A stretch of DNA of 64,000 nucleotides from Gammaproteobacteria bacterium (GTDB lineage: Bacteria; Pseudomonadota; Gammaproteobacteria; Pseudomonadales; Pseudohongiellaceae): assembly GCA_028825335.1 (NCBI GenBank), contig JAPKAI010000003.1, positions 1-64,000 on the forward strand, in the 5' to 3' direction. The notes under the pieces are model-generated. The model worked only from the letters and a program-made list of their open reading frames with translations. It did not search any database and had not been told where the DNA came from. Both the position numbers and the translations under genes were made by a program. Shown piece after piece: positions 1 through 64,000 of the stretch; position 1 is the first letter of the stretch; every line of letters begins with the position of its first letter.

Positions 1-858
1 GCTCTTGTCGACCATCGTATTCATGTGGTCTGAAACGCGCGCGGAATTATTAGAATAAGTTTCAATACCCTGCTCTAACTCCTCTAGCACATAACTCGAA
101 AGACCCACCTGCAGATCACTCAAAGCGAGCTGTTCGGAAACCCTAGCACTCTGTCTAGCGAGCGTAGTGACTTTTCTTCTAGATCGACTAATTTCGATCG
201 CTCGATTATGAAAGTCATAGACTGGATTTCGAGTTAGCAATGAGTGATCTCTCGCATCACTTGAAGCGCAGTCACTAAACTCGCTCTCTTCTTCTAACTT
301 GTTGCAGTCATAGGTATAAAAGCGCGAAGCATCACTGCGTTGTAGTTTACTTAACACACGCTGCACCGACTCCACAGATGGGAGGCTAACCGTCTCCAGC
401 GGCGGCAGCGAATTCGCAATCGAACTTTCCGCTGGCAGAGCTTCCACTATTTTAGATTCGCCGATCTCAGGAACATCTTTCTGATTACTTTCAGGCTGAG
501 ACTCGGCCACTGGCAATGTCGAAGGCGATCCTGTAAGGGGTATTGGAGCAGCACTCTGCGAAGGAGTCTCGGGGATGCTTTCCTCAGCCTGAATTAGCAA
601 AGGTTTGAACGGAACGAATTCCACTTTAATCGATGCAGGAACGAGCTCTTCGACCGTTGCAATATCACTGGCGACAAAATAAAACAACGTGGATGCGAGC
701 GTAAAATGAAGGATCGCTGAGACTGCGAAACTCAGCTGAAATTCAGAAAAGGTCTTCGATGCTCGCTGCCCTCGCTCGGAATAGTCGTCCTTAGCAACAA
801 GATCGTCGAGATCAACCGAGGTAAAATCTCCGAAGGCTATGTCATCGGCAAATACCAT
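1..858 (-). CDS. Partial CDS running off the left edge: membrane-anchored periplasmic protein (one N-terminal TM, Pro/Ser/Glu-rich linker), TonB-like architecture, function unknown
   Basis: Not in the supplied ORF track. Reverse strand from ATG at 858 reads MVFADDIAFGDFTSVDLDDLVAKDDYSERGQRASKTFSEFQLSFAVSAILHFTLASTLFYFVASDIATVEELVPASIKVEFVPFKPL... and stays open to base 1. Confidence 0.7.
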   Translation of the reverse strand, partial: MVFADDIAFGDFTSVDLDDLVAKDDYSERGQRASKTFSEFQLSFAVSAILHFTLASTLFYFVASDIATVEELVPASIKVEFVPFKPLLIQAEESIPETPSQSAAPIPLTGSPSTLPVAESQPESNQKDVPEIGESKIVEALPAESSIANSLPPLETVSLPSVESVQRVLSKLQRSDASRFYTYDCNKLEEESEFSDCASSDARDHSLLTRNPVYDFHNRAIEISRSRRKVTTLARQSARVSEQLALSDLQVGLSSYVLEELEQGIETYSNNSARVSDHMNTMVDKS

Positions 859-1013
859 CTATTAGCTCTCCGTCGGCCCTTGTCTAATCTAGCATTGCTC
901 CTTGTTCGCGACTGCCAGATAGGCTCAGCCTAGCGCAGAGAGTCGCTTGCTTCCTGAGTCATCTAGACAAAGATTTATACCTAAAGTTCCTCTTCAGCCC
1001 AGCTACTCGAGGC

Positions 1014-1514
1014 CTACGCGAAGTTGAGGCGTGGCGCAATCTGCCCCGACTCTAGCTCAAGCAAGAATTGCTTGGTCTCTATCCCTCCACCAAAGCCGGT
1101 TAGCTTGCCAGAGGCACCTATCACTCTATGACAGGGAATAATGACAGGAATGGGATTCACTCCGTTCGCAGCTCCAACCGCCCGCGAGGCCTTGGGTTTT
1201 CCAATGTTTGCAGCGAGCTGACCATAGCTCCAAGTTTCACCGTACGGAATTTCAGCCAGGGCGTGCCACACCGATTCTTGAAAGGCCGTGCCTTTGAGCA
1301 TTAGCTGTAGATCGAACTCTTTCAATTCTCCTGAGAAATAAGCATCCAATTGAACACAGGCCTCAACGAAGGGGGACCCATCTTTCGTCCAATCAGATTC
1401 GTGTCGCCGCTGCATTTTCCCACTCGGAAAACCGAGCAAAGATAGATGACTTCCATTGCCAGCTAACAGTAACTCGCCTATGGATGTAGTGTGATAGTGA
1501 TAGAACATAGTCAT
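1014..1514 (-). CDS. ogt: Methylated-DNA--[protein]-cysteine S-methyltransferase
   Basis: Active-site motif PCHRVIG, plus GxAANGVNPIPVIIPCHRVIGASGKLTGFGGG. Confidence 0.93.
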   Translation of the reverse strand: MTMFYHYHTTSIGELLLAGNGSHLSLLGFPSGKMQRRHESDWTKDGSPFVEACVQLDAYFSGELKEFDLQLMLKGTAFQESVWHALAEIPYGETWSYGQLAANIGKPKASRAVGAANGVNPIPVIIPCHRVIGASGKLTGFGGGIETKQFLLELESGQIAPRLNFA

Positions 1515-1558
1515 GTTAGGCTCCTCAATTAGCTATTAGTACGAGCTGGCGAGCAAGC

Positions 1559-3037
1559 TCACTTATTACGAACGGTTTGTTGATAGTGCTTCCATAAAAG
1601 AATTACGGCGTAAGCGCGCCAAGGTCGCCATACCCCTGCTAGTTTTATTAGTGCTTTCGGCGTCAGCGTTTCCTGATTATTTGTTGCCGCGCGTCGTAAA
1701 ATCAGATCCGAGTAGGGAAAGGCATCTGGGTCGCTTAACACTCGCAGCGCTACGTAATGCGCGGTCCAATCGCCGATTCCTTTTATTTCGCAGAGCCGAC
1801 GAACAAATTCTTCTGTTTCAAGCACGCCATCAAAGACAATTTCACCCGTCGCTATCTTTGCAGCGACAGCCTCAATTGCTGCAATACGCTGACCCACTAT
1901 CCCCATTCCACTCAAATCTGCATTGGCGAGTTTTTCTGCGCTAGGAAAAACGCGTGTTAAATGAGCAGAGGAGCCATTGTAGTTTTCGCCATACCGCTCT
2001 GCCACTCTTCCCGCAAGAGTCGTCGCCGCCTTCACCGTGACTTGTTGACCGAGAATCGCACGCACCGTAACTTCCAAGCCATCCCAGCAACCAGTTACGC
2101 GCGTGCCTGGATTTTTCTTAACAACCGTCTTTAATAGTGGATCATCCCTAAAAAAATGCTCAATCTCCTCGCTATCCGCCTTCAGATCAAATAGTAGACG
2201 AACCTTCTCAACAATATGGTACAAGTGGCGCGTATCAGGAAAATTTATCTGCAACATCACAATATGCTCGGTCTCAGAAAATTGTACGCAGATATCGCCA
2301 ACGCTTTCATCGATCGCAATTGTTCTATAGTAGGCATTCTGCTCAAGATCGATGTATTCGACGCCAGGTATTTTTCTATACTCGAGATAGGCAAGCATAG
2401 ATTTCCAGTCCAGCGGCGGGCGATATGAAAGCCGAACACGTATTCCCTCACCCTTCGCTTGCTTCGCACCTCGCACACCTTTGCGTAATTCCCTAGGCGA
2501 TCTAGCGTAAGTGGACTGAAAAATGGCATTGAAGCGACGCACACTTCCAAAACCGGCCGCAAAACAAACCTGAGATAAAGGCAAATTCGTTTCATCGAGA
2601 AGCTTCTTCGCAAAATGTAGCCGCTGCGTCTGCGCAACCGCTATCGGTGATGCTCCCACATATTGCTGAAATAGCCTACTCAGCTGCCGCGGACCTATAC
2701 TGAGCTGTTCTGCAAGCTCATCCACCGAAGACCGGTCGAGATTCCCTCTCGCGATTAGGTGGAGGGCTTTCGAGACTTTGTAAGGAGCGCCTATCCACGC
2801 GGGCGTACCCGGCGAAGATTCGGGCCGGCAGCGCAGGCAGGGGCGAAAACCAGCCTCACACGCACCGGCAGCGCTCCGATAGAGCTGTACATTCTCTTTT
2901 TTAGGAATTCGGTCAGGACAAATTGGACGGCAGTAGATACCCGTCGTTAGTACGCCAATGAAGAAGCGCCCATCGAAGCGCGGGTCTCTACTGCAACGCG
3001 CATTCTCAAATTCATCAGTATTGATTAAAGCTGTCAT
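1559..3037 (-). CDS. Ada-type Cys4 metal-binding domain + AraC HTH + AlkA-type 3-methyladenine DNA glycosylase fusion
   Basis: CSRDPRFDGRFFIGVLTTGIYCRPICP...FRPCLRCRPE (Ada N domain), AraC-type HTH, HhH glycosylase region VRAILGQQVTVKAA...GIGDWTAHYVALR. Start probably at internal Met (3037) rather than 3139. Confidence 0.9.
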   Translation of the reverse strand: MTALINTDEFENARCSRDPRFDGRFFIGVLTTGIYCRPICPDRIPKKENVQLYRSAAGACEAGFRPCLRCRPESSPGTPAWIGAPYKVSKALHLIARGNLDRSSVDELAEQLSIGPRQLSRLFQQYVGASPIAVAQTQRLHFAKKLLDETNLPLSQVCFAAGFGSVRRFNAIFQSTYARSPRELRKGVRGAKQAKGEGIRVRLSYRPPLDWKSMLAYLEYRKIPGVEYIDLEQNAYYRTIAIDESVGDICVQFSETEHIVMLQINFPDTRHLYHIVEKVRLLFDLKADSEEIEHFFRDDPLLKTVVKKNPGTRVTGCWDGLEVTVRAILGQQVTVKAATTLAGRVAERYGENYNGSSAHLTRVFPSAEKLANADLSGMGIVGQRIAAIEAVAAKIATGEIVFDGVLETEEFVRRLCEIKGIGDWTAHYVALRVLSDPDAFPYSDLILRRAATNNQETLTPKALIKLAGVWRPWRAYAVILLWKHYQQTVRNK

Positions 3038-3703
3038 TTTGGTGCGGCTCAGCGATCCAAATAAGGAACTAGAAGAGGTAAACAAAGTCAGTAAGCATAC
3101 TCCTTTCCCCTGCAAATACTGGCCGCTTTCGGACACCATTATTTATAAAAAGTGGTACAAAATAAATTAATGTTAATTATATGAAGAAGTCTTTATTTGT
3201 TGTTTTTTAAGTATATTTCTAATTTTTAATGTAATATTCACTAACTAACCAGAAATCCCACGCGCGGAATTATCAACTGCCTAGTTCCAAGAAGAATCAG
3301 GCACTGATGCATCAATTGCTGCGCCGCTTACAGCCTCGTATTCATCATCCTTTCGACGCCAAGGGCACCTCCTTCCTGTTATGACGAAAGCGCATACTAT
3401 TCAGCGCTTCAATACCTTACGTGCAGCCTAGACCGCGCAGGAACACTTATCCGTGGGAGTTGATCTAATATAGCCGCATAGGCCGTGTCGGCTAGATATG
3501 CCACGCCTCGGTGCATGCCTTTATCTGACCGAGGTCATTAGCGATTATATCCACAGCCCGCCAAAGGGGAATGCGATGAGTCCCTTGCTGGTGTATATTA
3601 GCCGCGTCTTGGGCATTGGAGACGCTAATATTTCCCTGCTAGACATGCCTGTAGATGACCAAACAGAACTTATAAATTAAAGCTATATGTAGTTGGACTA
3701 TTC

Positions 3704-5383
3704 ATGAGTAACAAAGACTTACGGAAGTATTCTAAGATTGTAGTTGATGGTGTTGCGCAGTCCCCGAGCCGCGCTATGCTGCGAGCCGTTGGCTTCGACG
3801 ATGCAGATTTCAAGAAACCACAGATCGGCATCGCCTCAACCTGGAGCATGGTCACCCCGTGCAACATGCATATAAATAAGCTTGCTGAGGACGTGAACAA
3901 GGGCACCGATAGTGCCGGCGGCAAGGGGATCATCTACAGTTGCATAACCATATCCGATGGCATATCCATGGGAACAGAGGGCATGAAGTACTCCCTAGTC
4001 TCCCGTGAAGTCATTGCGGACTCCGTGGAGACTGTCTCCGGGTGTATGGGTCACGATGGCATTATCACCATCGGAGGCTGCGACAAGAATATGCCCGGCC
4101 TCTTGATGGGAATGTCACGCCTGAACCGCCCTTCTATATTTATCTACGGGGGCACTATCCAACCAGGCCCCAACCACACGAATGTCGTATCTGTCTTCGA
4201 GGCTGTTGGCGAGCACTCTGCCGGCAAGGTTTCCGATATCGAACTGAAGAATATTGAAGAAACTGCCATTCCAGGGCCAGGCTCCTGCGGCGGCATGTAC
4301 ACCGCGAATACTATGGCCTCAGCAATCGAAGCGCTAGGCATGAGCCTACCCAACAGCTCCGCACAGGATGCGATCTCGCAGGAGAAGGTCACAGACTGTC
4401 TAGATGCTGGCGAGGCGATCATGCACCTGATCGAGCATGATATTAAACCTTCAGACATCATGACCCGCTCGGCATTCGAGAATGCCATCAAGGTAGTTAT
4501 CGCGCTTGGCGGCTCTACCAATGCGGTCCTGCATCTGCTCGCCATGGCACATACCATGAGCGTTCACCTAGAACTCGACGATTTTACCAGCATTGGCAAG
4601 AAGACACCGATGCTGGCGGATCTCAAACCCAGCGGCAAATACCTGATGTCGGAGCTCATCAAAATTGGCGGCATTCAGCCACTAATGAAGCGCATGCTAG
4701 ACGCCGGCATGCTAGATGGAAGCTGCCTGACAGTAACGGGCAAGACAATGGCTGAAAATCTTGCAACTGTAGAGCCCTATCCAGAGGGGCAGGACATCAT
4801 TCGTCCTTTTAACAATCCTATTAAAAAAGACAGCCATCTTGTTATATTAAAAGGAAATTTAGCGCCTACTGGAGCGGTGGCAAAGATCACCGGTAAGGAA
4901 GGCCTAAGCTTCACTGGCAATGCTCGGGTCTTCGAGTCAGAGGAAGAATGCCTCGAGGGCGTGCTAGACGGCACTGTGATCAAGGGCGATGTACTCGTTA
5001 TTCGCTATGAAGGGCCAAAGGGCGCGCCAGGCATGCGAGAGATGCTAAGCCCAACCTCAGCCATCATGGGCAAAGGCCTCGGCGAAGATATCGCTCTGAT
5101 TACAGACGGCCGATTCTCTGGCGGCAGCCACGGTTTCGTTGTGGGCCATGTGACCCCAGAAGCTATAGAAGGCGGACCGATCGCTATTGTGCAGACTGGC
5201 GACAGGATCTCTATCGATGCTGAAACTAACGAGGTCAAAATAGACCTGAGCGATAAAGAGATTGCTGCTAGGCTAGCGAAGTGGCAGAAACCGGCTGCTC
5301 GCTATACTCGGGGAGTGCTGGCGAAGTTCGCAGCCTCAGTTTCCTCGGCTTCGGAAGGGGCGGTAACGGATAAGTATCTTTAG
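3704..5383 (+). CDS. ilvD: Dihydroxy-acid dehydratase
   Basis: Full-length; [23 protein letters not shown] and [20 protein letters not shown] motifs. Confidence 0.96.
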
Positions 5384-5426
5384 CCGATAAACACCAAATC
5401 ATAATAAGAACAATGAAGGTCTTAAC

Positions 5427-5954
5427 TTGCCCGATTTCTTCACTAGTATTGGCACCTTGCTAGACGGCAGTTTCTTGCAGTCGGGCGCTCTTTGGGCGCT
5501 GAGCACAATCCCAGGGTTTCCACCGATCATTCAGACCGTGCACATCCTCGGCATCGCCGTAGTAATGGGCAGTGTCGTCCTGCTCGATTTGCGCATATTG
5601 GGTCTAGCCGTTCCTAGCCAAAAAATCTCTGAGATGACCAACAGGCTGATGCCCTGGTTATGGTGGGCCTTGGCGTCGAATCTCATTTCCGGCGCCTTCT
5701 TTCTATTCGGCAGGCCGCTTAGATATTTCAACAATCCAGTTTTTGGCTGGAAGGTAAGCTTCCTGATCCCCGCGGTCCTCTTAACGCTGTTTTTCCATGT
5801 AATGAGCAAGCGACAAGAAAGCTATTGGGAATCCAGCTCCAAACGCCTGTGGAGCGCTCGAGGAATCGCCCTACTCTCAATATTCTTGTGGATCATGGTC
5901 GCCATGGCTGGTCGCTGGATCGCCTACGCAGAATACATTTACTACCCTGCATAG
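5427..5954 (+). CDS. Four-TM membrane protein, DUF6644-like
   Basis: IQTVHILGIAVVMGSVVLLDLRILGLA ... NPVFGWKVSFLIPAVLLTLFFH ... AGRWIAY; shares spacing with 6503, 35360 and 35756 ORFs. TTG start likely. Confidence 0.7.
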   Translation: MPDFFTSIGTLLDGSFLQSGALWALSTIPGFPPIIQTVHILGIAVVMGSVVLLDLRILGLAVPSQKISEMTNRLMPWLWWALASNLISGAFFLFGRPLRYFNNPVFGWKVSFLIPAVLLTLFFHVMSKRQESYWESSSKRLWSARGIALLSIFLWIMVAMAGRWIAYAEYIYYPA

Positions 5955-5989
5955 TACCTTGCCTAGTGCCCATCAAAGGAATTCTCGAT

Positions 5990-6484
5990 ATGCCTACCAA
6001 GAAAACCCATAATGCGAGATCGAGTTCAGGCTTAAAGACATTACTTATCTTGGGACTTCTGACACTTTCACCGCTGACTATCGCGGGCGAATACACAGAC
6101 GAGCTATCAGCATGTCTTCTCGGCACTACATCCGAGGAAGACAAACGCAGCTTGGTCAAATGGAGGTTCACTGCAATGGCCCTGGCCCCTGCCGTTGAGG
6201 AGATAACGGGCGTATCAGTCTCTGCACGCGACCACGCAAATCGAGAAATGGCCCAGCTGATAATAAAACTGCTAAGCAGGGCCTGTTTTAACGAAACCAG
6301 ACTAGCGCTTAAGAATGAGGGCAGCACTGCATTACAGACGAGCTTTGCAGCTCTTGGACAGGTTGCTGCTAAGAATTTATTCTCAGACCCAAACGTGGTG
6401 GCTGGCCTAGCAAGTCTTGAAACGTACATTGGCGCCGAAGATTTAAAAATCGCCTGGAATTTGGGCAATGAAAAAACAGATTAG
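5990..6484 (+). CDS. Secreted hypothetical protein
   Basis: In-frame ATG at 5990 of ORF 5825..6484 gives signal peptide TLLILGLLTLSPLTIAGEYTDELSACLLG; lies between two DUF6644-like genes. Confidence 0.65.
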   Translation: MPTKKTHNARSSSGLKTLLILGLLTLSPLTIAGEYTDELSACLLGTTSEEDKRSLVKWRFTAMALAPAVEEITGVSVSARDHANREMAQLIIKLLSRACFNETRLALKNEGSTALQTSFAALGQVAAKNLFSDPNVVAGLASLETYIGAEDLKIAWNLGNEKTD

Positions 6485-6502
6485 ACGATACTGGTAACTC
6501 AA

Positions 6503-6997
6503 ATGGGATTCTTGACCTCACCAAAATGGATCGATGTAGAGAACTGGCCAATTTCTTGGGAAATCGGCGGCACTAGCTGGTTTCCATTTCTTGAATCTAT
6601 TCACGTTATTGCGGCAGCATTTGTTGTCGGCTCCATTTTAATGGTGGACTTACGGCTCCTCGGAATTGCCGCAGTAAAGTATTCGATCAGCACTCTCTCT
6701 AAAGAATTAGTGCCTTGGACCTGGGGCGCGTTCGTGATTGCGACGATTACCGGCCTTGGTATGTTCATCACGCGCGCCGCGTCACATGTAGTTAATCCAG
6801 CTTTTCAGTGGAAGATTGCCCTGCTCGCCCTCGCCGGCATAAATATGGCGTATTTCCACTTCCGCGTTTACAAGAACATAGCTCAATGGGATGACGCCGC
6901 TCCAACTCCTATCCAATTAAAAATCGTCGGGAGCCTATCACTTCTCCTCTGGTCAGGAGTCATGCTGGCGGGAAGATGGATTGGGCATATAATTTAA
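6503..6997 (+). CDS. Four-TM membrane protein, DUF6644-like
   Basis: FPFLESIHVIAAAFVVGSILMVDLRLLGIAA ... NPAFQWKIALLALAGINMAYFHFRV ... AGRWIGHI. Confidence 0.75.
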   Translation: MGFLTSPKWIDVENWPISWEIGGTSWFPFLESIHVIAAAFVVGSILMVDLRLLGIAAVKYSISTLSKELVPWTWGAFVIATITGLGMFITRAASHVVNPAFQWKIALLALAGINMAYFHFRVYKNIAQWDDAAPTPIQLKIVGSLSLLLWSGVMLAGRWIGHII

Positions 6998-7043
6998 TAC
7001 GAAATCCAGCGATTAACTACATATTTGCAGCGAAAGCGCCTCG

Positions 7044-8121
7044 GTGAGCAAAAAAGAAACAAACCCTAAACTTAATTTCGAGCGAATCTGTGTCCTCTAT
7101 GAGAACACGATCGTCGGCTATTTCGGTATTGCCGCCGGCGTGCTCTTCTTTGCTTATATGATCGACCAACTAGCAAGTATTAGAATTGCTTATCCTTGAA
7201 TGATTGCCGTTGGCATCTCCTATATACCGCGCATAATTCTATCGATAATATTTGTGCGAAAAATGAAAACTAGGGAAATCATTTTTGAGAATGTAAAGCC
7301 CTAGGAGAGCTATTCTTTCGACAGCAGCATCCTTCCTTTTCTATGTTTTCCAGCGCGGCATTCATTCCCTTTGAGCAGAATGAATTTATAGCCCTCCTAT
7401 ACTATGCAGTGATCGTAATGACACTCATATCGGGAGGAATTCTGTCATACAGCACCTTACTCCCCGCGATTTCCTGTTCATGAAAGCAAGCATACTGTCT
7501 TTAATCGTGAAAACATTTTAGATTCAAGAAACCCTATTTAATGCCCCAGGCTTGCTCCTGCTTATTGCCTACTTGCTGATTCCACGCCTCATTCCTCGTC
7601 AGAATAAATTGCTAGTTAAAAAATTTGCCCTGCGAATCGAGAACGAGCATCAAGCTCTAACAGACACGCTAACCAAGTTAGGGAATCGTCGCCGCCTATA
7701 TCTCTTGATCGAGACCTTACTCCTTTCTTAATTGCGGCACAAAGATCCGCTCAGCATCGTGTTATTGGATATCGACAATTTCAAGCTGCTCAACGATGGG
7801 TTCGGCCATAGCGCAGGTGACGACCTACTATTGCAAGTATCCGATATATTAAAAGACTCTTCTCGAGATCAGGATTTGGTGATGCGCTATGGTGACGAAG
7901 AATTTTTACTTGTACTGCTTTCCACCAGCCTAGAATCTGCGCAAACCCTTGTTGATCGTATTGGCAGCGCGATCAAGGCGAAAACCAGCATCACCTTTAG
8001 CGGTGGCATCGCTATGCATTCCGAACAATTATCTTTAGAGCAACTGAAAGAAAAGGCAGATCAGTGTCTATACACAGCGAAGCACGAAGGCAAGGACCGC
8101 TTCGTACTCGCCGAATCCTGA
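7044..8121 (+). pseudogene. Degraded membrane-anchored diguanylate cyclase (GGDEF)
   Basis: N-terminal TM segments broken by TGA/TAG/frameshifts; LTKLGNRRRLYLLIETLLLS*LRHKDPLSIVLLDIDNFKLLNDGFGHSAGDDLL...RYGDEEF with in-frame TAA at about 7729-7731. Confidence 0.75.
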
Positions 8122-8321
8122 CAAACCTATTCTAACTATCTGCAGTTCAATTGGCAGGATAGTGTCGCGCTTACGGCCTTTCCAATATAGAATTCCCCCT
8201 TATATCGAACAAAGTGAAACCACCGACTCAATATGCACCCGAAAGCTGCTCTACAGGGCAGGATAGGTATTCGCGTTCCCCTGTGGACAACCAGCTCAAT
8301 TATGACCCCAAGGATTACTAC

Positions 8322-10466
8322 ATGACTTCTTCCTTTTCAGTCGACAAGCGCATCATTACTCGTCTTTTGACTGTGCTCGCTTCTCTAGCCCTTCTAAACG
8401 CTTGCAGCGAAGGCAGCGGAACACAAACAACAATGCCAGTCACCACAATTGAGGCAACGACAGATCTTAGCCCCTCGCTGGAGGCCTCTCCATTCGCCGC
8501 AGAAGATGACTTTAACTATGCGGCCGATCGTTTCGCAGACATTCGTATGTTGCGATATCAGGTCCCGGGGTTTGAGGATTTAAGCGATCAGCAGAAGGAA
8601 CTCCTGTACTACCTATCTCAGGCAGCACTCTCCGGCCGCGACATCATGTTTGATCAGAACTACAAACATAATTTACGAATTCGGCGCACTCTCGAGGAAG
8701 TACTGAAAAACTATGCTGGCGCTAGAGACACTGAAAACTTCGGCCACCTCACAACCTATGCAAAACAGGTCTGGTTTGCGAACGGCATCCACCACCACTA
8801 CTCAGGTCTAAAATTCACACCGCTCTTTGACGAGGAGTACTTCAACGAAGTTATAAGCGCTGCCTCAGCAGAATCTGATTTCCCGCTACTTGAAGATCAA
8901 AGTGTAGAGCAGCTAATCACCGAACTAACACCAATACTCTTTGATCAGAACCTCGACCCAAAGAAAGTAAACACTGCTGACGGCGTAGACAAAGTGGCTA
9001 CATCGGCGGTTAATTTCTACGAAGGTGTTACCGAGCAGGAGGTCGTCGACTTTTATGCGGCACTCTCAGCAAGTGATGACTCAACTCCGATCTCTTATGG
9101 ACTCAATTCCAAACTAGTAAAGGTAGATGGCCAAATCGTTGAGCGCGTCTGGCACATCGGCGGTATGTATAGCGAGGCGCTTGAGCAGGTCGTCTATTGG
9201 CTAGAGCGCGCCATTGGTGTAGCCGAGAATGACAAACAGCGAACAACTTTTGAATTGCTTGTAAAGTATTACCGTTCTGGCGATCTTGAGGATTTCGATG
9301 CCTATAATATCGCATGGGTAGCAGACACTGACTCAGCGATAGATGTAATCAACGGCTTCATCGAAGTCTATAACGACCCGCTAGGCTATCGAGGCTCTTT
9401 CGAATCGGTGGTATCTTTTCGCGATGCTGAAGCCACCCTCAGGATTTCTGCTATTGGCGAGCGCGCACAATGGTTCGAAGATAATTCTCCCATTCAGGAC
9501 GAACATAAGAAAGCAGACGTGACGGGCATCGATGGCAAGGTCATTACTGTCGTTATGGAATCTGGTGATGCGTCACCGGCAACTCCCATTGGCATCAATC
9601 TCCCGAACTCTAGTTGGATTCGTGCGGAGTATGGTTCGAAATCCGTGAGCCTTGGCAATATTGTAAGCGCGTATAACTCCTCACCTAGCAAGACGCTCGA
9701 AGAGTTCGCGTTTACGACAGAAGAGATTCTGCGTAGCCGTACACATTCAGAGCAAGCTGGCGATTTACATACCGACATGCACGAGGTCATAGGGCATGCA
9801 TCGGGACTAATCAATGAAGGTGTCGGCACGACACGAGAGACACTGCGTCAATACGCTAGCACCTTGGAAGAGGGTCGCGCTGATCTGGTAGCGCTGTACT
9901 ACATTATGGACCCCATGCTAATAGAGATTGGAGTAATGGATAGCCTAGATGTTGGGCGCACCGAATACGATTCCTATATCCGTGGTGGCGCGATGCTACA
10001 GCTGTATCGATTGCAGCCGGGCGAACTGGTCGAAGAGGCTCACATGCGAAATCGTCAGCTCGTCGCGCTGTGGTCTTATGAACAAGGCTTAGAAGAAAAC
10101 GTCATCGAACGGGTGATTCGAGATGGCAAGACTTTTTTCGTTGTAAATGACTATGAGAAGCTACGTGAAATATTCGGCAGATTGCTACAAGAAATTCAGC
10201 GCATCAAATCCGAGGGAGACTTCGAGGCTGCCAGGGAGCTCGTAGAAAATTACGGCACACAGGTAGACGAAGAACTACACGCCGAAGTATTGCAGCGTTA
10301 TGCGACTTTGGACGTCGCCCCCTACTCCGGATTTATAAATCCTCGCGTAATAGCCGATGACGAAAATGGCGTGGTCAGCAATGTACGGATTGAGTATCCG
10401 AATGACTTCATGTCGCAGATGCTCGAGTACGCGGCGAATTACTCATTCCTGCCGAACGAAAACTAA
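8322..10466 (+). CDS. M49 (dipeptidyl-peptidase III-like) metallopeptidase, predicted lipoprotein
   Basis: HEVIGH (HEXXGH) with downstream EEGRAD; lipobox-like LASLALLNAC. Start more likely at internal Met 8322 than 8214. Confidence 0.85.
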   Translation: MTSSFSVDKRIITRLLTVLASLALLNACSEGSGTQTTMPVTTIEATTDLSPSLEASPFAAEDDFNYAADRFADIRMLRYQVPGFEDLSDQQKELLYYLSQAALSGRDIMFDQNYKHNLRIRRTLEEVLKNYAGARDTENFGHLTTYAKQVWFANGIHHHYSGLKFTPLFDEEYFNEVISAASAESDFPLLEDQSVEQLITELTPILFDQNLDPKKVNTADGVDKVATSAVNFYEGVTEQEVVDFYAALSASDDSTPISYGLNSKLVKVDGQIVERVWHIGGMYSEALEQVVYWLERAIGVAENDKQRTTFELLVKYYRSGDLEDFDAYNIAWVADTDSAIDVINGFIEVYNDPLGYRGSFESVVSFRDAEATLRISAIGERAQWFEDNSPIQDEHKKADVTGIDGKVITVVMESGDASPATPIGINLPNSSWIRAEYGSKSVSLGNIVSAYNSSPSKTLEEFAFTTEEILRSRTHSEQAGDLHTDMHEVIGHASGLINEGVGTTRETLRQYASTLEEGRADLVALYYIMDPMLIEIGVMDSLDVGRTEYDSYIRGGAMLQLYRLQPGELVEEAHMRNRQLVALWSYEQGLEENVIERVIRDGKTFFVVNDYEKLREIFGRLLQEIQRIKSEGDFEAARELVENYGTQVDEELHAEVLQRYATLDVAPYSGFINPRVIADDENGVVSNVRIEYPNDFMSQMLEYAANYSFLPNEN

Positions 10467-10483
10467 CGGGTAGCGAACCGCGA

Positions 10484-11122
10484 ATGAACTTGAAAAGGCT
10501 AAAGCGAGCCGAAGAATTTTTCCTAACTCGCTACCCAGGGGGATTCTCTCATCCTGAGATGATGGCAATCGGCAAGAAACACAAAATGGATAAGATGATT
10601 TCGCTTACTCAAGAACTGTTCACGAAGAAAAATTTCAGGGATCCACCGGAAATTATCGAAAGCATGATAAAGATTGTGTCTCGCTCTTCAATGGTTTCGA
10701 TTTTTGAGAAACCAAAGTTTCGCGATTTCGGCAGGGCTCTAGAACCAAAACAAAAGAACGCTCTAGCAAGCGGGTTAAAAGAACAGCTGTATGGCGATAG
10801 CGAGAATGGCTTCGATAAAATTCTAGGAATCATGCTAAGTGGAAAAATGGCCAAGTGGTCACTGATTAGCATCTGCCCTGTTTACTTCCGTCCGCAGGAT
10901 GAAGTATTCGTTAAACCAACAACTGCCAAAAAGGCTATAGCGCATTTTGAGCTACAAGACCTTCACTATAGGCCGCAACCTTCATGGGAATTCTATGAAA
11001 AATTTCGCTCAGTGATTAACGAGATGAAGACGAAAGTTGATTCATCCTTGTCACCAAACAGTGCTGCGTTTACCGGGTTTCTTATGATGAGCATGGCAGC
11101 AATGGAAGAAGCCGAATTTTAA
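10484..11122 (+). CDS. Hypothetical protein, 212 aa
   Basis: Complete ORF 17 bp after the M49 gene; no recognised motif. Confidence 0.6.
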   Translation: MNLKRLKRAEEFFLTRYPGGFSHPEMMAIGKKHKMDKMISLTQELFTKKNFRDPPEIIESMIKIVSRSSMVSIFEKPKFRDFGRALEPKQKNALASGLKEQLYGDSENGFDKILGIMLSGKMAKWSLISICPVYFRPQDEVFVKPTTAKKAIAHFELQDLHYRPQPSWEFYEKFRSVINEMKTKVDSSLSPNSAAFTGFLMMSMAAMEEAEF

Positions 11123-11147
11123 GACTGCATTAGACTGAAGAGTTAAT

Positions 11148-11401
11148 AGTATTAGAACTAAGACAAACTACGAGCATTGCTACAAAGATCTACTACCGGC
11201 GCCTGCGCAGGCCCATATTTGCACCTATGAATGTGCGTTCTGTAGCCATTGCGTAAAGAATGCACTCTATAATGTTTGCCCAAACTGTGGCGGCGGATTC
11301 AGCAAACGCCCTATCCGGCCGCGAACTGAAAGAAGACCTGGCGTGAGTCTGGAACATCAACACGCCTCAGACAAACATGTACACACTAAGTATTTTGACT
11401 A
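11148..11401 (+). pseudogene. DUF1272-like zinc-ribbon protein remnant, start lost
   Basis: Frame reads ...NYEHCYKDLLPAPAQAHICTYECAFCSHCVKNALYNVCPNCGGGFSKRPIRPRTERRPGVSLEHQHASDKHVHTKYFD*; no ATG/GTG/TTG after the upstream in-frame TGA; LELR-like codons sit in another frame. Confidence 0.6.
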
Positions 11402-11481
11402 AGAAATAGCTCAGTTCGCCGGCGCCACGAAATCAACTCGTACCGAAGATCGTTAATTAGACATCCCAAAGGCACAACACC

Positions 11482-11739
11482 ATGAAATTACTAGTTCGAA
11501 ATATGGCACGAAGCACTAGCGAGGCAGATCTTAAAGCTCTATTCGAGTCATTTGGAACAGTTCAATCCTGCTCACTAGTGCTAGACCCAAAATCAGGCGG
11601 CTCTAAGGGTTTCGCCTTTATCGAAATGCCCAAGGCCGGCGAATCCAAGGCTGCAGTCAAGAATCTAAATGGCAAGGATGTGGACGGCCACAGGATCAGA
11701 GTCAAGAAAGCCGAAAAAGTTGAGAAAACGGAGAAATAA
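11482..11739 (+). CDS. Small RRM-domain RNA-binding protein
   Basis: KLLVRNM (RNP2-like) and KGFAFIEM (RNP1). Confidence 0.92.
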   Translation: MKLLVRNMARSTSEADLKALFESFGTVQSCSLVLDPKSGGSKGFAFIEMPKAGESKAAVKNLNGKDVDGHRIRVKKAEKVEKTEK

Positions 11740-11786
11740 AAACAGGTCAAAGATGACTAGTGTTGGAAACGTGCTGGCATTCTAAA

Positions 11787-12547
11787 TCAGTCTGACACTT
11801 TTAGAAGCTTCGACAATACAGCACCATCTGCCCAGCTTTCTAACCAACCGAATTTCCCATTCTCGATCATCTCAGCACTTGCATCAAGAACGGGGTTGAT
11901 TGCTGCAAAATTCAGTGCCCCACCGAGACTGATGCGATTCGCCCCGCATTCACTAAACTCGAAAAGATTTCCCCCAGACATGAATGATGCCAGCACGTTG
12001 AAGAGCTTATCTAAAGAGCCTGTTACGGTTCGCAGTTGATTCGGTGAATTTATGCCGGGCGCATATAGCACGTGTGCACCTGCCGCCTCGAATTTCTGTA
12101 GAAGTTTGATCGTATCATCTAGGCCATCAACCCTCGAAGTGAGTTCTCCGCTCGCGCCCCCAGCACTAGTGGCACCCCCAATTCGGCAACAGTCTCGACA
12201 GCTACCTGCACTCTCTCGATCGCCTCGGAGAAGTCATATAACTGACGATGCTCGTGACTAAAGTCTTCAATTGAAAATCCGGCGATACCTGTCTCTGCAA
12301 GTCGCTTGATATTTTCAACAACATCGATAATATCTTCAGAATAGCCGTTCTCAAAACCTGCGTTAGTAGGAATATCCGTGGCTACAGACAACGCTCTACA
12401 ATGCTGCAGCTTCTCTTCGAGGCTTACCTCACCAACTGCTCGATCTAAGGTATAGGCAGAAACCGAACTTGTTGCACCAACGCCTTAAAACCATTGCCTT
12501 GCAATAGCTTCGCCGAGCCAACGTCCTAGGGGTTTGGAATTATCCAT
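11787..12547 (-). pseudogene. Isocitrate lyase/PEP mutase family protein, frameshifted
   Basis: Two ORF fragments (12119..12391, 11787..12071) form one protein: GVGATSSVSAYTLDRAVGE...DIPTNAGFENGY...GIAGFSIEDFS...LGARAENSL / DDTIKLLQKFEAAGAHVLYAPGI...RISLGGAL; in-frame TAA upstream and frameshift between. Confidence 0.75.
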
Positions 12548-12651
12548 GAATTTTTGGACTGATGTGGGCTCGCAAAATCCTCACACTTCTGAATTTGAGT
12601 AGCCACGAAGCCCCTGAAGAGTAGCCGCTACTTGAGATGCAAGTGCGTTGA

Positions 12652-13926
12652 CTAAGAAAAAATTGACTTGAATATAAAGAAGAATACTATGGAAATTGCT
12701 GCACCTACAGGTAACGTAACCACCCAGGATAGAAATATTCTACCGACAACATTGAGATTAAGAGCGCCGATGCCACGAGCTAGGCCTACTCCCAATACCG
12801 CGCCTACCAGCGTGTGGGTTGTCGACACTGGGATTCCTGTGCCGGAGGCTACCACCACTGTAGTCGCAGCGGCCAATTCTGCGGCAAAGCCACGACTGGG
12901 CGTAAGTTCAGTAATGTTTCTGCCGATGGTCGCTATCACCTTGTAGCCCCACATCGCCAGACCCGCGACTATGCCGCCACCGCCTAAGATCAGTATCCAA
13001 AATGGCAGGCCGGATTCCTCAGCAAATACGCCGCCACTTTGTACCACACCGTTCACAGCAGCCAACGGCCCGATGGCATTTGCGACGTCGTTCGATCCAT
13101 GGGCGAAAGCCATCGAGCAGGCTGTGAATATCATCAACACACCAAATACATTTTCGACACTGCCAATGTGAAAGCTATCATTATCCGCTGAAACTTCCCT
13201 AATACCACGAAGCAAGAAGATACCAATGATCATGGCCAAGATCCCAACTCCTATCGCCATTAGCAAAGACTGACCAAAACTGAACTCCAATCCTACATGA
13301 CGTAATCCCTTTACCAGAGTTACCATCGCAATCATGAAGCCGACTAAGAAAATATAGAAAGGGACGTATTTTTTTGCGTTAGCGAAGGGGTCATCCGTAT
13401 CGAGAACAAGTTTCTGCACGCTACGGAATATAAAGAAAGCGATGATGCCGGAACACATAGGAGAAACAATCCAGCTCGCCACGATTTTCCAAATCTCGCT
13501 CCACACGACGGCATCCACCGAGATACCCACAACCGCGAAACCTACGATTGCACCGATAATCGAATGCGTTGTAGAAACGGGCCAGCCATAGTGAGAGGCA
13601 ATCAATAGCCAAGTACCCGCCGCTAAGAGCGAGGAAAGCATGCCGTAAACTAATAGTTCGGGAGAATCCGTAAACCCAGCTTTATCGATATCTATGATGC
13701 TGCTACGAATCGTAGAGGTCACTTCCCCACCTGCTAAGTAGGCGCCGGCAAATTCAAATATCATGGCGATGAATATCGCCTGTTTAATCGTGATGGCCCC
13801 GGCACCAACCGAAGTACCCATCGCATTGGCTACGTCATTCGCACCTACGCCCCATGCCATGAAGAAGCCGAACAAACAGGCCATAATCAAAAATATAGTA
13901 CCGTATTGGGAAATTATATCAGACAT
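12652..13926 (-). CDS. pit: Inorganic phosphate transporter, PiT family
   Basis: GANDVANAMGTSVGAGAIT and GSNDVANAIGPLA repeats; PVSTTH twice. Confidence 0.95.
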   Translation of the reverse strand: MSDIISQYGTIFLIMACLFGFFMAWGVGANDVANAMGTSVGAGAITIKQAIFIAMIFEFAGAYLAGGEVTSTIRSSIIDIDKAGFTDSPELLVYGMLSSLLAAGTWLLIASHYGWPVSTTHSIIGAIVGFAVVGISVDAVVWSEIWKIVASWIVSPMCSGIIAFFIFRSVQKLVLDTDDPFANAKKYVPFYIFLVGFMIAMVTLVKGLRHVGLEFSFGQSLLMAIGVGILAMIIGIFLLRGIREVSADNDSFHIGSVENVFGVLMIFTACSMAFAHGSNDVANAIGPLAAVNGVVQSGGVFAEESGLPFWILILGGGGIVAGLAMWGYKVIATIGRNITELTPSRGFAAELAAATTVVVASGTGIPVSTTHTLVGAVLGVGLARGIGALNLNVVGRIFLSWVVTLPVGAAISIVFFFIFKSIFS

Positions 13927-13960
13927 GTATCACCCAGCTTGCGAAGCTTTACTAATCTTC

Positions 13961-14635
13961 TTATCGCGCAATCAACAGCAGTAGCCGAGCGCCCACACTT
14001 TCTGAAATATCTGCCAGATCGCCGATCTGGTCGATAATCTTGTAGAGAAACATTACGTGCACCGGAGGCAGAGATTCCTCTAACTCATACAGCTTCGCTC
14101 GAAGCTTGACCTGACTTACATCAGTTTGGTGTTCAAGCTCATCCAATTCATTAATCAAGCCTTCAACCAAATCGACCTCTTTCCCGCGGAATCCTGCCTC
14201 GAGCAGCTCGTCCAGTTCGTTGATAACCTTGAGAGCTTGCTTCGAGGCGAGCAGACTCTCGTTGTAATAGTCGCGAACCTCCTGCACCAGACTCTTAGGA
14301 ATCTCCATACGCCTGCCTAGCATTAACCCAGCTATATCTTTCGCGCGATTCGCCAACTTATCTTGTGTATGCAACAGCTCTAACAAATCTGTTCTGGATA
14401 CTGGAAGAAACAAACTCTTAGGCAGGTTAGTGCGCACATCGCTTTTAAGATCGTCAGCTATATTTTCCTGACCCCGAATTTCTTGCTGCACAGCAAGAGC
14501 CGCCTCCCAGTCTTTAATGAAACTCGCTTCTAGAAATTCACCCAACAACTCGACACAATGGGTAGCTATCGCCATATGTTCCTGAATAGGCCTGATCGGA
14601 GAACGCCCAAAGAGAGCGCTTAGTGTAGGTGCCAT
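13961..14635 (-). CDS. DUF47/TIGR00153 PhoU-like Pit accessory protein
   Basis: Directly upstream of pit; helical PhoU-like sequence starting MAPTLSALFGRSPIRPIQEHM. Confidence 0.88.
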   Translation of the reverse strand: MAPTLSALFGRSPIRPIQEHMAIATHCVELLGEFLEASFIKDWEAALAVQQEIRGQENIADDLKSDVRTNLPKSLFLPVSRTDLLELLHTQDKLANRAKDIAGLMLGRRMEIPKSLVQEVRDYYNESLLASKQALKVINELDELLEAGFRGKEVDLVEGLINELDELEHQTDVSQVKLRAKLYELEESLPPVHVMFLYKIIDQIGDLADISESVGARLLLLIAR

Positions 14636-14847
14636 AATTTTGACCCGCGTTATTTGCCCGCATTATAGTTTTAGTCTTTAGAGAAGACTACAGTTTTGTC
14701 ATGTTTTCGACGATTATTTGAGCGGTTTTCCGCAATCCATTTGAGAGCGATCATGGCCGAACTATCAACGCCAAAGAGTAATAGCAATTGCCATGCAAAA
14801 GAGTGGTGGTACACTACTAGGCCTCACCAAAATAACAATAACGAGGA

Positions 14848-15660
14848 GTGGGCATGGGCAATCTCACGACGCAGTTGCGGCACTTGGCGACAACGGCACT
14901 TAGCGGCTTGTTCTTAGCTGCAAGCGGCAGTTTTGCCGAAGATGCGGGCAATCTCTACAATACCAATTTTGATATCAATGCTGGCCTCAGATATTTCGAG
15001 CGGCAGTGCTCGCGTTGCCACGGCTTCGATGCGAAGGGCAACGATGAGACTGGCGCGCCAGACCTTACGGGTAGATTGGCCCGCGCCAGCTCCGATGTTG
15101 GTATATACAACATCATCCGCACTGGCATTCCCGGAACCGCCATGCTCCCTGTCGCAGCTGACCTACCTGACGCCCAGGTTTGGCAGCTAGTGGCCTACAT
15201 AGGTTCCCTAAGCACCAATCCTGCGAACATCGACTTGCCTGGCTCGGTCACCGGTGGTGCCCGCCTGTTCACAGACAAGGGAGACTGCAACAGCTGTCAC
15301 ATGATCGACGGGCAAGGCGGCCGACTAGGTCCCGACCTTTCTAGGATTGGTGAACAACGCAGCCCAGAAGAATTACTTAGCGATATGCTCAACCCCCATA
15401 CAGACGTTGCCCCGCGCTGGTGGACAATGCGCGTAACAGACAACAATGGCACTGTTAGAGAGGGGCTGCGCATGAATGAAGACAGCTTCTCATTGAGAAT
15501 AATGGATGAAGATTCGAATCTTTGGTCTTACCCGAAGAATCAGATTGCATCCTTCGAACGGCTCGAAACGTCTACCATGCCGAGCTATACACAGACTTTG
15601 TCCGACAGCGAAGTAGATGACCTTGTGGCCTATCTATTTTCTCTGCGAAAGGAGAACTAA
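14848..15660 (+). CDS. Secreted di-heme-type c cytochrome
   Basis: CSRCH and CNSCH heme motifs; N-terminal signal region. Confidence 0.88.
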   Translation: MGMGNLTTQLRHLATTALSGLFLAASGSFAEDAGNLYNTNFDINAGLRYFERQCSRCHGFDAKGNDETGAPDLTGRLARASSDVGIYNIIRTGIPGTAMLPVAADLPDAQVWQLVAYIGSLSTNPANIDLPGSVTGGARLFTDKGDCNSCHMIDGQGGRLGPDLSRIGEQRSPEELLSDMLNPHTDVAPRWWTMRVTDNNGTVREGLRMNEDSFSLRIMDEDSNLWSYPKNQIASFERLETSTMPSYTQTLSDSEVDDLVAYLFSLRKEN

Positions 15661-15662
15661 GT

Positions 15663-17300
15663 ATGAACAAATTATCTCTATTGCTATGTGGCATTTTTCT
15701 AGCGTTACCTCTTCAGGCTCAGGAAGATCCGTTTCAGACTGTTATAACACCTGCGTTTAGTCCAGTGACATGGGAGCGCCTCGTTAATGCTCAGAGTGAG
15801 CCTGAGAACTGGATGATGTACTCAGGCACTCTGGACAGTCAGCGCTACAGCCGACTCGATCAGATCAACACGGGCAATGTGACAGAATTAGAAATGAAAT
15901 GGTCGTATCAGATACCCGTGATCGACCGCGCGGAAACAGTGCCCACTGTCGTCGATGGCATCATGTTTATCACTGAGGCACCTAGCAATCTGACTGCAGT
16001 TGACGCGCGAACCGGTCGAGTATATTGGCGTTACGACCATGAGCTACCAGAAGATTTACGTATTTGCTGCGGAAGAAATAATCGAGGTGTAGCCATACTT
16101 GGTGAAACACTTTTCATGAGCACTCTTGATGCCCACCTCGTTGCTATCGATGCGCGTACGGGAAATGTTCTCTGGGACGTCGAGGTAGCCGACTACGAAG
16201 CCGGCTACAGTAAGACTGCCGCGCCACTAATCGTAAAAGACAAAGTTGTTACAGGAATCGCAGGCGGCGAGTTCGGCATACGCGGCTTCATCGACGCCTA
16301 CGACCCCGTTACTGGCGAACTTGAGTGGCGCACCTATGCCATCCCGGGCCCGGGAGAGCCTGGCAACGATAGCTGGTCCGGTGACTCATGGAAAACTGGA
16401 GGTGCAGCTACATGGATCACCGGCTCCTACGATCCAGACCTGAATCTCATCTACTGGGGCACGGGCAATCCCGGTCCGGACTGGAATGGCGATGTTCGCC
16501 TCGGTGACAATCTCTATTCCGATTCGGCTCTAGCTCTGAATGGGGACACCGGCGAGATAGCGTGGCACTTCCAATTTACACCTCACGATGTGCATGACTA
16601 TGATTCGATCCAGGTGCCGATTCTGGCCGATATCGAATATCAAGGCAGCACGCGCAAGGTAATGATGTGGGCCAACCGCAATGCTTTTTTCTACACCATC
16701 GATCGCGAAACGGGAGAATTTTTGGAAGGAGAAGCTTATGCGACGCAGACTTGGGCGCAGGGATTAGACCCGAATGGTCGCCCCATTCCTACTCCCGGCA
16801 TGGCACCAACCTATGAAGGTATTTTGGTCTCCCCTCCTATCGTCGGCGCGACCAATTGGTACTCGCCCGCCTATAGCCAGCAGACAGAATTATTCTATGT
16901 CACCTCTTTCGATGGCGAACAAGAGTTCTTCAAGCGTGACGAGGACTACGAGGAAGGCGAGCGCTTCACGGGCGGTGGCGGTCGCTACAATCAGCCGATG
17001 GATGCATTCCATAGCTCCATTCGGGCAATCAATCCTGCCACTGCACAAATCGAGTGGGAATTTCCCATCATGCCCCGCTCCTCAGCAGGCATAACCACAA
17101 CCGCTGGCGGTATCGTATTCACCGGTAGCGCAGATGGTTATTTCTTCGCACTAGATGCAGCCAGTGGCGAAGAACTCTGGCATATCTCTCTAGGCGCGCG
17201 AGTGCATGCAGCCCCTATGACATATGCTATAGACGGACAGCAATTCGTAACGATCGCATCCGGCAACGTGGTTTATACCTTCGGGCTAAAAGAAAACTAA
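15663..17300 (+). CDS. PQQ-dependent alcohol dehydrogenase (quinoprotein)
   Basis: Signal peptide; vicinal CC (RICCGRNNRG); YWGTGNPGPDWNG; HDVHDYDS; W-motif propeller repeats. Confidence 0.92.
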   Translation: MNKLSLLLCGIFLALPLQAQEDPFQTVITPAFSPVTWERLVNAQSEPENWMMYSGTLDSQRYSRLDQINTGNVTELEMKWSYQIPVIDRAETVPTVVDGIMFITEAPSNLTAVDARTGRVYWRYDHELPEDLRICCGRNNRGVAILGETLFMSTLDAHLVAIDARTGNVLWDVEVADYEAGYSKTAAPLIVKDKVVTGIAGGEFGIRGFIDAYDPVTGELEWRTYAIPGPGEPGNDSWSGDSWKTGGAATWITGSYDPDLNLIYWGTGNPGPDWNGDVRLGDNLYSDSALALNGDTGEIAWHFQFTPHDVHDYDSIQVPILADIEYQGSTRKVMMWANRNAFFYTIDRETGEFLEGEAYATQTWAQGLDPNGRPIPTPGMAPTYEGILVSPPIVGATNWYSPAYSQQTELFYVTSFDGEQEFFKRDEDYEEGERFTGGGGRYNQPMDAFHSSIRAINPATAQIEWEFPIMPRSSAGITTTAGGIVFTGSADGYFFALDAASGEELWHISLGARVHAAPMTYAIDGQQFVTIASGNVVYTFGLKEN

Positions 17301-17318
17301 TTTAAGACGCTCAAGCTT

Positions 17319-18830
17319 ATGCACACCTTCGCGGATCCAATAAAATACGCCTCTCGAATGGCGGCCACGAAAACGGCAGTGATAGACGGTGCTGAGTCTG
17401 TAAACTTTGCCGAATTGCATCGCCGTTGCCGTCTCCTAGCTGGAGCCCTGCGAGATCTGGGATTAAAAAAGGGAGACAGAGTCGCAATCTTAGCGAACAA
17501 TGGCCAGCGGTATATTGAAACCTATATGGGCGTGCCCGCCGCTGGCTTAGTAGTTGTGCCTCTCAATACCCGTCACGCAATGGCAGAACTGAAATACGCC
17601 CTCGAAGACTCGCAGACAAGGGTACTACTCATCGACCGTGATCCGGGCGAACTAGCTGGCTATGTAGAACATGTCATCATGATTCCCGATAGCTATGACA
17701 CGATGTTAAATCAGGCGGTGGAAATAGAGCTCGGAATTAACTTAGAGGAAAGCGACCTAGCCGGCCTGTTCTATACAGGAGGTACTACCGGCAAATCCAA
17801 GGGCGTGATGCTAAGCCATCGCAATCTCATCGCGAATACGTTTCACTATCTCGCATCAGTTCCGCAGAAAGAAGATGATGTAATGCTGGTGATGGCGCCG
17901 CTGTTTCACGCAGCAGGCTCTACAGCCGTAATCGCCAATATCTGGACCCTGGGAACGCAGGTGACCCTCGCAGCATTCGATCCGAAAACTGCCTTGGACC
18001 TGATTGAAGAGCATGGGATAACAGAGAGTCTCGGGGTTCCAACGATGCTAGCGGCTATCGCAGAAGAACAGCATATACGCCCTCGAAAAACCGGCACTTT
18101 AAAAATGCTTGCACACGGTGGATCGCCGATAGCAACACAGGTCCTGCGTCGCACTCATAGCGCCTTCCCTACTGCAGAACTCGTTGAAGTTTATGGGGCA
18201 ACCGAGCTTTCCCCTCTCTGCACGGTACTCAACAATGAACAAAATCTGATCGATTCTCCACTAGCGCGATCCTGCGGCCGACCTGTGCTAGGCAATGAAA
18301 TCGACATATTAGGCCCGAATGATAGCCCTCTTTCTTCTGGAGAAATTGGCGAAGTGGTAGTACGCGGCCCCAACGTAATGCAAGGCTACTGGAACAAGCC
18401 TGAACAGACGGCAGCGGTACTTAAAGATGGCGCTTATTGGACTGGAGATCTCGGCTATATGGATGATCAGGGCTATGTCTTCTTGGTGGATCGCAGCAAA
18501 GACATGATCGTTACCGGCGGAGAAAATGTGTACTGTACTGAAGTTGAAGAAGCCCTTTACCAATACCCAGCCATTCTCGAAGCGGCGGTATTTGGCGTTC
18601 CAGATGATAAGTGGGGAGAAGCTGTCTGGGCGGTAATCGTACCGCGAGAAGGAAACGAAATAGAACCGGCAGAGGTAATTGAGTTCTGTCGCGAACGGGT
18701 GGCTGGATACAAGGTTCCCAAAGGAATCGATGTGCAGCTCGAACCACTACCCAAGTCAGGGCCGGGAAAAGTTCTTAAGAGAGAACTCAGAGCACCCTAC
18801 TGGGAAGGTCAAGAGCGCTCCGTTAACTAA
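17319..18830 (+). CDS. AMP-binding acyl-CoA synthetase/ligase
   Basis: YTGGTTGKSKGVMLSH; YGATE; YWTGDLGYMD; GPGKVLKREL. Confidence 0.94.
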   Translation: MHTFADPIKYASRMAATKTAVIDGAESVNFAELHRRCRLLAGALRDLGLKKGDRVAILANNGQRYIETYMGVPAAGLVVVPLNTRHAMAELKYALEDSQTRVLLIDRDPGELAGYVEHVIMIPDSYDTMLNQAVEIELGINLEESDLAGLFYTGGTTGKSKGVMLSHRNLIANTFHYLASVPQKEDDVMLVMAPLFHAAGSTAVIANIWTLGTQVTLAAFDPKTALDLIEEHGITESLGVPTMLAAIAEEQHIRPRKTGTLKMLAHGGSPIATQVLRRTHSAFPTAELVEVYGATELSPLCTVLNNEQNLIDSPLARSCGRPVLGNEIDILGPNDSPLSSGEIGEVVVRGPNVMQGYWNKPEQTAAVLKDGAYWTGDLGYMDDQGYVFLVDRSKDMIVTGGENVYCTEVEEALYQYPAILEAAVFGVPDDKWGEAVWAVIVPREGNEIEPAEVIEFCRERVAGYKVPKGIDVQLEPLPKSGPGKVLKRELRAPYWEGQERSVN

Positions 18831-18894
18831 CAATCCAAATAAGGCGCAACCTCTGCCGCTCTATTGCGCTTTCTATAAGCAATTGCCCGTCCAA

Positions 18895-19421
18895 TTAGGT
18901 AAGAAAGCAGCCCACCGCGATTCCCGTCACTATTGCCTCTGTAATCACCCCACCAAACATTTCAGGGTAAACAAAGAAACCTGCAACCGCCGTAAACGAG
19001 CCTAGAACCAATGATACGGTCCAAGGTTTAGCAGTCTTATCAAGCCATAAGGCTATTGTTGCTAATACGCCGGCAACAATCCCTCATCAGCGACGCCACT
19101 AACCAGTGACTCAGCCCTAACAGAAGTATGTTTCACTGAACCATAGTGAACAAACTAGCCGCGTCGCCTCAGAAATGTTATCCACATAGGGTTTGATTTG
19201 TTGAACACTCGTAGTCGGGTCGCTAATCTTCTCTGTTTTAGGTTCCGCATCAGATTAGGTGAGTAAATTTCGTCATAGTATGTTGCTCAATAGATATGTA
19301 GCTCCTCTTTGATTCTTTGTACAGGCCCAATAACGGCTTCTTTATATTGCAATTGTTACTCACAGCAAACCGTTGTCTCTATATCTTTTAACTGATCACA
19401 ATCAACTTTTGAGGTATCCAT
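18895..19421 (-). pseudogene. Degraded small protein with C-terminal TM segments
   Basis: Reverse-strand pieces: MDTSKVDCDQLKDIETTVCCE*QLQYKEAVIGPVQRIKEELHIY* ... frameshift ... GIVAGVLATIALWLDKTAKPWTVSLVLGSFTAVAGFFVYPEMFGGVITEAIVTGIAVGCFLT*. Confidence 0.6.
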
Positions 19422-19463
19422 CTAGTCTCTCCCTCGCACGCGGCGCTCGACTGCCTGTATCGA

Positions 19464-20333
19464 CTAATAGTACGGTGCAATCAACTCCTCACTTATCTGC
19501 CACAAGCGCTTTGCATCTGCATCAGTAGCAAATTTTGCAGTCTCTGCGCGCTTGCCCTCGTAGAAGTAATGTCCCTCTGGCCCCTTACTCGCGCGATCTT
19601 CCGAGCTCGCTAGCCAAATCAAGGTAGATGATCCCTCCACGACACTTTTCATGAAGGGATACAAGATTAGTCCCAGCAGTCGCGCTAGCGCGCCTCCCTT
19701 CTTCCATATCGGCGTCCTAACCGCACCTGGATGGAAAGAGCTGGCAACCACATTATCGCCAACGAGACGAAGCTGCAATTCTCGTGCGGTCAATAGGTTC
19801 ATCAGTTTCGAACGCCCGTAGGCCTTCAAAGTGCTGTAGCCTTCCTTGAGCCCTAGATCATCGAAATCTAAGGCGCTATTGAAATGCCCATAAGAACTAG
19901 TAAAAACAATTCGCGCTAGGTCTTCACCCGCCCCATTCAGAATTGCCGGCAATAATTTCTTAGTAAGCAAGAAACTACTCAAATGATTACTCACGAATGT
20001 GGTTTCAAAGCCTTCTTTGGTAACCATCCTGCTGCCGTTCGCACCCCCAGCGTTATTGCACAGCACATCAATCTTAGGAATATCTCGAAGCAAATTATCC
20101 GCCATCAAGCTAACGCTCGCCAATGAGCTGAAATCCGCCAGATAGAGACTAATATTCTCATTGCCCGTGGTCGCAATTATCTGAGCAACCGCTTCGCGTC
20201 CCCTTTGTTCGTTTCGGCAGACCAGCGCCACATTCGCTCCCAACTGCGCAAAGCGCCGTGCCGAAAAAAGGCCTATCCCGCTGTTCGCTCCCGTTACTAC
20301 ATAATTTTTCCCGCTTAACGCTGCTTGGCTCAT
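19464..20333 (-). CDS. Short-chain dehydrogenase/reductase
   Basis: TGANSGIG, NNAG, YGRSK (YxxxK). Confidence 0.92.
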   Translation of the reverse strand: MSQAALSGKNYVVTGANSGIGLFSARRFAQLGANVALVCRNEQRGREAVAQIIATTGNENISLYLADFSSLASVSLMADNLLRDIPKIDVLCNNAGGANGSRMVTKEGFETTFVSNHLSSFLLTKKLLPAILNGAGEDLARIVFTSSYGHFNSALDFDDLGLKEGYSTLKAYGRSKLMNLLTARELQLRLVGDNVVASSFHPGAVRTPIWKKGGALARLLGLILYPFMKSVVEGSSTLIWLASSEDRASKGPEGHYFYEGKRAETAKFATDADAKRLWQISEELIAPYY

Positions 20334-20569
20334 CTACGCTTCTCTATTTCCCGCTAGTTTAAGGTTTTCGAATACTACACTGAAATCGGTCTCACCTACC
20401 CGATTTTGAATTTTCCCAGAACTTGAGATTCACGGTGATCTCCTCGTGAACGGCACTGCTGCTTATACAGCGCGGCTAGTCATTTTCCAATAAGCAGCGG
20501 AATCTTGTACTATTGCACGACACTACGAGGCGATTTCGCAGCTGAGTAAAAACTTCCGAGCCCCATCCT

Positions 20570-21151
20570 ATGAGCAACACAGCAATAAGTAGATTTAAAG
20601 TCCCTGAACTCGATGAATTACCTGAGGATATAAGGCAGCGCATCCTAGCCGTCCAAGAGAAAGCTGGCTTCATTCCGAACATTTTTCTCGCCCTAGCTCA
20701 CAGGCCCAGTGAGTTTCGCGCATTCTTCAGTTACCACGACGCGCTCATGGAGAAATCAGAAGGCCTCACCAAGGCTGAACGCGAAATGATCGTGGTGGCA
20801 ACCTCTGGAATCAATCAGTGTATCTACTGTGTCATTGCACACGGGGCTATCCTGCGCATTCGTGAGAAGAACCCACTTATCGCCGATCAGGTTGCAACTA
20901 ACTATAGAAAAGCTGATATAACGGCGAAGCAAAGCATGATGCTGGATTTTGCTGTCAAAATATCACAGCAGGCCAATGAAATCGGCGAATCTGATATACA
21001 GACCTTGCGCGATAATGGGTTCGCCATGGAGGAAATCTGGGACATTGGCTCTATCGCAGCCCTATTTGCTCTGTCGAACCGGCTCGCCAATATGGCTGAC
21101 ATCAAACCAAATCCCGAGTTCTACAACATGGCTAGGAGTGAAATCGACTAG
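20570..21151 (+). CDS. Carboxymuconolactone decarboxylase/AhpD-like peroxidase-related protein
   Basis: CIYCVIAHGAILR (CxxC...H). Confidence 0.9.
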   Translation: MSNTAISRFKVPELDELPEDIRQRILAVQEKAGFIPNIFLALAHRPSEFRAFFSYHDALMEKSEGLTKAEREMIVVATSGINQCIYCVIAHGAILRIREKNPLIADQVATNYRKADITAKQSMMLDFAVKISQQANEIGESDIQTLRDNGFAMEEIWDIGSIAALFALSNRLANMADIKPNPEFYNMARSEID

Positions 21152-21374
21152 GAATCAGTAACTAGGTACTCAAGTTGCTCAATTGATCCTAGTTTATCCC
21201 CATGTTTGTCTTCCCCTGATACCTTGCTGATTGTAATCTTCTAAAGCTAAGCACTGACAACTGGGCTCGTGGATAATTAAATAGAAATAGAATATTGCCT
21301 ACACGCAATTAGGACGTCGCGGGGATAATATTAAAGGTATCCGGTACTGAGCAGTAGCGACGACAAATTAACCG

Positions 21375-21959
21375 CTAAGTCGGCGACCTCTTACGCACTA
21401 GCATTCTCTGTTCGCCGCTCATCACCAACTGTCGATGTTGATTGTGCACTGTACTGCTCAAGACAATCACGCCGGTTGTCTTCCCAGGAATCAGCTCGCT
21501 TATTTCTAGTGCAGGATAAACTGTATCTCCACAATATACTGGCCCTAGAAATTTCGAACTCTGTTCTATCAGCCCTATCAAACTTTCCTCGAGAATGTGC
21601 GGCAGCATGCCCGCTCCCGGAGCTGTCTGTATCGCCACCTGAAATCCATGAGCCAGCATATGCGGATGGCCCTTTTTCCGACAGTATTCCACATCATAAT
21701 GTATTGGGTGGTTGTCTCCTGAGGCAAGTTGAAATGCTGCAAAGTTTGCGTCGCCAAGAGTCCTCGACGGAATAACGAAACGCTGACCTACACTCATGTC
21801 CTCGAAGTAGCTCGAATCGGCCAACGTATGCAGCGCAGGGTCAAAATCTGGGTCGATATCTCTCATGCTTAAATCACTCTCCTTCAATTTTATAAATTCT
21901 GCATCAATCGGCCCCAGTCGCGAGGATAGCTGCCTGGAAACTATTATCCAATGGAGCAA
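21375..21959 (-). CDS. MaoC-like hydratase
   Basis: YFEDMSVGQRF ... FQLASGDNHPIHYD hot-dog motif; start probably at internal Met. Confidence 0.85.
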   Translation of the reverse strand: MLHWIIVSRQLSSRLGPIDAEFIKLKESDLSMRDIDPDFDPALHTLADSSYFEDMSVGQRFVIPSRTLGDANFAAFQLASGDNHPIHYDVEYCRKKGHPHMLAHGFQVAIQTAPGAGMLPHILEESLIGLIEQSSKFLGPVYCGDTVYPALEISELIPGKTTGVIVLSSTVHNQHRQLVMSGEQRMLVRKRSPT

Positions 21960-22003
21960 ATAATGATAGGCTCCAAGCAGTTAATAATAGAAGCCAATTT
22001 ACC

Positions 22004-23359
22004 ATGAATTATTCGAAAATCACCGGCGCCTTATGCGCCTCAGCTTTATTGTCACTAGGACTTGCATCAAGCAACCTCTTTGCTGACGATTTGAATGAGA
22101 AAGTTCTCACCTTACGAGAGCGGGCCACCGTCGAAAACCGGATTCTCGAGGAACGTTTAGACGCTCTAGTACCGCAGCTAATGCAGCGAGAAGACATAGA
22201 TGCATGGGTACTGATTGCCAGAGAATACAATGAAGATCCCGTTCTAAAGACTATGCTGCCAGCAACTTGGCTCAATGCGCGCAGACGAACAGTACTCATG
22301 TTTATCGATCATGGTGACTCGCGCGGAGTCGAGCGATTCGCGATCGCACGTTACGCCGTTGGCGAACTATTTCCTGGAGCATGGAATCCTGAGGAACAGC
22401 CAGATCAGTATCAACGTATCGCAGAGCTTCTGACCGAGTTTAATCCAAGCAAGATAGCTTTGAACTTTTCAGACACCTATGCGCTCGCCGATGGCCTTAC
22501 CTATTCAGAACAGAAGGACTTCAGTGCGGCACTTTCTAGCGGATTGCAGGGCAGAATCGTATCTGCCGAAAATCTGGCGGTAGGCTGGCTGGAAACGCGA
22601 ACAACGTCTGAGATGGAAGTATACAAAGATGTAATGACTATCGCGCACGAGATAATAGCAGAAGGTTTTACAGCAGCTGTTGTTAAGCCCGGCGAGACCA
22701 CTATTGACGACCTTGCCTGGTGGTACCGTCAACGAGTGAGCAATCTAGGCTTAGATACTTGGTTTCATACAGGAATCGAATTGATGCGATCGGATGCATC
22801 ACAACTAGCTATCGGTGACGATCCGGATAGCAAAAATATCTTTCACAAAGGAGACCTGATTCACATCGACTTCGGTATCAGTTACCTAAACTTGCAGACA
22901 GACACACAGCAGAACGCCTATATTTTGAAGGACAACGAAACTACTGCACCAGACTATCTTGTTGAGGCTTTGCATAAAGGTAATGAACTGCAAGACATTC
23001 TAACCGACAACTTTCAAGTCGGCCGTACCGGCAACGAGATACTGCAGCGCACCCGAGAACAAGCGATAAGCGCTGGCATAGAGCCCATTATCTATACGCA
23101 TCCGATCGGCCTGCATGGTCACGCGGCAGGCACCACTATCGGCATGTGGGACAAACAGGGGGGCGTACCGGGCTCCGGAGACTACGCCATGAACCCCAAT
23201 ACTGCATATTCCATCGAATTGACGGCGCTCGTCGACGTGAAGGAATGGAGCAGTGCCCCTCTATCGGTAAAACTTGAGGAAGACGGATTTTATGACGGTT
23301 CAAAATTCGCGTATATTCAACCCAGACAGACTGAATACCATATTATTCAAGCAGACTGA
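22004..23359 (+). CDS. Secreted M24 family (Xaa-Pro-like) metallopeptidase
   Basis: Signal peptide; IDFGISYLNLQTDTQ, HPIGLHGHAAG, YSIELTALVDV. Confidence 0.85.
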   Translation: MNYSKITGALCASALLSLGLASSNLFADDLNEKVLTLRERATVENRILEERLDALVPQLMQREDIDAWVLIAREYNEDPVLKTMLPATWLNARRRTVLMFIDHGDSRGVERFAIARYAVGELFPGAWNPEEQPDQYQRIAELLTEFNPSKIALNFSDTYALADGLTYSEQKDFSAALSSGLQGRIVSAENLAVGWLETRTTSEMEVYKDVMTIAHEIIAEGFTAAVVKPGETTIDDLAWWYRQRVSNLGLDTWFHTGIELMRSDASQLAIGDDPDSKNIFHKGDLIHIDFGISYLNLQTDTQQNAYILKDNETTAPDYLVEALHKGNELQDILTDNFQVGRTGNEILQRTREQAISAGIEPIIYTHPIGLHGHAAGTTIGMWDKQGGVPGSGDYAMNPNTAYSIELTALVDVKEWSSAPLSVKLEEDGFYDGSKFAYIQPRQTEYHIIQAD

Positions 23360-23384
23360 CCAATAACAACAGGACAACGCTCTG

Positions 23385-23495
23385 CCTCTTGATATTACGT
23401 TTACCCTCAGCGATAGAGACCTGAAAAGGTTCAAGACCATCGTAGTTAAAGCCAGATCCACTGCGTCGCTTAGAGAGAGATACCTCTCTACATAA
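23385..23495 (+). pseudogene. N-terminal remnant, copy 1 (PLDITFTLSDRDLKRF...)
   Basis: Frame reads PLDITFTLSDRDLKRFKTIVVKARSTASLRERYLST*; homologous by eye to 31591..31707; no start codon adjacent. Confidence 0.55.
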
Positions 23496-23519
23496 TCGCC
23501 AGTGTTACCACCAGCCTAA

Positions 23520-24384
23520 TCGCAAGAAAGCAAGATTTTGCTTCACGCATGACCGTCGCGCTAATTGCCAAGGCTGCTCAGTCCGGTTCTGAACTGTCGG
23601 CTCTAGGCATGTTCGAGCAGTGCTATTACTCTCGACTGGGATTCGGAACTGGCCCTACGAACATCGCGTACCGTACGACCCTTCCCAGCTTGTCGTCTCC
23701 ACCAAAGCAAGAATACCCCAGCGATTGACCCTGTGATGACTACAAAGACGTTCATTTCGCGCTAATCAATCGTTGGCCAAGACATGGCGGCGTCAAAGTG
23801 TTCGCAGCAGAGCTTGCGCACGCTGATATGGGATGGACCGAAGATGATTCGCCTTAGTTATCGGAGCACCAAGGGATAACTAACATATTTTATATGGGGA
23901 GAGAATAAGGGTGAACACGGCCCTTTGACTATCAATGCCCTAGCCTATCAAAACATCAAACAACTATTAGAACTCTTAGCAATGTTAAAAAGCCTGGGAT
24001 ATCAAGTATATTCTGTGTCTCTTTTGGAACCCAGCCATCTACAGGCGCAAGGCCTAATCAACTCGCCGTTTCGTCGTCAGGCAACCATCCAGGGAAGCGA
24101 GCTTGAGGAAGAAAACTATGCCGAAGCGTTCTCGCAGATTCGAATAAATAACTTCGAATCGGTGTTGCAAAAACCCCCTTCTAGGCAGACCTGAACTGCC
24201 TTTCAATCTAGAACTTACCGACCCTATCAGCCACTACCTAATCGAAGAGTCTGCGTGGCAGGGAGTAAGCGGAGATTACACGATCACGCTGGGTGAAAAT
24301 TTCAGCGCGGCCTCTGGGTGCCGGCCTGGCCTACCCTGTCGAAAACCGGTTGGGAGCTTTAAAGACGGATCGATTACTTCCTGA
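23520..24384 (+). pseudogene. Eis-like GNAT N-acetyltransferase remnant with several frameshifts and stops
   Basis: Frames together read ...SRMTVALIAKAAQSGSELSALGMFEQCYYSRLGFGTGP/YEHRVPYDPSQLVVSTKARIPQRLTL**/DDYKDVHFALINRWPRHGGVKVFAAEL...HADMGWTEDDS/...MTINALAYQNIKQLLELLAMLKSLGYQVYSVSLLEP.../LLGRPELPFNLELTDPI...SFKDGSITS*. Confidence 0.65.
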
Positions 24385-24389
24385 AAAGC

Positions 24390-25823
24390 TTATTGCATGA
24401 AGTCAGCTGCCAAACCTGCTCGGTCCAAAATTTTCCCATTCAAAAAGACCGAAGAGATCGAACGAGTATTCCGAATATCATTTAAGGGGTTTTCATCCAG
24501 CACTACCAAATCAGCGCTATATCCAGGCTGCAAGAGACCCAAGTCGTCTAAACCCAATCTCTGTGCGGGCTTACTGGTAGCCGCTACAATTGCCTGCATG
24601 GGAGTCATACCCAGGCGTACAAATATTTCCAATTCACGATGACCCGTGTAGCCAAAGAAATGATCAGGTACCGCACCCGCATCCGTTCCTAATACGATAT
24701 CAACATTAGCATCTAACAAGTGTCTAAAGCTGGTACGCAGTTCCGTTTCGCGGGTTTCTTCTCTATTTGCTTTGAGCAATCTCTGACCGCTTTCACCCAA
24801 TCGAGCAGCCACAGATGCCGGCAACGAAGCGCGAAGAAACTCATCGACTCCAATTGCCTCGCGCCGCAACTCTCCCAAACCCATATTCGGAACAACAAAG
24901 GCATTTGCCGCAGTCAACTGCTGTGCAATCTCCCGGCCAAGGCCTGCACCGATTCTGCCGTGCAGGAATCCACTGACGCCGGCTTCCAACAAGTCGGGCA
25001 TATCTTCAGCGTATTGCTGGTGAACATAAATTTCGATGCCATTCTCAGCAGCTTCATCGGCGATTGCGCGATACAACTGCGGCGCTAATTTCTGCTGACT
25101 ACCTCCGCGATCATCTACCCAAATCTTAATAACGGAAATATTCTTCGCCGCAATTTCGCGAACCGAATCGATAGCCTGCTTTACGCTATCCACCCCGTAA
25201 AGGATGCGTTGACCAGTTTTTTTCTCGAGTGCAACTGCTTGTGTCAGGAACTGATCATTCGGCCCCTGCCCCGGCGGTGCCATACCTGCAGCGAAGAGAA
25301 AACGAGCGCTAGGAAACTCACCTGCTAACTGAGCCTGTTGCACCTGATAAGCTAGCGCATCGGGATCGCTACCCGCTGAGAATACCGCCGAGAATCCGTA
25401 ATAAGCATAACGCTGAAGGTGATCGATGAGGTTTTCACGACTGTAGTTTTCGGCACCCCAACTAGTGTGACCCTCGTAGCCCAAGTGCGCGTGAGTATCT
25501 ATCAAGGCTGGAATAATTGTTTTGCCGCTCAGATCGATCACCTCAACGCTTAAATCAGACTCGATTTCCGATCGCAACCCGACAGCAGTGATACGGCCGT
25601 CCTCGATCAACAATGCCCCTGACTCCAATACACTTCCATCACCGACAATCACCCTTACGTTGTCCAGCAAGTAACGTTCTGCCTCGACTTGCTGCCCGTA
25701 AACCAGTTGGGGAAGAGCTAGAATGAGGCCTACCATCTGCATAAGAACAGCGATCGCAGGCCAGAATAGCCTTACTGTGCAATTTTGCTCTAGGGGCCTT
25801 CCAAATGACTGCTCTATAGGCAT
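24390..25823 (-). CDS. Secreted amidohydrolase family protein
   Basis: VIPALIDTHAHLG-type motif; LGTDAGA; PAQRLGLDDLGLLQPGYSADLVVLDENPL. Confidence 0.9.
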   Translation of the reverse strand: MPIEQSFGRPLEQNCTVRLFWPAIAVLMQMVGLILALPQLVYGQQVEAERYLLDNVRVIVGDGSVLESGALLIEDGRITAVGLRSEIESDLSVEVIDLSGKTIIPALIDTHAHLGYEGHTSWGAENYSRENLIDHLQRYAYYGFSAVFSAGSDPDALAYQVQQAQLAGEFPSARFLFAAGMAPPGQGPNDQFLTQAVALEKKTGQRILYGVDSVKQAIDSVREIAAKNISVIKIWVDDRGGSQQKLAPQLYRAIADEAAENGIEIYVHQQYAEDMPDLLEAGVSGFLHGRIGAGLGREIAQQLTAANAFVVPNMGLGELRREAIGVDEFLRASLPASVAARLGESGQRLLKANREETRETELRTSFRHLLDANVDIVLGTDAGAVPDHFFGYTGHRELEIFVRLGMTPMQAIVAATSKPAQRLGLDDLGLLQPGYSADLVVLDENPLNDIRNTRSISSVFLNGKILDRAGLAADFMQ

Positions 25824-25894
25824 TTTCTTGCTCTCTTTTTAGCTCTGGGACTGGTAATCTAGCATCTTTCACTAATTTAGGAATAGGCGCTCTT

Positions 25895-28345
25895 TTGGTA
25901 CAAGACACACAGGCACACAAGACATCGCACACACTGCTCAGCGACGCTGATTCATTAGCGTTGGCTTCGAGAACAGATACAGCAACTCTCGCCAGTGAGG
26001 CAAGGGCTTTGTGCGATAGTGCCCATGGCAACATCATCACTTATTCCAAAAAAGTATTCATACCCCTAACCCACCTCTGTCGCGACGTATGCCACTACTG
26101 CACCTTCGCGCGTACACCCAAGCGAATCGATCAAGCGTATATGAGCGTCGAGCAAGTCCTCGAGCTCTGTCATCGGGGCGCCATCGAGGGTTGTCAGGAA
26201 GCATTATTCACTTTGGGTGAAAAACCTGAACTGCGTTACAAGGCCGCTCGCGAAGCGCTTACCGAATTAGGCTTCGAATCCACCATCGACTATGTGACTG
26301 AAGTAGCCGGTGCTGTATTGAGAGAAACAGGCCTGATACCCCACATCAACGCCGGCAATATGACGAGAGCGGAGATAGACAAACTGCGTCAAGTCAGCGC
26401 TTCTATGGGAATCATGTTGGAGTCAGCTTCATCAAGACTCTGCGAAAAGGGTATGCCACACTACGGCTCTCCCGACAAAGACCCTGTGACGCGGCTGGAG
26501 ACAATCGAACTCGCAGGTCGCTCTAGCGTACCTTTTACGTCTGGCATCCTGATCGGCATAGGTGAAACCCGACTAGAAAGAATAGAGTCCTTGCTTGCAC
26601 TACGTAGCGCACACGAGAAATACGGCCACCTGCAAGAAGTCATCGTGCAAAACTTTCGCGCGAAAGAAAACACCAAGATGGCGCAAGCACCAGAACCCGA
26701 CCTCAATGAACTCGTTTGGACTCTGGCGGTGGCGAGACTTATCTTCGGTGCACAGATGAACATTCAGGCGCCCCCAAATCTCAGCCCCGGTGTGCTTCCA
26801 CAATTAGTTAACGCCGGCATTAACGATTGGGGTGGGGTCTCTCCTCTTACACCCGATCATGTAAATCCAGAGGCACCATGGCCTCACCTCGAGAACCTAG
26901 CAAGAGAGACTGCAGCCGCCGGAAAATTTCTAGATCAACGACTCACGATCTATCCCGAGTTTGCGTGCAATCCAGACCAGTGGCTGGATGATCAGCTGAA
27001 ATTCCCAATACTCAAGCAAAGTGATAGCTGCGGATTTGCTAAGAGAGACAACTGGACACCTGGGGACACCGAGCCAATTCCGCTTCTTGATAAGCAGTTA
27101 CTGGAACGCATCGTTACCCCTGAGCAAGTATCGAGCGATATTCAAAGAATTATCGCTGCCTGCGAAGCACAGCAGGAACTTTCAATTGAAGACGTGAGTC
27201 GCCTCTTCGAGAGCCGCGGTGCAGACTTCAGCTATATAACACAACAAGCTAATCGACTAAGACATGAGTGTAATGGCGACACAGTAAGCTTCGTTGTGAA
27301 TCGAAACATTAACTACACCAATGTCTGCTACTTCAAGTGTCAGTTCTGCGCCTTCTCGAAAGGCAAGATGAGCGAGGACCTGCGCGGCCGCCCCTACGAC
27401 ATCAGCGCAGAGGAAATCTCGAGGCGCGTTCGCGAAGCCTGGGATAGAGGCGCCACCGAAGTCTGCATGCAGGGAGGCATTCATCCCGACTACACTGGTC
27501 AGACCTATCTCGATATCGTTGAAACTGTCAGGCATGCCGCAAAAGATATGCACATCCATGCCTTCTCGCCACTCGAAGTTTGGCAAGGGGCAAGTACTCT
27601 TGGCATTTCGCTCGAAGAATTTCTCAAGAAACTTATGGCGGCAGGTCTGAACACCCTGCCCGGCACTGCTGCAGAAGTTCTGGACGACGAAGTACGGCAA
27701 TTTCTATGTGCAGACAAACTAAATTCCGAGGAATGGCTAGAAGTAATGGAGACCGCCCACAAGGTCGGATTCAGGACAACGGCAACCATCATGTATGGCC
27801 ACATTGATCGACCCAAGCACTGGGCTAATCATTTACTTCGAATTCGCGCTCTTCAGAAACGAACCGGAGGGTTTACCGAATTCGTCCCCCTGCCCTATGT
27901 TCACATGGAAGCACCCATGTATCTTAAAGGCCTTTCCCGTCGCGGCCCCAGCTTCCGCGAGGCAGTACTAATGCATGCTGTAGCTAGGCTGGTTTTCCAC
28001 GGGCAGATCGATAACATTCAGGCTTCTTGGGTCAAGATGGGCCTGGACGGCGTTGCTGCCTGTCTGAACGCGGGAGTCAACGATTTGGGCGGCACGCTGA
28101 TGAATGAAAGCATCACCAGAGCCGCCGGCGCCAGCTATGGTCAGGAATGGACTCCGCAGGCAATCGAAGACACAATTCGTAACATGGAGCGGCTGCCTCG
28201 CATGCGAAATACACTGTATGCTAGCGCCCCAAAAGAGCGCTACCTCAGCGCCAGCAGCGCACATGAGTTGCACGAAATCGAGCTTAATTCCGCTGCAAAG
28301 AAGCAGCGAACCAAAAAGCTAGAAAATCTGGCACAGCCTATCTAG
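25895..28345 (+). CDS. fbiC: FO synthase, CofG-CofH fusion (7,8-didemethyl-8-hydroxy-5-deazariboflavin synthase)
   Basis: Two radical SAM domains: LTHLCRDVCHYCTFARTP (CofG) and NINYTNVCYFKCQFCAFSKGK (CofH); HAFSPLEVWQGA; likely TTG start. Confidence 0.93.
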   Translation: MVQDTQAHKTSHTLLSDADSLALASRTDTATLASEARALCDSAHGNIITYSKKVFIPLTHLCRDVCHYCTFARTPKRIDQAYMSVEQVLELCHRGAIEGCQEALFTLGEKPELRYKAAREALTELGFESTIDYVTEVAGAVLRETGLIPHINAGNMTRAEIDKLRQVSASMGIMLESASSRLCEKGMPHYGSPDKDPVTRLETIELAGRSSVPFTSGILIGIGETRLERIESLLALRSAHEKYGHLQEVIVQNFRAKENTKMAQAPEPDLNELVWTLAVARLIFGAQMNIQAPPNLSPGVLPQLVNAGINDWGGVSPLTPDHVNPEAPWPHLENLARETAAAGKFLDQRLTIYPEFACNPDQWLDDQLKFPILKQSDSCGFAKRDNWTPGDTEPIPLLDKQLLERIVTPEQVSSDIQRIIAACEAQQELSIEDVSRLFESRGADFSYITQQANRLRHECNGDTVSFVVNRNINYTNVCYFKCQFCAFSKGKMSEDLRGRPYDISAEEISRRVREAWDRGATEVCMQGGIHPDYTGQTYLDIVETVRHAAKDMHIHAFSPLEVWQGASTLGISLEEFLKKLMAAGLNTLPGTAAEVLDDEVRQFLCADKLNSEEWLEVMETAHKVGFRTTATIMYGHIDRPKHWANHLLRIRALQKRTGGFTEFVPLPYVHMEAPMYLKGLSRRGPSFREAVLMHAVARLVFHGQIDNIQASWVKMGLDGVAACLNAGVNDLGGTLMNESITRAAGASYGQEWTPQAIEDTIRNMERLPRMRNTLYASAPKERYLSASSAHELHEIELNSAAKKQRTKKLENLAQPI

Positions 28346-28454
28346 CGAGTTCTCGATTATTAATACAGCGCAAACAATCATTAACATCAATCCAAATCCG
28401 CCAGTGGATCGTATCTGCTGGACCGCACGCTAATTAGGAAAACATAAAATCAGA

Positions 28455-29354
28455 ATGAAAATAGCAATTACTGGAGCCAACAGCAGTGTTGGCCTGAACC
28501 TATTGAACCATATTGTCTCCGCTACAGATATCGATGTTATCGCCGGAGTTCGTTCTGACCGCGCAATGAAATCGTTGCCGAGCTCCCCCCAAATAGATCC
28601 ACGCATCATCTCTTATCAGGATCCTACACAATTGGCAGCAGCCTTAGAGGGAGCCGACTGCATAGTACACCTCGCCGGAATTCTCATAGAGGATAAAAAT
28701 ACCAGCTATGCCAGTGCGAATGTCGACGCTACTCAAGCGGTGGTAAAAGCAGCTCAAACACTGGGCGCCAAACACATGGTCTTTATCAGCGTAGTTGGCG
28801 CCAGCAAAGATTCTAGCAATGCCTACTTCCGCTCGAAGGGATTGGCTGAGGAATTCGTTAAAAATTCAGGCCTTGCCGCGAGCGTCATTCGAACACCCAT
28901 CTTGCTTGGGCCTAATACTGCAGGAGCCAGCTCTATGATTAGCGCAGCCACACAGGCCAAGACAAAAATTCTAGGTGGTGGAAAATATTCTATGCGCCCG
29001 CTAGACATCGATGACCTCAATCAGGCCATCTTAAATTGTTGCAATGACGACTCCACAGAAATGAAGTTATACGAATTGGTGGGACCAGAATCCATCAGCT
29101 ATCGCGACCTCATTCAGAAGACCGCGGCGATGATGAATAACAGAGTTGAGATCGGCTCCGTCCCAGTTGCCATCGCCAAATTAGTTGCCGCAATAAGCTC
29201 TCGCATCAAGGGCGGAGGCATCACGCCAACAGTGATCGATGTGATTACGATGGACGAAGTAGTAGATAAGAACGCAGATGGCGAGCTGAACATAACTCTC
29301 ACGCCTTTACAGAACACTCTGGAAAAAATCTTGGAGCATAAGAAAAGCAAATGA
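28455..29354 (+). CDS. NAD(P)-binding NmrA-like/atypical SDR protein
   Basis: ITGANSSVGLNLLNHI; epimerase-like fold. Confidence 0.85.
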   Translation: MKIAITGANSSVGLNLLNHIVSATDIDVIAGVRSDRAMKSLPSSPQIDPRIISYQDPTQLAAALEGADCIVHLAGILIEDKNTSYASANVDATQAVVKAAQTLGAKHMVFISVVGASKDSSNAYFRSKGLAEEFVKNSGLAASVIRTPILLGPNTAGASSMISAATQAKTKILGGGKYSMRPLDIDDLNQAILNCCNDDSTEMKLYELVGPESISYRDLIQKTAAMMNNRVEIGSVPVAIAKLVAAISSRIKGGGITPTVIDVITMDEVVDKNADGELNITLTPLQNTLEKILEHKKSK

Positions 29355-30352
29355 GCGAAGAAATCGAAAATAACCCAGAAGCAACTACAGAAACCAAAGC
29401 GGAAGTAGCGCCTGGCAAGAAAAAGCCCAGCCCGATCGGCCGTGTCCTTTTTCTCATTATTACCGCATTCTGCTTTGCCTATCTTTACTACAGACTCAAC
29501 GGCGCAGCTGCTCGCGAAGGACTGAGCCTCGTCGAATATATGACACAAGTATTCGCCACAGTAGACTGGATACCGTGGCTTGCACTAATGGTGTGCTACT
29601 CGCTCTTCTACTTCGCAATAGATACACTGGTAGTCACCAAAGCACTAAATTGGTTTGTGGCTGATATCAAATACAAAGACATCATGCCAATCCGCGCCAG
29701 CTCTTACATCATCTCTATATTCAATGAGCAGATCGGCAAGGGTGCAATGGCCTACTATCTTAACAAGCGCGATAAGATTCCGGGCTGGGAAGTTGGCTCG
29801 GTAATGTTGTTCGTGATGTTCTGCGAAATTTACTACCTACTGGTATGGGCTACTATCGGCTTCGCCGTCGGCGGTGATTCTCTACCCGACGTATTCGGCT
29901 TGGTCCCCTATATCGCAGCTGTTGCCACTGTATTCTTAGTCCTTTGGATAGCCTATTTTCGAGGGGCGATTCTTCCGAAGAATAACTTCCGAGAAAAAAT
30001 AGTATTCCACGCCTTTCGTCAAGCCAAGCCTTGGCACTATGGAGCCTTCTTCTTACTTCGCTCACCAGCCCTGTTGGCAGCCATTGTTGTCTACACGATA
30101 GCGCTCAACTTGTTCGGCGTTGAAGCGTCTCTAATGACATTGCTGCCTTTCTTGCCTGTCATTTTCTTCGCAGCCGCTGTTCCCACACCTATGCGCGCCG
30201 CTGCGATAACCTTCTGGGTGATCTTGTTCCCTGAAAACGAAGGGCAGATGGCAGCATTCGGTTTCGTTCAGCACAACTTCTTCATACTATTCAATGCTGC
30301 TATTGGGCTCGTCTTCTGGCGCAAAGCCCAACGGGACTTGTTCGGTAAGTAA
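29351..30352 (+). CDS. Polytopic membrane protein, possibly LPG-synthase-TM/YbhN-like
   Basis: Multiple TM segments; 4-bp overlap with upstream gene; family assignment tentative. Confidence 0.6.
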   Translation: MSEEIENNPEATTETKAEVAPGKKKPSPIGRVLFLIITAFCFAYLYYRLNGAAAREGLSLVEYMTQVFATVDWIPWLALMVCYSLFYFAIDTLVVTKALNWFVADIKYKDIMPIRASSYIISIFNEQIGKGAMAYYLNKRDKIPGWEVGSVMLFVMFCEIYYLLVWATIGFAVGGDSLPDVFGLVPYIAAVATVFLVLWIAYFRGAILPKNNFREKIVFHAFRQAKPWHYGAFFLLRSPALLAAIVVYTIALNLFGVEASLMTLLPFLPVIFFAAAVPTPMRAAAITFWVILFPENEGQMAAFGFVQHNFFILFNAAIGLVFWRKAQRDLFGK

Positions 30353-30891
30353 TGGCCAATTTTCTCACCGCTATTCGCCTGCTACTGGTTATTCCAGTAG
30401 CTATGGCGATAGCAAATGAATCGCTATTTACGAGTTGGCTCTTACTGGCACTAATTGTCATCGCCATAGCTAGCGACTATTTCGATGGCAAAGTAGCCCG
30501 CGCCCTAAAGACAGCTTCTGCCAGAGGCATGTTATTCGACCATGGCACGGACTTTATTTTCGTTACCATCGCTTTATTCGCGCTCTCCATCATTGGTCTC
30601 TCTAGCATCCTGCTACCTTTGTTGATAGTCGTTGCGTTCTCACAATATGTGCTGGACTCCTACTTTCTGTTCAAGCAGAAGCAACTACGAATGAGCTTTC
30701 TGGGCCGCTGGAACGGCATTTTTTACTTTGTACCAATCGTACTCGTCGCCGCTTCTAGGCTCCCAGCTTTCGAACAAGTTCAAGATAATTTCAATCTGAT
30801 AATTGTTTACTCCAACTATGCGCTAACAGTTTCTACCCTTGCTTCTATTGTTGATCGCGCCATCGCACCAATGCTGCAAAAGGACGTTTAG
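30352..30891 (+). CDS. CDP-alcohol phosphatidyltransferase family protein
   Basis: ASDYFDGKVARALKTASARGMLFDHGTDFIFV (CDP-OH-P motif). Confidence 0.9.
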   Translation: MANFLTAIRLLLVIPVAMAIANESLFTSWLLLALIVIAIASDYFDGKVARALKTASARGMLFDHGTDFIFVTIALFALSIIGLSSILLPLLIVVAFSQYVLDSYFLFKQKQLRMSFLGRWNGIFYFVPIVLVAASRLPAFEQVQDNFNLIIVYSNYALTVSTLASIVDRAIAPMLQKDV

Positions 30892-30892
30892 T

Positions 30893-31459
30893 TTGGCCAT
30901 TATTGCCAGAGTGCCGTTAAAACAGTCAACTTGCCTATCAGTGATTCTTAGTATGCTCATCTTCTCGAGCGCAATTCATGGCGCAGAATCAGAACCCTCT
31001 CTGTTCCAAGCTATAGCTGAAAGATTGGGCTATATGGAAGATGTCGCGGTATATAAGGCGCAGAATAAAATTCCAGTCGAGGACGTCGGGCGAGAGAAGA
31101 GAGTCCTGTCTAATGCTAAAGAACTCGCGGCGACACATGGGTTGGACCCTGATTCTATGGAGCGTTTTTTTATTGCCCAGATCAGCGCAGCGAAGGCAAT
31201 TCAGTATCGCTACTCGGCTGAGCTGCTGACTCGCGAGATACCCACTCGGCCAATAGATCTTCAATCGGACATTCGTCCAGAGCTGGATAGATTGGGTGGT
31301 GATATTGTGATGCTCTTCGCCATGTTGTTGCAAAGTCGATCAGCAATAGGAGAAGAGAGGCGAGAACGTTTCATGAGCACACTACAGAGTCGATTTCTTG
31401 CCGACGCAGAGAGAGAAGCTCTGTTCGATGCGATGCTGAAAGTGCGACGCAGCCAATAA
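30893..31459 (+). CDS. Periplasmic gamma-class chorismate mutase (*AroQ)
   Basis: Signal peptide then IAERLGYMEDVAVYKAQNKIPVEDVGREKRVLSNAKELAATHGLDPDSMERFFIAQISAAKAIQYRY; TTG start at 30893 fits better than 30839. Confidence 0.82.
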   Translation: MAIIARVPLKQSTCLSVILSMLIFSSAIHGAESEPSLFQAIAERLGYMEDVAVYKAQNKIPVEDVGREKRVLSNAKELAATHGLDPDSMERFFIAQISAAKAIQYRYSAELLTREIPTRPIDLQSDIRPELDRLGGDIVMLFAMLLQSRSAIGEERRERFMSTLQSRFLADAEREALFDAMLKVRRSQ

Positions 31460-31590
31460 CTGCTAGTCATCCTGTATTGAACAATTCTTCATGGCAAGGC
31501 ACACTTAGCCTTCCTTGCTAGTCTCAGCTAGCAATGCACTAAAGAAGAACAATATAAAAACAGATTTGTAGACAGAGGCCCAACACTATT

Positions 31591-31707
31591 CCATTTGACA
31601 TTACTATCACCCTCAGCGACATGGATCTGCAGAAATTCCATGAAAGCATCGACAAGGGCAAGCTCGCCGTCAACGAACAAGAAAGCGCCGAAGAAATAAG
31701 GGCATAG
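31591..31707 (+). pseudogene. N-terminal remnant, copy 2 (PFDITITLSDMDLQKF...)
   Basis: Frame reads PFDITITLSDMDLQKFHESIDKGKLAVNEQESAEEIRA*; matches 23385..23495 motif. Confidence 0.55.
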
Positions 31708-31835
31708 ACCCCTATGGCGGACGTGCAGACTAGATCTCTGACAAACGCTTCACCCGCGCATGCGTGAGCGTCGCGCCTTAAGTACTGGAGGCCGAGGCCT
31801 TCGTATGCGAATATTTTAGTAAGCTGGAGTTATCC

Positions 31836-33164
31836 TTGAAAATCAATACAGTCTTCTTTGCTCTTAGTTTCGCAGTACTGCTTAGCTCACTCCACCCATC
31901 CGTGTTGGCGCAGCAATCTGTAGTCCCCATCGACAATGCGGTTCGAAGCTCGTTCGATGCAATTTCCTCCGACCCACGCGTCACAGCAGGCCTGATCAGA
32001 ATACAGGACAGAGAAGCAGAGATGATTCGGGAACAGTTTCGACTAACCGAGATTCCCGCTCCCCCGTTTAAAGAAGAGGTACGAGCCGCCTACTACCTAA
32101 CATTGATGCAAAATCGCGGTCTCGAAGATGCCTATATCGATAGTGAGGGAAACGCTATCGGAATACGTCGTGGAAACGGTGACGGCCCTACTCTACTCGT
32201 TGCCGCTCACCTAGACACAGTGTTCCCGGAAGGCGTGGATACCAGCATCGAACTGCGCGGAGGACGCTACTATGCGCCCGGGATAGGTGACGACACTCGT
32301 GGTCTAGCTGCAATGCTTTCCATTATCGAGACACTAAACGATTCGGGGATACAGACTCATGGCGATATCATGTTTGCCGCAAACGTTGGAGAGGAAGGCA
32401 GAGGTGATTTACGCGGTATCAAGGCAATCTTTCGAGACCATCCCCAGATCGATGGTTTCGTCTCTATAGATGGCGTTCGACTTAGGCGCATTACCACGGG
32501 TGGCACGGGCAGCAGACGCTTCGAATTCCAGTTTAGCGGACCCGGCGGACACTCCTTCGGCGCCTTTGGCCTAGCGAGTGCGACACATGCGATGGGCAGG
32601 ACTATCAACAAGATAGCTGACTTTGAAACTCCTAGCTTCCCCAAGACTACATTCACCGTTGGCACGGTAGCCGGCGGCACGTCAGTTAATTCAATCGCGG
32701 CCGATGCAGTATTCGCTCTTGATATGCGATCCAACGATCGTGAGCAGCTGGCACTTCTAGAAGAACGTGCCAAGGCGGCAGCCATCGAGGCCGTGGCCGA
32801 AGAGAATGCACGCTGGGATAACGGAGAAATTAGTGTGGACTTTGTATTGATCGGAGACCGCCCGGTAGGACGAACCGCTACCGAGGATTCACTAGTGCAG
32901 GCTGCTGCTCTGGCCTTCGACAAAGTTGGTATTAAATTACAACAGCTGGGTATCTCCAGCACCGATTCGAATGTCCCCATGTCGCTGGGAATTCCAGCGA
33001 TAACCATCGCCGGAGGTGGCAATGGCGGCGGGGCACACTCTCCCGATGAGTGGTTCGTGCCGACAAACTCCCATGAAGGGCCGCAGACTTCGTTTCTCAT
33101 CGCCTTGGCCATGGTAGGAATCCAAGGCGTCGACACCGGCCTCCTTGAAAAAAAGAATCGCTGA
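31836..33164 (+). CDS. Secreted M20/M28-type metallo-hydrolase
   Basis: VAAHLDTVFPEG; PGIGDDTRGLAAML; NVGEEGRGDLRG; GGGNGGGAHSPDEW. Confidence 0.92.
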   Translation: MKINTVFFALSFAVLLSSLHPSVLAQQSVVPIDNAVRSSFDAISSDPRVTAGLIRIQDREAEMIREQFRLTEIPAPPFKEEVRAAYYLTLMQNRGLEDAYIDSEGNAIGIRRGNGDGPTLLVAAHLDTVFPEGVDTSIELRGGRYYAPGIGDDTRGLAAMLSIIETLNDSGIQTHGDIMFAANVGEEGRGDLRGIKAIFRDHPQIDGFVSIDGVRLRRITTGGTGSRRFEFQFSGPGGHSFGAFGLASATHAMGRTINKIADFETPSFPKTTFTVGTVAGGTSVNSIAADAVFALDMRSNDREQLALLEERAKAAAIEAVAEENARWDNGEISVDFVLIGDRPVGRTATEDSLVQAAALAFDKVGIKLQQLGISSTDSNVPMSLGIPAITIAGGGNGGGAHSPDEWFVPTNSHEGPQTSFLIALAMVGIQGVDTGLLEKKNR

Positions 33165-33216
33165 GCTCTTCAGCCGATCCGAAATGAGGACGTGCGAACG
33201 CGCACTTCCTATGCGC

Positions 33217-34009
33217 TCAATCTAACGAGGATTCGGCATCTAGGGAGAAATTGAGCGCAGCCTTCTTCTCCGTCTTTTCCGTCAATGCGACTTCAAGACC
33301 AAGAGTATATTGATGATAGAAACGATAGAAGCCCTTCCGACTGAATTCATTCAGCCCTTTTTGACTGTAGCCTCTATGCCCGTTTCAGAATTCATCGTAG
33401 TCCCTATAACGTAGCGTATGTAAACAGTGCTTGCAGACCACGAGTCCATTTTCTGACAGCGACACTTCACCGCTAGCGCGAATCTTGAGCAGTTTATAGT
33501 CGTCTGAAACTTTTGTAGTAGCAAGATGTTCCAGTACTGGATGCTCCGCTAGCTGGGTCTCCAATTGTGAACACCATGCTAGATGGCAGGTAGGATATTC
33601 TCTATGATTCCTCTACCAAGCCTCATCCGGGATATAGGCTAGCACTCTGTTATTCTTGATCGCTAAGCTCTGGTCGGGCAGCACTCGCAACCCATCAGCC
33701 TTCAGCAGTACTCCAGGGTTTTCCAACGCCGAACGCTCGGTGCCCGTTAAATGACTAGCTAGATCGAACAAATCGAAATAGCCGAGCCCTTGGGTACCAA
33801 CCTTCTTGTGCAGCTCGTTAAAGGATTCGAAATTTCTGAAGTCGGGTAGTTTCACGGGCCCAATCCTTGCGAATTTCTTCTAGGATCGTAGAGAGGCGTT
33901 TATAAGCGTACGTAACTACAACAAACTCTACGCGTCGTGATCGTTGCGCATCTTCAAGGCCATTCTCTTGTAGAATTAACTGGGAGGAAAAAAGACCAAT
34001 TGCAGTCAT
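33217..34009 (-). pseudogene. Degraded gene, possible OmpA-like fragment plus Cys-containing C-terminal region
   Basis: Fragments: LILQENGLEDAQRSRRVEFVVVT.../KLPDFRNFESFNELHKKVGTQGLGYFDLFDLASHLTG...AYIPDEAW*RNHREYPTCHLAWCSQLE...VVCKHCLHTLRYRDYDEF*NGHRGYSQKGLNEFSRKGFYRF...SLD*; TAG at 33613-33615 and TGA at 33385-33387 in one continuous frame. Confidence 0.65.
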
Positions 34010-34084
34010 TCTCTCTCACCTAACAACCACAGCTCGCCGCCACACTTTTGCGTTGATCCCAAATTGTAGCATCCGACAAAAAAA

Positions 34085-34100
34085 CCCGCTGCGAAGCGGG
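34085..34100 (-). terminator. Rho-independent terminator
   Basis: CCCGCTgcgaAGCGGG hairpin with A-run on its left (T-run on minus strand). Confidence 0.75.
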
Positions 34101-34148
34101 CCTCAATGTATGGACAACTCAAATAGATCACATAACTAGAATGCTGCC

Positions 34149-34982
34149 CTATTCTGCATCTGCGCCCTTGCGCAGATGGCCGTAGATGAGCTCCTCTGTA
34201 AATTCAACACATTTGAATTCAAGAATCTGCATGTTTTCATCTAATCTTCTGTATAGCGGGAACTTCAACGTCCACGCTTGGGTATACACATTGGGGTCCT
34301 CTAGTGTTGCCTCGTACATGAGGGTGTTAGGCCCCACATGTGTGTAACGCTCAGTTACCCGCAGCGCATCGCTGTGATGATTACCCGCTCGATCTAACCA
34401 TGTGTCAGGCACTTGATCAGTTACATCAATGACCAAGCTATCTCCTTCGAAATGCCCGCGAGAATGGCCCATCCAGCTAAATATTGGCGCCTCGAAATCG
34501 GGACGATCCATATAAACAATACGGCTTGCACTCGCAAATTCGTAGGCCATAACGACATGGTCTGGAGACTGAATGATTTGGAAGGGGAACGGCAGATAGG
34601 TGGCTCTCGGCACACCTGGCATATAGCACTTTACCACTGGGTCCAGCGCCAACCAGTCCGCCCTATTCTCCTGCTGCTTCGCTCGGGCCTCGGAAGTATA
34701 AGGAATACTTCCACCCTCTACGATGCCCAGCCCAGCAGGAATTGCCCCTATCGCCCCTAATTCAACGAGTGGGCTAAAATCTGCCGCATGTGGCTCTATA
34801 TTCCAATGCGCACTGCCAATTGCCTGCCAAATACCGTTGAAATCTGGTTTCTGGTCAGCGGTTCTTGGCACAAAATCACCCTCTGCGGCTACGCTGATGG
34901 AGCTCAGCATTACTAAAAGTGATGCCGCTAGCGGTGCATAAAAGCGCGATTTTAGACCGTTTTTTGCCGAATAATCTCTCAT
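34149..34982 (-). CDS. Secreted hypothetical protein
   Basis: Signal peptide ending SISVAAEG; KPDFNGIWQAIG motif; no known catalytic motif. Confidence 0.75.
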   Translation of the reverse strand: MRDYSAKNGLKSRFYAPLAASLLVMLSSISVAAEGDFVPRTADQKPDFNGIWQAIGSAHWNIEPHAADFSPLVELGAIGAIPAGLGIVEGGSIPYTSEARAKQQENRADWLALDPVVKCYMPGVPRATYLPFPFQIIQSPDHVVMAYEFASASRIVYMDRPDFEAPIFSWMGHSRGHFEGDSLVIDVTDQVPDTWLDRAGNHHSDALRVTERYTHVGPNTLMYEATLEDPNVYTQAWTLKFPLYRRLDENMQILEFKCVEFTEELIYGHLRKGADAE

Positions 34983-35359
34983 TACTAACTCCTATATCCT
35001 TGTTTTTAACTACCATATCACTTTCAGGAGAGCAGCCAAATCCTAAATAGCAGTAATATTGCGAACCCTACGGTTTCGTGTTGACAGCAGTGCTACGCTC
35101 AGCTAAATATTCAACATCGGGAATACTCAGCTTCTCAAGCAATTCTGGAGCTAACAGGTGCAAACCTTCGTGCTGAAATGGAAGGTTTCATCGATCCGCT
35201 TCTTACCTAAGTATGATTGCCATATAATGAATAGAGCCTCACAAAGAAGGACTGGATAAACTGGAAACACTAGCCAGACTCGAAGAAACAGCGCTAAGCA
35301 TACTGCTGCGGGAATCAGGATTCGCGTTCTTCAGTTCACTGACCCTGCATTCGCTCGCC

Positions 35360-35749
35360 ATGGCTTTCGTCGTAGGAATAAATTTCGCGGTCGCATTGCG
35401 ACTCTTGGGCGTCGCGCCTCGCCTAGAGATATCAGCCCTAAGCCGTTTCTACGTAATTCACTGGTACGCTGCAGCCCTGATATTCATCTCTGGGGCCGCC
35501 CTGCTGCTCGCGTACCCGGCCAAGGCACTTACCAATCCAGTGTTCTATATAAAGCTTTGTGCAGTAGTTATTGGGCTGATGATAAGCAAACGCATTCAAA
35601 GTACATTCTCAAATAAACCTGAGGTCTCTATCGACCGCACCTCCATCAAACTCGCCTATCTCTCTATCGCGCTATGGATAATTACGCTAACCGCTGGGCG
35701 ATTCCTCGCCTACACCCACAGCACACTTCTTGCATCGCGATTTTATTGA
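35360..35749 (+). CDS. DUF6644-like membrane protein; true start probably upstream
   Basis: Open frame and family-like sequence extend upstream to at least 35261 (LETLARLEETALSILLRESGFAFFSSLTLHSLAMAFVVGINFAVALRLLG), but with no ATG/GTG/TTG after TGA at 35228. Confidence 0.6.
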   Translation: MAFVVGINFAVALRLLGVAPRLEISALSRFYVIHWYAAALIFISGAALLLAYPAKALTNPVFYIKLCAVVIGLMISKRIQSTFSNKPEVSIDRTSIKLAYLSIALWIITLTAGRFLAYTHSTLLASRFY

Positions 35750-35755
35750 GCGGCC

Positions 35756-36262
35756 ATGATTGATTTTCTACTTAATTTTTCGCAGGCAACAGGCATTTAT
35801 GCCTTCATGAATTCGCCTTGGGGTTGGCCTATCACTGAGTCCATACACTTCTTCGGCCTGTGCTTGCTAATCGGAACCGTCGGCTTATTCGATCTACGAA
35901 TGATGGGTTTTGCGAAGGAGATTACACTATCCGAGCTGCACCGATTAATACCCATAGGAGTAGCCGGCTATTTATTAAATGTGATTACTGGCACCATGTT
36001 TCTAAGTACCGCCCCAGATCAATATCTCTACAACCCTGCTGTGCAATCAAAACTATTCTTCATGCTGATCGCCGGCATTAATATGATGTTTTTCTATGCG
36101 ACCACAGCCGGAGATGTTAAGTCTGGGGCCTCTGCATCACCCCTGATTTTACGCGCCAAGATCATCGCCGGAATTTCCCTTGCGTGCTGGTGTGCTGTAA
36201 TAGTTTGCGGCCGGCTTATAACTTACTATCGCCCTCCCTATCATTGGTGCTTCTGGTGTTAG
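35756..36262 (+). CDS. DUF6644-like four-TM membrane protein
   Basis: WPITESIHFFGLCLLIGTVGLFDLRMMGFA ... NPAVQSKLFFMLIAGINMMFFY. Confidence 0.75.
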   Translation: MIDFLLNFSQATGIYAFMNSPWGWPITESIHFFGLCLLIGTVGLFDLRMMGFAKEITLSELHRLIPIGVAGYLLNVITGTMFLSTAPDQYLYNPAVQSKLFFMLIAGINMMFFYATTAGDVKSGASASPLILRAKIIAGISLACWCAVIVCGRLITYYRPPYHWCFWC

Positions 36263-36412
36263 TAGGGAAGTTAGGTCCTCGTGCCAATTGAATTCCCGGC
36301 TGATCTGAATTAGTCTTCCTGCGCTTGTTGAGGCATTGATTAATTAGCACAGCAACAAATCTATAGCCCCGCTCTCACCGTAGCTTATATATTAACTTTT
36401 CAGTGGCTCAAA

Positions 36413-37186
36413 ATGAAACTTCGATCAGAACACTCCATCGGGATATTTCACATCCGCATCAACTGGCTATTTGCAGTCTGCGTGTTTATGACTGCCACCG
36501 CCTTTGCCCGCCTCGGCTTGTGGCAACTTGATCGAGCTGCAGAAAAGGTCGACGCACAGGCGGCTCTGTTAATTGAATCCAGCTTGAATGCCGCCCCGAT
36601 CGAGAGCATCCCCGCAGGGCATTTGCATCGCGCAAACCCAGAATTACAGAACCAACATGTCTCAATGAAGGGAGAATTTGTGAATGACCGGGCTATCCTC
36701 TTATTGGCCGAGTTCTTTCAGGGGATGATTGGCTATGGAGTGGTGACGCCATTTCGGCTCGAAAGCAACGATCAACTCATTCTGGTCAGCCGGGGCTGGA
36801 CCACGGGTATCCTGCCGCCGGATACCCCGCCGGATCTGCGCCCTGTATCCGGACCAGTGGAGATTACCGGCCAGATCTTCGTACCTCCCGAAAATGCGCG
36901 GGTCCTTGCTAGCCAGATAGATGCCTCGGTCTGGCCATTACGCATGCGCAGCCTCGAAATCGACGTAATTGCCGATATTATCGATGAGCCGTTGTTTCCA
37001 TTCGAGATTCGACTCACTGAAGATCAAGATGGCGTGCTTGTGCGCCATTGGCCCGCCGTGAATGCAGATGTTAACCAAAACTTATCCTATTCAGTTCAAT
37101 GGTTTAGCCTCGGTTTGTTAGTTCTTTTCGCAAGTTTACTTGCCAGCAGTAACCTCTGGGCTCTGCTACGCAGCAGCAAGCCTTAG
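36413..37186 (+). CDS. SURF1 family protein
   Basis: FARLGLWQLDRAAEK; ILVSRGWTTG; WPAVNADVNQNLSYSVQWFSLG. Confidence 0.9.
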   Translation: MKLRSEHSIGIFHIRINWLFAVCVFMTATAFARLGLWQLDRAAEKVDAQAALLIESSLNAAPIESIPAGHLHRANPELQNQHVSMKGEFVNDRAILLLAEFFQGMIGYGVVTPFRLESNDQLILVSRGWTTGILPPDTPPDLRPVSGPVEITGQIFVPPENARVLASQIDASVWPLRMRSLEIDVIADIIDEPLFPFEIRLTEDQDGVLVRHWPAVNADVNQNLSYSVQWFSLGLLVLFASLLASSNLWALLRSSKP

Positions 37187-37427
37187 AACGGCTATTTCTC
37201 CCTTTTTTAACCCTAGAACTGACTGATTTCGGAATATTACGAAAAATGAACTCGTTTTCAGGCTATTAGCAGAGTTGAGTTATTAATTATTCGACTTATT
37301 GCGCGTCCAGAAAAATTCAACTACTAGCCGAATAATGCTATTGTTCGCTAGTTATTTGATAAGCACTGAATTCGATTTTTACTATCAATAGATTTACGAT
37401 CAGACGAGTTATGAGGAGAAGCAAACT

Positions 37428-38867
37428 ATGCGAATAATTTCAGCCAAATCAATGCTGAGCGGTATGGCAGTAGCAGCAGCAATGTCCATTTCTGGTGTAT
37501 CACTGGCGCAATCCAGCGAAGTCACATTCCACAAGGATATTGAGCCAATTCTGCAGCGCAGCTGTCAGAACTGTCACCGAGACGGTGGCGCCGGGCCTAT
37601 GCCTCTAGTGACTTATGATCAAGTTGCTCCATTCGCCGGTTTGATCGAGTACAAGACAGCTCTACGTGACCGTGCTGGCGCCATGCCTCCGTGGTACATG
37701 GAGAAGGACATCGGTATACAGGAATTCAAAGATGACCCCTCTCTAAACGATGAAGAGTTAGCACTAATTTCAACTTGGGCACGCAGTGGCACACCTAAGG
37801 GCGAGACGGCTGACGCTCCACAAGCTTTAGTTTTCGATGACAGCTTGAAGTGGAAGGCCGGTGAGCCTGACTTGGTTGTTGTCATGAATGAAGTCACAAA
37901 ACTAGCCGGCACGCCTGACTGGTGGGGTGAGATCGATTACATTCCTACAAATTTGGAAGAAGATCGCTACGTTAAATCTGTCGAAGTCGTCGAAGTAAAC
38001 GATGTCAACAATCAGGCCGGCACTGGCCGAGATACTGTCGGTGGCGCGTATATCTTCCACCACATGATTTGGGGCACAGCGATGCTTGACGAAAATGGCG
38101 AGCGTGGTTCTGCAATTTCGCTTCCATGGCCTGTACATGAAGTTGGCAGAAACGCTGACATCTTCGACCAAGATGCTGGCCGCCTTCTGAAGGCTGGGTC
38201 ATCCATCGTTTCCGACTCCGTGCATATGCACTCCAACGGTCGTGATACGACTGCTCACATGGAAGTAGGTTTCCGCTTCCATCCCGTTGGTTATGAGCCC
38301 AAGTATCAGACCGCTTTTATCGGTTTAGGCAACGGCGTAGACATCAGCATTACTGGAAACGCCAAAGACCAGGAACTTCACGCCTATACTGTGCTCAACC
38401 AGCACACCAAGGTTGTGACCTTCGAACCACACCTGCACGCTCCAGGTGAACGCATGTGTCTCGAGGCAATATGGGGCTACACCGTAGAAACCCTTTCTTG
38501 CGTAGGCTACGACCACAACTGGGTCCGCGGCTATCCTTACGCAGAAAACGCAGCACCCCTGCTGCCCAAGGGCACTATCCTGCACATCGTCGGCTACATG
38601 AATAACACGGAGACTAACCCGAACGTTCCTGATCCACGCAACTGGCAGGGTTCTGGTAACCGCTCTGTGACGAACATGTTCATCGATTTGGGCATTCGCG
38701 TTACTCTAACTGATGATCAGTTCTTCGAAGCTATGGAAGAAAGACGTCAGGCACTCAATCTTGGCCCAAACGATCACGTGATCGGCTGCCCTCTTTGCTT
38801 GGCACCTCTAGTTGCTCCTGTAGCCGAGGCTGAGAGCACCGACGCAAACGACGTTGCTGGCAATTAG
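37428..38867 (+). CDS. Secreted protein with c-type heme motif and Cu type II monooxygenase-like (DBH/PHM-like) C-terminal region
   Basis: Signal peptide; CQNCHRDGGAGPMP; VSDSVHMHSNGRDTTAHMEVGFRFHP; VTFEPHLHAPGERMCLEA. Confidence 0.7.
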   Translation: MRIISAKSMLSGMAVAAAMSISGVSLAQSSEVTFHKDIEPILQRSCQNCHRDGGAGPMPLVTYDQVAPFAGLIEYKTALRDRAGAMPPWYMEKDIGIQEFKDDPSLNDEELALISTWARSGTPKGETADAPQALVFDDSLKWKAGEPDLVVVMNEVTKLAGTPDWWGEIDYIPTNLEEDRYVKSVEVVEVNDVNNQAGTGRDTVGGAYIFHHMIWGTAMLDENGERGSAISLPWPVHEVGRNADIFDQDAGRLLKAGSSIVSDSVHMHSNGRDTTAHMEVGFRFHPVGYEPKYQTAFIGLGNGVDISITGNAKDQELHAYTVLNQHTKVVTFEPHLHAPGERMCLEAIWGYTVETLSCVGYDHNWVRGYPYAENAAPLLPKGTILHIVGYMNNTETNPNVPDPRNWQGSGNRSVTNMFIDLGIRVTLTDDQFFEAMEERRQALNLGPNDHVIGCPLCLAPLVAPVAEAESTDANDVAGN

Positions 38868-38886
38868 TTGAGGCTGTAGTAGAAAC

Positions 38887-39819
38887 ATGAGCAAACATAC
38901 TAGTGAAGCAATCAGCAGGGTAAACACCCTGCTGATTGCAGCTTTTTTATTAGGTACTTCGAGTGTGGTTGTCGCTGATACTTTTCAGTATGGGCAACAT
39001 GTTGAACCGGCCTACGAGGGCTGGCGCCCCAATGCAGATGGCACATTCAGTTTCATGTTTGGTTACATGAATGAAAATTGGACAGAGCAGCCGGATGTAG
39101 TAATTGGAGACAGTAACTCTTTCTCTCCAGGGGATGCCGATCAAGGTCAACCAACCCATTTCCTCCCACGAAGAAATCGCTTCACTTTTGAAGTCGTCGT
39201 TCCCTCCGACTGGGGCGAGCGCGAATTGGTTTGGACGCTGAACGTCAACGGAATCGAACGCAAAGCGTATGCGACACTCAAAGACGATTACCTTGTAGAT
39301 AACATGGTCATCGCGTCTGAAACTGGCTCATTGGGTGCTGGTACTAGCAGCCCTGAATCTCGAGCCAATATCGCACCTACTGTGACAATTCAGGGTGATG
39401 ATATACGTACTGCACAGGTTGGCGAAGAGATCAGCTTCGTTGCTCAAGTTGCAGATGACGGTCTTCCTGCCGCTCGCAGAGAGAGCACCATCGAAGCAGA
39501 CGCCCTCATGCGTCGGATGATGCGCCCTCCAACACGCATCACAGTTGGCAAGGTGAATGGTCTGTTCTTATCTTGGAACAAGTACCGTGGACCAGGCAAT
39601 GTAACTTTTGATCCGCCGATGCCTAAGCCTTGGGAAGACACGCGAACCTCAGCAAACTCACCTTGGGGTGCACTTTGGTTGCCGCCCGAGGCACCCGAGG
39701 ATGGCTTACACGAAATCACTGTAACTTTTGACGAGCCAGGGACATATATACTCTGGGGTCGTGCCGATGATGGTGGTCTCTATCACGACAGCTACATCAC
39801 AGTAAATGTTAGCGACTAG
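38887..39819 (+). CDS. Secreted hypothetical protein, tandem paralog 1
   Basis: Signal peptide then YGQHVEPAYEGWRPNADGTFSFMFGYMNENW...; extensively alignable with 40149..41117. Confidence 0.8.
   Translation: MSKHTSEAISRVNTLLIAAFLLGTSSVVVADTFQYGQHVEPAYEGWRPNADGTFSFMFGYMNENWTEQPDVVIGDSNSFSPGDADQGQPTHFLPRRNRFTFEVVVPSDWGERELVWTLNVNGIERKAYATLKDDYLVDNMVIASETGSLGAGTSSPESRANIAPTVTIQGDDIRTAQVGEEISFVAQVADDGLPAARRESTIEADALMRRMMRPPTRITVGKVNGLFLSWNKYRGPGNVTFDPPMPKPWEDTRTSANSPWGALWLPPEAPEDGLHEITVTFDEPGTYILWGRADDGGLYHDSYITVNVSD
38908..38948 (+). terminator. Terminator-shaped hairpin inside a signal-peptide coding region
   Basis: GCAATCAGCAGGG-TAAACA-CCCTGCTGATTGC (13-bp perfect stem) followed by AGCTTTTTT. 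Confidence 0.7.
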
Positions 39820-39983
39820 CTAATAGACTACAAAAAGTGGGAACATATGCCCACTGCTGCCCCGTAAATCCAGCAGGCAGGGATCCAAGGATCGGACTTA
39901 CCTCATTCATGCCTTGGCGCAAAAGGCAAGAGGTCCAAAACCCGAACTGTCCCAGTCATTAGATAATTACTTAATGAACTTAT

Positions 39984-40012
39984 GGGACACCAATAACAAC
40001 GTGTCCCTTTTT
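39984..40012 (+). terminator. Rho-independent terminator between tandem paralogs
   Basis: GGGACAC-CAATAACAAC-GTGTCCC followed by TTTTT. Confidence 0.75.
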
Positions 40013-40148
40013 ATTACCAAATATTTGGCACGCTTTCGATACGACAAAATCATTACTGATACTGCCAGAATTGATCCGAGTCAACATGACGAGCTACGCA
40101 AATCATTAATCGTGGACCCGACAATTAGTAATAACGAACAGCAAGAAA

Positions 40149-41117
40149 TTGTTACAGGGGAAAGGCATGAATCGATATTCGAAAAACAAAATCAATTGGC
40201 TAGCTGGATTTATTCTCTTTTCAACTCTTGGCATGCAATCGGCTTCGGCGCAACTTAGCTATCGCTACGGTGCTGAAATCGAACCGGGCTATGAAGGCTG
40301 GCGCCCTAATGATGACGGGACATTTAGTCTGCTTTTTGGATACATGAATGAGAATTGGGAAGAACAACCCGACGTCGAGGTTGGCGACAATAACTTTTTT
40401 ACACCAGGTATAGCCGATCGAGGCCAGCCTACCCACTTTCTGCCAAGGCGCAACAGGTTTACCTTTGAAGTGGTGGTACCTTCTGATTGGGGCGATAGGG
40501 AACTAGTCTGGACCATTACCCACAATGGCGAGACAAACAAAGCCTACGGAACCTTAGTCCCCGATTATCTGATAGACAACATGGTGATTGCATCGGAAAC
40601 CGGATCTTTGGGCGCAGGAACCAGCAGCCCTGAGTCGCGCGCAAATATCGCTCCTGTTGTAAGCGTCAAAGGTGAGGCAGTTAACGGCTCGTTAGTCAGA
40701 AATGCTAGGGTTGGCGAAGAAGTCTTGCTCATCGCACAGGTCGCAGATGACGGCTTGCCAAAGCCGCGCGGTAGAACTGTCACACTACAAACCGAAGCAA
40801 CTATTCAGGAACGCATGATGCGGCCACCACGTCGCACCACTGTTGGTAAGACCAACGGCCTGTTCCTCTCTTGGAATAAATTCAGAGGCCCTGGAGAAGT
40901 TAGCTTCGAACCTGCTCAGGTAAAACCCTGGGAAGATACACGGACATCAGCCAATTCACCTTGGGGAGCTCTTTGGGTCCCTCCAGCGATTCCCGATAAT
41001 GACATGTACGAGGTAAAAGCGACATTCACAGAACCAGGTGTCTATATTCTTTGGGCGCGGGCTGACGATGGAGGCCTTTATCACGATCAGTATGTCACCG
41101 TGAATGTAAGCCCCTAA
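40149..41117 (+). CDS. Secreted hypothetical protein, tandem paralog 2
   Basis: Signal peptide; same GTFSLLFGYMNENW, PTHFLPRRNRFTFEVVVPSDWG and KPWEDTRTSANSPWGALW blocks as 38887..39819; probable start at internal Met 40167. Confidence 0.8.
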   Translation: MLQGKGMNRYSKNKINWLAGFILFSTLGMQSASAQLSYRYGAEIEPGYEGWRPNDDGTFSLLFGYMNENWEEQPDVEVGDNNFFTPGIADRGQPTHFLPRRNRFTFEVVVPSDWGDRELVWTITHNGETNKAYGTLVPDYLIDNMVIASETGSLGAGTSSPESRANIAPVVSVKGEAVNGSLVRNARVGEEVLLIAQVADDGLPKPRGRTVTLQTEATIQERMMRPPRRTTVGKTNGLFLSWNKFRGPGEVSFEPAQVKPWEDTRTSANSPWGALWVPPAIPDNDMYEVKATFTEPGVYILWARADDGGLYHDQYVTVNVSP

Positions 41118-41133
41118 AGTTTAGGCTCTAGGT

Positions 41134-41838
41134 TTAGCGAGGTTCGGCGGGAGAGTCTAGTATTTGTTCCGCCTGCCCATCTTTCAGCTTAATCGTAAAA
41201 GGTGGATCGTAACTTGGCTCATCCTGATTGAGGATGATATTGGTACGCGGCGGCCTAACAAAACGAGTATTAGGACCAGCACTTATCGAATCTAATACCA
41301 GTGCTTCTGCCGCTTTAATCACCGAAGGCGCCTCGGCTTCCGGGCCGAATGAAAAACTAAAACTCCCTCTTATAAGACGATCATTCGCAGCCAGAATAGC
41401 CCAGTCAGCGGTATAGTATGTAGCCTCCGTCAACTCAGGAATATTCAATTGGAATTTCTCTTGTATCGTGGGGTCGTAACGAAAATCAATATCCACCCAG
41501 TCTCGCAACTCATTCCGAAGAGTCAATTTGACTAGGCGCACATCATAAGGGAACTCCAATTGGAGTTGGTCTGGGGCTTCGAGCAAGACACTATCATCTG
41601 CAGGCGCGGTTTCTGTTTCTATGCTTATTCCTGTAATATCCTCACCTTGAAGAGATAGGCCAATCTGAGAACGCTGTGCTACGGCAGGATGCCATAGGCC
41701 TAGTCCTAGGAGAGCAATACTTAGTATCTGAAAAGAGTATGAATTCAATGCTATTCCACTTCTAGTCCCGCCCACAGCAACAAAAAGCATTACCAAGACA
41801 ACGAAAAACTGATGACGAAGAATATCATCGCCGATCAT
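41134..41838 (-). CDS. Secreted CopC-like domain protein
   Basis: Signal region; TAPADDSVLLEAPDQLQLEFPYDVRLVKLTLRNE...YYTADWAILAANDRLIRGSFSFSFG (CopC-like fold signature). Confidence 0.6.
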   Translation of the reverse strand: MIGDDILRHQFFVVLVMLFVAVGGTRSGIALNSYSFQILSIALLGLGLWHPAVAQRSQIGLSLQGEDITGISIETETAPADDSVLLEAPDQLQLEFPYDVRLVKLTLRNELRDWVDIDFRYDPTIQEKFQLNIPELTEATYYTADWAILAANDRLIRGSFSFSFGPEAEAPSVIKAAEALVLDSISAGPNTRFVRPPRTNIILNQDEPSYDPPFTIKLKDGQAEQILDSPAEPR

Positions 41839-41896
41839 ATTTGGGAAATACGACGGCGAGATTCAGAAGCGGATTACAGGAGTTAAACGGTAAATA

Positions 41897-42694
41897 ATGC
41901 AGGATATAAATCTAGGAGACATACTCACAGGACTCGAGAATAGCGACTCAAACAGCACGCGATTTAGTGAGAACTGGTCACAAGGGCGTTCTGCATTTGG
42001 TGGCTTATCAGCCGCGTTTGCGGTAACTGCAATGCGCAAAAAACTAGCTCAGTCGCAGACCATTCGCTCCCTAATGGTTTCCTTTATTGCCCCCGTAATC
42101 CCCGGGGAGGTCAATGTAGAAGCAAACGTTCTTCGCCAGGGCAGGAATGTCACACAGTGCAGCGCGAACGTGATTTCAGGCGGGCAGATCGCTCTACAAG
42201 CCATGGCGGCATTTGGCAATCCTCGCGAAGCGTTCAAGCCAGCCACTGCAGGCAATAAGAAATTGCCAAACCGAGATAGCGGCATATCTTTCAGTGACAA
42301 CGCCAAACGCCTGCCACCTTTTCTTCAGTATTTCGATGGCTGCTGGACCGACGGCGGCATCCCATTTTCTGGGAACTACAAACCTTTTTTAAATATGTGG
42401 GTACGACACAAACAAGATGTCTCTAGCTTTCCTGTCGAGAAACTAGTCGCCATAGCTGATATCCCACCCCCAGTTCTGCTCTCCCATTTTGAGAAGCCTC
42501 CCGTACCTGCCAGCTCATTGAGCTGGTCTCTGGAATTTATCGAAGCACCAGAAGAGTTAACAAGCGAGTGGTTCTATCTGGAATTCGAGGTGGAGGCCGC
42601 CGCCGATGGCTATACACAACAGTCGGGAAGAATTTACGATGAACTGGGTCGCTTGGTTGCTCTTACAAGGCAATCCATGGTCTATTTCGGTTGA
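41897..42694 (+). CDS. Acyl-CoA thioesterase-like (double hot-dog) protein
   Basis: NWSQGRSAFGGLSAAFAVTAMRKKL; SLMVSFIAPVIPGEV. Confidence 0.85.
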   Translation: MQDINLGDILTGLENSDSNSTRFSENWSQGRSAFGGLSAAFAVTAMRKKLAQSQTIRSLMVSFIAPVIPGEVNVEANVLRQGRNVTQCSANVISGGQIALQAMAAFGNPREAFKPATAGNKKLPNRDSGISFSDNAKRLPPFLQYFDGCWTDGGIPFSGNYKPFLNMWVRHKQDVSSFPVEKLVAIADIPPPVLLSHFEKPPVPASSLSWSLEFIEAPEELTSEWFYLEFEVEAAADGYTQQSGRIYDELGRLVALTRQSMVYFG

Positions 42695-42754
42695 GAAGTG
42701 ATCAAAGCTTACCTCATTCGAAACACTCTATTGCCAATAATCTAATAGAGAGCG

Positions 42755-43309
42755 ATGAGCATTTTTGCTAAGATTAAGGCTATGAACCCCAGTAGACGGA
42801 TTTCGCAGTCGATGAACCCTCAAGCATACTACAAGAAAGTAGGTGCACTGCTGTTTGGCGTGTTACTTGTGCTGCTAGCTTCTACCACATCGCTAGCCCA
42901 ACATGGTCACGGAGTTCTGACCCCCGGGGTAACCTTCCCTCCTGATGATTCTGTACTCACTGAATCTCCGCAGATGATTACCATGAGCTTTCGAGTAGAT
43001 GTGCGGCTGCTAAAATTGGCACTTTATACCGCAGATGGCAAATGGATCAGCATCAACTTTGAGTATGACCCCTCACGAATGAGTCACAGCTTTGTCTTGC
43101 CCATTCCTGGTGAATTGCCCAAGTCGGAGTACTATACAGCGCGCTGGTCAGTAACCGATGACAGGCGCGGGCTGGTAAACGGCGAGTTCAATTTTGCATT
43201 TGGCTCTGGTGCAATACCACCATCCGAGACGATCGAGGCGCTAGTGAGTGACAAAGTGGAATCATTGCCTTCGACAGGCTCCTATCGATATCAAAGAGAA
43301 ACTAATTAG
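42755..43309 (+). CDS. Secreted CopC-like protein
   Basis: Signal peptide; TFPPDDSVLTESPQMITMSFRVDVRLLKLALYTADG...YYTARWSVTDDRRGLVNGEFNFAFG. Confidence 0.72.
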   Translation: MSIFAKIKAMNPSRRISQSMNPQAYYKKVGALLFGVLLVLLASTTSLAQHGHGVLTPGVTFPPDDSVLTESPQMITMSFRVDVRLLKLALYTADGKWISINFEYDPSRMSHSFVLPIPGELPKSEYYTARWSVTDDRRGLVNGEFNFAFGSGAIPPSETIEALVSDKVESLPSTGSYRYQRETN

Positions 43310-43364
43310 GATTCTAATTATCTGAGGGCTGTATTGCCCTCGTGAACTTTTGTTATCTTGCAAG

Positions 43365-44102
43365 CTAGCGAAATTTGAATCCCTGATCAGCAAGAAATTC
43401 TTTCATATGTGGCCGGGCCTTCCCACCTAGCAGAGTAGACACCTGCTCCGTCCAACTTATTCCATGTCCTCCTCCAGTTCTCAAACGATAGTACTCACGA
43501 ATATTCTCGTCATATTCCGCAATAGTCTCCTTGTCACCTACTTCGTTGTAGACTTCTTCCTTGACTATCACCGACAGTGGGAGCCGCGGTTTAACCTCCG
43601 GATCTTGATCGGGATACCCAAGACAAAGACCGAACACCGGGTAGACACCCTTGGGCAGCTCTAACAACTGCGCCACCTGAGCGGGATCATTTCTAATTCC
43701 CCCTATGTAACAAATACCGAGCCCTACGGATTCGGCCCCTGTCACCATGCTCTGCGCCATTAAGGCAACATCGACCGTAGCTATGATGAAGTGCTCTGTA
43801 TAGTCACCTTCAAATGACTTCTCGTATTCATCACAATAGTTGGCTGGACGTTTTAGGTCCGCGCAGAAGATCATAAACTCCGCAGCCGACTCTACATAAA
43901 CCTGACCTCCTGCCAGCTTGGCAATGGCGGCGCGTGTTTCAGGCTTCTTGATTCTTACGATAGTAGTGCCCTGTAAGAAGCTTGATGTTGCAGCCGCTTG
44001 GCCCGCTGCAATCAGCTCGTTAAATAGTTCTGGCTCTATCGCTTGATCTGTAAATTTTCTAATGCTGCGGTGGGACTTCAGCAAGTCAATCACTGAGCTC
44101 AT
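43365..44102 (-). CDS. NfsA-like oxygen-insensitive NADPH nitroreductase
   Basis: LLKSHRSIRKFTDQ; SVGLGICYIGGIRNDP; VFGLCLGYPDQ; start at internal Met 44102. Confidence 0.88.
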   Translation of the reverse strand: MSSVIDLLKSHRSIRKFTDQAIEPELFNELIAAGQAAATSSFLQGTTIVRIKKPETRAAIAKLAGGQVYVESAAEFMIFCADLKRPANYCDEYEKSFEGDYTEHFIIATVDVALMAQSMVTGAESVGLGICYIGGIRNDPAQVAQLLELPKGVYPVFGLCLGYPDQDPEVKPRLPLSVIVKEEVYNEVGDKETIAEYDENIREYYRLRTGGGHGISWTEQVSTLLGGKARPHMKEFLADQGFKFR

Positions 44103-44175
44103 GAGAATACCTATTATTAAGTTAACGAATTGAAGAAACTGCTTGATCAAAAATGCTGCGGCAATGCCGCAATAA

Positions 44176-45360
44176 TCAATCTGCTGTGTCTATTAGATTA
44201 TCGAGGAACGCCGGCACGATGTCATTGGCTAAGTTTGATTCCGCATTAAATAACAGTACTAAGCCAATGTTAGCATCGGGCACAAATGCCATCTCCGATC
44301 GATAGCCTCGCACACCACCACCGTGATGAACTACGCGCTGGCCCTTGTAGTCAAACACCCTCCAGCCAGTGGCATAGTAGGCTTTTTCAAGCCCGGACCA
44401 ACGATTGAAATAATTGCCTCTAGGGGTTGCGATAATCGGCTCGTGTAACTGGGATAGGAAGTCAGGGGCCAATATTTCTGGAAATGCACCGAGGTTTGCA
44501 CGTACCCACATACTCATGTCGAAGATACTCGCATTGATTCCTGACGCAGGCGCGACCGAATAGTACGCCGGATTAGTAGAGGTGGTATGCCAAGCCCCTC
44601 TTGACCTGCGATGAGGGTCCGTTGCTTCATCATTTTCCAAGTAGGCTTCCATCCCGACGGATGCAGTTATCATTCCCAACGGCTTAAAAATTTGATCGTA
44701 AATAAACTTCTCGTAACTTTCCCCAGTGCTCTGCTCAACCACATCCGCGATAATTGAAAACACGACATTCTGATAGCCGTAGCATTCACCAGGCTTACAC
44801 ACAGTTGGAATTTTAGAAAAGCTGGGTTTAATTCGGTCGTAGGAAACGCCGTCATCCAATAAATTGGAATAGGAATGAGGCATTAGACCCGTTGAATGAC
44901 TAACAATATGCTTTAAGGTGATGCCGCTAGAGGAACGTCGCGTGCCCAGATTCATGCTGGGAAATAAGTCAGTAAGTTTTGTATTCCAAGATTGATAGTT
45001 TTGATCGACAAGCAACGCTGCCGATGCCCCCGCGAAAGTTTTCGACATCGAGGCGATACGAAAAACCGAATCGGTGTGAACCGCTTCCCGCGTATCGATG
45101 CTCCGGACGCCCCACGTCTGCATATGCATGATTCCCTCTCGGGATACGATTGCCAACGCGACACCAGGGATTTCCTTTTCTCTGGTGGCGCCTTCCATCC
45201 AATCAACGAAATTCGAGAGATCATAATTGTAGCCTGCGTGTGAATCTAGATTATCGGCTGAAGCCGATCCAGCGCTTAGCAGCAGCGCCACAAACAAACT
45301 TACAACTTTTAATTTATTGGCTTTAAAGAATTCGTCCATGTTTGTCCGGCAAGTAGCCAC
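44176..45360 (-). CDS. Secreted serine hydrolase, beta-lactamase family
   Basis: SMSK (SxxK); YGYQNVVFSI; HHGGGVRGYRSEM. Confidence 0.9.
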   Translation of the reverse strand: MATCRTNMDEFFKANKLKVVSLFVALLLSAGSASADNLDSHAGYNYDLSNFVDWMEGATREKEIPGVALAIVSREGIMHMQTWGVRSIDTREAVHTDSVFRIASMSKTFAGASAALLVDQNYQSWNTKLTDLFPSMNLGTRRSSSGITLKHIVSHSTGLMPHSYSNLLDDGVSYDRIKPSFSKIPTVCKPGECYGYQNVVFSIIADVVEQSTGESYEKFIYDQIFKPLGMITASVGMEAYLENDEATDPHRRSRGAWHTTSTNPAYYSVAPASGINASIFDMSMWVRANLGAFPEILAPDFLSQLHEPIIATPRGNYFNRWSGLEKAYYATGWRVFDYKGQRVVHHGGGVRGYRSEMAFVPDANIGLVLLFNAESNLANDIVPAFLDNLIDTAD

Positions 45361-45535
45361 AATGTGACTTTTACTAATTCCTCGATTTTATTAACTGGCC
45401 GCTTGGGAAGTTACAATACCAGCTGTCCAGTTTAACTGTGTTAGCTATTGCATAAAACTATTGAAAACAGGGTCACACTTTTCAATTAGCACAACCGTAA
45501 GTGCATTCCCAGTCAATGTTGCAGACAAAAAAGAA

Positions 45536-45559
45536 CCGACTTAACGTACATTAAGTCGG
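45536..45559 (-). terminator. Candidate hairpin/terminator
   Basis: CCGACTTAA-CGTACA-TTAAGTCGG perfect 9-bp stem with A-rich left flank. Confidence 0.55.
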
Positions 45560-45900
45560 CCAAACGGAGGCACTTATTTAGCAAAAAGATTCCTTCACTG
45601 AAACGGCGACTAGCTCCCCTGCAGTGCTGCTTCGATTTCCCCCTAAAGAAAAATCAGAATTCTGCGTCCCTCCCGAATCACGGTCAGAGCTGAGATCCTG
45701 CTCTTTGAATTTGCGGCACCGGCAGACGTCGCCCTGCTAAATGTCTCCAGATCTACTATCGACCAGCGATTGACCCCGGCGATGACATCTGTCTCCCGCA
45801 ATCCAGCGGCTTACGAAGCTCCAAATTAACTTAAATAAAAACCTTCAACACCTTGATTCGTATATTTATTATCGCCTTTAATCACCACTAATCTCCCGCC

Positions 45901-46995
45901 TCAAAATTCGTTTATGATACTGGTGGCAGAATTACCTGTTATGGCCTGACCCGAGGAGCCACCTATTCTGGCCTGCACTGATTCTCGGATGCCATTGCGA
46001 TATAGTACAAGTTCTACCAGCTGGTCTTGCCTCATTAGTCCCACCATATTGCGCAGTTGTCTGCTGCCGCGCACCTGTTTGCCATCTATTTCCACGATGA
46101 CGTCAGAAAGCTGCACACCCGCCTTTTCTGCAGCGCTATCGGGCATTACACTAGTAACCACAGCACCGTGATCGACATCTACTTCCAGCGCGGCAACTAT
46201 ATCGAGTGTCGCATCTGCTATTGCCACGCCTAGAAGACCGCGCCTGACCTCTCCATCACGTTTCAGGTGTTCCATGACGCTCATTACCATATCCGTTGGC
46301 ACAGCGAACCCTATGCCATTGCTGCCACCACTACCGCTTATTATTGCCGTGTTGATACCAATTAGATTCCCTTCCATATCAACTAAGGCGCCACCTGAAT
46401 TCCCAAGGTTGATAGCAGCATCAGTCTGGATAAAGTCTTCGTAGTTCTCGTTATTGATGCCGGCCCGGCCCAATGCGCTGACTATGCCGGAGGTCACGGT
46501 TTGTCCAATGCCAAAGGGATTGCCGATTGCCACAACGTAGTCACCAACTGCCACCGTACTGACATCGGCAAACGCGATCTCTATCAAGTCTTGTGCCTCG
46601 ACCTGCAAGAGCGCCACATCCGTGCCTGGGTCGCTGCCCAATAACGTCGCTTCCAGTGCTCTTTCATCAACCAGGCGCACTGTAATTCGGGAGGCGCCAG
46701 CTACAACGTGGTGATTAGTAATGATCAGGCCCGCAGCGGCATCAACTATGACACCTGATCCCGCGCCTGTGGCGTAGGGACGACCCATCTGTTCGCTTCC
46801 ACGCCCAGATGTCCGCACAGCCTTGCTTACTCGAATGCTGACTACAGCGGGCGTTACCTGCTCTAACATCGGTGCCAACGAGGGTATGCCTTGCCCCAAT
46901 GCCTCGGGACTTATCGCTTGGGCCTGGGCCACCAATAGCACCACTGCAGCCATAGCAATAATTTTGCTAAATTTCACTGATATTTGATAGCTCAT
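45901..46995 (-). CDS. DegP/DegQ-like periplasmic serine protease with one PDZ domain
   Basis: ITNHHVVAGA, DVALLQVE, LGNSGGALVD triad; PDZ-like SAAEKAGVQLSDVIVEIDGKQV. Confidence 0.92.
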   Translation of the reverse strand: MSYQISVKFSKIIAMAAVVLLVAQAQAISPEALGQGIPSLAPMLEQVTPAVVSIRVSKAVRTSGRGSEQMGRPYATGAGSGVIVDAAAGLIITNHHVVAGASRITVRLVDERALEATLLGSDPGTDVALLQVEAQDLIEIAFADVSTVAVGDYVVAIGNPFGIGQTVTSGIVSALGRAGINNENYEDFIQTDAAINLGNSGGALVDMEGNLIGINTAIISGSGGSNGIGFAVPTDMVMSVMEHLKRDGEVRRGLLGVAIADATLDIVAALEVDVDHGAVVTSVMPDSAAEKAGVQLSDVIVEIDGKQVRGSRQLRNMVGLMRQDQLVELVLYRNGIRESVQARIGGSSGQAITGNSATSIINEF

Positions 46996-47269
46996 CTTGA
47001 AATCTCCTTAATAAGCCTTATGAATAAACCTGAGCCGCAGAATTATTGCTCTGCAGGCCTCAATACTGAATTTAGGGCTAGAACCGACGAATAACCTGAA
47101 ATTGCGATGAATTTTATGTCCAGAAAACCTGCGGAGGGAGAAAATTGCGGTTTAGCCGGTCTTAATAAATTAGAATACAGTCATGAAGTTAGAAGCAGAC
47201 GCTTCATTGCCATGTTGAAAGCTGTATTTGCTTAATTGATATGCAATAGGAAACATTAGCGGAATAACT

Positions 47270-48283
47270 ATGTCTACACTGATCCCAGAACAGATTGAAC
47301 AGAATAGAGAGACGCAGGAGCTGGACACAAAACCCGCTCTCTCTCGCGAATTTTCCGTGGGCGAATGGTGTGTGCTGCCTCAGCTAAATCGAATTAGATA
47401 TAGTGGGACAAACGAAGAGCGTCAGTTAGAGCCACGCCTAATTAAGTTGCTTTGCTTTCTTGGGGCAAACGAAGATCGAGTTCTCTCTCGAGAAGAGCTA
47501 GTTCAGGCATTATGGCCCCGAGTTGTCGTCAATGAAAACTCACTTACGCGCGCAATATCCGAACTGCGCAAGCAGCTCCAGAGCCAAGACTCTAGGGCTC
47601 CGAATTATATTGAGACCATCCCCAAGCGCGGCTACCGCCTCCTTCCTCGGATAGAGCCGCTTGAAGCCGAAGTTGCCCCCTCATCACTAATCGATGACTC
47701 GCGTTGGACTACCCTATTCACGATGCCTGTCCTAAGGGTTGGCGCTGCGGCTCCAGCTGCCTGTCTATGCTTACTCATTGCCGGCTGGATTTCTCTAGAA
47801 GCTGGGAGGCTAATTGATCGAGAGTTCGATAGGGTGAGTTCTCCTGCCCTATTAAGCGATGAGCTACTAGACAATAAGCCAGATTACCAAGGCGGCGAAT
47901 TACAGCTGAGTACTACCGACAGCAACTCGAGCGCCGTCGAGTATATCGCGACACCAGTCGTGTCCTTAGACGAAAAGCAATATGCTTTCATTCAATACGA
48001 CACTAGAGGATCAACCATTTTTTTAGGCGGCTTGGGCACAGCAATAGAGCCCATCCCCGTCTACTACAGCCGTCAACACGTTTTCAATCTAGCGTGGTCG
48101 CCGGTGGGAAATAATCTATTGTTTGCAATGAAACCCTCAATGACAACAGCGGTGATGTATTCAACGGTCGGCGAGACGGCCGAGTTGATCACACTAAATC
48201 TCAACACTTTGGAGACTAGCCGCCTATTAGAAGATATCCATCCAGCTGATTCCAACTCCCCTAACGGCCGCAACCTTACTTAA
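47270..48283 (+). CDS. CadC/ToxR-like winged-helix regulator with TM segment; short periplasmic part
   Basis: RLIKLLCFLGANEDRVLSREELVQALWPRVVVNENSLTRAISELRKQL ... IETIPKRGYRLLP; TM at APAACLCLLIAGWISL. Confidence 0.82.
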   Translation: MSTLIPEQIEQNRETQELDTKPALSREFSVGEWCVLPQLNRIRYSGTNEERQLEPRLIKLLCFLGANEDRVLSREELVQALWPRVVVNENSLTRAISELRKQLQSQDSRAPNYIETIPKRGYRLLPRIEPLEAEVAPSSLIDDSRWTTLFTMPVLRVGAAAPAACLCLLIAGWISLEAGRLIDREFDRVSSPALLSDELLDNKPDYQGGELQLSTTDSNSSAVEYIATPVVSLDEKQYAFIQYDTRGSTIFLGGLGTAIEPIPVYYSRQHVFNLAWSPVGNNLLFAMKPSMTTAVMYSTVGETAELITLNLNTLETSRLLEDIHPADSNSPNGRNLT

Positions 48284-48289
48284 CAATCT

Positions 48290-49213
48290 CTACATCTGAT
48301 GCCCTGCAGGGCCTACTATCGTAGATAAGTAGGACGTGACAACGAGTATGACCACTGCAATTGCCAGCTCGTAGCGAATAGATCTCTGCAACTTGACTCT
48401 ACTGCCACTGCTAATCAACACTGGCACCAACATCAGCTTATTCATGGCAGCGACTCCTAACATTACCAATACCAGAGTCAGCTTCAGCGACAAAGCCAAG
48501 CCGTAATCTGAATTAATTAAGGTCATGGGAGACTCAAGCAACTCGTATAACATTACCCCCCCACCCAGAAAAAGTGCGAAGAGGATCACAATCGCGTTAT
48601 CTCCGAATCGTTTTAATGCTTTCTCAAGGACATCAATATCCACGCTTCTACTCAATTGCAGAAAGGGATAGAGACAGCCTATCCATAACGCGAATGCAGC
48701 GAAGTGCATCACTATTGATATCTGCGCCATTAGACTTAAAACAGACACATGGCCCGTTATTCTATGAGAAAAAGCCAATGCCAGCAGAGCTACTAACTGC
48801 AGGAGAAACAATAATCGCGTTAGGGGGTTCTTGAGATCAATATTCGAGCGTTGGAGCTTCTTGAGAACGATCACGCTACTCACGCCTGCAAGTATAAACG
48901 CGAGCAACCGTAGCAAGGTGACATCACCAAGGCCTGTACCGAGTAATATCGATATCATCCCCCAGTCAAACATACCTGGCAGACCGCTATCGTTTATCAA
49001 CCCCACTTGCACAAGGAAACCCAGGAGGGCCCCGTGAAAACCAATAACCGTGCCGACAAAGATATAGGAGAAGTTTGAGAACAGCAGAGCTCTATCTGCG
49101 TTTGAGTAGCGCCAAGCACTCAGGCAGCCTCCAGCAATACTGAAGGCGCCGACGTAGAGAAGTAATTTAGCTAGGAGGCTTGCTAGCTCCCAAATGCCAG
49201 GGAGTATAAACAT
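48290..49213 (-). CDS. copD: CopD family copper-resistance membrane protein
   Basis: Eight-TM-like protein; HRITGHVSVLSLMAQISIVMHFAAFALWIGCLYPF; next to CopC. Confidence 0.82.
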   Translation of the reverse strand: MFILPGIWELASLLAKLLLYVGAFSIAGGCLSAWRYSNADRALLFSNFSYIFVGTVIGFHGALLGFLVQVGLINDSGLPGMFDWGMISILLGTGLGDVTLLRLLAFILAGVSSVIVLKKLQRSNIDLKNPLTRLLFLLQLVALLALAFSHRITGHVSVLSLMAQISIVMHFAAFALWIGCLYPFLQLSRSVDIDVLEKALKRFGDNAIVILFALFLGGGVMLYELLESPMTLINSDYGLALSLKLTLVLVMLGVAAMNKLMLVPVLISSGSRVKLQRSIRYELAIAVVILVVTSYLSTIVGPAGHQM

Positions 49214-49231
49214 CGAGTTGTCTATTTAAAA

Positions 49232-49651
49232 TTAATGGCTGTTGCCTGCAGATTCGCCAGTATGTTCTTCAGTGATACTAGGATCGACAGTAAAGCTATA
49301 GCTATCGGCTACTGTGTGACCGTCTTCGCCGATTACAGCCCAGTTAACGGTGAACGCACCCGGATGCATGCCCGGTGTCTCGATCATAAAGGCATTCTTA
49401 GCTTCAGTATTACTCTCAAAATTAGTTGGCATCTCATGCCCAACACCCATCAACTCCAGCTTCACTAATTTAACAGGCCCATTAAATGTTAGATTGATAT
49501 GCGCCGGACCTTGTTTAATCATCGCCCCATCACCTGGCATAGCTTCTGTCAGCGCAGTGTGTGCAAAAGCAGTCGCGGAAATCATCAATGTAAAAAGAGC
49601 GCAAACCACGAGTCGCGATGCGGTCCAAAGTGTGAATTGTGAATGCTTCAT
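49232..49651 (-). CDS. copC: CopC copper-resistance protein
   Basis: AHTALTEAMPGDGAMIKQGPAHINLTFNGPVKLVKLEL...PGAFTVNWAVIGEDGHTVADSYSFTV. Confidence 0.93.
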   Translation of the reverse strand: MKHSQFTLWTASRLVVCALFTLMISATAFAHTALTEAMPGDGAMIKQGPAHINLTFNGPVKLVKLELMGVGHEMPTNFESNTEAKNAFMIETPGMHPGAFTVNWAVIGEDGHTVADSYSFTVDPSITEEHTGESAGNSH

Positions 49652-49813
49652 AGAAACCTCGATTTAGGAAAAATGAGTTAGATCAGGGAATTATCGCAGT
49701 TCTGGGCAGAATAGGCGATCTAAGTCTTCTGTGTCAAATTGTCGCAGATGATATGGCGTTGAATAGAAACACTAGCCCTTCTCCTGCCCTTTATTTCCTG
49801 TTTCAGCTACTGC

Positions 49814-50554
49814 CTAGGCGTCTTTCTTCTTCCAAACGTGGTTTCTGGGAGAGAGCGTGATTTCGTCGAATACGGTGCCCTGCCTTGCTGCTAGCACCAT
49901 CGAAACAGCACTAGCGATATCCTCAGGCTCGATTGCGTTTTCTGGAGCAAGCCCCGGCTCGAACTGCAATTTATCAAAGAATGGCGTACGTACAGCACCC
50001 GGATTGATAAGCGTCACCCTGACCCCTGACTTGCCACACTCCTCCCGCAGAGCCTGCGAAAAACCACGAACAGCGAATTTACTTGCACAGTAAATACTGC
50101 CCTGCCTCGCTCCCTTCAGCGCCGCTTCTGAGCCCATGAACAATATATCGCCCTCTCTTTGCTTCTTTAGCAGAGGCAAGAATGCTTTAGTCACGATAAC
50201 CTGACTAGTTAGATTGATATCCATAACGAGGCGAATGTCTTTTACAGATAACTGCTCTAAAAACCCCATGCGCCCGATGCCTGCGTTGTTGATCAGCGCC
50301 TTGAGAGGCATATCAATTTCACTAAGCAGTGCGGACAGTGATTCTTCAAGCGTATCGAGATCCGCAAGGTTGATACTCCGGCTCCTGAAATCTGGGTGGC
50401 TCAGCCCCGCCTTCTCGAAGTTATTGGCGATGCCCAATACTGCATACCCTTGTAACAACAGTGCCTTCACCAAGGCCAAACCTATCCCAGAGGATGCCCC
50501 AGTTACTACGACCAATTTTTTTTCTCTCGTATTTTTCAAATTCATTCTCTCCAT
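49814..50554 (-). CDS. Short-chain dehydrogenase/reductase
   Basis: VTGASSGIG; NNAG; YCASK. Confidence 0.92.
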   Translation of the reverse strand: MERMNLKNTREKKLVVVTGASSGIGLALVKALLLQGYAVLGIANNFEKAGLSHPDFRSRSINLADLDTLEESLSALLSEIDMPLKALINNAGIGRMGFLEQLSVKDIRLVMDINLTSQVIVTKAFLPLLKKQREGDILFMGSEAALKGARQGSIYCASKFAVRGFSQALREECGKSGVRVTLINPGAVRTPFFDKLQFEPGLAPENAIEPEDIASAVSMVLAARQGTVFDEITLSPRNHVWKKKDA

Positions 50555-50568
50555 AGATTTTCAAAAGA

Positions 50569-51555
50569 TTACCCACAGCGATAATATTGCTCAGATGATA
50601 CGTAATTCAACAGAAGCTTCTCTATCGCTATCAAGTGCGAGTTTTCTTCCGTGCTTTTTAAAGCAATCATTCCATCTGTTGTCTGGGTGGGTCGTGCAAA
50701 CAACTCCTCATCAGGATAGAGCTTTACAATTCTCTTGTGGAAATCGACAGGCATTCGAAACAAGCCACTGCTAACCGAATGCAGCTTCTGACCATCGAGC
50801 TTTGAAAATATTTTCGCAAACAGGGCTTCATAGGGCGCCAACCCTTCAGCACCGAGTATCAGAGGCTCGAAACGGATAGCGACTTTCCAGCCGGCTAGCT
50901 GCAATTTGTGTAATGCCTCCAATCTTTTTTCTATTGAGGGAACTTTTTGTTCCCACTGCACTGCGGCCTCGCTAGTGGTAAAGCTCATTGCGATTACACA
51001 GTTTGAAACAACTTCAATGTCGAGCAGACATCGAACCTGCGTACTCTTCGTTCTAATCTCTAATTCAGCGTCAGGGTAACGTCTGAATACAGGCAGGAAA
51101 TGACTGCAGAAATTGCTGACCGGCTCTAGCGCCAAACTATCGCAATCGTAGCCACTATAGTACACACCACCGCCATTATTTTTTTCTATTTCCTCTGTGA
51201 TCGATTTCTCGAAGTCTTCGTAATTTACAAATAAGACGTAGTTCGCGGAGCTATACATCCCCTGCAAAAAACAATAACGACAATCGTACACGCAGTTCAA
51301 CATATGCGAAAAGTAATAACTCTTACTGTCGTTATAGCCATAACCCGAAGGTGCTGCTAGAACTTTGTTTCCATATTTTTTTGCGAGTATCAATGCCGGC
51401 GCCATTTTTTGCAGGCGAAAGTTTTGTGACTTTCGATTGAAGACCTCACCGTAGCGATCACAAATAACCTGCGGGACTTGCGAAAACCTGTCCAGCAAAT
51501 TTCTTACTCGTTGTATTTCTAGAACTTCTTCTTCGATATAGATTGTCGAAAACAT
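50569..51555 (-). CDS. Spore photoproduct lyase (SPL)-like radical SAM protein
   Basis: MLNCVYDCRYCFLQGMYSSANYVLFVNYEDF (CxxxCxxC); KVAIRFEPLILGAEG. Confidence 0.85.
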   Translation of the reverse strand: MFSTIYIEEEVLEIQRVRNLLDRFSQVPQVICDRYGEVFNRKSQNFRLQKMAPALILAKKYGNKVLAAPSGYGYNDSKSYYFSHMLNCVYDCRYCFLQGMYSSANYVLFVNYEDFEKSITEEIEKNNGGGVYYSGYDCDSLALEPVSNFCSHFLPVFRRYPDAELEIRTKSTQVRCLLDIEVVSNCVIAMSFTTSEAAVQWEQKVPSIEKRLEALHKLQLAGWKVAIRFEPLILGAEGLAPYEALFAKIFSKLDGQKLHSVSSGLFRMPVDFHKRIVKLYPDEELFARPTQTTDGMIALKSTEENSHLIAIEKLLLNYVSSEQYYRCG

Positions 51556-51573
51556 AGTATTCCAATCGCGAGC

Positions 51574-52413
51574 CTAAGCTTCGCTTATCCGGTCAATGCG
51601 CTCTGCAAGCTGCTGTATAAGTGCTCTAGCATCGCTAGCCTTAAGGTCGGCTCTACCCAGCTCTTCTTCCAAACCTGACGCTTTGTAGCGCTGACAGAGT
51701 CGCCTGAACTGTAGTTTTTGATTTACAGTTAAATGAATCTCCGAACATACCTCGGAGAAGTAACTCGGTAGTCGCTGGTTTGAATTATGCTGTTGGGCGA
51801 TCGCACTCATTCTTTCGATCAGTATCAGTAACTGGGGCGCCTGTGCTGCGATCAAACTTGGGACACTGCGTATATCAATCCCGCTTATCGGATTTTCCAA
51901 ATTATCCGAGATTACTTTGAAAATCTGCACCAGCTCCGCAGTTGAATATTTAGTCGCCTCAGCATAAAACGCGGAAGCCTCCATTTCATACGCGCTATCC
52001 AATGGGTATGAATTTTCGGGCTCATCAACAGTGACGACACTGCCTACTTCGAATCCTTCGATGAGCTGTGGCGGGTACGCGCTCGCCCCGGAGCTTTGAT
52101 CTGTGATTTTATTGCCAAGCCAGGCGCTGCCTAACGGAGCATCTCGGTGACCGGCAATGCCAATATTCAACCACGCTCGAATCTCACCATCATCAGAGAC
52201 CTGTTGCTCACCTAGATAAGTTACTGCTGCGGCTACTGCCTCTTTGCCTATGCCAGACACAAGAAGACGCAGCTTACTTGGATTGCTGTACTCTACGAAT
52301 TCGGCAGAAGCGTGATTGCGCTCTAACTCTAGCATCTTTACTAAAGCCTTAGCTTCAAGCCCATTAGCCACAACTATATTCACTGGCATAGAATGTTTCA
52401 CACTTTTAATCAT
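51574..52413 (-). CDS. Nucleoside phosphorylase/MTAN superfamily-like protein
   Basis: NIGIAGHRDAPLGSAWLGNKITD; YEMEASAFYAEA. Confidence 0.72.
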   Translation of the reverse strand: MIKSVKHSMPVNIVVANGLEAKALVKMLELERNHASAEFVEYSNPSKLRLLVSGIGKEAVAAAVTYLGEQQVSDDGEIRAWLNIGIAGHRDAPLGSAWLGNKITDQSSGASAYPPQLIEGFEVGSVVTVDEPENSYPLDSAYEMEASAFYAEATKYSTAELVQIFKVISDNLENPISGIDIRSVPSLIAAQAPQLLILIERMSAIAQQHNSNQRLPSYFSEVCSEIHLTVNQKLQFRRLCQRYKASGLEEELGRADLKASDARALIQQLAERIDRISEA

Positions 52414-53292
52414 TCAGCTCACTTCGCGATAGTCTATTAATAACTGCTCATAGTATTCAACGCTCTCTGCCTTGCCTCTCTTTGCCGCACCATTTCTCAG
52501 AATTTCGGCCTTCTCTAACAAGGTCATCTTGGTCAGTCGTTCTTGCCCATCTTCTAGTACACCACTTTTAAGTAGTTTGATAAGCGACTGCACACGAAAC
52601 CTATCCATGCCCCAATATTGCCTGGACAATTGACCATCATGCCCTCCATATTTCCTAAGTAAAGGTGTGTCGATATAGAAGACTCGTTCTCGACTGCACA
52701 GCCGCAGCCATAGGTCGTAATCCTCGCAAGCTGGCAATGATTCATCGAAGCCACCTAGCTCTACGTAGAGCGATCTTTCCATAACGACGGATGAGGGTGA
52801 AATTACACAGAGCGCAAGACAGCTAGCAAATAATTCTCCCCCTCTTTTTCTGTGTTTATCCATTTGATTGACACGCTTTCCATTGCGAATCCAAATCTCA
52901 TCGCTGTGCACCAACCTAAAGTCAGGCTCTGCCTGAAGAGTACGCAGCTGAGTCTCTATTTTCTTAGGCAGCCACTCATCATCTGAATCCAAGAAAGATA
53001 GATACTTACTAGTCGTCGCATCCACACCAGTATTTCTTGCCGAGCTAACTCCGCTATTTTTTTGCTTGATGTAAATCGTGTCGGGGTAGTGCTGTTTGAC
53101 GAGCTCTTCAGTCCCATCTACTGAGCCGTCATCTACAACGCAGACCTCATCAGCCTGTCTGGATTGCGTATAGACAGATTCTAGCGCACGGCCCAGCGTA
53201 GCCGCCCTATTGTAGGTTGGAATTATAACTGCAACAGTATCATTCACGGTTTTCAAACTAGTTAAGCTCGGCACAATGACGTCAATCGACAA
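52414..53292 (-). CDS. Glycosyltransferase family 2
   Basis: VAVIIPTYNRAATLGRALESVYTQS; VDDGSVDGTEEL; FLDSDDEW; EDYDLWLRL. Confidence 0.94.
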   Translation of the reverse strand: MSIDVIVPSLTSLKTVNDTVAVIIPTYNRAATLGRALESVYTQSRQADEVCVVDDGSVDGTEELVKQHYPDTIYIKQKNSGVSSARNTGVDATTSKYLSFLDSDDEWLPKKIETQLRTLQAEPDFRLVHSDEIWIRNGKRVNQMDKHRKRGGELFASCLALCVISPSSVVMERSLYVELGGFDESLPACEDYDLWLRLCSRERVFYIDTPLLRKYGGHDGQLSRQYWGMDRFRVQSLIKLLKSGVLEDGQERLTKMTLLEKAEILRNGAAKRGKAESVEYYEQLLIDYREVS

Positions 53293-53316
53293 CTACTCAA
53301 TGGGTTTAACTTCACT

Positions 53317-53350
53317 TACAAAAAAGGGAACCGAGGCTCCCTTTTTTGTA
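53317..53350 (-). terminator. Rho-independent terminator downstream of acyl-CoA dehydrogenase
   Basis: TACAAAAAAGGGA...TCCCTTTTTTGTA inverted repeat; potentially bidirectional. Confidence 0.8.
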
Positions 53351-53396
53351 CTGCTTTATTCAGACCCGATACTTAGACCTGTTCAGAATCAGCGCT

Positions 53397-54614
53397 TTAA
53401 TTGTATTTCGCTAATTCCTTTCTTGCGATCACACGGCGGTGAACTTCATCTGGTCCATCAGCAAGACGCAATGTGCGCTGACCTGTCCACAATGCAGCGA
53501 GTGGAAAATCTTGCGAAACGCCTGCCGCTCCGTGCATCTGAATCGCGCGATCGATAACACGCAAAGCCATATTTGGCACAGCCACTTTAATCTGAGAGAT
53601 CGCGTCGCGTGCCGCTTTATTACCAATAGTATCCATCAACCAAGCTGCCTTATAGGTAAGTAGTCGGCACATTTCTATTTCGATTCTGCTATCGGCAATA
53701 ATATCGTAATTACCACCCAATTCGGCGAGCGGTTTTCCAAAAGCATCTCTGCTAACTGAACGCTTGCACATTAGATCTAATGCTTTCTCAGCCGCGCCGA
53801 TCGAGCGCATACAGTGATGGACTCGTCCTGGGCCTAGGCGCCCTTGCGAAATCTCAAACCCGCGACCACGACCAAGAATAATATTGCTCTGAGGTACGCG
53901 AACATTGTGATATTTAATATGCATATGCCCGTGAGGCGCATCGTCTCGTCCGAATACATGCATCGGGCGAATGACCTCTACACCCTCAGCATCCATAGGT
54001 ACAAGAATTTGGGACTGGCGAGTATGCTTGGGCGCATCTGGATCCGTAACCACCATGACAATCATGATTTTACAACGCGCGTCACCAGCGCCTGAAATGT
54101 AGAACTTCTCGCCGCTAATTACCCACTCATCACCATCTAACACTGCGCTGGTCGCAATATTTGTTGCATCCGAAGACGCGACTCCCGGCTCAGTCATAGC
54201 GAATGCAGAGCGAATTTCACCCGCCAAGAGAGGCACTAACCATTCTTTCTTCTGTTCTTCGGAACCGTAGCGTTCCAACACCTCCATATTTCCAGTATCA
54301 GGCGCACTGCAGTTGAAGGCTTCCGAGGCGAGCCTGCTTCTGCCCATGATCTCGGCCAGATGGGCGTAGTGCAGGTTAGATATTCCTGCGCCACCTTGGC
54401 TTTTCGGTAGGAAGAAGTTCCACAGTCCAAGCCTGCGCGCTTCCGCTTTTAAACTTTCCATAATTTCGTCTTGACGCGGTGTATGCGACCAGCGGTCACC
54501 AACACTCACTTCGTTGTGATACTCGACCTCTACAGGCGCTACTTTTTCTTCAACAAAAGTACGAATCTTTTCACGCACTTCAACTAGTTCTTCCGATAAC
54601 CCTAAGTCCATCAT
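53397..54614 (-). CDS. Acyl-CoA dehydrogenase
   Basis: [33 protein letters not shown]. Confidence 0.95.
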
Positions 54615-54677
54615 TTACTCTTCCCCTAATCCCAATTAAAACTAACTGTATTTTATTAACTTACGATCAACTGTTGG

Positions 54678-55442
54678 TCAGCTAGCAATAGTGCCACCAC
54701 CGTCGATCACGATTGTTTGCCCTGTAGTAAAGCTGCCTGCATTGGACGCGAGGAAAACCGCAGCACCTGCGATCTCATCGGGCTCGCCGATTCTACGCAG
54801 TGGGTACTTGGATACCGTCGCTTCATAGATTTCTGGATTTTCCCAGAGAGCCTTCGCAAAGTCTGTCTTTATAAGCCCAGGTGCGATGCAATTGACCCGA
54901 ATATTCTTCGGCCCCCACTCGACCGCCAAGTTGCGTGCGATCTGCATATCAGCAGCCTTCGATATAGCGTAGGCACCAAGCGCATCAGTACCCTTGAGTC
55001 CACCAATTGAAGACACGATGATCACCGCACCACCACCGGTTTCAGCCATACCTGGAAGTACCCGCTGACAAAGTCTATGCACGCTGCCTATATTAGCATG
55101 CATTACCTTGTCGAAGGCAGCGTCTGGAATATCCTGAGATGGGCCAAAATAAGGATTTAGGGCTGCGTTGCAAACCAACACATTAACCTTACCTAGTTGC
55201 TCCTCGGTCTTAGTAACCAGCTCCGCTAGTTGTTCCTTATAATTGATATTGCAAGCGATGGCGATGGCCTCAAAGCCTTTCTCTCGAATAGCTGTTGCGG
55301 CCTCGTCGCAGGCATCTTGATTGCGGCTAGATATGACAACTTTAGCACCCTGTTCTGCCATGCGATTTGCGATTGCCAAACCAATACCCTTGGTCGAGCC
55401 CGTTATAACGGCCACTTTACCTTCTAGGCTAAATAAACTCAT
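54678..55442 (-). CDS. Short-chain dehydrogenase/reductase
   Basis: ITGSTKGIGLAIA; YAISKAA; TTGQTIVIDGGGTI. Confidence 0.95.
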   Translation of the reverse strand: MSLFSLEGKVAVITGSTKGIGLAIANRMAEQGAKVVISSRNQDACDEAATAIREKGFEAIAIACNINYKEQLAELVTKTEEQLGKVNVLVCNAALNPYFGPSQDIPDAAFDKVMHANIGSVHRLCQRVLPGMAETGGGAVIIVSSIGGLKGTDALGAYAISKAADMQIARNLAVEWGPKNIRVNCIAPGLIKTDFAKALWENPEIYEATVSKYPLRRIGEPDEIAGAAVFLASNAGSFTTGQTIVIDGGGTIAS

Positions 55443-55510
55443 GCTCTCTCCATTCTTTCAATAACTAATTCTTTTTCTAAACCACAAAGTCCAATCGAAA
55501 CAATCCTACG

Positions 55511-56341
55511 TCATTCGGTCCAAGGGCGTTTTCCTTTTGAAATACTAGTACCACCGTCCACCGGTATCACCGTTCCATTGGTATAGGCGCCAGCACGTGA
55601 AGCCAGATATGTCACTATCCCCACAATCTCCTCTGGCTTGCCCACGCGATGAAGAGGACAGTCATCCTCAATATCTTGTTTATAGTGTTCGAACACGTAG
55701 TCGGTCATCTTAGATTCGAAGAAGCCCGGCGCTATCGCGTTAACCGTGATATGACGTGGAGCCAGGTCCACTGCAAAACTGCGCGTAAGATGATGCAGTG
55801 CCGCCTTACTTGCAGAGTAGGCGAACGTGGGTATTCGCTGAACAATCGGCACGTGTATGCCATCCATCGATCCGATATTAATTATACGAGAAGGATCATC
55901 TTTAAACGCAGATTTGGCTAACAGAGGGACAGCATCTCGGGTCAGAGAAAATACTGCCGAAAGATTTGTATTGATAACTTTCTCGAAACCCTCATCTGGA
56001 TAGTCTTCGAGCTTCGCACCCCAGTTCGCACCCGCATTGTTGATGAGAATCGAGAGGCCACCCAATTTCGATTCAACGAACTGCAAGAGGCGTTCGCGAT
56101 CCTGACTCACAGTCACATCGGTAGCTAGGGACCAGCACTCTCCGAATTCAGATAATTCAGAAAGTGCCATGTCGCACTTTTCTTGGCTGCGCGAGGCTAT
56201 AACTACCCGAGCTCCGTTACTCAGGAGGCCCTTTGCCATTATGAGCCCTAGGCCAGAACTGCCACCCGTTACCAGCGCCGTCTTCCCCTCTAGAGAAAAC
56301 AGCGAGGCCGTCACATAGTTTTCTACGTCTTGCTTTGACAC
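55511..56341 (-). CDS. Short-chain dehydrogenase/reductase
   Basis: VTGGSSGLGL; NNAGANWG; YSASKAA; PVDGGTS. Confidence 0.95.
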   Translation of the reverse strand: MSKQDVENYVTASLFSLEGKTALVTGGSSGLGLIMAKGLLSNGARVVIASRSQEKCDMALSELSEFGECWSLATDVTVSQDRERLLQFVESKLGGLSILINNAGANWGAKLEDYPDEGFEKVINTNLSAVFSLTRDAVPLLAKSAFKDDPSRIINIGSMDGIHVPIVQRIPTFAYSASKAALHHLTRSFAVDLAPRHITVNAIAPGFFESKMTDYVFEHYKQDIEDDCPLHRVGKPEEIVGIVTYLASRAGAYTNGTVIPVDGGTSISKGKRPWTE

Positions 56342-57363
56342 TAGTCCTCGTCCGCCACTTTAATCAATTGCTTGCCAAAGTTTTTACCCTTCAACATTCC
56401 GCGAAAATACTCAGGCGCATTCTCTAGGCCGACACCGACACTCTCTCGATAATTCAGCTTTCCATCCTGAATCCAACTTCCGAGTTGCCGAGTCGCTTCA
56501 ACCCAACGATCGCGCCATTCGGTCACGACAAAAAACCGGTTCTCCGGCACTGGATCCAAGCCTTTGAGTATGCGCATTGGGGTCTCTGAATTCGCTATAT
56601 CCTCATCATTGTAATTCGAAATATAACCGCAGATTGGCACGCGAGCTCCTGAGTTTAATAGCGGGGCAACGGCCTTAGTTACATCACCGCCGACATTCTC
56701 GAAATAGATATCCACACCATCGGGACAAGCCGCGGCCAACTCTGCAGCGAAATTATCCGCTTTGTAGTCGATACATGCATCGAACTTCAGCTCTTCTTTC
56801 ACATAACGACATTTCTCTGGTCCGCCAGCAATACCTACAGCACGCAAACCTTTGATCTTAGCTATCTGCCCCACAGCTGAGCCCACGGCTCCAGATGCAG
56901 CAGCCACCACCAGAGTTTCTCCAGGCTGCGGCTTACCTACTTCCGTGAGACCAAAGTATGCAGTTCTGCCTGGCATACCAACAACGCCTAGATGAGCCGA
57001 CAGACTGCCGTTATTCAAATCAATCTTCATTAAACGCGGGTCATCGGCGTTCGCTACTAGATGCGATTGCCAACCCATATGAGCCGCGACAGTATCTCCC
57101 TCTACGAAATCGGCAGAAGTAGACTTAATCACCACGCCACTTGACTCACCAGTTATTACATCACCAATCTGCAAAGGGTCGGCATAGGATTTAACGTCAT
57201 TCATGCGGCCGCGCATATAGGGATCTAGTGAAAGCCAGCAAACCTGGATCAAAATTTGATTGTCTGCCAATTCAGGAATATCGACCTCGCGAAAACCGAA
57301 GCTCTCGTCACTCGGCTCACCGACTGGCCGCTGCGCCAGAAATACTTGAGTATTTTTTGTCAT
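56341..57363 (-). CDS. NADP-dependent medium-chain (CurA-like) oxidoreductase
   Basis: PYMRGRMNDVKSY; VVAAASGAVGSAVGQIAK; YFENVGGDV. Confidence 0.94.
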   Translation of the reverse strand: MTKNTQVFLAQRPVGEPSDESFGFREVDIPELADNQILIQVCWLSLDPYMRGRMNDVKSYADPLQIGDVITGESSGVVIKSTSADFVEGDTVAAHMGWQSHLVANADDPRLMKIDLNNGSLSAHLGVVGMPGRTAYFGLTEVGKPQPGETLVVAAASGAVGSAVGQIAKIKGLRAVGIAGGPEKCRYVKEELKFDACIDYKADNFAAELAAACPDGVDIYFENVGGDVTKAVAPLLNSGARVPICGYISNYNDEDIANSETPMRILKGLDPVPENRFFVVTEWRDRWVEATRQLGSWIQDGKLNYRESVGVGLENAPEYFRGMLKGKNFGKQLIKVADED

Positions 57364-57414
57364 TATCTATCCAATTCTATTTGTTTTTTGCTCGAGCAAA
57401 GCAGTCTACTTTAC

Positions 57415-58617
57415 TCAATGCCTCGTAACAACTGAAGCCAGCGCGGATTCCAGTAATTCCAGCCCCTTAGCTATCTCGGCCTGCGTCACGATCAGCGGGG
57501 GAATCAATCGGATAATCCGATTCCGAGTTGGAGTGACCAACAGCCCTCTGATTAGTGCGGCTTCTGTCACTTTAGTCACCAAGTGGTCTGAGCCTAGCTC
57601 AAACGCACAGAGAAGACCTTTTCCACGTATCGGCCCGATTAAACTCGGGTACTTATCCCTCAGCTTATGCAGCCCATCGATCATAAAATTCCCAGATCTG
57701 GCGACCTTATCAGCCATGTTTTCAGCCTGTAGATAATTGACTACCGCAGCTGCCACAGCACAGGCCAGAGGATTGCCACAAAACGTACCACCGTGATCAC
57801 CCTTGTTTAGCTGTTTATCCACACTCGCGGAAACCGCGAAGGCAGCGAAAGGGAACCCGCCAGCAATACCTTTCCCCATAGTCATAATATCTGGAGCTAT
57901 GATTGTCTGACTGTGCTCAATAGCGAAGAACTTCCCAGTCCTACAAAAGCCAGTTTGAATCTCATCAATGATGAGAAGAACACCTCGCTCCTTGCAAAGA
58001 AAAGCAACCCAGGCGAAATACTCGTCATCAGGTATCCGCACCCCTCCTTCTCCCTGTATAGGCTCCAAGATAACCGCGGCAGTTTTGTCGTCTATAGCTG
58101 CGCTGAGTGCAGGGAAATCTCCAAAGGGCACAAAGCAATTTCCCTCCAGAGCAGGCAAGAATTGCTCAGTATTGTCTCTCCCACCAGAAACAGAAAGGGT
58201 ATTGAATGTTCGACCGTGAAAAGATGCGAGGGTAGATACGATTTTCGATTTGCCAGTGATTTTTCTCGCCAGCTTAATCGCTGCATCGTTCGCCTCTGCT
58301 CCGCTATTCGCGAAATAACACTTCGCAAGATTATCCGGAAGCACCCCGCTAAGAGTCTCCAATAATTTCGCCCGTGAGGGCGAATAAGTAAAGCCGGAAT
58401 TCGGATTCTGAATTATTTTCTGCGCCTGCTTGATGATCGCATCCGTTATTAGCGGATGTGAATGCCCCAAGCACGTAACCCCCCAGCCTGATGTGAAATC
58501 CAGATATTCATTCCCGTCCTCATCCCAAACGAGACAGCCCTCGCCACTTTCTATCGCGATTGACTGCCGATTACAGAATGTAATACCAAGGCGGTCTTCT
58601 ATTTCTATGCTACTCAT
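57415..58617 (-). CDS. Class III (acetylornithine/ornithine-type) aminotransferase
   Basis: FANSGAEANDAAIKLAR; LIIDEIQTGFCRTG; MTMGKGIAGGFP; GDHGGTFCGNPLACA. Confidence 0.94.
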   Translation of the reverse strand: MSSIEIEDRLGITFCNRQSIAIESGEGCLVWDEDGNEYLDFTSGWGVTCLGHSHPLITDAIIKQAQKIIQNPNSGFTYSPSRAKLLETLSGVLPDNLAKCYFANSGAEANDAAIKLARKITGKSKIVSTLASFHGRTFNTLSVSGGRDNTEQFLPALEGNCFVPFGDFPALSAAIDDKTAAVILEPIQGEGGVRIPDDEYFAWVAFLCKERGVLLIIDEIQTGFCRTGKFFAIEHSQTIIAPDIMTMGKGIAGGFPFAAFAVSASVDKQLNKGDHGGTFCGNPLACAVAAAVVNYLQAENMADKVARSGNFMIDGLHKLRDKYPSLIGPIRGKGLLCAFELGSDHLVTKVTEAALIRGLLVTPTRNRIIRLIPPLIVTQAEIAKGLELLESALASVVTRH

Positions 58618-59405
58618 AGTCTAGCCTCCCTATTTCTAGTCTTGTATTCCCCAACGCGGTACCAATACGAATACGATTTCTTAAAGCCAAGCTTCTGGTA
58701 CAGATTAACTGCCATAAAATTTGCTTCTTCCACCTGTAGATAGGCGAATCTTGAACCCTTCGCGAAACCCCAACACAGCAGAGAATTAATTATATCCAAG
58801 GCGTGCCCCTTCTCCCTTTGTCCAATTGCTGTAGAGATACCAAACAAACCCATTGCCTGGTTCGCATACACTGCCATGCCGCTACTCATAGGAGCTTCAT
58901 CGAATCCTTTTTTGAGTAAGAACAGATGCCGAAAATCACTCTTCTCTAAGAGTGCATTGTGCACATTAATTTCCTCCATATTCCTATTAGTAAATGCGTA
59001 CCAAGCTTGCAGCCACGATCTAGCATCGACCTTTTCGATAGAGCCATTCTCCAAGCTTGTTTTAATTTCCACAGCGCCTGACAGATCAAGTAACATAGTG
59101 AGAGTCGGCGCCTTTTTCTCGTACCCTCTAAGTTCTAGAGCACAATCGATCTCGGCTATTGAACCAAGTGCGACCACATCCGAATGTACAATTCTCACAA
59201 TAGGCGCAGCATCTCTCTCGGCGAAGAATTTCTCTGCAGCATCAATTAGCTTATCAGTTTCAAACTCGGCATCAGGGTAGAGGCTCAAAGAGTTCGTTCG
59301 CCGATCTGTACCGCAGGAATACCTAAGCACACCGCAAGATAACTCCTCTTCCTCTAGTGCCGGCCAAGCATGTCTCGCCGCATTCTCTATCTCCATCACC
59401 CTCAT
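58614..59405 (-). CDS. GNAT N-acetyltransferase
   Basis: AWPALEEEELSCGVLRYSCGTDRRTNS; YLQVEEANFMAVNLYQKLGFKKSYSYWYR; overlaps next gene by 4 bp. Confidence 0.88.
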   Translation of the reverse strand: MRVMEIENAARHAWPALEEEELSCGVLRYSCGTDRRTNSLSLYPDAEFETDKLIDAAEKFFAERDAAPIVRIVHSDVVALGSIAEIDCALELRGYEKKAPTLTMLLDLSGAVEIKTSLENGSIEKVDARSWLQAWYAFTNRNMEEINVHNALLEKSDFRHLFLLKKGFDEAPMSSGMAVYANQAMGLFGISTAIGQREKGHALDIINSLLCWGFAKGSRFAYLQVEEANFMAVNLYQKLGFKKSYSYWYRVGEYKTRNREARL

Positions 59406-59457
59406 TCCATGTCCCCTGCCCTACATATCGCCATATCAAAATTATGACAAAAAAAAA

Positions 59458-59487
59458 CCCCTAAGGCCGAAGGCGCTTAGGGGTTTT
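59458..59487 (-). terminator. Strong Rho-independent terminator between a short ORF and the GNAT gene
   Basis: CCCCTAAGgCcgaaggcgCTTAGGGG stem; A-run on left flank (T-run on minus strand). Confidence 0.8.
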
Positions 59488-59504
59488 ACTATCTTTCTAA
59501 TTAA

Positions 59505-59627
59505 TTAGATAAAACCACGGCTCTCCGGCAAGGGTGCAATTGTCGCGCGCGCGGCGCGGCGGGCGGCGGCGTTCATCGCGGCGGCTGCTTGTCGTTGTGA
59601 TACTTGCTGTGAATTCAATTTATACAT
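59505..59627 (-). CDS. Candidate leader peptide/small protein, 40 aa
   Basis: MYKLNSQQVSQRQAAAAMNAAARRAARATIAPLPESRGFI*; between a consensus-like promoter and a terminator. Confidence 0.5.
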   Translation of the reverse strand: MYKLNSQQVSQRQAAAAMNAAARRAARATIAPLPESRGFI

Positions 59628-59665
59628 CGTCTAAATCACTGTTGTGGCGTGTTTCGAGGGGTGGA

Positions 59666-59694
59666 ACCATAGTAGATTGAGATTAGGCTGTCAA
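59666..59694 (-). promoter_or_regulatory. Candidate sigma-70 promoter
   Basis: Minus strand TTGACA-17 bp-TATGGT. Confidence 0.6.
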
Positions 59695-59709
59695 TAGAGG
59701 GCTATTCCT

Positions 59710-59949
59710 TTAGACATCACCTGTGTCATAAGACTCTATACGAATATTTTCAGTCTCATTTTCATTATAGTTTCTTCTCTCCCTGAAACCCTCAAAGTTG
59801 GTGCTGTTAAAGTCGAAGTAAGGGTTCTCGAACTCGATAACCCTTACTTCGCGACCTGTAATCATGCCCTCTGTCACCAAGACTCCCATGTAGACAATCA
59901 ACGTGACTACTAAGAGTGTATAGCGGTTCCTTAATATTAAATCTTTCAT
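59710..59949 (-). CDS. Small single-TM hypothetical protein, last gene of ABC module
   Basis: RNRYTLLVVTLIVYMGVLVTEGMITGREV; 12 bp after permease gene. Confidence 0.6.
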   Translation of the reverse strand: MKDLILRNRYTLLVVTLIVYMGVLVTEGMITGREVRVIEFENPYFDFNSTNFEGFRERRNYNENETENIRIESYDTGDV

Positions 59950-59961
59950 GCCTTTTTCCTC

Positions 59962-60816
59962 CTAGTCCGTAAAGCGGCGCATGAACACGGCGCCCGCGAT
60001 CAGTATAGAGCCAACTATAATTCCAAAAAGTGTATCGTAATTGAAAACCCTTTCGAATACGCTTTGAAACTCGAAGATTAGATATTGATCTGGATTTGAT
60101 GTCCGCGAGGCCACCCAGTTCGCCAAGAACTGCGTGCCGAATATGAGATCCTCGAGAAACCCTACGAGTATAAAGACACCACCAGCCCATAGCAGAGGAG
60201 TCTTCTTCGCGAAAGCCGAGAATAGGAGCAACCAACCTACTGATGGAAGCAACCAGAGGCCGGTCACGACAGTAGAAATATAGATCAACACCAAACTGGC
60301 AATAGCAGCTAGGAACAGGTAGCCAATGCCTACCAGATCCACATCGTTGCTGATTCCTAGTATCGTTAACCAGACCATCGCTATCAGATACATCACAAAT
60401 ATAACCAGAACGTAAAAAATTGGCGCAACCAAGACAATAGCAACAATTTTAGAAAGCACCGTTTGAAGATTCGAGACCGGCATAGACTGCCAAAATAAAA
60501 CACTCATCTCTTTTCGATCTTGATACAAGGTATTGATGAGGTAAATAACGCTACACACATAGAGCGTAAGGTAGAAGGGAATCGCCAACAGCATAATAAA
60601 TGGCGCCATATCGAACGGCGACAATCCATCAAATAGAGCCGATACAAAGCGCAGCCCTTCAGCTAAATCGCTCTGGCTTATCTGCGTAGCTACCCATGTC
60701 GCCGCCACAAATAGTAACAAGGCGACTACGACTGGAGCACCAATAAATATATTCCGGTGCTCTAGCACTTCCCGCTTTAACAGCGCGTAGAATTGAAGTG
60801 ATGCGAATTTATCCAT
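59962..60816 (-). CDS. ABC-2-type transporter permease
   Basis: Multiple TMs; QDRKEMSVLFWQSMPVSNLQTVLSKI. Confidence 0.85.
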   Translation of the reverse strand: MDKFASLQFYALLKREVLEHRNIFIGAPVVVALLLFVAATWVATQISQSDLAEGLRFVSALFDGLSPFDMAPFIMLLAIPFYLTLYVCSVIYLINTLYQDRKEMSVLFWQSMPVSNLQTVLSKIVAIVLVAPIFYVLVIFVMYLIAMVWLTILGISNDVDLVGIGYLFLAAIASLVLIYISTVVTGLWLLPSVGWLLLFSAFAKKTPLLWAGGVFILVGFLEDLIFGTQFLANWVASRTSNPDQYLIFEFQSVFERVFNYDTLFGIIVGSILIAGAVFMRRFTD

Positions 60817-61669
60817 GCTTTTCTTCCTTCAACTTAGCCACAAAAAGATCGGCAACACTTGGAGTGTGCAACTCGCCCAGAATCTTAAGCTGCTCCCTAG
60901 GAACGGATTCGAAAGTGTAAGATTTTTTCCCGAGCAGTTTGCGAACATAGATAGGCTGAAGAGCATCTGCCTGTGCAACCTTGTCTGCATCGACTAGGAC
61001 TTCGGTATAGATATCGGATAGATCGGACATTGAGGAATCGAGAACTATCTTGCCTTTATTTATGAACACGAGATGCGAGAGCAACGTCTCTATCTCTTCG
61101 ACCTGATGCGTGCTAATAATAATCGTTCGATTCCCATCGTAAAAATCGTTAAGCAAACGATCGTAGAATTCTTTTCGGTAAATTATATCCAAGCCAAGTG
61201 TCGGTTCATCGAGCACGAGTAATTGAACCTCAATCGCCATCACTAAAGCGAGATGAAGTTGTGTCACCATGCCTTTAGATAAATCTTTAATACGCTTATT
61301 CGCAGGGATATCAGTCGTGCTGAGAAATTTCTCAGCCTTCTTGCGATCGAATCTGGGGTGCACACCTTCCACATAATCGATTACATGAGAAACTTTGAGC
61401 CATTTCGGCAGAATACCCACATCTGCTATAAAACAGACATCTTCCATTAATTTATGACGTGCAATTCGAGGGTCGCGGCCGGCAACACTAAGCTCACCAT
61501 CAACATCACAGAGTCCAATTAGCGCTTTTAGAGTTGTCGTCTTACCTGCACCATTAGGGCCAATCAGCCCACTGATGGCGCCTTTAGGAATAGTCAAATC
61601 CACCCCATCTAGCGCAGCAAAGCTGCCGTAGTTCTTTGTAAGTGATTTGGCTTCGACGATGTTACTCAT
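60809..61669 (-). CDS. ABC transporter ATP-binding protein
   Basis: GLIGPNGAGKTTTLKALIGL (Walker A); LLVLDEPTLGLD; 8-bp overlap with permease. Confidence 0.95.
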   Translation of the reverse strand: MSNIVEAKSLTKNYGSFAALDGVDLTIPKGAISGLIGPNGAGKTTTLKALIGLCDVDGELSVAGRDPRIARHKLMEDVCFIADVGILPKWLKVSHVIDYVEGVHPRFDRKKAEKFLSTTDIPANKRIKDLSKGMVTQLHLALVMAIEVQLLVLDEPTLGLDIIYRKEFYDRLLNDFYDGNRTIIISTHQVEEIETLLSHLVFINKGKIVLDSSMSDLSDIYTEVLVDADKVAQADALQPIYVRKLLGKKSYTFESVPREQLKILGELHTPSVADLFVAKLKEEKHG

Positions 61670-61695
61670 GCTCTACCCCCCAGAACTCTCTATTT

Positions 61696-62070
61696 CTATT
61701 GATTCGTCTTGCTGCTAAGGAGTTCATCGATCTCCAAGCCCAGCCTCTCAATACGCTCAGCAATTTTTGGCCATTCCTGTTCAAGAAATTTTCTCCTTTC
61801 TTCGGTAGATAATTTATCCTTCGCTCCTGATAAGACATACATTCCAAGCCCCCGTTTTTTCTCAACCAACTCTTCGTCGACTAATATTTGCATTGCTTTC
61901 GAAACAGTAATCGGATTAATACGCTGTTCTCTGGAAATCTGCCGCACGGAAGGTAAGGCATCCCCTTCACAGAGAACGCCATCCATAATCAGCTCTACCA
62001 GCTTGGCTCTAAGCTGAATATAGATAGGTTCTTTGTTGTTCCAATTAATTTCCAACGAGCGACTCCGCAT
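61696..62070 (-). CDS. GntR family (YtrA-like) transcriptional regulator
   Basis: PIYIQLRAKLVELIMDGVLCEGDALPSVRQISREQRINPITVSKAMQILVDEELVEKKRGLGMYV. Confidence 0.93.
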   Translation of the reverse strand: MRSRSLEINWNNKEPIYIQLRAKLVELIMDGVLCEGDALPSVRQISREQRINPITVSKAMQILVDEELVEKKRGLGMYVLSGAKDKLSTEERRKFLEQEWPKIAERIERLGLEIDELLSSKTNQ

Positions 62071-62225
62071 GATGTGGTGTTATACATGACTATAACACTA
62101 CATCAGCGAAGAACAAGTAAAATATTTGCGAGGGATTAGAGAAGTAAATTGACAAGACATTAGATTAAGAATGATCCTAATCTAATTGAAATATAATAAA
62201 TTAACTTCAAAATAAATTAAAAATT

Positions 62226-63431
62226 CTAGCTCTGACGGCGCTCAAGTATTGTATCGCAGCTCAATAATTCTTGAATTTCTTCGCCTGTAAAGTCGAACTC
62301 GCGCAGAATCTGCTGGGTGTGTTCGCCGAACTTAGGCGGCTTATGCCTAACTGAACCTGGGGTGCGGGACAGCTTAATGGGCGTGCCGGTCATTTTATAC
62401 CAACCATCTTCAATTACCATTTCGCGATGCTTTGTGTGAGCGTGATCCACCACTTGCGCGGTATCGTGAATAGCGCCCGCCGCTAGCCCTGCATTGGCAA
62501 GACGATCAGCAATCTCGCTGCCATCAATCTTCATCAAGCTCGACTCTATTTCTGCCTTTAAGTCATCACGATTAGTTACGCGATCAATGTTATTTAGAAA
62601 CCTAGTGTCTGAAATTAACTCCTGCCTGCCTAGCTCGACACACATCTTCGCATAGGCACGGTTGTTTCCTGCGCCAACAAAAATATCTACCGTCTTTGTG
62701 CGAAAGGTATCGTAGGGGCTAATATTCGGATGAGCATTACCTGTTGCTACCGGCACCTCGCCGGAATATAAATAATTAGGAATATGCGGATGCATCAAGG
62801 AAACGGCGCAGTCGTAGAGCGTCATATCCAAATACTGCCCTTGCTGCGACTTTTCTCTTTCCGCCATCGCCATCAGAATTGCAACGGCCGAATATAGCCC
62901 AGTGCCCATATCCACCATGGCTAAACCAAGTCTGGTGGGGTTACTACCCGCCTCCCCGTTGATACTGAACCATCCTGCCATGGCCTGAATAATTGCATCG
63001 TATCCAGGATGTCCTCCCCAAGGGCCATCACTACCAAATCCGCTAACTCGGCAGTGTATTAGCCTAGGAAATTTTTCCTTTAACACGCCTTCATAACCAA
63101 GGCCCCATGATTCCATAGTACCCGGTTTAAAATTTTCGATGACCACGTCTGCTTTTTCTAAAAGTCTTAGCAGCACTACCTGACCCTCAGGTTTCGAAAG
63201 ATCTAAGCCCATAGAGCGCTTGTTTCGATTTACCCCCAGAAAGTAAGCAGAATCTTCATCATGAAAGGGAGGCCCCCAGTCTCGAGTCTCGTCTCCGCGA
63301 GGAGGCTCGATCTTGATTATTTCGGCACCATGATCACCCAACATCTGTGTGCAATAGGGCCCGCCCAAGACTCTGGTCAGATCGATGACTAATTTGCCCT
63401 TAAGAGCACCATCACTAGAATTATTAAACAC
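62226..63431 (-). CDS. CaiB/BaiF CoA-transferase family protein
   Basis: GKLVIDLTRVLGGPYCTQMLGDHGAEIIKIEPP...GDETRDWGPPF; ADVVIENFKPGTME. Confidence 0.95.
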   Translation of the reverse strand: MFNNSSDGALKGKLVIDLTRVLGGPYCTQMLGDHGAEIIKIEPPRGDETRDWGPPFHDEDSAYFLGVNRNKRSMGLDLSKPEGQVVLLRLLEKADVVIENFKPGTMESWGLGYEGVLKEKFPRLIHCRVSGFGSDGPWGGHPGYDAIIQAMAGWFSINGEAGSNPTRLGLAMVDMGTGLYSAVAILMAMAEREKSQQGQYLDMTLYDCAVSLMHPHIPNYLYSGEVPVATGNAHPNISPYDTFRTKTVDIFVGAGNNRAYAKMCVELGRQELISDTRFLNNIDRVTNRDDLKAEIESSLMKIDGSEIADRLANAGLAAGAIHDTAQVVDHAHTKHREMVIEDGWYKMTGTPIKLSRTPGSVRHKPPKFGEHTQQILREFDFTGEEIQELLSCDTILERRQS

Positions 63432-63559
63432 GTTGGATTCCTGAATTTGCTGCTGACTATCGCTGCAGAGTCGATTCGCTTAGTGGACATTGAGGATACG
63501 GCAGCGCCGACGACGGTTCAAGCCCCTGCAGTAGTGTCTGCACAGAGCTAAAGAGAGCT

Positions 63560-64000
63560 CTAAACAGCCTCCCCTAGTAACTCACGGTTTAGCCCTTCTC
63601 TGCGAATCAAGATCTTAAGCTCCTGCAGCGCCTCAATCCGAAACGCAGAAAAATAATTTCTCGCTGCTTCTCGGAAAGTTGCTGTAGCCAGCTACTCTAT
63701 TCGAGCACGCATCTCAGATTTTTAAACGTGATTCCTAGGCTTCTGTTTTGACTCTGCGCTTAGCATATCCACCACCGCCGTTTCCGATTCAGCTGCGGCC
63801 GGCGCATCCACAGAGCTATACCCTCATTCAGAATCATCAGCCGCTATTTATCCAATCGTGAACAACCTGTCGGCTCTGCGACTTCGCGACTGCCCGCCTC
63901 GTGACCCGTTTCTCTAACGTAGTCTCGCTGTGCACGAAGAAGGCCGCTCAGTCGCTTAACAGTATGCACCGGCAAACGGATAGTTCTCGCCTGAATCATC
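63560..64000 (-). pseudogene. RpoS-like sigma-70 factor remnant, running off right edge
   Basis: Reverse strand: IQARTIRLPVHTVKRLSGLLRAQRDYVRETGHEAGSREVAEP... / SSVDAPAAAESETAVVDMLSAESKQKPRNHV* / WLQQLSEKQREIIFLRFGL / IEALQELKILIRREGLNRELLGEAV*. Confidence 0.75.

Follow-up and report, generated by a model that had tools for sequence, protein, structure and literature searches.

Between positions 34149 and 43309, the window (64,000 nucleotides of a Gammaproteobacteria bacterium of the Pseudohongiellaceae; assembly GCA_028825335.1, contig JAPKAI010000003.1) carries the genes that we term A to J, and a CopC–CopD pair lies beyond this range (Table 1). All genes named in the original prediction are present, including the CxxCH-containing protein and the two tandem secreted paralogs. 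The gene order of the whole stretch is kept in dozens of related genomes, and the locus is therefore not a product of chance. The conserved co-occurrence on which the original prediction hinged was thus found, both for the pairing of E with F and for the gene order across relatives.

Table 1 Features of the locus and its surroundings (window positions)
Feature	Position	Strand	Description	Basis
A	34149..34982	-	Secreted 'DFNGIWQ' protein, no named family, divergent from B	No Pfam or NCBIfam match
B	35261..35749	+	DUF6644-like membrane protein, CTG start	
C	35756..36262	+	Second DUF6644 membrane protein	
D	36413..37186	+	SURF1, sole copy in the genome	
E	37428..38867	+	Exported fusion of cytochrome c and PHM/DBM-type copper monooxygenase	Fold, ligands, A6 alignment with proteins passing PF03712
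F	38887..39819	+	Secreted two-domain Ig-like partner, 19 bp 3' of E	No Pfam family
Hairpin	38908..38939	+	Terminator-like, within the signal-peptide coding part of F	
G	40149..41117	+	Tandem paralog of F	
H	41134..41838	-	CopC-domain protein without canonical CopC copper ligands	
I	41897..42694	+	Acyl-CoA thioesterase (4HBT_3), conserved neighbor	
J	42755..43309	+	CopC-domain protein, mature N-terminus QHGHG, no DGH motif	
CopD and canonical CopC	48290..49651	-	CopD 48290-49213, CopC 49232-49651; beyond the stretch	

E is an exported protein in which an N-terminal mono-heme cytochrome c domain, with a CxxCH motif and a distal methionine, is fused to a two-domain copper monooxygenase. The heme residues C46, C49 and H50 are kept in 114 of 116 homologs, and the distal ligand M86 in 115 of 116. 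The putative CuH ligands H211, H212 and H266 are present in 115, 114 and 115 of the 116 homologs, respectively; for the putative CuM ligands the counts are 113 (H335 and H337) and 114 (M417). Their order along the chain, HH..H..HxH..M, is that found in peptidylglycine alpha-hydroxylating monooxygenase (PHM). When the AlphaFold model of E (pLDDT 77.6) was compared with the PDB by Foldseek, the top 31 hits were all entries of human dopamine beta-hydroxylase (dopamine beta-monooxygenase, DBM) or PHM, the best being the DBM chain 4zel_B (E-value 5.8e-8, probability 1.00). The TM-scores reach 0.3-0.4 by query and at most 0.58 by target; these low values probably reflect a differing placement of the domains together with the cytochrome domain; identity to PHM in the structural match is about 8-10%.

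E alone has no Pfam copper-monooxygenase match, even at an E-value threshold of ≤1, and PDB sequence-profile searches with the profiles of E and of its long homologs reached no PHM or DBM chain. Homologs whose alignment with E spans the copper ligands do score above the cut-off of PF03712 (Cu2_monoox_C), and the A6 alignment contains E alongside such proteins. PF13442 (cytochrome c) matches 24 of 24 members of the E family, with E itself below the cut-off. Because its homologs match PF03712 and E does not, we file E as a diverged, fold-level relative of the PHM/DBM copper type II monooxygenases and not as a Pfam member. The 'Cu-monooxygenase-like region' first noticed in this gene has no Pfam match of its own, and is borne out by fold, ligands and sequence intermediates. 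The predicted copper and heme sites, which a structure prediction might have lacked, are in place: the model matches PHM/DBM, and conservation extends to each of the six copper ligands as well as to the heme residues.

The product of gene F is predicted to adopt a two-domain Ig-like structure (pLDDT 83) that matches generic Ig-like folds in the PDB, none of them informative. Its alignment contains no conserved histidine or cysteine, and we rejected a role as a metal protein on that ground. F and G are 66% identical, and G accompanies only a subset of relatives (16 loci of the best 80 of 398). These and all further 80-locus counts refer to the best 80 of 398 loci from a profile scan of genome contigs. 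As a separate observation, the start of F harbors a hairpin with a 14-bp stem, a 4-nt loop and a T-rich tail. Hairpins of at least 12 pairs follow E in 26 of 49 loci of this type, compared with 2% of shuffles, and the structure is conserved though the stem sequences have diverged.

F adjoins E in 77 of the 80 F loci of named genomes (best 80 of 398); in the sample of the order, 24 of the 25 F genes have E next to them. Departures from this pairing are F without E beside SURF1 (L098 and L126), E without an adjacent F (L042) and F without E (L084). The genome of this marine bacterium contains at least seven diverged E–F pairs. Distances among E and among F proteins correlate at 0.977 over 90 pairs, indicating that the pair was duplicated as a unit. 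Within this locus type, the co-divergence of E and F (0.82) is no stronger than that of F and SURF1 (0.81); it reflects species descent, and we rejected it as proof of an E–F interaction. F was restricted to the family in which the short type of E occurs (9 of 295 genomes of the order), and in the phylum sample it occurs in 1 of 399 genomes, the window's own. No plasmid-borne copies of E or F were found. At three loci (L172, L050 and L051) a PQQ alcohol dehydrogenase lies beside E–F, a hint that the product of E is an alcohol.

As PHM and DBM are the closest solved folds, E might be a bacterial counterpart of PHM that amidates peptides. However, a peptidyl-amidoglycolate lyase, the enzyme with which PHM cooperates, was not recognized in the set of proteins scanned in the vicinity of E–F pairs, and multiple diverged copies do not suggest a single peptide reaction; we consider amidation very improbable.

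In some relatives the cytochrome and copper modules are encoded by separate genes. In two sister-genus genomes (L173 and L174), stand-alone copper proteins are encoded beside a separate redoxin–cytochrome c gene, so that the modules that are fused elsewhere are neighbors there. From this adjacency we infer that the cytochrome domain of E gives electrons in place of ascorbate.

The original prediction envisaged a periplasmic copper/heme oxygenase with its maturation factors encoded alongside. The first part stands, with E as the oxygenase and F as a conserved secreted partner family; the second does not. D is a clear SURF1 (104.9 bits; Pfam cut-off 23.4), the only copy in each of three genomes of the window's genus, and SURF1 is adjacent in 52 of the 80 loci (best 80 of 398). 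It was rightly noted that the stretch has no terminal oxidase subunit gene: the genome's only COX1 match is on another contig. Sister-genus genomes do not have SURF1 next to E–F. Given its single copy, the distant COX1 and the sister-genus arrangement, SURF1 most simply, and probably, serves an aa3-type oxidase encoded elsewhere. H and J, described earlier as CopC-like, do score above the CopC (PF04234) cut-off of 23.3 (31.9 and 30.8 bits), yet both lack the DGH motif of copper ligands that the canonical CopC at 49232-49651 retains, and H has no N-terminal histidine either. The copper-handling pair of the neighborhood is likely the CopC–CopD pair. With a sole SURF1, COX1 elsewhere and CopC ligands absent, we rejected the idea that SURF1 and the CopC-like proteins serve to mature E.

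The same genes bear on whether E oxygenates at all. E could be a PHM-fold copper/heme redox protein that does not oxygenate small molecules and instead assists respiration, delivering copper or electrons to a heme-copper oxidase. Such a role would explain the presence of SURF1 here and of the heme A synthase CtaA (COX15) close to E–F in six sister-genus loci, and CopC-like proteins are found near E–F at both kinds of locus. However, the single genomic SURF1 and the location of COX1 speak against it, as does the lack of oxidase-assembly neighbors at other E–F copies. Seven diverged E–F pairs against one COX1 match argue for substrate diversity, and both copper sites, CuM included, are conserved. 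We therefore regard a purely respiratory role as unlikely.

How far the remaining genes belong to E–F is a separate matter. A is a conserved neighbor in 43 of the 80 loci (best 80 of 398); against the DUF6644 cut-off of 27, B scores just below (23.8) and C just above (28.0), and I is an ordinary thioesterase. The start of B is almost certainly the CTG at 35261 and not the ATG at 35360: of 43 relatives, 35 have CTG at this codon and the others TTG, ATG, GTG or ATT. DUF6644, A and SURF1 are linked to E–F at one locus type, and other E–F copies are mostly without them. It is more probable than not that the wider gene order is frozen synteny within one family, with E–F as the functional pair and A–D and H–J unrelated to it, a view compatible with an oxygenase module. 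A–D and H–J mostly accompany E–F at this locus type, with different neighbors at other E–F loci; sizeable gaps separate C, D and E; and F co-diverges with SURF1 to the same degree as with E. In contrast, a long E homolog from a distant family (L061) and a further E–F pair (L160) also have an A-type gene and a pair of DUF6644 genes nearby, and CopC-like genes accompany E–F in the sister genus too. SURF1, DUF6644 and A are conserved neighbors rather than established parts of the E–F module.

We propose that E and F work together as an oxygenase module in the periplasm, with a built-in cytochrome and a partner, a reading to which we assign a probability of roughly 0.72. Fold, ligand and heme conservation and E–F linkage were computed; metal content, the direction of electron flow, E–F binding and hydroxylation are what we infer from them. 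In this scheme the exported E would carry a single covalently bound heme in the cytochrome c domain, and its PHM/DBM-type domains would take up two coppers. Electrons would pass from the periplasmic cytochrome pool to the heme of E, on to CuH (H211, H212 and H266) and then to CuM (H335, H337 and M417), where O2 would be activated and a C–H bond of a small organic substrate hydroxylated. The built-in cytochrome would thus stand in for the ascorbate of the animal enzymes. F may be an exported partner dedicated to binding E or to presenting the substrate, duplicated pairs probably act on different substrates, and a PQQ alcohol dehydrogenase next door could oxidize the hydroxylated product further.

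A study of North Sea Gammaproteobacteria reported many monooxygenases in Pseudohongiellaceae and relatives and never mentions copper (PMC8371827). In the literature searched, we found no paper describing a cytochrome c-fused PHM-type enzyme with a partner such as F. The E–F pairs suggest an unstudied, self-powered oxidation of compounds outside the cell membrane. We give even odds to a broader proposal: that they represent a class of bacterial copper monooxygenases, self-sufficient and so far undescribed, in which PHM-type domains are fed by a cytochrome c of the same protein and an Ig-like protein is the obligate partner. Such enzymes would have multiplied in marine bacteria of the Pseudohongiella/OM182 type and would oxidize many dissolved organics in the periplasm. 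If true, C–H oxidation powered by the respiratory chain would take place beyond the inner membrane in marine bacteria.

PHM and DBM are animal copper enzymes that need ascorbate and make peptide hormones and noradrenaline. E and PHM have in common a two-domain beta-sandwich fold and two copper sites whose ligands follow the order HH, H, HxH, M, but E is bacterial, has an N-terminal cytochrome c domain and the partner F, and has no recognized lyase partner. DBM provides the best single PDB match, whereas it carries a DOMON domain in place of cytochrome c and uses ascorbate as the reductant. Also related to E are bacterial redoxin–cytochrome c–Cu2_monoox_C proteins (L058 and L168), several of this type being above the PF03712 cut-off: they have the same cytochrome c and copper domains and are about 30% identical to E, but contain an extra N-terminal thioredoxin-like domain and are not paired with F. 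A bacterial branch that is wired to a cytochrome c of its own, comes with a dedicated partner and is present in many copies per genome would allow the reductant question of the PHM/DBM class to be put to the test.

Gene E encodes a cytochrome c fused to a copper monooxygenase of the type represented by peptidylglycine alpha-hydroxylating monooxygenase (PHM) and dopamine beta-monooxygenase (DBM). Pfam alone returned a weak cytochrome match only. The 31 best PDB matches of the AlphaFold model of E (24 sequences, mean pLDDT 77.6) are human dopamine beta-hydroxylase and PHM entries, with a probability of 1.00 and E-values from 5.8e-8; TM-scores against these entries are low, probably owing to the additional domain in the model and a different placement of the two copper domains. 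The heme residues Cys46, Cys49 and His50, the distal Met86, and His211, His212, His266, His335, His337 and Met417 are retained in 113–115 of 116 homologues. The order HH..H..HxH..M of these residues in E is that of the ligands of the two copper sites of PHM, CuH and CuM. Homologues aligning with E at the same residues score above the curated PF03712 threshold (copper monooxygenase C-terminal domain); E itself does not and is therefore classed as a fold-level relative. The signal-like N-terminal sequence of E suggests that the protein is exported. Elsewhere in the window's genome, a redoxin–cytochrome c–copper protein (locus L169) reads RxN (RARMN) in place of the HxH of CuM, which suggests that one copper site was lost.

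Genes of the conserved stretch and other features discussed (window positions unless a locus or contig is named)
Feature	Position	Strand	Description
A	34149-34982	minus	secreted; without family
B	35261-35749		DUF6644-like membrane protein; start corrected to CTG
C	35756-36262		DUF6644-like membrane protein
D	36413-37186		SURF1
E	37428-38867		cytochrome c–PHM/DBM-type copper monooxygenase fusion
F	38887-39819		secreted; paralogue of G
G	40149-41117		secreted; 66% identical to F
H	41134-41838	minus	CopC domain
I	41897-42694		acyl-CoA thioesterase
J	42755-43309		CopC domain
Hairpin	38908-38939		terminator-like, 14 pairs
True CopC	49232-49651		retains DGH motif; adjoins CopD
DUF6644 pairs	5427-6997; 35261-36262; C134 78728-79820		three pairs inside 80 kb of one contig
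PQQ pair	14848-17300		cytochrome c adjoining PQQ alcohol dehydrogenase
CtaA/COX15	L045 6110-7096		heme A synthase, sister genus
L169 protein	L169 7366-9054		redoxin–cytochrome c–copper protein
Tandem copper proteins	L173 5367-10970; L174 6995-11667		PHM-like; redoxin–cytochrome c gene adjoining

Bacterial relatives carry the same parts in three layouts. E-type proteins join cytochrome c to the copper domains; long proteins have a redoxin domain in addition; and in the two sister-genus genomes analysed, copper proteins stand alone, adjoining a separate redoxin–cytochrome c gene. The last resembles an 'exploded' fusion, with four copper proteins in tandem in one locus (L173) and three in the aligned part of the other (L174). 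Domains fused in one genome and encoded side by side in another usually cooperate. Judged from these layouts, fused here and adjacent there, the cytochrome would most simply donate electrons to the copper sites.

E travels with F. It lies within about 1.2 kb of 24 of 25 F genes in the order sample and is present at 77 of 80 F loci on named genome contigs (best 80 of 398 loci); of the three exceptions, one lies at the end of its contig, and at L098 and L126 F follows SURF1 immediately, without an E. F occurs in 9 of 295 order genomes, every one in the window's family, and in a phylum sample of 399 genomes was found in the window's own genome only, which holds at least seven E-F pairs (contigs C134, C81, C157, C14, C26, C53 and C21). 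E–E and F–F protein distances correlate at 0.977 (90 pairs), and we therefore conclude that E-F duplicates as a unit. We rejected co-divergence as proof of E-F contact, since within the window's locus type E and F (correlation 0.82) are no more closely correlated than F and SURF1 (0.81). F is predicted to form two Ig-like domains (model pLDDT 83); solved structures compared with this model included no informative relative, and the F alignment has neither a conserved His nor a conserved Cys. Our guess is that F is structural or binds the substrate.

The plus-strand hairpin, which AGCTTTTTTA follows, falls within the codons for the signal peptide of F. Within 110 bases after E, 26 of 49 loci of the window's type have a stem of 12 pairs or more, versus 2% of shuffles and a single one of the 23 loci of the other E-F type. 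Among loci selected for a stem, the stem sequences diverge widely with pairing retained. The hairpin may fix the E:F ratio by terminating some transcripts after E.

The gene content named by the original prediction is present, with the CopC label to be used with caution. B almost certainly starts at the CTG: the aligned codons of 43 relatives (CTG in 35; TTG, ATG, GTG or ATT in the remainder) vary only among start-type codons, as a start codon should. Dozens of Pseudohongiella/OM182-type genomes share the order A-B-C-D-E-F-(G)-H-I-J, individual genes being conserved at 43 to 55 of the best 80 of 398 loci and G at 16. At other E-F copies A-D are mostly absent and settings differ; some adjoin an apparent pnp and a B12-radical-SAM-type gene, as read from sequence, and sister-genus copies lie near heme A synthase (in all six genomes), an AraC-type regulator and a CopC-like gene. 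E could instead be an accessory of respiration that delivers copper or electrons to a heme-copper oxidase; the presence of the oxidase-assembly genes SURF1 and CtaA beside E-F in two genera, a coincidence for which we have no explanation, leaves this role a small probability. However, this SURF1 is the sole copy in the window's genome, as in two congeners, with COX1 on other contigs; SURF1 is therefore assigned to the aa3-type oxidase, and we regard the respiratory role as improbable. The DGH copper motif, present in the true CopC, is missing from H and J. The proposal that maturation factors are encoded beside the oxygenase is not supported. The neighbours of E-F are a conserved but otherwise ordinary gene set.

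A PQQ-dependent alcohol dehydrogenase adjoins three E-F copies (L050, L051 and L172; a quinohemoprotein in L172), and an FMO-type flavin monooxygenase adjoins one (L043). Such neighbours hint at a putative hydroxylation followed by alcohol oxidation. The PQQ dehydrogenase next to a cytochrome c in the window is of the family found at L050 and L051. Genomes of the window's family and a sister family are described as rich in monooxygenases, copper enzymes being unmentioned (PMC8371827).

No paper describing a cytochrome c–copper monooxygenase fusion was found in the literature searched. We give the E-F module and its outlined mechanism a probability of roughly 70%, and conclude that E-F is a real module, undescribed as far as that literature shows, of the PHM/DBM kind.
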